DNA from: Saccoglossus kowalevskii
Taxonomy: Eukaryota > Hemichordata > Enteropneusta > Harrimaniidae
Assembly (NCBI RefSeq): GCF_000003605.2
Contig: NW_003133843.1
Coordinates: 297,259 to 317,650, forward strand
Direction of reading: 5' to 3'
DNA: 20,392 nt
Each line of letters opens with the position of its first letter. The stretch's first letter is position 1. The notes below the pieces were generated by a model. That model was not told where the DNA came from, did not search any database, and saw nothing but the letters and a program-made list of their open reading frames with translations. Position numbers and translations under genes: made by a program. This document shows, one piece after another, positions 1-20,392 of this stretch.

Positions 1-234
1 CGATTACGCTGCAAAAAATATTTATATTTAACGATAAGTCATAATGTATATCGGTCATCAAAATGCAGAATCAAATAACATTATTAAAAATTTATGTTTT
101 CGTCCATATTGTATTTTTAATATTACGAAATTCAGATAACTACATTTGTTAATACTGTTTATATTATTGAGCTGAGCTATATTGTAATTGAAGTAAAACA
201 GAATCATTAAAACATTGTGCACTCTATAAAACTA

Positions 235-240
235 TTTATT
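235..240 (-). promoter_or_regulatory. Candidate polyadenylation signal of copy B
   Basis: AATAAA on the minus strand, about 170 bases after the TAA stop of copy B. The surrounding bases (roughly 225-250) can be aligned by eye with the region around the copy A signal at 9732-9737, which supports it as the inherited 3' end. The 3' UTR would run from 409 to about 215. Confidence 0.55.
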
Positions 241-409
241 CTTCATTACACGTAAAAACATTTGTTGGGAACAGTATCAGTTCTTTCACACGGTCTGCGT
301 AGTCCATGAAACTATATGTCAACCATCAGAAAAGTATCTTGTATAATATAAGTTCATCGTCAAATTGCCGAACCTCATATAATGCCCTGCAAAAACTTAG
401 TTGGTTCAT

Positions 410-3400
410 TTACATCGAAACACAACTGTTGAAAAAGATAAATAAGATAATTATTGTGATTGGTATAATATGATTTTTTTAACACGCTCAGGATCAGAAC
501 AGTCAGAACAGTCTTTTACCATAGAGACAGTATCTGAATCATAGAATATAGTTTAAGATTAAATGCATACACATCACAGAATGGCAGACATACTAATACT
601 TACGTTCCAGTAACTTCCCAACTAGAGGCAAAGTTCGCAATAGATTCAGGAGATTCGTCATGAACTGCGCTACCTCCTCTAGTTTTCAATTCATCTTGAA
701 AGTCCATATTTCCGTTGGCATTACCACACATGCCTCCGATCGTTAACCTGTCTTCCATTACCATTGTGGTGTCGAGCATAATCTCGAGATGATACTTCTT
801 GTTCCAGAAAACAATTAATCCTGCTATGGGTGCACTGACAGTCATGTATCCTCCTTCGTCATTGTCTATTATCAGTCGACCCTCATTCAATTCGTAAGGG
901 AATGAATTAATTGTTGGAGAGATGCCGTCTATCTGAAAATGACAACAACATAAAAACGACATGTGGTTGTATGAAACGATTATTATTAATATCAGTATTG
1001 TATTATAATAGAATGTTCAATCTCAATAAAATGCAGTGCTATATCATATAACTTAGAGAAAAATGATAAACAAAAACTTGGAAGAACACTAAAAGAAACC
1101 ACAATGTTTACTGTACAAGCATGATTATACCAACTGTAATTTATTATATGTATCTGAAGAGTCAAAACGTGCATGTGCTGTCATAGCTACCGATACAATG
1201 CAATTTGTGTCGACAGTGTTTTTGTAATGTTCACATAGTTCGAAAATCAATTACAAATAATTATAATTATAATTTCCAAGTATCTGTCTTAACACTTAAT
1301 CACCGTTGTTATCGTTGTGTAGTGCTTTTTAGAATAAATTATGAATGATTGCAAAATTGCACATTATGTGTCCCATACCTCGGAAAACATGAAACTGTCA
1401 TGCTTTACATCGTTTGTCATGCAATGATATGTGTTATTTCGATTAAAACAGTAAATAGTGAATATTTAAATAGTAAATAGTAAATACAGTAAATAACTAT
1501 ATACAAAACGACAAGATAAGTTGTACATTTATATCATATATATTTATATGTAAATACACAAATATATATACTAAATTGTACATATTTGCTTGTAATATCA
1601 TTTTCTATTTACTTTACCATACCCGAATGTCCACACTCGAGTCATCATCCCCGATTATAGTGCCGATTTCAACGGCATGTCCCTCCACTGTAATATTGAC
1701 ATCAACCACACGTGCGGTCAGTCCCAGATACATGTTCGTTGCCGATATCTTATACGATGGTACAGCTCCAGGACCGTTGCTGATATCTTCCAACAATGTA
1801 TAGGCACATGACCCAGAGAAATCATATCTGTAGTCATCGAAAGTAAAGAAATGGGGGTCACCTTTAACGACACAGGTTTTCCACGCTGTGAACGAAACAA
1901 AAGTACATTCATTATCACACGCATAAAGATGTATAAAGATGTTTTGTAACCTCAGCTACACGAACTCGTGTGAGTAATACTGTCTCATATGAGCAATTGA
2001 GATTGTTTTTCCTACATACCTATTTTCGAATGTAACAACATAACGCATCTTTTATTCGTGATGCGCTAAAACAGCATGCGCATCCGACCAGTCACTCTTG
2101 CCTCACATGTTTTATTTTACGAATTTAAAATTTGTAACATCGGAAACGCTAACAAAACAGCAGTCTATATTCATGGAGCATGTTATCTGCTTAATATCAT
2201 TTACACCGTTGCATTTTGGTGATTCGATAATATGTTCTGTCATTTGAATGAGGACGTTCACATTCGTTCACGTGTAAATGTATTTAATAATCATAGAATA
2301 TAGAAATATACTGAAAAATACAACCTTGTAGCCTGAGAGCGTGTCACAAAACGTCTTACGTGATTGTGTTCTATAAGTATTGTAATAGACCACAACAAAT
2401 GACCAGGTTACATATGACGAGTCTCGAGCTTGATGTTAAAATAGACAACTACCGTGTTGTGTATTGTATCAGCTTTATCACGATCAAAAAGTAATTGTGG
2501 TGTGTGAAACTTGATAATAAATTGCAATCTCACCTGGAAATCTACAATAACCACCTGGGGAAAGTTCCTCCTGGATAGAACAGCAGTATCGGCATTTTGT
2601 CGCAATATTCAGCGGGTGTTTGTCACACTGATTCATTTTGGGCTCGTTAGCCTCTTCCTCAGCACAAGCCTTAATGAAATAAATTTGTATTTAGTGTATA
2701 AATTTCATTTTTTCATTTATATTCAGTTGTCTACATCATACACTATATCATGGATAGTAACATAACATACATTATTTTGTAGTTCATTCGGTATTTACTC
2801 CAATAAGGATTGGTGTAAACCCAGCCTACATTGATTAACCCATGGATTAACAAACACAATGTATAAACGTTACCCGACTCTGTTGACATTCAGAGCTGAA
2901 AACAATCTTTCCGTTATTGTTCCATAATTCAGTCATACAGGTCGGCTGAAATAAAAGTAGAATAATTATAAAAAAAATTGTAATAATCAACAGACTCGCT
3001 TTGTAACTTGTAATTTCAGTGTCGAACAAAAATATAGAAAACATATCCCGGAGCTTTCCCATTCACAGCCAAGCTATCATCCTAGAAACGTCAATATGAA
3101 GAACGTTACAGATTTGTTGTTTTCGTAATACCTCTCATATTTACAAACTAACATAATGTTGTAGTGTGTTGTCATATGGTTTACCTTATTTGAACTGCAT
3201 GTTTCGAACGCTGCGTTTTTAATACACTGACCAACTGTCAGGTCGTCTTGCTTGTGGCATTTAAGACACTTCAATGTACCTCTTCTGTTAGGTACTGCCT
3301 AGAAAGTTAAGTTATAACAATGTTGTACAAATTCTGTAAATGTTAACGTTGTACAAATAAGTGATATTCTTGTAGCAGTTTTGCATCATAAAATATTGAA

Positions 3401-3752
3401 CTGAGTCGTGAACGTTAATTACGTGTTTTTATAGACGAAAGAACTACTCAAAGTTGTTAAATTAAGACTTCGTTACTGTGTTATGATTTATTTAAGAAAA
3501 AGTTGCTCAGTAAAGCTGAAAAATAAACACACACGTGTGTTCATCGCTTCACGCTGGCTTAAACAACAACATTTTACTGAATGCTGAAAAAGTCCCAGGA
3601 ACGAAAAAATCCGAATTCACTAAATTAAATTCAATAATCACAATTAATGAGAAGTCTTTAGTATTTACCACATTTGGTTATGATAACAACTGAATACTTA
3701 CAAGTGTTTGAGACACTATTGCCATTAATAGAAACACACAGTATATCTTCAT
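410..3752 (-). CDS. Secreted Ly6-like (LU) + VWD domain protein, copy B, 7 coding exons, 326 aa
   Basis: Coding exons, read on the minus strand: 3702-3752, 3185-3298, 2874-2945, 2534-2669, 1623-1885, 604-932 and 410-425 (stop TAA). Each junction has GT/AG, and the phases (0,0,0,1,0,2) keep one open frame. The start MKIYC opens a signal peptide (residues 1-17, hydrophobic CVFLLMAIV). Residues 18-124 hold 12 cysteines (28, 31, 42, 51, 58, 75, 81, 94, 105, 108, 109, 121) in a C-x2-C ... C-x2-CC ... C pattern resembling invertebrate Ly6/uPAR three-finger domains. Residues about 129-322 are a VWD domain: KGDPHF at 132-137, a cysteine at 151, and GGMCGNANG at 278-286. There is one NIT glycosylation sequon at 188. 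The product is probably extracellular; its partner and role are unknown. Introns are 403, 239, 204, 648, 690 and 178 bp, and nothing recognisable was seen in them. The VWD call is firm. The LU call and the tiny last exon are inferred, the latter supported by the same structure in copy A. Confidence 0.82.
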
Positions 3753-3811
3753 TTTGCACTTCTTTCGTCAACCAAGTTTCTGTGAGTATCCCTAGAGTAG
3801 AATTCTAGTTC

Positions 3812-3819
3812 CTTAAATA
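3812..3819 (-). promoter_or_regulatory. Candidate TATA box of copy B
   Basis: TATTTAAG on the minus strand, about 60 bases upstream of the copy B ATG. This would put transcription start about 30-35 bases before the ATG. At the equivalent distance copy A has only CATAATCA, a poor match, so the element may be copy-specific. It is a motif match in AT-rich DNA and could be chance. Confidence 0.35.
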
Positions 3820-3868
3820 CACACGTTCTCTGTCAATGTAAATCATTTTTTACTTCAATTTGGGTAAC

Positions 3869-4020
3869 AAATACAATGCGTTACATATCAAACTACTTTC
3901 GTCAGAAAGATGTTTATCTGGGATTAGGACTGCCTAATTGCGTAAAAAATACAACGTGTTACATATCAAACTACTTCCGTTAGAAAGCTGTTTATCTGGG
4001 ATTAGGATTGCCTAAGTGTT
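3869..4020. repeat. Two-copy tandem repeat (78-bp period) upstream of copy B
   Basis: Unit 1 begins at 3869 and unit 2 at 3947. Over the first 72 bases I count 7 mismatches (about 90% identity). Shared cores include TTACATATCAAACTACTT and GTTTATCTGGGATTAGGA. The array ends about 115 bases upstream of the copy B start codon, just beyond the TATA candidate, so it lies in the presumed promoter. Confidence 0.85.
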
Positions 4021-4340
4021 CTGCAGTGACACATAAACCTGCTTCAAAACAAGTGTTATCTATAATGCTTTCAATCATTGTTTGCATCTGTTACCGTGTT
4101 TGATATTCTAAAAGAATGTAATTATGTTCAGGAGTTAATATAAGTCACGTACACATCTGTTTTGAAAATTCAATGCCTGTTTGACTATACTATGTTTTTC
4201 TCATAAACATGCAACTAAATAATTTTAAACATATCTTAATTTACGAATGAAATAAACAATTCAGAAAACGTCGAATTAAATGTTTTCAGATCATCAAATT
4301 GAGATTATATATGAAGACTATTTCCGACGTTGTACGTTTA

Positions 4341-4420
4341 CGTTTTAAGAACGGTGGTGCGTGTTCAAATTTCATGTAAACACACAATGTATTTTACACG
4401 CGTTGTGTACGTTGCTATGA
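4341..4420. mobile_element. Truncated copy of the MITE family seen at 11321-11457
   Basis: A run of about 62 bases (4359-4420) matches the interior of the element at 11348-11410 with few differences. Shared blocks include GCGTGTTC, AATTTCATGTAAACA and TTACACGCGTTGTGTACGT. The left arm (ACGGTGGT) is partly kept, a stretch of about 12 bases is missing beside it, and the right inverted repeat is absent. This shows the sequence is dispersed rather than unique. Confidence 0.65.
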
Positions 4421-5428
4421 GTAAAATGATATTTAAAAAGGCTCGGCGCTATGACTACACCCCTTTACATATTTCATGACTAAAACATATCTTGGGAGTG
4501 AAGAGTATCAACACGTATTTGAACCTTTAATCACACCATTCGCCAATACAGTACACTTGTGTACAATCATATGTGTTCCGGAATTGTGGCGCGAATGTTC
4601 TAAATACACATATTGACACATTGCTTGATTGAAAATGCAATCAGTGACTTTTATACATTCCGTAAGAAGTAGACAAATGCCGGAGAGGTTTGTAAAATAA
4701 AAAAAAAAATAATTAAAAAATAATCATTTCCAGAATCATATAGATTTAGTATAATTTCAAACAATTCTGAAAGATGTCTTACAATTACGAAACGAGGTAT
4801 ATTTGGCTACATTGTAATATTGGATATACGCTGTTATTCAACAGCTGTTACAAAAATGCATTATAGACCTGCAGACACGTACATTTCATGTTTATGTCGA
4901 TTACAGTATATATACTATATTATAAGTCGGTACGTACCAATTTGTTGACATTTTAAATAAGACAATCTTGCGATAATGAACGATTTTTACTAGAATATTG
5001 TTCGTTTGATACTGTGAAATAAAAGAAAACATGTTGGCAGTGACAACTAAGACCACACCCAATCTACCATACCTTTTCTCGACATAAAACAAAAACAAAA
5101 ATGATATGAACATCTGGATGTTGATAGGCGCAGCAATTATCAAAATAAAAGGGAAATAATGTCAAAAGCATTTTACTGAATACTGCATTTACAAAAAAAA
5201 ACAGTAATTTAAATGAAACACATTATAATATGAGCAGCTGTTACATCCGCGCTGTCGTATTAGCTGCGGCAACATAAAGCTCGCCGCATACTATCTGGCT
5301 GGACATGCCCCGACCAATCTCAACTAATCTCAGCAGTCATAGGATGGTATAGATAAATATACTATATCTGTGAAAGTAACAGAGTAAGATTCTAACGTTA
5401 GTAATGCAATAGTTGATGTTGGCAGTTA

Positions 5429-5710
5429 GACTTTGGCCGGCTCCAGCGTTATACGTGTTAGAAAAACCCTGAATTGGTTATAGATCCGTTATGGATATTC
5501 TTTCACAAAATACACCCTCAGAGGAAAAGCCAGCAACCAGGGAGGTCCAAGTTTCTTTTTCATTTCCATTAACACGTCTTCAAGATGGTATACTGTTTTT
5601 ATTCTCTTCAAGGACTCATAGGAAACATCCAGTAAACACGACACATCCAATATGCTGCCATTCTCCAACGTCAACATACAGAAACTTGTGATCAGAATCA
5701 TCTACCATTA
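5429..5710 (-). pseudogene. Fossil PIF/Harbinger-type transposase (DDE_4) fragment
   Basis: Read on the minus strand from about 5708, one frame gives VDDSDHKFLYVDVG, the signature around a catalytic aspartate in PIF/Harbinger nucleases (usual form DADYKFLYVDVG). After a stop it continues with LEENKNSIPS, matching the family's ALEENxLNIP. A second frame gives PPWLLAFPLRVYFVKEYP (family form: PFV-ADDAFPL...MKPYP). A third block at 5429-5479 reads NQFRVFLTRITLEPAKV, like the ANRFRVF...LxPEKV segment. The order is right, but stops and frameshifts break it, and the NYRLSRARR-ENAFG segment before NQFRVF is missing. It cannot encode an active enzyme. Recognition is from remembered family motifs only. 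Confidence 0.6.
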
Positions 5711-7170
5711 AAAAGTGTGCGTGTAGTTGAATTATGTCAGCCCAGAATGTAATGGTGGCCTACTCGTTACGTGTTAGCCATCTGAAGTGCCGATGCAAAT
5801 TTCTTTGAGCGCTGGAATTTACCTGACATTCATCTGAACTTCGTGAATACAAAAGCAAAAAAGTAGATCATTATTCCAAGAATACTTGGAAATGCATATT
5901 GAATCATAAAAATACAAGGTTGAATATGAATATGCCCAGCTATCCTTAACTGTGGCAGTTCTACAAATAATGATGTCAACGGAATTGTTTAAGATTGATC
6001 TCCTATTATTATTGAAATATTGATTACAATGTTAATGGCTAGTATACATCAAGTAACAAACGCTTTGCCAATAGGAAAAATGATGAATCGAGTCTAAGCG
6101 GATCTGCTCGCAGGCATACTATAAGATTCCATGCGTTGTGTGTAGTTACTAGAGCGTGTTCATCCCTGGAAATTAGGTCTCCAATATTTAATACGGGGAA
6201 TTATGGGTCCCAGGTAGCTCATGTGGTAACAAAACAAAAACGTACGACTCCTCGATTATAGAAACTAAGAAACTACTTGTTTAATAGTGAGTACACAACA
6301 AATCGAATACTGTTTGTTATTTGTTGGCTATGCTGATGAATCTTTAAAAACTACAGTCGATTATTAGGAATACCAGTTGTCAAGAAACTTACTGGAGAAT
6401 ATACATGTGCCAATTACGAATGCTCATTTTTCAGCAATGGCAATGAATCACAAGTTGACATCAGTAACAATTACTACTGTGCAGGGAATTGATTACCTGC
6501 CTCTATCGAATCTCATTCATTAAATGCTATACAATTTAATTGAATTTTTATCTTTTATTATGAAAATACAATTAATGTAATATAACAATATATAAAACCC
6601 TCCATCAGCCATTAGGTTTGAAGAAATGTTTGATAAAATTGTTTGTATGATAATATATTTTCTCTGTGAAAAATTAATTTTTTAAAATTGTTTCTTTACA
6701 GTTTTATTTTAACCAATACATTCGCATACGGGCTAAATATAAAGCCAATGGTTTCTGTGAATCGTGAATTAGGATGATGACAGATCTACTTGATCAGAAT
6801 GTCATGAATTTATTTCCATGTGTCTAGATACCGACTTGATAGCTGGTTACTAGTGAAGTGCTGGTTGATATCATTCAACAGTCTCCCATAACCTGTTATC
6901 ATTTAGGTTTATACAAGGTTCTGGACAGAGGTACAGTCAGTGATTGGAACTAATTACAGATATAAATGTCGCCAACGGACTGTTATTCCTGACAGTTTGG
7001 TATGTGTAGTCTCCTAAGATGCCGGGCAATTATTCAAGTATATATGACGTGTTAAATACTTCGTGTGATTGACTACATGCGAGTGGAATGTGTGGAGGCC
7101 ACGCCTCAAGGTCTTAAACTTCCATGTGATAGGTTAAGGATTGGAGAAGTGAATAACGCTAGTCTTGGAG

Positions 7171-7260
7171 CAGTCTTGTGGAGTTCTCGGCGAGGCGAGC
7201 CAGTCTTGGCGAGTTCTCCGCGAGGCGAGTCAGTATTGGCGAGCTCTCCACGGGGCAACT
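7171..7260. repeat. GC-rich minisatellite, 3 x 30 bp
   Basis: Three adjacent 30-base units start at 7171, 7201 and 7231, sharing CAGT-TTGG-GAG-TCTC and CGAGGCGAG. The period is a multiple of three, so the plus strand reads as a 10-residue repeat (VLASSPRGE type) inside a short open frame (7065-7262). The minus strand also stays open across the array in one frame (LARLAEN type). The GC content contrasts sharply with the surroundings. There is no evidence that it is translated. Confidence 0.85.
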
Positions 7261-7543
7261 GAGACTAGAAGTTGACACGAATTCAATATGTGTGTGTCTT
7301 TGCTTGGTCGTAAGGTTTGCGAATGTAACGATCCCGGATACCTGACGAAACGCCTAAGAACACGAGAATTAAACCGTTATAAGAACATGCGTTGTTTCTC
7401 AAATGTCAAAACTCATCATCCTTCGAATGGTAATTCTTTTTCTACCATCACCTTGCATGGTCAGCGTGCAAGACTCTTTAAAAATCAAAGGATTGAGTAA
7501 ATACGTTTTTGTTAATGTTTATTGTGGTCATTGGAATCCGTAA

Positions 7544-7588
7544 TAGCACAGTAGTTAGTGGCTTTTCATCCATGTGGGTTAGAACGCC
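7544..7588 (+). mobile_element. Possible tRNA-derived SINE head (Pol III A and B boxes)
   Basis: TAGCACAGTAGT at 7544-7555 matches the A-box consensus TRGCNNAGYNGG at all but the last base. GGTTAGAACGC at 7577-7587 matches the B box GGTTCGANNCC at 9 of 11. Spacing is compatible with a tRNA-like promoter. No full tRNA fold, tail or target duplication was found, so this is a decayed SINE start or chance. Confidence 0.3.
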
Positions 7589-9731
7589 ACTCTTGGCCAA
7601 AATGTCTAAATTTCGTTTCAAATTCATACGCAGCACAATGACTAAAGTTGCATAGCCCTAGCCATTTTATTCGCTAAGGTGCAAGGTCTGGTTGAGCACG
7701 TTACCAAAGTGTTAAAGGTATACATTTAGATAAACAGGTGTTCAACATTTGTGCACAGGTGTGTACATATATTTAGATACCAGGTAAGGTACACACAGTC
7801 AACAAATGTTACCCAGGTATATCGACACCAACCAGCATGGCCAGAATTCGTAATACACAGTGCAAATAATCAATGCCATAGTTCATCTATACTGTCACAA
7901 CTGCCATGAACTGTCACGGACGTGTCTACCTTTCACTGTAAATGTTTTTGAGGCTATTCTTAGCAGTTGGGAGTTGTACAGCCCTTAGTCTGATTTTACT
8001 TAATAGTATCCCGAGAAAACAAAATAACCATTTCCGCGAGTGCAAGTTACAGCATTGAAAAAAAAGAGCGACATGAAAGACAAAAACTTGAATACGAATT
8101 TTCGCCATGTAAACAACGGCCCATCGTCCCCGTTCTGTTTGCAATATTTGTTAATTAATATTAATTAGGATAATTTTGATTTGGTTTATTACTGTCTCAT
8201 TACTGTTATATGTATATTGCCAGAAGGACCCCGCGCGTTGGGTTCTGGAAAATTATTAACATTAACAAAGTACGTGGAAAATAAATTATGAAGCATAATT
8301 TTTCCTGGTAAAATGGAAGCCCGTTTTGTTAGTTGATTTTCAGTAACACGTGTGCCAGACTGCTAGTATTTCCCCAGTGCATAAACACCACAGATAGAGT
8401 AAGCATGAGTCTTCAGGGCTGATAATAAGTCAATGACTACTCTTTGTAATCTATTTGATAGGATGAAGGAAAGCCTGATTTGAGTTTACCGCATATATTA
8501 CTTAGTTATATAATACTGTAACTTCACTGGAATTATCCTAAATCAATTTGGGGCGTAGTGTTATCAATGTTATTGACAAGATTAGTTGCTGTAGATCTGC
8601 CTGATAAAGGAATTTTGTTGGGAATTTCAGATTGTGATATTGAATAGGAATATGAGATAATGTTACCTTTTCAAAACGTTTCTGGTGAGCGGTAACAAAA
8701 GAATCTATTCATAATTTTGAGCAATATGTATGTCACTTGGTTTAAAAAATAGGAACAAAGATGGTTCTTTAAAAAAAAAAGTGAGAAATTGGCCAATACA
8801 TAAACGTTACAGATAATGGCGAGATGAGCATATTTGGATAAAATAGTTGCATGTCGTTTGCACTGGAAAAAGTTGATATATGAATGTTTTGAACCATGAT
8901 GTATAGAAATCGGGTATTCATAAGTATTTGTCTTCATCGTCGGGTAGAAATATTTACTGCAATTATGCATTGAAAAGTTCACGTCTGGTGGTGAGTCAAT
9001 TAATAATAAGTGCTATAATTAATATTCGACGGCGTAAAGCGACTATATATTACACTTATTATTTGTTACAAAAAACAATTAGTCGAGGTATGCTTGACTC
9101 TTTTTCAAATTCAGTGCGTGAGAATAAATATCTGCAATCATACAACATGAACGTTTGAATGAGATAGTTACGAGCTTGCTCTTTCTCATTTTGTAACCAA
9201 ATTATGTCGGTGATGTACCAGATGGGAAACCTTTTACATATGAGGTGGATTTCAGAAACGCTGTCATTTATTGCAATATAAACACAAACGTGAAACATTT
9301 TCACTGCGTCGTCGTAATTACGCGAATATAATTACATTCCAGGGCAAACACATCAGTTGTAATTTTAGATGATTCAAGTCAGTACCGTCTGAAATTTTAA
9401 CATACTTTTTCCTGACGTATAATCCGAGTTTCTGTTTCTGATTTTCTGAAATATTAAAGAATATATACACAATTTGCTCTATTCTCTATATTTTTGCACT
9501 AACATGTTTTTATGAACTATTACTTTAATACCATTTTACACGGTAAAACCAAAGAATATTACAATGTCGTAAACCGGGCAGTTTCTAATGACATAATATA
9601 AATACTTATACAACGCATTAGATTTTACTGCACGTTGTCACTGAATTAAAATCTGTATCAATTGTGCTGGGAAAACCGTGAATAAATGAAAAGAAGGAAT
9701 AACAACACAGATAATTACATCTATATAACCC

Positions 9732-9737
9732 TTTATT
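9732..9737 (-). promoter_or_regulatory. Candidate polyadenylation signal of copy A
   Basis: AATAAA on the minus strand, about 370 bases after the TGA stop of copy A, in sequence resembling the copy B signal region. The larger distance is mostly explained by the palindromic insertion at 9913-10038, which would lie inside the 3' UTR. Confidence 0.5.
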
Positions 9738-9912
9738 ATTCATCATATGAACAATTCTACATGCAAAACGACCTAGTCAGGAAAACTAAATTGCTTCTTC
9801 CGGTTCTGTAATATTATTATACATCTGTTGCCGTAACGTCATAACTTACAGCGTGACATAATTTTGTGGTATTTTACGGGGTATTTTCATTCTACGATAT
9901 TATAATAATAAT

Positions 9913-10038
9913 GTTATTACGTAGGTACTGCAAAGTATGCACTCAGACGGTACGCGATCGCATCGACCTCCGCAGCGCGTCAGTCGATACTTCCGCTGTA
10001 CTGTCTTCGTGCATACTTTGCAGTATCCTCGTAATAAC
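9913..10038. mobile_element. MITE-like palindromic element in the 3' UTR of copy A
   Basis: The 30-base left arm (9913-9942: GTTATTACG, then ACTGCAAAGTATGCAC) is the reverse complement of the right arm (10009-10038) with three mismatches near the middle. The interior (9943-10008) is GC-rich and has no open frame. It lies between the copy A stop codon and its polyadenylation signal and has no counterpart in copy B. A clear target duplication was not found. Confidence 0.75.
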
Positions 10039-10107
10039 CTCATAATACATTCACGTCTTTAAAGTGTTGGTCCGTACGTAGTGTCTTGTAATATATAGTC
10101 AATTCGT

Positions 10108-13100
10108 TCACACTGAAACACAACTGTTGATAAAGAAAACAGAAACAAAAATGTTATTGAGGATGATGTAATTTTCACTTTTACTGGTGTGTTAATGAAT
10201 ATCTACACACTGCATATTATGACGATTCTGATTGGTCAATGCCACATGGTGCACGATTGCGTGATGAATGCCATCTAAATTTAAATACCATACTAATACT
10301 CACGTTCCAGTAACTTCCCAACTACTTGCAAATATGTTGACGGATTCTTCAGATTCGTCTTCAACTGGTTGACCTCCTCTGGTTTTCAACTCATCTCGAA
10401 AATCACTATCACCGTTGGCATTACCACACATGCCCCCAATCGTTAACCTGCCTTCCATTACCATTGTCGTGTCATGCAATATCTCGAGATGGTATTTCTT
10501 GTTCCAGTAAACTATCAATCCTGCCATGGGTGCACTGACAGTCATGTACCCCCCTTTCGTATTGTTTATAACCAATTTACCCTCATTCAATTCATAGGGA
10601 AATGAATTAATTACGGGAGATATGCCGTCAATCTGAGAATGAAAAGCATGTGTTTTATTTGACGAATACAATTGTTAGTGGTAATGGAATATAAACGTTT
10701 ACGCGGGGGAGTCGTCACCTGCGCATGCGTCAGATGGTCATAGCGTGCCATTGTTTACAAACAAGCGTCTATGCGTTTTCAGCGTGTGTTGTTATCGTCG
10801 TTCGGGACCCAATTCCCGCGCGTGCGCAGGTGACGACCCTCCCGCTTTAACATTCGTGTGAAATGAACAAAGTTCAAGTAAGGTAATTCATATATGTATA
10901 CTGACTTTTAAAAAATCGTCTAAAATTTGTTTTCCACGTATATTTTACCGTACCCGTATTTCCACCGTTGTTTCATTTTGTCCGATCATAGTGCCGATTT
11001 CAACGGCATGTCCCTCCACTGTAATATTCACATCCACCAAGCGTGCGGTCCGTCCTATAAACATGTTTGTTGCCGATACCTTGTAGGCTGGGACGGCCCC
11101 GGGACCGTTGCTGACGTCTTGTAACAAAGTATATGCACATGACCCGGAATAGTCGTATCTATACTGATCGAAGGTTGTGAAATGTGGATCACCCTTAACG
11201 ACACATTTTTTCCATGCTGAGGGGAAAAACGAAAGTACATTTAATACACCCATAAATAAAAACAATGTTGAGTTATTGCACATAGTAGTACTTTATACGT
11301 ATTGTGTAGTACTGTATATAGTATTAAAGCGCGGTGGTCGTAACGCGGCGCGTGTTCGAATTTCATGTAAACAAAGAATGTAATTTACACGCGTTGTGTA
11401 CGTCGCTATGGATCCCAGATTGGACAGGACGCGGCGCGACGACCGCCGCCCTAATACTAATATGTGAATGAAATAAAATAAAGTTGAATTTTCTTTGAAT
11501 TTGTTGCATACTTCCAATAGCCGCAGTAGATTCTGACACTTTATTCACATTTTTTACAGCCATGTTTATATTTGAAATGGTAAATACGCTCGCGTATATC
11601 TAAGTTTGATTGACTCTCACATGCCGGCCGCCATTTTGTCTTTGTCAAAATTACAAATTCTTGCAAATATAAGAAGATTAGTCACCTGTCAATGCCATAA
11701 TCATCAGTATATTCACGGCAATTGTGGAAGTTAGTTAAAGTTAAACAAACATATAGATCACAATAAAATACTGCAAGTTGACGCTTATTATATTTCACGC
11801 CAACTGTCCTAAAAGACCTGGTCGAATTTGCACGTCATAATTAGCTTGCAGTCGGAACAGTTCTGTCAACTAGCAGCGAAAATCAGCTGATAAATTGTGT
11901 TTAATTACAAACATTACAACACACCGGAGTGACATATCGCCGATGAACTAAACCATGCTGGCTTCGTCAGGAATCAAGCAACAAACCTAAGTTACTTGTA
12001 TATATAACAAATAAAACAAGAATCCTCTGTAAAAACAAACAAACAAATCAAAATCCCGAACGGAAGCGAATTAAAAGTGTTTGAAAATTGGCCCGGGATT
12101 GAATGTCGGATCGTCGTCGGTGTCTCGGTGGCATTACTAGCCACATCAATTCTGTTATAACGATGTTAAATTCCGTAATAACGAAGCCATATTCATTGAA
12201 TTATTTGTATTATAAATATTATTTTTGAAAACTTTTGAAATATTATTCTGTTTCCTGAATTGCGCGCAGGAACTAATAATTAGAGACACTGTATATTTCA
12301 CAAAAAGTGGATATGTGTAAAGTTTCAGATTAGTTTTTATCTTAATGCGATTAGGTCTGTTAATTTTAATAATACAAACTGACCTGGGAATCTACAATAA
12401 CCACCAGGGGCTAGTTCCTCTGCGATAGTACAGCAATATCGGCACTTGGTCGCGACGTGCAACGGCTGTACATCACATTGGTTTGACTTGGGCTCATTTG
12501 CCTCTACTTCAGAACAAGCCTGGAAAATACAATATTAGTGTGGCAAAGTGGTTTTGTATTTATTATTCTAATGAAACTGAATTTGAAAATATCGTATTGA
12601 ATGTGTCTAATGTTACAAGTGATGAAGACTTGATTTCATAATTAACTTAGAAGTTTAGGTTTTACCCGACTCTGTTTACACCCGGAGCTGAAGATAATAC
12701 GTCCATTATTGTTCCATAATTCTGTCATACATGTCGGCTGAAAAGATGAAATAAGTGCAACAACACAATGTGAGTCAACTTGCGACCACAGAAAGAATTT
12801 GTGTTCAACTTGGAATACATAGCTAACTGATATAATCATTCCTTTCTCTGGAGGGGGGGGGGGTCTGAACAAACGTTTATTTCGGAATTGAAATTTAATG
12901 TAAACATATTGTTTTAAAGACCATTCATTGCACTATACAAAGTTAGAAGACGGTTTTATTTATTTCTAAAGCGGATGGGTCGTTGGCTGCACACAAGCGA
13001 GAAATGAATCTTAAGCTAAAGCGCAAAGGCCCATGGGTAGGCGCTTGTTTGAAAACAACCCGTGATGTGTCCGCCTTTATTAAAAAAAAATATTTCTGCA

Positions 13101-14563
13101 GCGTATAGAAAATTTAAAAAGTTAATTATTTGAATGTTTTCTAGGGATTCATAATATCAGGCCACATTAAACAAATCGTAGATATGATCTATTTTGTATA
13201 TATTGAAACAACCTAGTGTATCATCTAGTTATACAATGGCGCATTCGCTAGCGAGATAAACTGTTAACTGAAATCATGCATACAATTTGTTTGTATCATA
13301 TAAATATATATTATGGAATGTTGGCATCTTAATTTCTGTTTTTGGATTGACTGCAGTATTTTACCAAGTAAAATCATATTTAATAAAGTTAGTATTCATA
13401 CATGAGTTGTTGAACACACTACATAGATTGAAATTTCATTCAGCTTCTTTCAGTTATAATTCAAGACAAATAAATCGCAAAATTACAAATTATTATAGCA
13501 AATTATCTTTTTCTATAATATTCTTGTGTAATCAGTTATTATGAAAATTATTTATAGGTGCATATGGAATACATTTCGTTATGGATTGTTCTTAATATAA
13601 TTTTTTGAAATATCTTGTCAAAATCAATTTATTCAGTTTTCTCCCCCAAAACACGAAAGATCGTAGTATTCTGCGATGAAATAATGTAAATTATATGTTT
13701 TACGTTTTTTTTATCATTCATATAGCTTACCTTATGTTGTTCGCACGTTTCAGTCTCACGATTTTTAACACACTCGGCAACTGTCAGGTCGTCTTGTTTG
13801 CGGCATACCAGACATTCCAACGTACCACGCCTATTAGGTACTGCCTAAAAGTGAAAGTTACAATTAGATAACACGTGTGAAATGATCATGTTGAGCAAAT
13901 AAGAATCCATGAAAAAAAAAACCATGATAAGTTTTTAGACGGAGACATATCAATTACTCTGTTTTGTACCAGTTCTACTTTTCAATATTTCGTGAATTTA
14001 TCTGTTCTACTAACAGATCGCGTGTGAGATTTCGCTATTATCAATTAAAATCAATTCCAATGTGTTAGTGCCAGAGAGAGAGAGAGAGAACATTCGTCAT
14101 TTAACTCGCAGTGCTTTCTAGATAATCATATTTGGAAAAGAGATACTTTTTTACCAACGCTTTTTATTTCAGGGCATGTTAGGCCATTTTTTGCACATCT
14201 TATACTGGCCACCGTCTTGATACGAGTTATAGTGTTTACAGAAAACGACAATTGGTGTTAAAAGTAAACAAGTTTTGATCAAAAAGCATCAAAAGTTCAT
14301 TTCATCACACGTGATTTTGACTAAATTGTGCATGTATAATATAACCTGCTAATGGTTAGTGCAACAAGATTGACTTGTATGAGACTGTGGTTAGATATGA
14401 AGAAACACCACAATTTCATCAATTTATGAAAGCAAATTCCGTTTTCGCTAAGGAAGGAAAGACACAACGTGAATATTCGCTATACAGCATCTGATAACCC
14501 TGAAATACTTACAATTGTTTGAGACACTAGAACAACAAATAGCAAGGAACAGTATATCTTCAT
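10108..14563 (-). CDS. Secreted Ly6-like (LU) + VWD domain protein, copy A, 7 coding exons, 326 aa
   Basis: Coding exons, read on the minus strand: 14513-14563, 13731-13844, 12666-12737, 12384-12519, 10954-11216, 10304-10632 and 10108-10123 (stop TGA). Lengths and phases equal those of the downstream paralog. The start MKIYC leads a 17-residue signal peptide exon. All 12 cysteines of the LU-like region and all 4 of the VWD region and tail are conserved. KGDPHF (132-137) and GGMCGNANG (278-286) mark the VWD domain. By hand count 252 of 326 residues match copy B. Differences cluster in the signal peptide and in exposed-looking charged stretches. Copy A has two extra N-glycosylation sequons (NET at 205, NNT at 235) besides the shared NIT at 188. 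Introns are 668, 993, 146, 1167, 321 and 180 bp; those at 12738-13730, 11217-12383 and 10633-10953 each contain a palindromic element listed separately. Intron 1 (13845-14512) holds only an AG microsatellite. The donors at 10953 (GTACGG) and 12383 (GTCAGT) are non-consensus beyond GT. Confidence 0.82.
10702..10845. mobile_element. MITE-like element with TTTA flanks in copy A intron 5
   Basis: Left arm 10703-10729 and right arm 10819-10845 are 27-base inverted repeats with about three mismatches, sharing GTCGTCACCTGCGCA. TTTA stands directly outside both ends (10698-10701 and 10846-10849) and could be a target duplication of TTTA or TTA. PIF/Harbinger elements typically duplicate a 3-bp TWA site. 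The element is GC-rich, non-coding and absent from the matching intron of copy B. Confidence 0.75.
11321..11457. mobile_element. MITE with inverted ends in copy A intron 4
   Basis: The left end (GTATTAAAGCGCGGTGGTCG) pairs imperfectly with the right end, whose reverse complement begins GTATTAGGGCGGCGGTCGTC. The interior matches the partial copy at 4341-4420, which confirms a repeated family. No open frame of note is present. The rest of intron 4 (11217-12383) is AT-rich and unremarkable. Confidence 0.75.
12967..13079. mobile_element. Imperfect palindromic element in copy A intron 2
   Basis: TAAAGCGGA...ACAAGCG at the left (12967-12999) pairs with the reverse complement of the right end (13041-13079: TAAAGGCGGA...ACAAGCG) with gaps and mismatches. 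The arms are about 33-39 bases. The right side is followed by a poly-A run. It is probably an old MITE. A G11 run lies nearby at 12853-12863. Confidence 0.5.
14073..14089. repeat. (AG)n microsatellite
   Basis: Eight AG units plus one A, in intron 1 of copy A. Simple sequence repeat, likely length-polymorphic. Confidence 0.9.
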
Positions 14564-16329
14564 GGTTCCGTTTGTTTCCAGTGTACGTTAAGGAGTACTC
14601 GTAGGACTGATCGTCGATTTGATTATGAATCTCAGTTGAGCGTTACTTACATACACTCAAGAGAACAATACCCGCTTCCACGTCTCAATGGGCGAATACT
14701 GTTCGTTTTTAGTTTAAATGGAAAAGACAATCTGTTACTTGTCAAAAAACTTCCATCATTGAAATCTTTTCCCGGAGATTATTATGACATAAGAGTAATG
14801 TTGTGATCTCTGACACCGCTTCATTGATATACATTAAGGATCTTTCCTAATGAACGTAATTCGTGACGGTCTTTTGATTTATATTAGTTGATATTCCAAA
14901 ACGAACGCAGTAATGTCTGAGAACGTGCTGTCTTATGCTAATTTCAGACATAATTTTCGTGATATTGATTGTGTATAAACTGAGCTCATCACCAGTAACA
15001 TGCACCAAAATAGTTTAATGGGCTCCGAAATCAACAACAAGCTAAGTGACTAAAAAGGACAATATCTAAAGGTTTGCTTTTCAGATGTTTTAATGTTTAG
15101 TATGTAATTTTGTAAGCGAGACTGTGCCACATCGAGACTGGTTTACAAGTACACTGCTGCTTTATAAGTACGCATGATACATTACTATGTATTACAATTT
15201 TCATCCTTTTAGTCTCTGAATATGTGGGGACTGCCACAAACAGTAAGATCTTCAAATCTCACCAGATGGACTGTAGATACATCAAGCAGTAGACGGTATA
15301 CCAATGTGCAATGTTCTAATGGTGAACACGCATTTATTCTGTTGTACAGGAACACAGGTACAGCTAGTTGAAAAAATACTTACGGTAGGACGATTGGGAT
15401 GTATCACTCGGATACAGCGGATGGAGACTAATTTAATTAACACTCTCTGTTTGTTTAAAAACAAAACCGGATTCACACCTAGGAATTTTAATCTTTGGCG
15501 CCAAATAATCTGATTGGTTGTTTTAAGTGAGCCAATCAGGGAGAACACACGCGTATAAACGGATATTTATGGGTGAATACAGGCCAAAGTGTGTTCCTTT
15601 GTGTCACAAAATCAGTATAAATACATAAAAAACCTAGCTCAATCCTGGTAATTTACTGGAGATAATAAGCACTGATAATTACAAGCAACATTGCAATAAA
15701 TCCGATAAAAAGAAGCGAAGTTATGGTTAAATAACCTGAATAATATAAGTGAACACATTGTAACAACGATAGTATAAAAAGCGTTTAAAATTAATAATTC
15801 ATGTTTAATAGATTTTTAATGCAAAATATTTGTTGATACATATATTTGCATGACTATTAATCAAATGTTTAATGGGAGAATGAAGCAACGTAATTCAAGC
15901 ATATGTGTGATCGATTGTGGTTTGTTTATGAGATCCGCAAGGTCGAAATTTAGTGTCAGGGTTATTTTGAAAAGCTAAATTTAACAATAAATAATATAAA
16001 AAAGAACTCAATATGTGAAGCAGTTACGTAGCTCTGATGCAATTGCACACGTCATAACACAACGATAATCAGAATAATTATGTCATTTCAACGACATAAA
16101 TGTATATATTATACGCATTTAGATGAATCAAAACATACTGATAATCAAGCTAAAATGTTTCGGCAAACCAAAAATAGATAATATCCGTGTATTCAATTAA
16201 GCCCAGATTGTAAACTTGTGTCTTGTAATTCTGTATTAAATTATTATATAATTTTTAAAAACGGCGATTAACAACACGATTAATCAATACCCTACAATGA
16301 AAGTATTTTTGCTAGGACCACCTGACGAT
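14564..16329. other. 5' flank of copy A and intergenic DNA
   Basis: Holds the presumed copy A promoter, the upstream element at 14722-14781, and a short inverted repeat CTGATTGG/CCAATCAG at 15510-15539 that could be a CCAAT-type pair or a chance hairpin. Overlapping short frames near 15282-15548 on both strands have no recognisable motifs. The remainder is AT-rich with nothing identified. Confidence 0.55.
14722..14781. promoter_or_regulatory. Single copy of the upstream element in front of copy A
   Basis: This stretch, about 160-220 bases upstream of the copy A ATG, aligns by eye with the 78-bp unit repeated before copy B. Shared blocks include GACAATCTGTTAC against TACAATGCGTTAC, then TCAAA, ACTTCC, and CCCGGAGATTA against TCTGGGATTA. 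Identity is moderate. It could be residual homology from the gene duplication or a conserved control element. Confidence 0.4.
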
Positions 16330-17043
16330 ATACTGTTCATAAAAGTCCAGTATAAAACAGTGCAAGAGTTCTGTTAGTGAGCATCAGAACAAGTCAGTTT
16401 TTAACTTAAACTATCTAACCCTGGAGCCATCAAAATAGGGATATAAGGATATTTTGGAAATCAACGATCACTTCAAACGCTACGTGGCGACAGTGCCTAC
16501 GATATACTGCAAAGACTGGATGGAGCATTTCCTGCTGGACTATGGCTTTCAGCCTGACTTCACTTGAACCAAAACTTGAACCTTGAGGTGAAAAGGAGCT
16601 TTGTAAAATGCTGGGTGTGACCAAGACCTTTACCACCTCACGTCCTGATTGAAATGTTGGGGTATTGAGTGAGTACCAGACAGTTAACTTGAAGAAGTAA
16701 TACTATGCCAACTCAAACGTGCACACAATTGTACTAAAGGTGAAACTACAGGTTATCCCTGACGTATGGGAGGTAACCATGCTTACCTGTGGAAATATAC
16801 CTAGATCTACAACCTGACAGCTGTGAGGGACATGACCATGACCATGAGTATGTAGCATGCATGAGAGATTGAAGGTTGCATATGCCCTGGCATCGACTAC
16901 AGCCAAACGTGCTATGGGTCTTGTATCCTGGTGATAGGATACTGATTGGTAATTTTAATGTACAAGGGAAGCACACGATTGCTGACTGTTAGGAGAAGAA
17001 ACATTATGTTGTGGTCTGCAGCATAAACCCTGATGTTTCAGTC
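16330..17043 (+). pseudogene. Degenerate Gypsy-type retrotransposon integrase region
   Basis: Reading the plus strand across stops and frameshifts gives blocks in the order of a Ty3/Gypsy integrase: LLVSIRTSQ (usual PLVNIxTSQP), YLTLEPSK-GYKDIL, INDHFKRYVATVPT (usual ITDHFTRYAxAIPT), EHFLLDYGF, CKMLGVTKTFTT, AHNCTKGETTGYP (usual AYNxTxHxSTGYSP), GNIPR (usual FGRxPRLP), RERLKVAYALASTTAKRA, and finally LYPGDRILIGNFNVQGKH followed by INPDVSV. Only the integrase core and C-terminal part are seen; reverse transcriptase, gag and LTRs were not found. The reading ends exactly where the hAT inverted repeat begins. Non-functional. Confidence 0.75.
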
Positions 17044-17056
17044 CAGGGTTTTACAT
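17044..17056 (+). repeat. hAT left terminal inverted repeat
   Basis: CAGGGTTTTACAT, pairing with 19568-19580 at 12 of 13 positions. It marks the junction with the Gypsy remnant. Confidence 0.75.
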
Positions 17057-17348
17057 GACGCAATATGTTGATGCATAATTATGACCGTATGACCCTCATA
17101 AAAATCATCAGTGCGTCCTGCGGGTCGCAGGAATTTTGGCGTCAAGTCGTGAGTAATCCGCTCCTCCATTTGATCTGCAGTAGTTGCTATATGGGCTCTT
17201 GTAACACTAGAACCTCCCTCGATTTCAAATGGAACGCTCCAAATCGTCATTCGTATGTACTACGTAGACGCTTTGTGTTTATACTTTTTCAAGGTGTTAG
17301 CTTGTTTCTGATTGGCTCTTAACTTCTAACGGTCCTCAACATTTAAAC

Positions 17349-19291
17349 ATGGCGCCAGTGCCAAGGCAGGTCGATCTCCGTTGTTTCTTTGGGGGCAGGC
17401 CATCCAGCCCGTCTACTAGTTCTCCCGTTGAAGCTTCACCAGCTACGTCCAGTGAAAAGCCCTACGTTTTACCAAAGAAGGATCATTCTTTCAACGATGG
17501 GTGGCTAAATCTTTTTAAATGGCTTTGTTACATATCAGACCGAATCGTTATGGAATGTGAAGTTTGTGTGAGAGCGAATACCAAAAACCCTTTCACTGAC
17601 GGGTGTTCAAATTTTCGAAACTCAACTCTCATCCGGCATCAATACTCTAGAAGTCACATATGTTGTCCACCAAGTCAGACTTTACGGCCGCTCGTCAGGT
17701 AGCAAACGAGAGGAAATATCAAGGTACAAGTGACAATCTAAAATCATGTTTATGTTATGGCTAAACGGGATCTCCCTTGCGATGTTTTTACCGATTTCAT
17801 GCATGTTCAGAATTTGAACGGTTTAAATATTGACTATTATAAACGGCAACAGATCGTCATGGAGTTCGAAGAATGCATCGAAAAAGTAATCGCAAAATCT
17901 CTACTCGACAAGATACATGTGAGTGACTATGTTGGTATTATGCTTGACGAAATTTGTGACATTACCGTACATAAAAAACTTGTTATTTATGCCAGATATG
18001 TTGAAGATGGTGAAGCGAAAGTATCCTTTCTTGGAAACGAGCAGATAACTGATGCACTGCTGCTGGGATTGAAACCGCTTTGATTGATTTTTTGCTAAGA
18101 AAGGGTATCTGTGACGAGGATATACATAAGGTGTTTGGACTAGGCACTGATGGTGCAGCTGTTATGAGCGGACGTTTAAATGGTCTTGATGCTAAACTTA
18201 AAACTAGGAACTCTGGACTTGTTACAGTACATTGCATTGCACATAGACTGAACCTTGCTGCTTCTCAGGCAGGCAAAGACATTGACTATTGTAAAGATTA
18301 TCATAGTATTATTCATTCTGTTTATATTTACTATAGTAATTCACCAACCAGATATGACAAACTCGGAGAATTACAAACTGTTCTGCATGGTAAGGCAAAA
18401 GAGATTACTGAGCCTATATGTGTTCGCTGGCTGTCAGTTGAATCAGCTGTAAAAATGATTCTGAGCAATTTTGAGCCAATATACATGTCTCTGAAAAATG
18501 ACAAAAAATCAGAGAAAGCTGATGTATTACTCAAATTTATCTCAAACTCACTGTTTGTATTATTCACTGCATTATTGATAGATGTGCTCACAGTCATTTG
18601 AGTCTTACGTTTCAGAAAATTGTAAATTTATCTCATATAAGGAAAAGTGTAGATTCAACTATGGCAACTTGGAAATGGAAATAGGCTCAAACAAAGTTGA
18701 TGAAGTGTTTACTCATTTAGGTGATGTTCCTCCTAATGTAAAAAACACAAATATGGAAATTAATGACAACACTCAACTCAGACAAAAATTTACAAGTTTG
18801 AGAGAACGATACATAAACAAATATGATAATTTGGAGGTTAGGTTTCTTGCTGAGGAAATGAACATTCTTAACTGCTTTGATGTTGTGTTAAATCCAGAGA
18901 GATACCCTGAAAATGTAACTTACCTGACTATGGAATCAACCAGCTTGATAACCTGTTAAATCACTGCAATGATGTAGATGGCATAGATGTTGATAGAGCT
19001 AGGGGTAATTTTCTTTTATTTAAGCACTTTACAAATCTTAAAACACTGCTCTTACATTTGATCAGTATATGAAGGTGCTTATCACTGACTTTGAAGATGA
19101 GTACCCAGATTTTGTCATACTTGGTCAGATTGCTCTTGTTATACCGGTGTCATCAGCACCTTGTGAGAGAGGATTCTCAGTACAGAGTGCAATCAAACAA
19201 AGTAAGAAATAGACTGAACCCTCTTAGACTAAATAGGTTGATGTTTATAAAATCGGTAGGTCCTGTCATAGATGAGTTCGACTCCCTATAA
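17349..19291 (+). pseudogene. Broken hAT transposase, ZNF862-like
   Basis: At least five open segments in shifting frames: 17349-17702, 17757-18083, 18080-18601, 18582-18959 and about 19068-19291. The first has a basic, Ser/Pro-rich start and a zinc-finger-like block (MECEVC ... LIRHQYSRSH). The second has VGIMLDEICDITVHKKLVIY, matching the first catalytic aspartate region. The third has GLGTDGAAVM (second aspartate) and VTVHCIAHRLNLA, then CVRWLSVESAV. The last carries the hAT dimerisation block: IPVSSAPCERGFS, then after a frameshift RLNPLRLNRLMFIKSVGP. This order and wording match the ZNF862/hAT proteins common in aquatic invertebrates. Frameshifts near 17700, 18080, 18590 and 19200 and a stop before 19000 rule out a working enzyme. 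Confidence 0.85.
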
Positions 19292-19567
19292 GCAGCCAGA
19301 ATGTTTGCTCAAAGTGCAGCCGGCAGAATGTAGTTCATGTACACATACATTGTTGTATGAATAAAGACCTGGATAAAACTTAAATTAGATGTTTTTTGAT
19401 ACTGGTACTCCTCCATTGAACTCAAATCATCTCACTAACTCTCCATTGTATTGTTTTCCCTATTTAACAGATATCAATTGCTTGATTTGTGTATAACCCT
19501 CAAATTTGCAATTATGACCCCAAATTTTCAGACAAGGGATCCAAATGACCCCCACATCTAAAAAATG

Positions 19568-19580
19568 ATATAAAACCCTG
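19568..19580 (-). repeat. hAT right terminal inverted repeat
   Basis: Its reverse complement is CAGGGTTTTATAT. It is followed by TTCAGTAT, the better-preserved copy of the putative 8-bp target duplication. Confidence 0.75.
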
Positions 19581-20286
19581 TTCAGTATGTGTTAAGTGAT
19601 CTTTTTGTGACCAACAATCACGGTCAATGGACTTTTCTAAAAACATCCAGTACGTTAATTCTTAACGGATTGCGTGAACGCATTTGAGTTTCAAGATGAA
19701 AGTGCCGGTGAAAAAAAAACAAAACAAACGAACGGCATCCTGTTTTTAACTTTTATTGTCGTGAAATGTAATTTAATATTGAAAATTCTTTATACGCTTA
19801 CAAAAATAACATCTTTGCACAAATCACGGACGAATAAAAAATAGCTGATTACGTTTTACAACTTGTCCATGTCTACGAATTTACGTTTTTTATTTAAATT
19901 ACATTACAGCCTACGAAAATACGCCTTGTCAAACCTCTAATTAGGAATGTACTTTACCAGAAATGTGTACAATTATTTTACTGTAAACGAAACTTTGATT
20001 TTTGTTCCTATAAAAACGTAAGTGCAGTTTTTTTTATTTTTTGTAACATGTACCAGCTTCACCGTTTACACTATTGGGTAGAAGTGTTATCGTCTGTTCC
20101 GTCACCCCGTTGACCACCGGTTGCTTTTATCCTGCTGCAGAAAGGTAAATCCAGGCATGTGTGTTTTTGCGTGTGATGTACATGCGCAACAGAGTAACAG
20201 GACCAATATAGAACATAACATTGCTCGATGTTTTGTATGATTTTGTTATTATGACTGTTCAACATATCAATCTAAATGTTTTCACT
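19581..20286. other. DNA right of the hAT element, no gene seen
   Basis: The first few codons after the insertion may continue the Gypsy reading when joined across the target site (DVSVCVK), but homology fades at once. The rest is AT-rich with poly-A/T runs (about 19711, 20030). Short frames such as 20071-20265 on the minus strand show no domain. Confidence 0.5.
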
Positions 20287-20392
20287 ATAATAATAATAAT
20301 AATTTTATTAATTGTATAATGGCCTCCGGCCCATTACAATCATGCAAATTAATTATTGACAAGAAATAAATTTACATTACAAAATATGTATG
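20287..20392 (-). repeat. (TAA)n tract and possible tail of a retroposon, cut by window end
   Basis: About five TAA units at 20287-20303 are followed by TTTTATTAATTGTATAATGG and the near-palindrome GGCCTCCGGCC (20331-20341). Read on the minus strand this ends in (ATT)n, the kind of 3' tail carried by some LINE and SINE families. The body of the element would lie beyond the window. Identity is inferred only. Confidence 0.35.

Follow-up and report, generated by a model that had tools for sequence, protein, structure and literature searches.

A multigene family of predicted secreted proteins joining a 12-cysteine N-terminal domain to a single VWD domain in Saccoglossus kowalevskii

VWD domains occur in several secreted systems. 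Human FCGBP, as described in the sections of PMC10880436 drawn on here, comprises 12 D assemblies (VWD-C8-TIL-E) and one VWD, and terminates in this isolated domain. The first strand of its VWD domains is tied to the rest of the domain by a disulfide, and cleavage at the GDPH motif raises the protease resistance of the VWD; in D10, cleavage is blocked when Asp is replaced by Ala or Asn, or His by Asn (PMC10880436). Gel-forming mucins and VWF also carry the VWD domain, and in MUC5AC-D3 the intermolecular disulfides are described in C8-3 and TIL3 (PMC11933400). For the limpet adhesive-mucus protein P-vulgata_4, vWFD is the sole domain listed (PMC7333891). A second system for comparison is the LU (Ly6/uPAR) domain, which is described as having ten cysteines paired 1-5, 2-3, 4-6, 7-8 and 9-10, as occurring mostly singly or in repeats and in few fusions, and as being encoded by genes with an internal intron at the tip of loop 2 and, usually, phase-1 flanking introns (PMC6600238).

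The window, by which we mean the whole 20,392-nucleotide stretch analyzed (C2559:297259-317650, in a host genome of 572 Mb and 4830 contigs), contains two tandem paralogs, copies A and B (Table 1). Like FCGBP, their products are putative secreted VWD proteins with GDPH and CGNxNG motifs and cysteines at both, but they have one VWD without C8 or TIL and an N domain of another type with 12 cysteines. The VWD domain is shared with the gel-forming mucins and VWF, whereas C8, TIL, the PTS region, the cystine knot and the C8/TIL polymerization cysteines are lacking. P-vulgata_4, which we compare by description only, is likewise a secreted invertebrate protein, but of 830 residues as against 326 here (PMC7333891). 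With CD59, SLURP1 and LYNX1, the family shares a secreted cysteine-rich unit, the LxCxxC start, the cysteine order C1-C7 plus CC and the arrangement in tandem clusters; it differs from these LU proteins in having 12 cysteines, a CC-x10/11-C ending without Asn, other introns and the VWD fusion, and in lacking statistical sequence support for the relationship. Single-VWD secreted proteins are already known, and the lone VWD, which a first-pass annotation had contrasted with the large multi-domain proteins that usually contain this domain, is less unusual than stated there, given the C-terminus of FCGBP and P-vulgata_4. What is new here is a multigene family with a 12-cysteine head. The annotation was right that the layout has no named family, at least in the libraries and literature searched, and no fusion of VWD to Ly6/LU was found in that literature; the sections of PMC10448888 drawn on mention VWD only in vitellogenins.

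Table 1. Positions of genes, exons and other elements in the window (residue numbers refer to the precursor protein; a slash marks the splice site).
Feature	Position	Strand	Description
Copy A gene	3752-410	-	seven exons, 326 aa, ending TCVSM and stop
Copy A exon 1	3702..3752	-	ATG and 17-residue signal-peptide-like segment MKIYCVFLLMAIVSQTL; donor GTAAGT, phase 0
Copy A exon 2	3185..3298	-	N domain, Cys 28, 31, 42, 51; LKCLKC start
Copy A exon 3	2874..2945	-	N domain, Cys 58, 75; PTCMTELW..
Copy A exon 4	2534..2669	-	N domain, Cys 81, 94, 105, 108, 109, 121; TKCRYCC..YCRFP
Copy A exon 5	1623..1885	-	VWD first half; Cys 129, GDPH 133-136, Cys 151
Copy A exon 6	604..932	-	VWD second half; GGMCGNANG (Cys 281), ..SWEVTG; ends within donor GGAAC/GTAAGT
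Copy A exon 7	410..425	-	16 nt; completes T322, then Cys 323-V-S-M-stop
Copy B gene, tandem paralog of A	10108..14563	-	seven exons, 326 aa, ending TCVSV and stop; GDPH at 133
Copy B exon 1	14563-14513	-	
Copy B exon 2	13844-13731	-	
Copy B exon 3	12737-12666	-	
Copy B exon 4	12519-12384	-	
Copy B exon 5	11216-10954	-	
Copy B exon 6	10632-10304	-	
Copy B exon 7	10123-10108	-	
Tandem duplication	3860-4015		78 nt, 90% identical, immediately upstream of copy A exon 1
Repeat, first unit	4356-4419		64 nt, 91% identical to second unit; upstream of gene A
Repeat, second unit	11347-11410		in copy B intron
MITE-like inverted repeat	9905-10046		49-nt arms, 82% complementary; ends about 60 nt beyond copy B stop
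Broken transposase-like gene	17301-19291	+	pieces in several frames

The anatomy of these genes, with seven exons, a signal-peptide-like start, a 12-cysteine domain and a VWD, is in our judgment close to certain. The spliced model reproduces the coordinates, the length and the cysteine count first proposed for copy A. The introns of both copies are GT..AG throughout, with phases 0, 0, 0, 1, 0 and 2, and the exons of copy B lie 9.3-10.8 kb from their counterparts in copy A. The signal peptide in exon 1 of copy A was called by eye from a hydrophobic stretch; since C5 falls within it, the mature protein would have 16 cysteines. These are common to both copies, as had been claimed, and occupy identical positions in the spliced A and B: 28, 31, 42, 51, 58, 75, 81, 94, 105, 108, 109 and 121 in the N domain and 129, 151, 281 and 323 in the VWD. 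The two proteins are identical at 252 of 326 residues. Their low dN relative to dS (0.15 and 0.72, respectively; dN/dS 0.21, NG86) and the location of most nucleotide differences at third codon positions (53, 35 and 112 at positions 1, 2 and 3 in exons 1-6) argue that the reading frame is under selection.

A few other elements were observed in the window, in which neither Rfam matches nor tRNA genes were detected. The first piece of the transposase-like gene matches PF25431 zf-C17orf113 (E 2.4e-12) and the second weakly matches DUF4371 (E 0.053); we take these to be the remains of a hAT-like element. Relatives of the MITE-like repeat occur in L031 and L021, two of the stretches that also contain family members.

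Judged by sequence comparison across the genome, the 12-cysteine plus VWD layout is that of a multigene family. A query with the mature protein gave at least 94 genome matches at E<=0.001, many of them to the VWD only, and a query with the N domain gave at least 44 at E<=1. Exon 4 was recovered with the latter at E<=0.002 from at least 16 loci: A, B, two further close copies (C and D) and four others on C2559, two each on C128, C1735 and C2039, and one each on C1706 and C3134. The eight loci on C2559 lie within about 300 kb. At 16/16 N-domain loci, VWD exons are found downstream on the same strand, and the compact layout of signal peptide, 12-cysteine domain and lone VWD that had been proposed for the window is thus borne out. 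Exon 5 is present at 15 of these loci; at the 16th (L044 with L046) only exon 6 was found, and the preceding stretch consists partly of N letters. Signal-peptide exons were identified in A-D, whereas a search of nine divergent loci gave none that was convincing.

Four further matches were kept outside the 16. A weak exon 4 lies at C2559:372049 (E 0.014), and an exon-6-like match nearby (in L022) suggests a further member. There is also an exon-2 match on C2108. L045 is a decayed copy that retains exons 2, 3 and 6 and, interrupted by a stop, exon 5; no exon 4 was found in it. C4099 was considered as a further full member and rejected: the pieces found there, exon 5 at 27277 and exons 6-7 at 10150, are all VWD, and no N domain was found. 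L026, which has a frameshift in exon 4, is likewise a decayed copy. No relatives were confirmed in viral contigs with the VWD query (6 stretches) or the N-domain profile (27 stretches).

For the six pairs among A-D, dN/dS ranges from 0.21 to 0.34. The first N-domain exon is less conserved than exons 3-4 in five of the six pairs (0.18-0.40 versus 0.07-0.21 overall), the exception being B-D (0.18 versus 0.21). Such tandem copies under purifying selection fit a putative diversified family of secreted binding or mucus proteins, not decaying copies.

The end of the protein depends on a tiny last exon. Beyond exon 6, the reading frame of A runs into a TAA and that of B into a TGA, which lie inside the donors GGAAC/GTAAGT and GGAAC/GTGAGT, respectively. 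Taken by itself, this stop would yield a product of 322 aa with a VWD that lacks its last cysteine. However, the stop sits in a strong donor in A-D, the acceptor and the T/Cys exon are kept in 4/4, and an odd number of mature cysteines, 15, would be left. The conserved acceptor, followed by TTGTGTTTC with the codon split T/TGT, lies 178 nt (A) or 180 nt (B) further on, and 31 of 37 nucleotides around exon 7 are identical between the two copies. C (L021) ends in TCLSV and D (L022) in TCVSM before the stop, with the codon split as in A and B. The conserved donor, acceptor and T/Cys exon led us to reject the 322-aa model, to which we accord next to no likelihood, and C323, supplied by exon 7, is the fourth VWD cysteine, conserved in the four close copies. 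Exon 7 was identified in 10 of the 14 members with an exon 6 end (A-D, L023, L025, L026, L029, L031 and L032); for the six divergent members among these, the search or profile used favored a cysteine. The missing calls in L027, L028, L030 and L034 reflect the use of a wrong donor or an alignment ending at exon 6 and need not represent absences.

The full-length VWD is readily recognized. Pfam PF00094 matches copy A (E 3.1e-14, 54 bits) and copy B (E 2.9e-15, 57.3 bits) well above the cut-off of 22.9 bits, and scores 48-61.5 bits in C, L025, L029 and L034, so that 6/6 full or nearly full models scanned contain the domain. It is the sole Pfam domain in these models, with neither C8 nor TIL, and the reading frame stops four residues beyond the VWD tryptophan region, in exon 7. 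The elements C129, GDPH 133-136, C151, CGNxNG with C281, and C323 are found in A-D. A phmmer search of the PDB gave FCGBP as the best match (E 1.8e-55 over six domains), with an alignment that runs through GDPH and CGNxNG.

Because TIL/E modules precede each VWD in FCGBP, this nearness could mean that the family descends from a VWD-C8-TIL assembly that has lost C8 and TIL, in which case the N domain would be a degenerate TIL/E-like module of the preceding assembly. The last cysteine, C323, presumably at the position of the cysteine that joins the VWD to C8 in D assemblies, would agree with such a descent. Against it, C8, TIL and VWC models match 0/14 N domains at E<=10, the 12-cysteine unit is recognizably conserved, and it differs from TIL in its CC and C-x2-C pattern. 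We therefore consider a reduced D assembly improbable.

The nature of the N domain was assessed from an alignment of 14 of the 16 domains (L032 and L044 were left out, and three rows are partial). Mean column identity is 60%, and there are 12 cysteine columns, in which D lacks C108 and the partial rows lack the ends. In copy D (L022 2568-2703), the loss of C108 (CRYYC) is accompanied by a gain of C200 in the VWD, so that 16 mature cysteines remain. Exon 4 is the exon conserved most widely across the family. The annotation had likened residues 18-124 to a LU domain, and the cysteine order C1-x2-C2..C7..C8C9 indeed fits LU up to the CC pair, with two cysteines in addition. Spacing of the LU type was matched by 55 of 3,000,000 random placements and by 207 of 1,000,000 gap permutations, for a pattern chosen post hoc. 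This rarity, the LxCxxC start, the CC pair and the C4-x6-C5 and C6-x5-C7 spacings, as in CD59, all speak for a true LU (three-finger) domain with an extra loop 3 disulfide, exon-shuffled to a VWD and binding as three-finger proteins do. So does the CMT after C5, as in SLURP1 and LYNX1. Furthermore, when the N-domain profile was aligned with hhalign to eight human LU sequences, C1-C5 fell in register unaided, and with mact 0 also C6, C7 and the CC pair.

The profile searches gave no support for LU, however. The Pfam scan of the N domain alone returned no match at E<=10 for A and B and no LU model at E<=10 for the 14 domains; the best alternative was Dumpy_DPY, in 7/14 members with a best E of 0.25. 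In the PDB, the N domain alone matched nothing at E<=10, and the sole match to the family profile was an unrelated chain (E 1.5). The hhalign score was 16.6 with a probability of 2.3%, and after trimming the score of 13.69 was exceeded by that of the reversed profile (16.4); the real score was equaled or surpassed by 34 of 300 shuffles and 57 of 300 gap-permuted profiles. The LU ending, C9-x4-C10 followed by Asn, is absent, since CC-x10/11-C is here followed by R, K, P, A or M.

Two internal introns, both in phase 0, fall between C4/C5 and C6/C7, away from the tip of loop 2, and the LU-type sole internal intron between C5 and C6 is not present. In A-D, the flanking introns are in phases 0 and 1, with an alternative at the first boundary of C. 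The phase 1 of intron 4 would fit LU genes, as would the flanks of the divergent members, where the 3' phase is 1 and the start of exon 2 reads most simply, by eye and with no first exons found, as following a phase-1 intron.

The N domain appears LU-like in the order of its cysteines, C1 through the CC pair. Pfam, PDB, profile-profile alignment, the placing of the internal introns and the lack of a CC-x4-CN ending argue against membership in the LU (Ly6/uPAR) family. We regard a true LU domain as possible, though the balance tilts against it. Alternatively, the N domain may have a 12-cysteine fold peculiar to it, or one that belongs to a different known superfamily, and the LU-like spacing would then have arisen by convergence. 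Every test of LU homology being negative, the introns and ending being non-canonical and 12 rather than 10 cysteines being conserved among the aligned members, this explanation falls just short of an even bet; the cysteine order is nevertheless seldom matched by chance, and nothing positive points to another fold, Dumpy_DPY being the best that Pfam offers.

Our main hypothesis for the working of the protein, to which we assign a probability of roughly 0.5 as a whole, cleavage and binding role included, is that of a small secreted binding protein that would cleave itself at GDPH into two disulfide-held chains. In the secretory pathway, the protein would close the two disulfides usual for a VWD, C129-C281 and C151-C323, a pairing that we assume from the annotation of VWF. 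The Asp134-Pro135 bond of GDPH would hydrolyze autocatalytically, as in FCGBP and MUC2, leaving chains 18-134 and 135-326 joined by C129-C281, and cleavage would render the VWD protease-resistant. The N domain, placed at the end of the first VWD strand, would be the binding part. Since C8 and TIL are lacking, the protein is expected to be monomeric, without mucin-style polymerization; it may be a soluble ligand-binding protein or a component of mucus or body fluid, of which tandem duplication would provide variety. In FCGBP D10, mutation of Q4094 left cleavage partial. In A and B a Ser appears to stand in its place, on our reading of FDDYRYDFSGSC against the FCGBP sequence, and cleavage may therefore be incomplete.

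GDPH is found in 8 of the 15 members with exon 5 (A-D, L025, L026, L033 and L035), whereas the other seven (L027, L028, L029, L030, L031, L032 and L034) have GDPR. A tree was built from 11 of the 14 aligned N domains, without the partial L026, L033 and L035. One branch, with modest support (80/78), separates the six GDPR rows from the others, and another, supported at 100/100, groups A-D. The GDPR members are probably uncleaved and would constitute an uncleaved branch; we infer this loss of cleavage, as GDPR is not among the FCGBP D10 mutants in the sections of PMC10880436 drawn on here. In the divergent members L033 (5868-5959) and L035 (568-469), the motif reads CSCWGDPHC, with two extra cysteines flanking GDPH.

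The most far-reaching interpretation combines these elements into a large LU-VWD fusion family, with a sixth-disulfide three-finger head on a stand-alone VWD, a single-disulfide tether after self-cleavage at GDPH and a GDPR sister branch without cleavage. We put this combination forward tentatively and think it doubtful. If neither the LU head nor the use as a cleaved and uncleaved pair holds, what remains is an expanded, ordinary family of secreted cysteine-rich proteins. If the head is a LU domain, it would add one more fusion for a domain described as rarely fused, and a LU-VWD fusion would be a clear exception to the picture of LU as a domain that seldom leaves its own kind. Such a family would also offer a natural cleaved and uncleaved pair with which to study the function of VWD cleavage. 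According to PMC10880436, the purpose of GDPH cleavage is unknown; a family of small single-VWD proteins for which one genome encodes both GDPH and GDPR members would make this question testable without the giant mucins.
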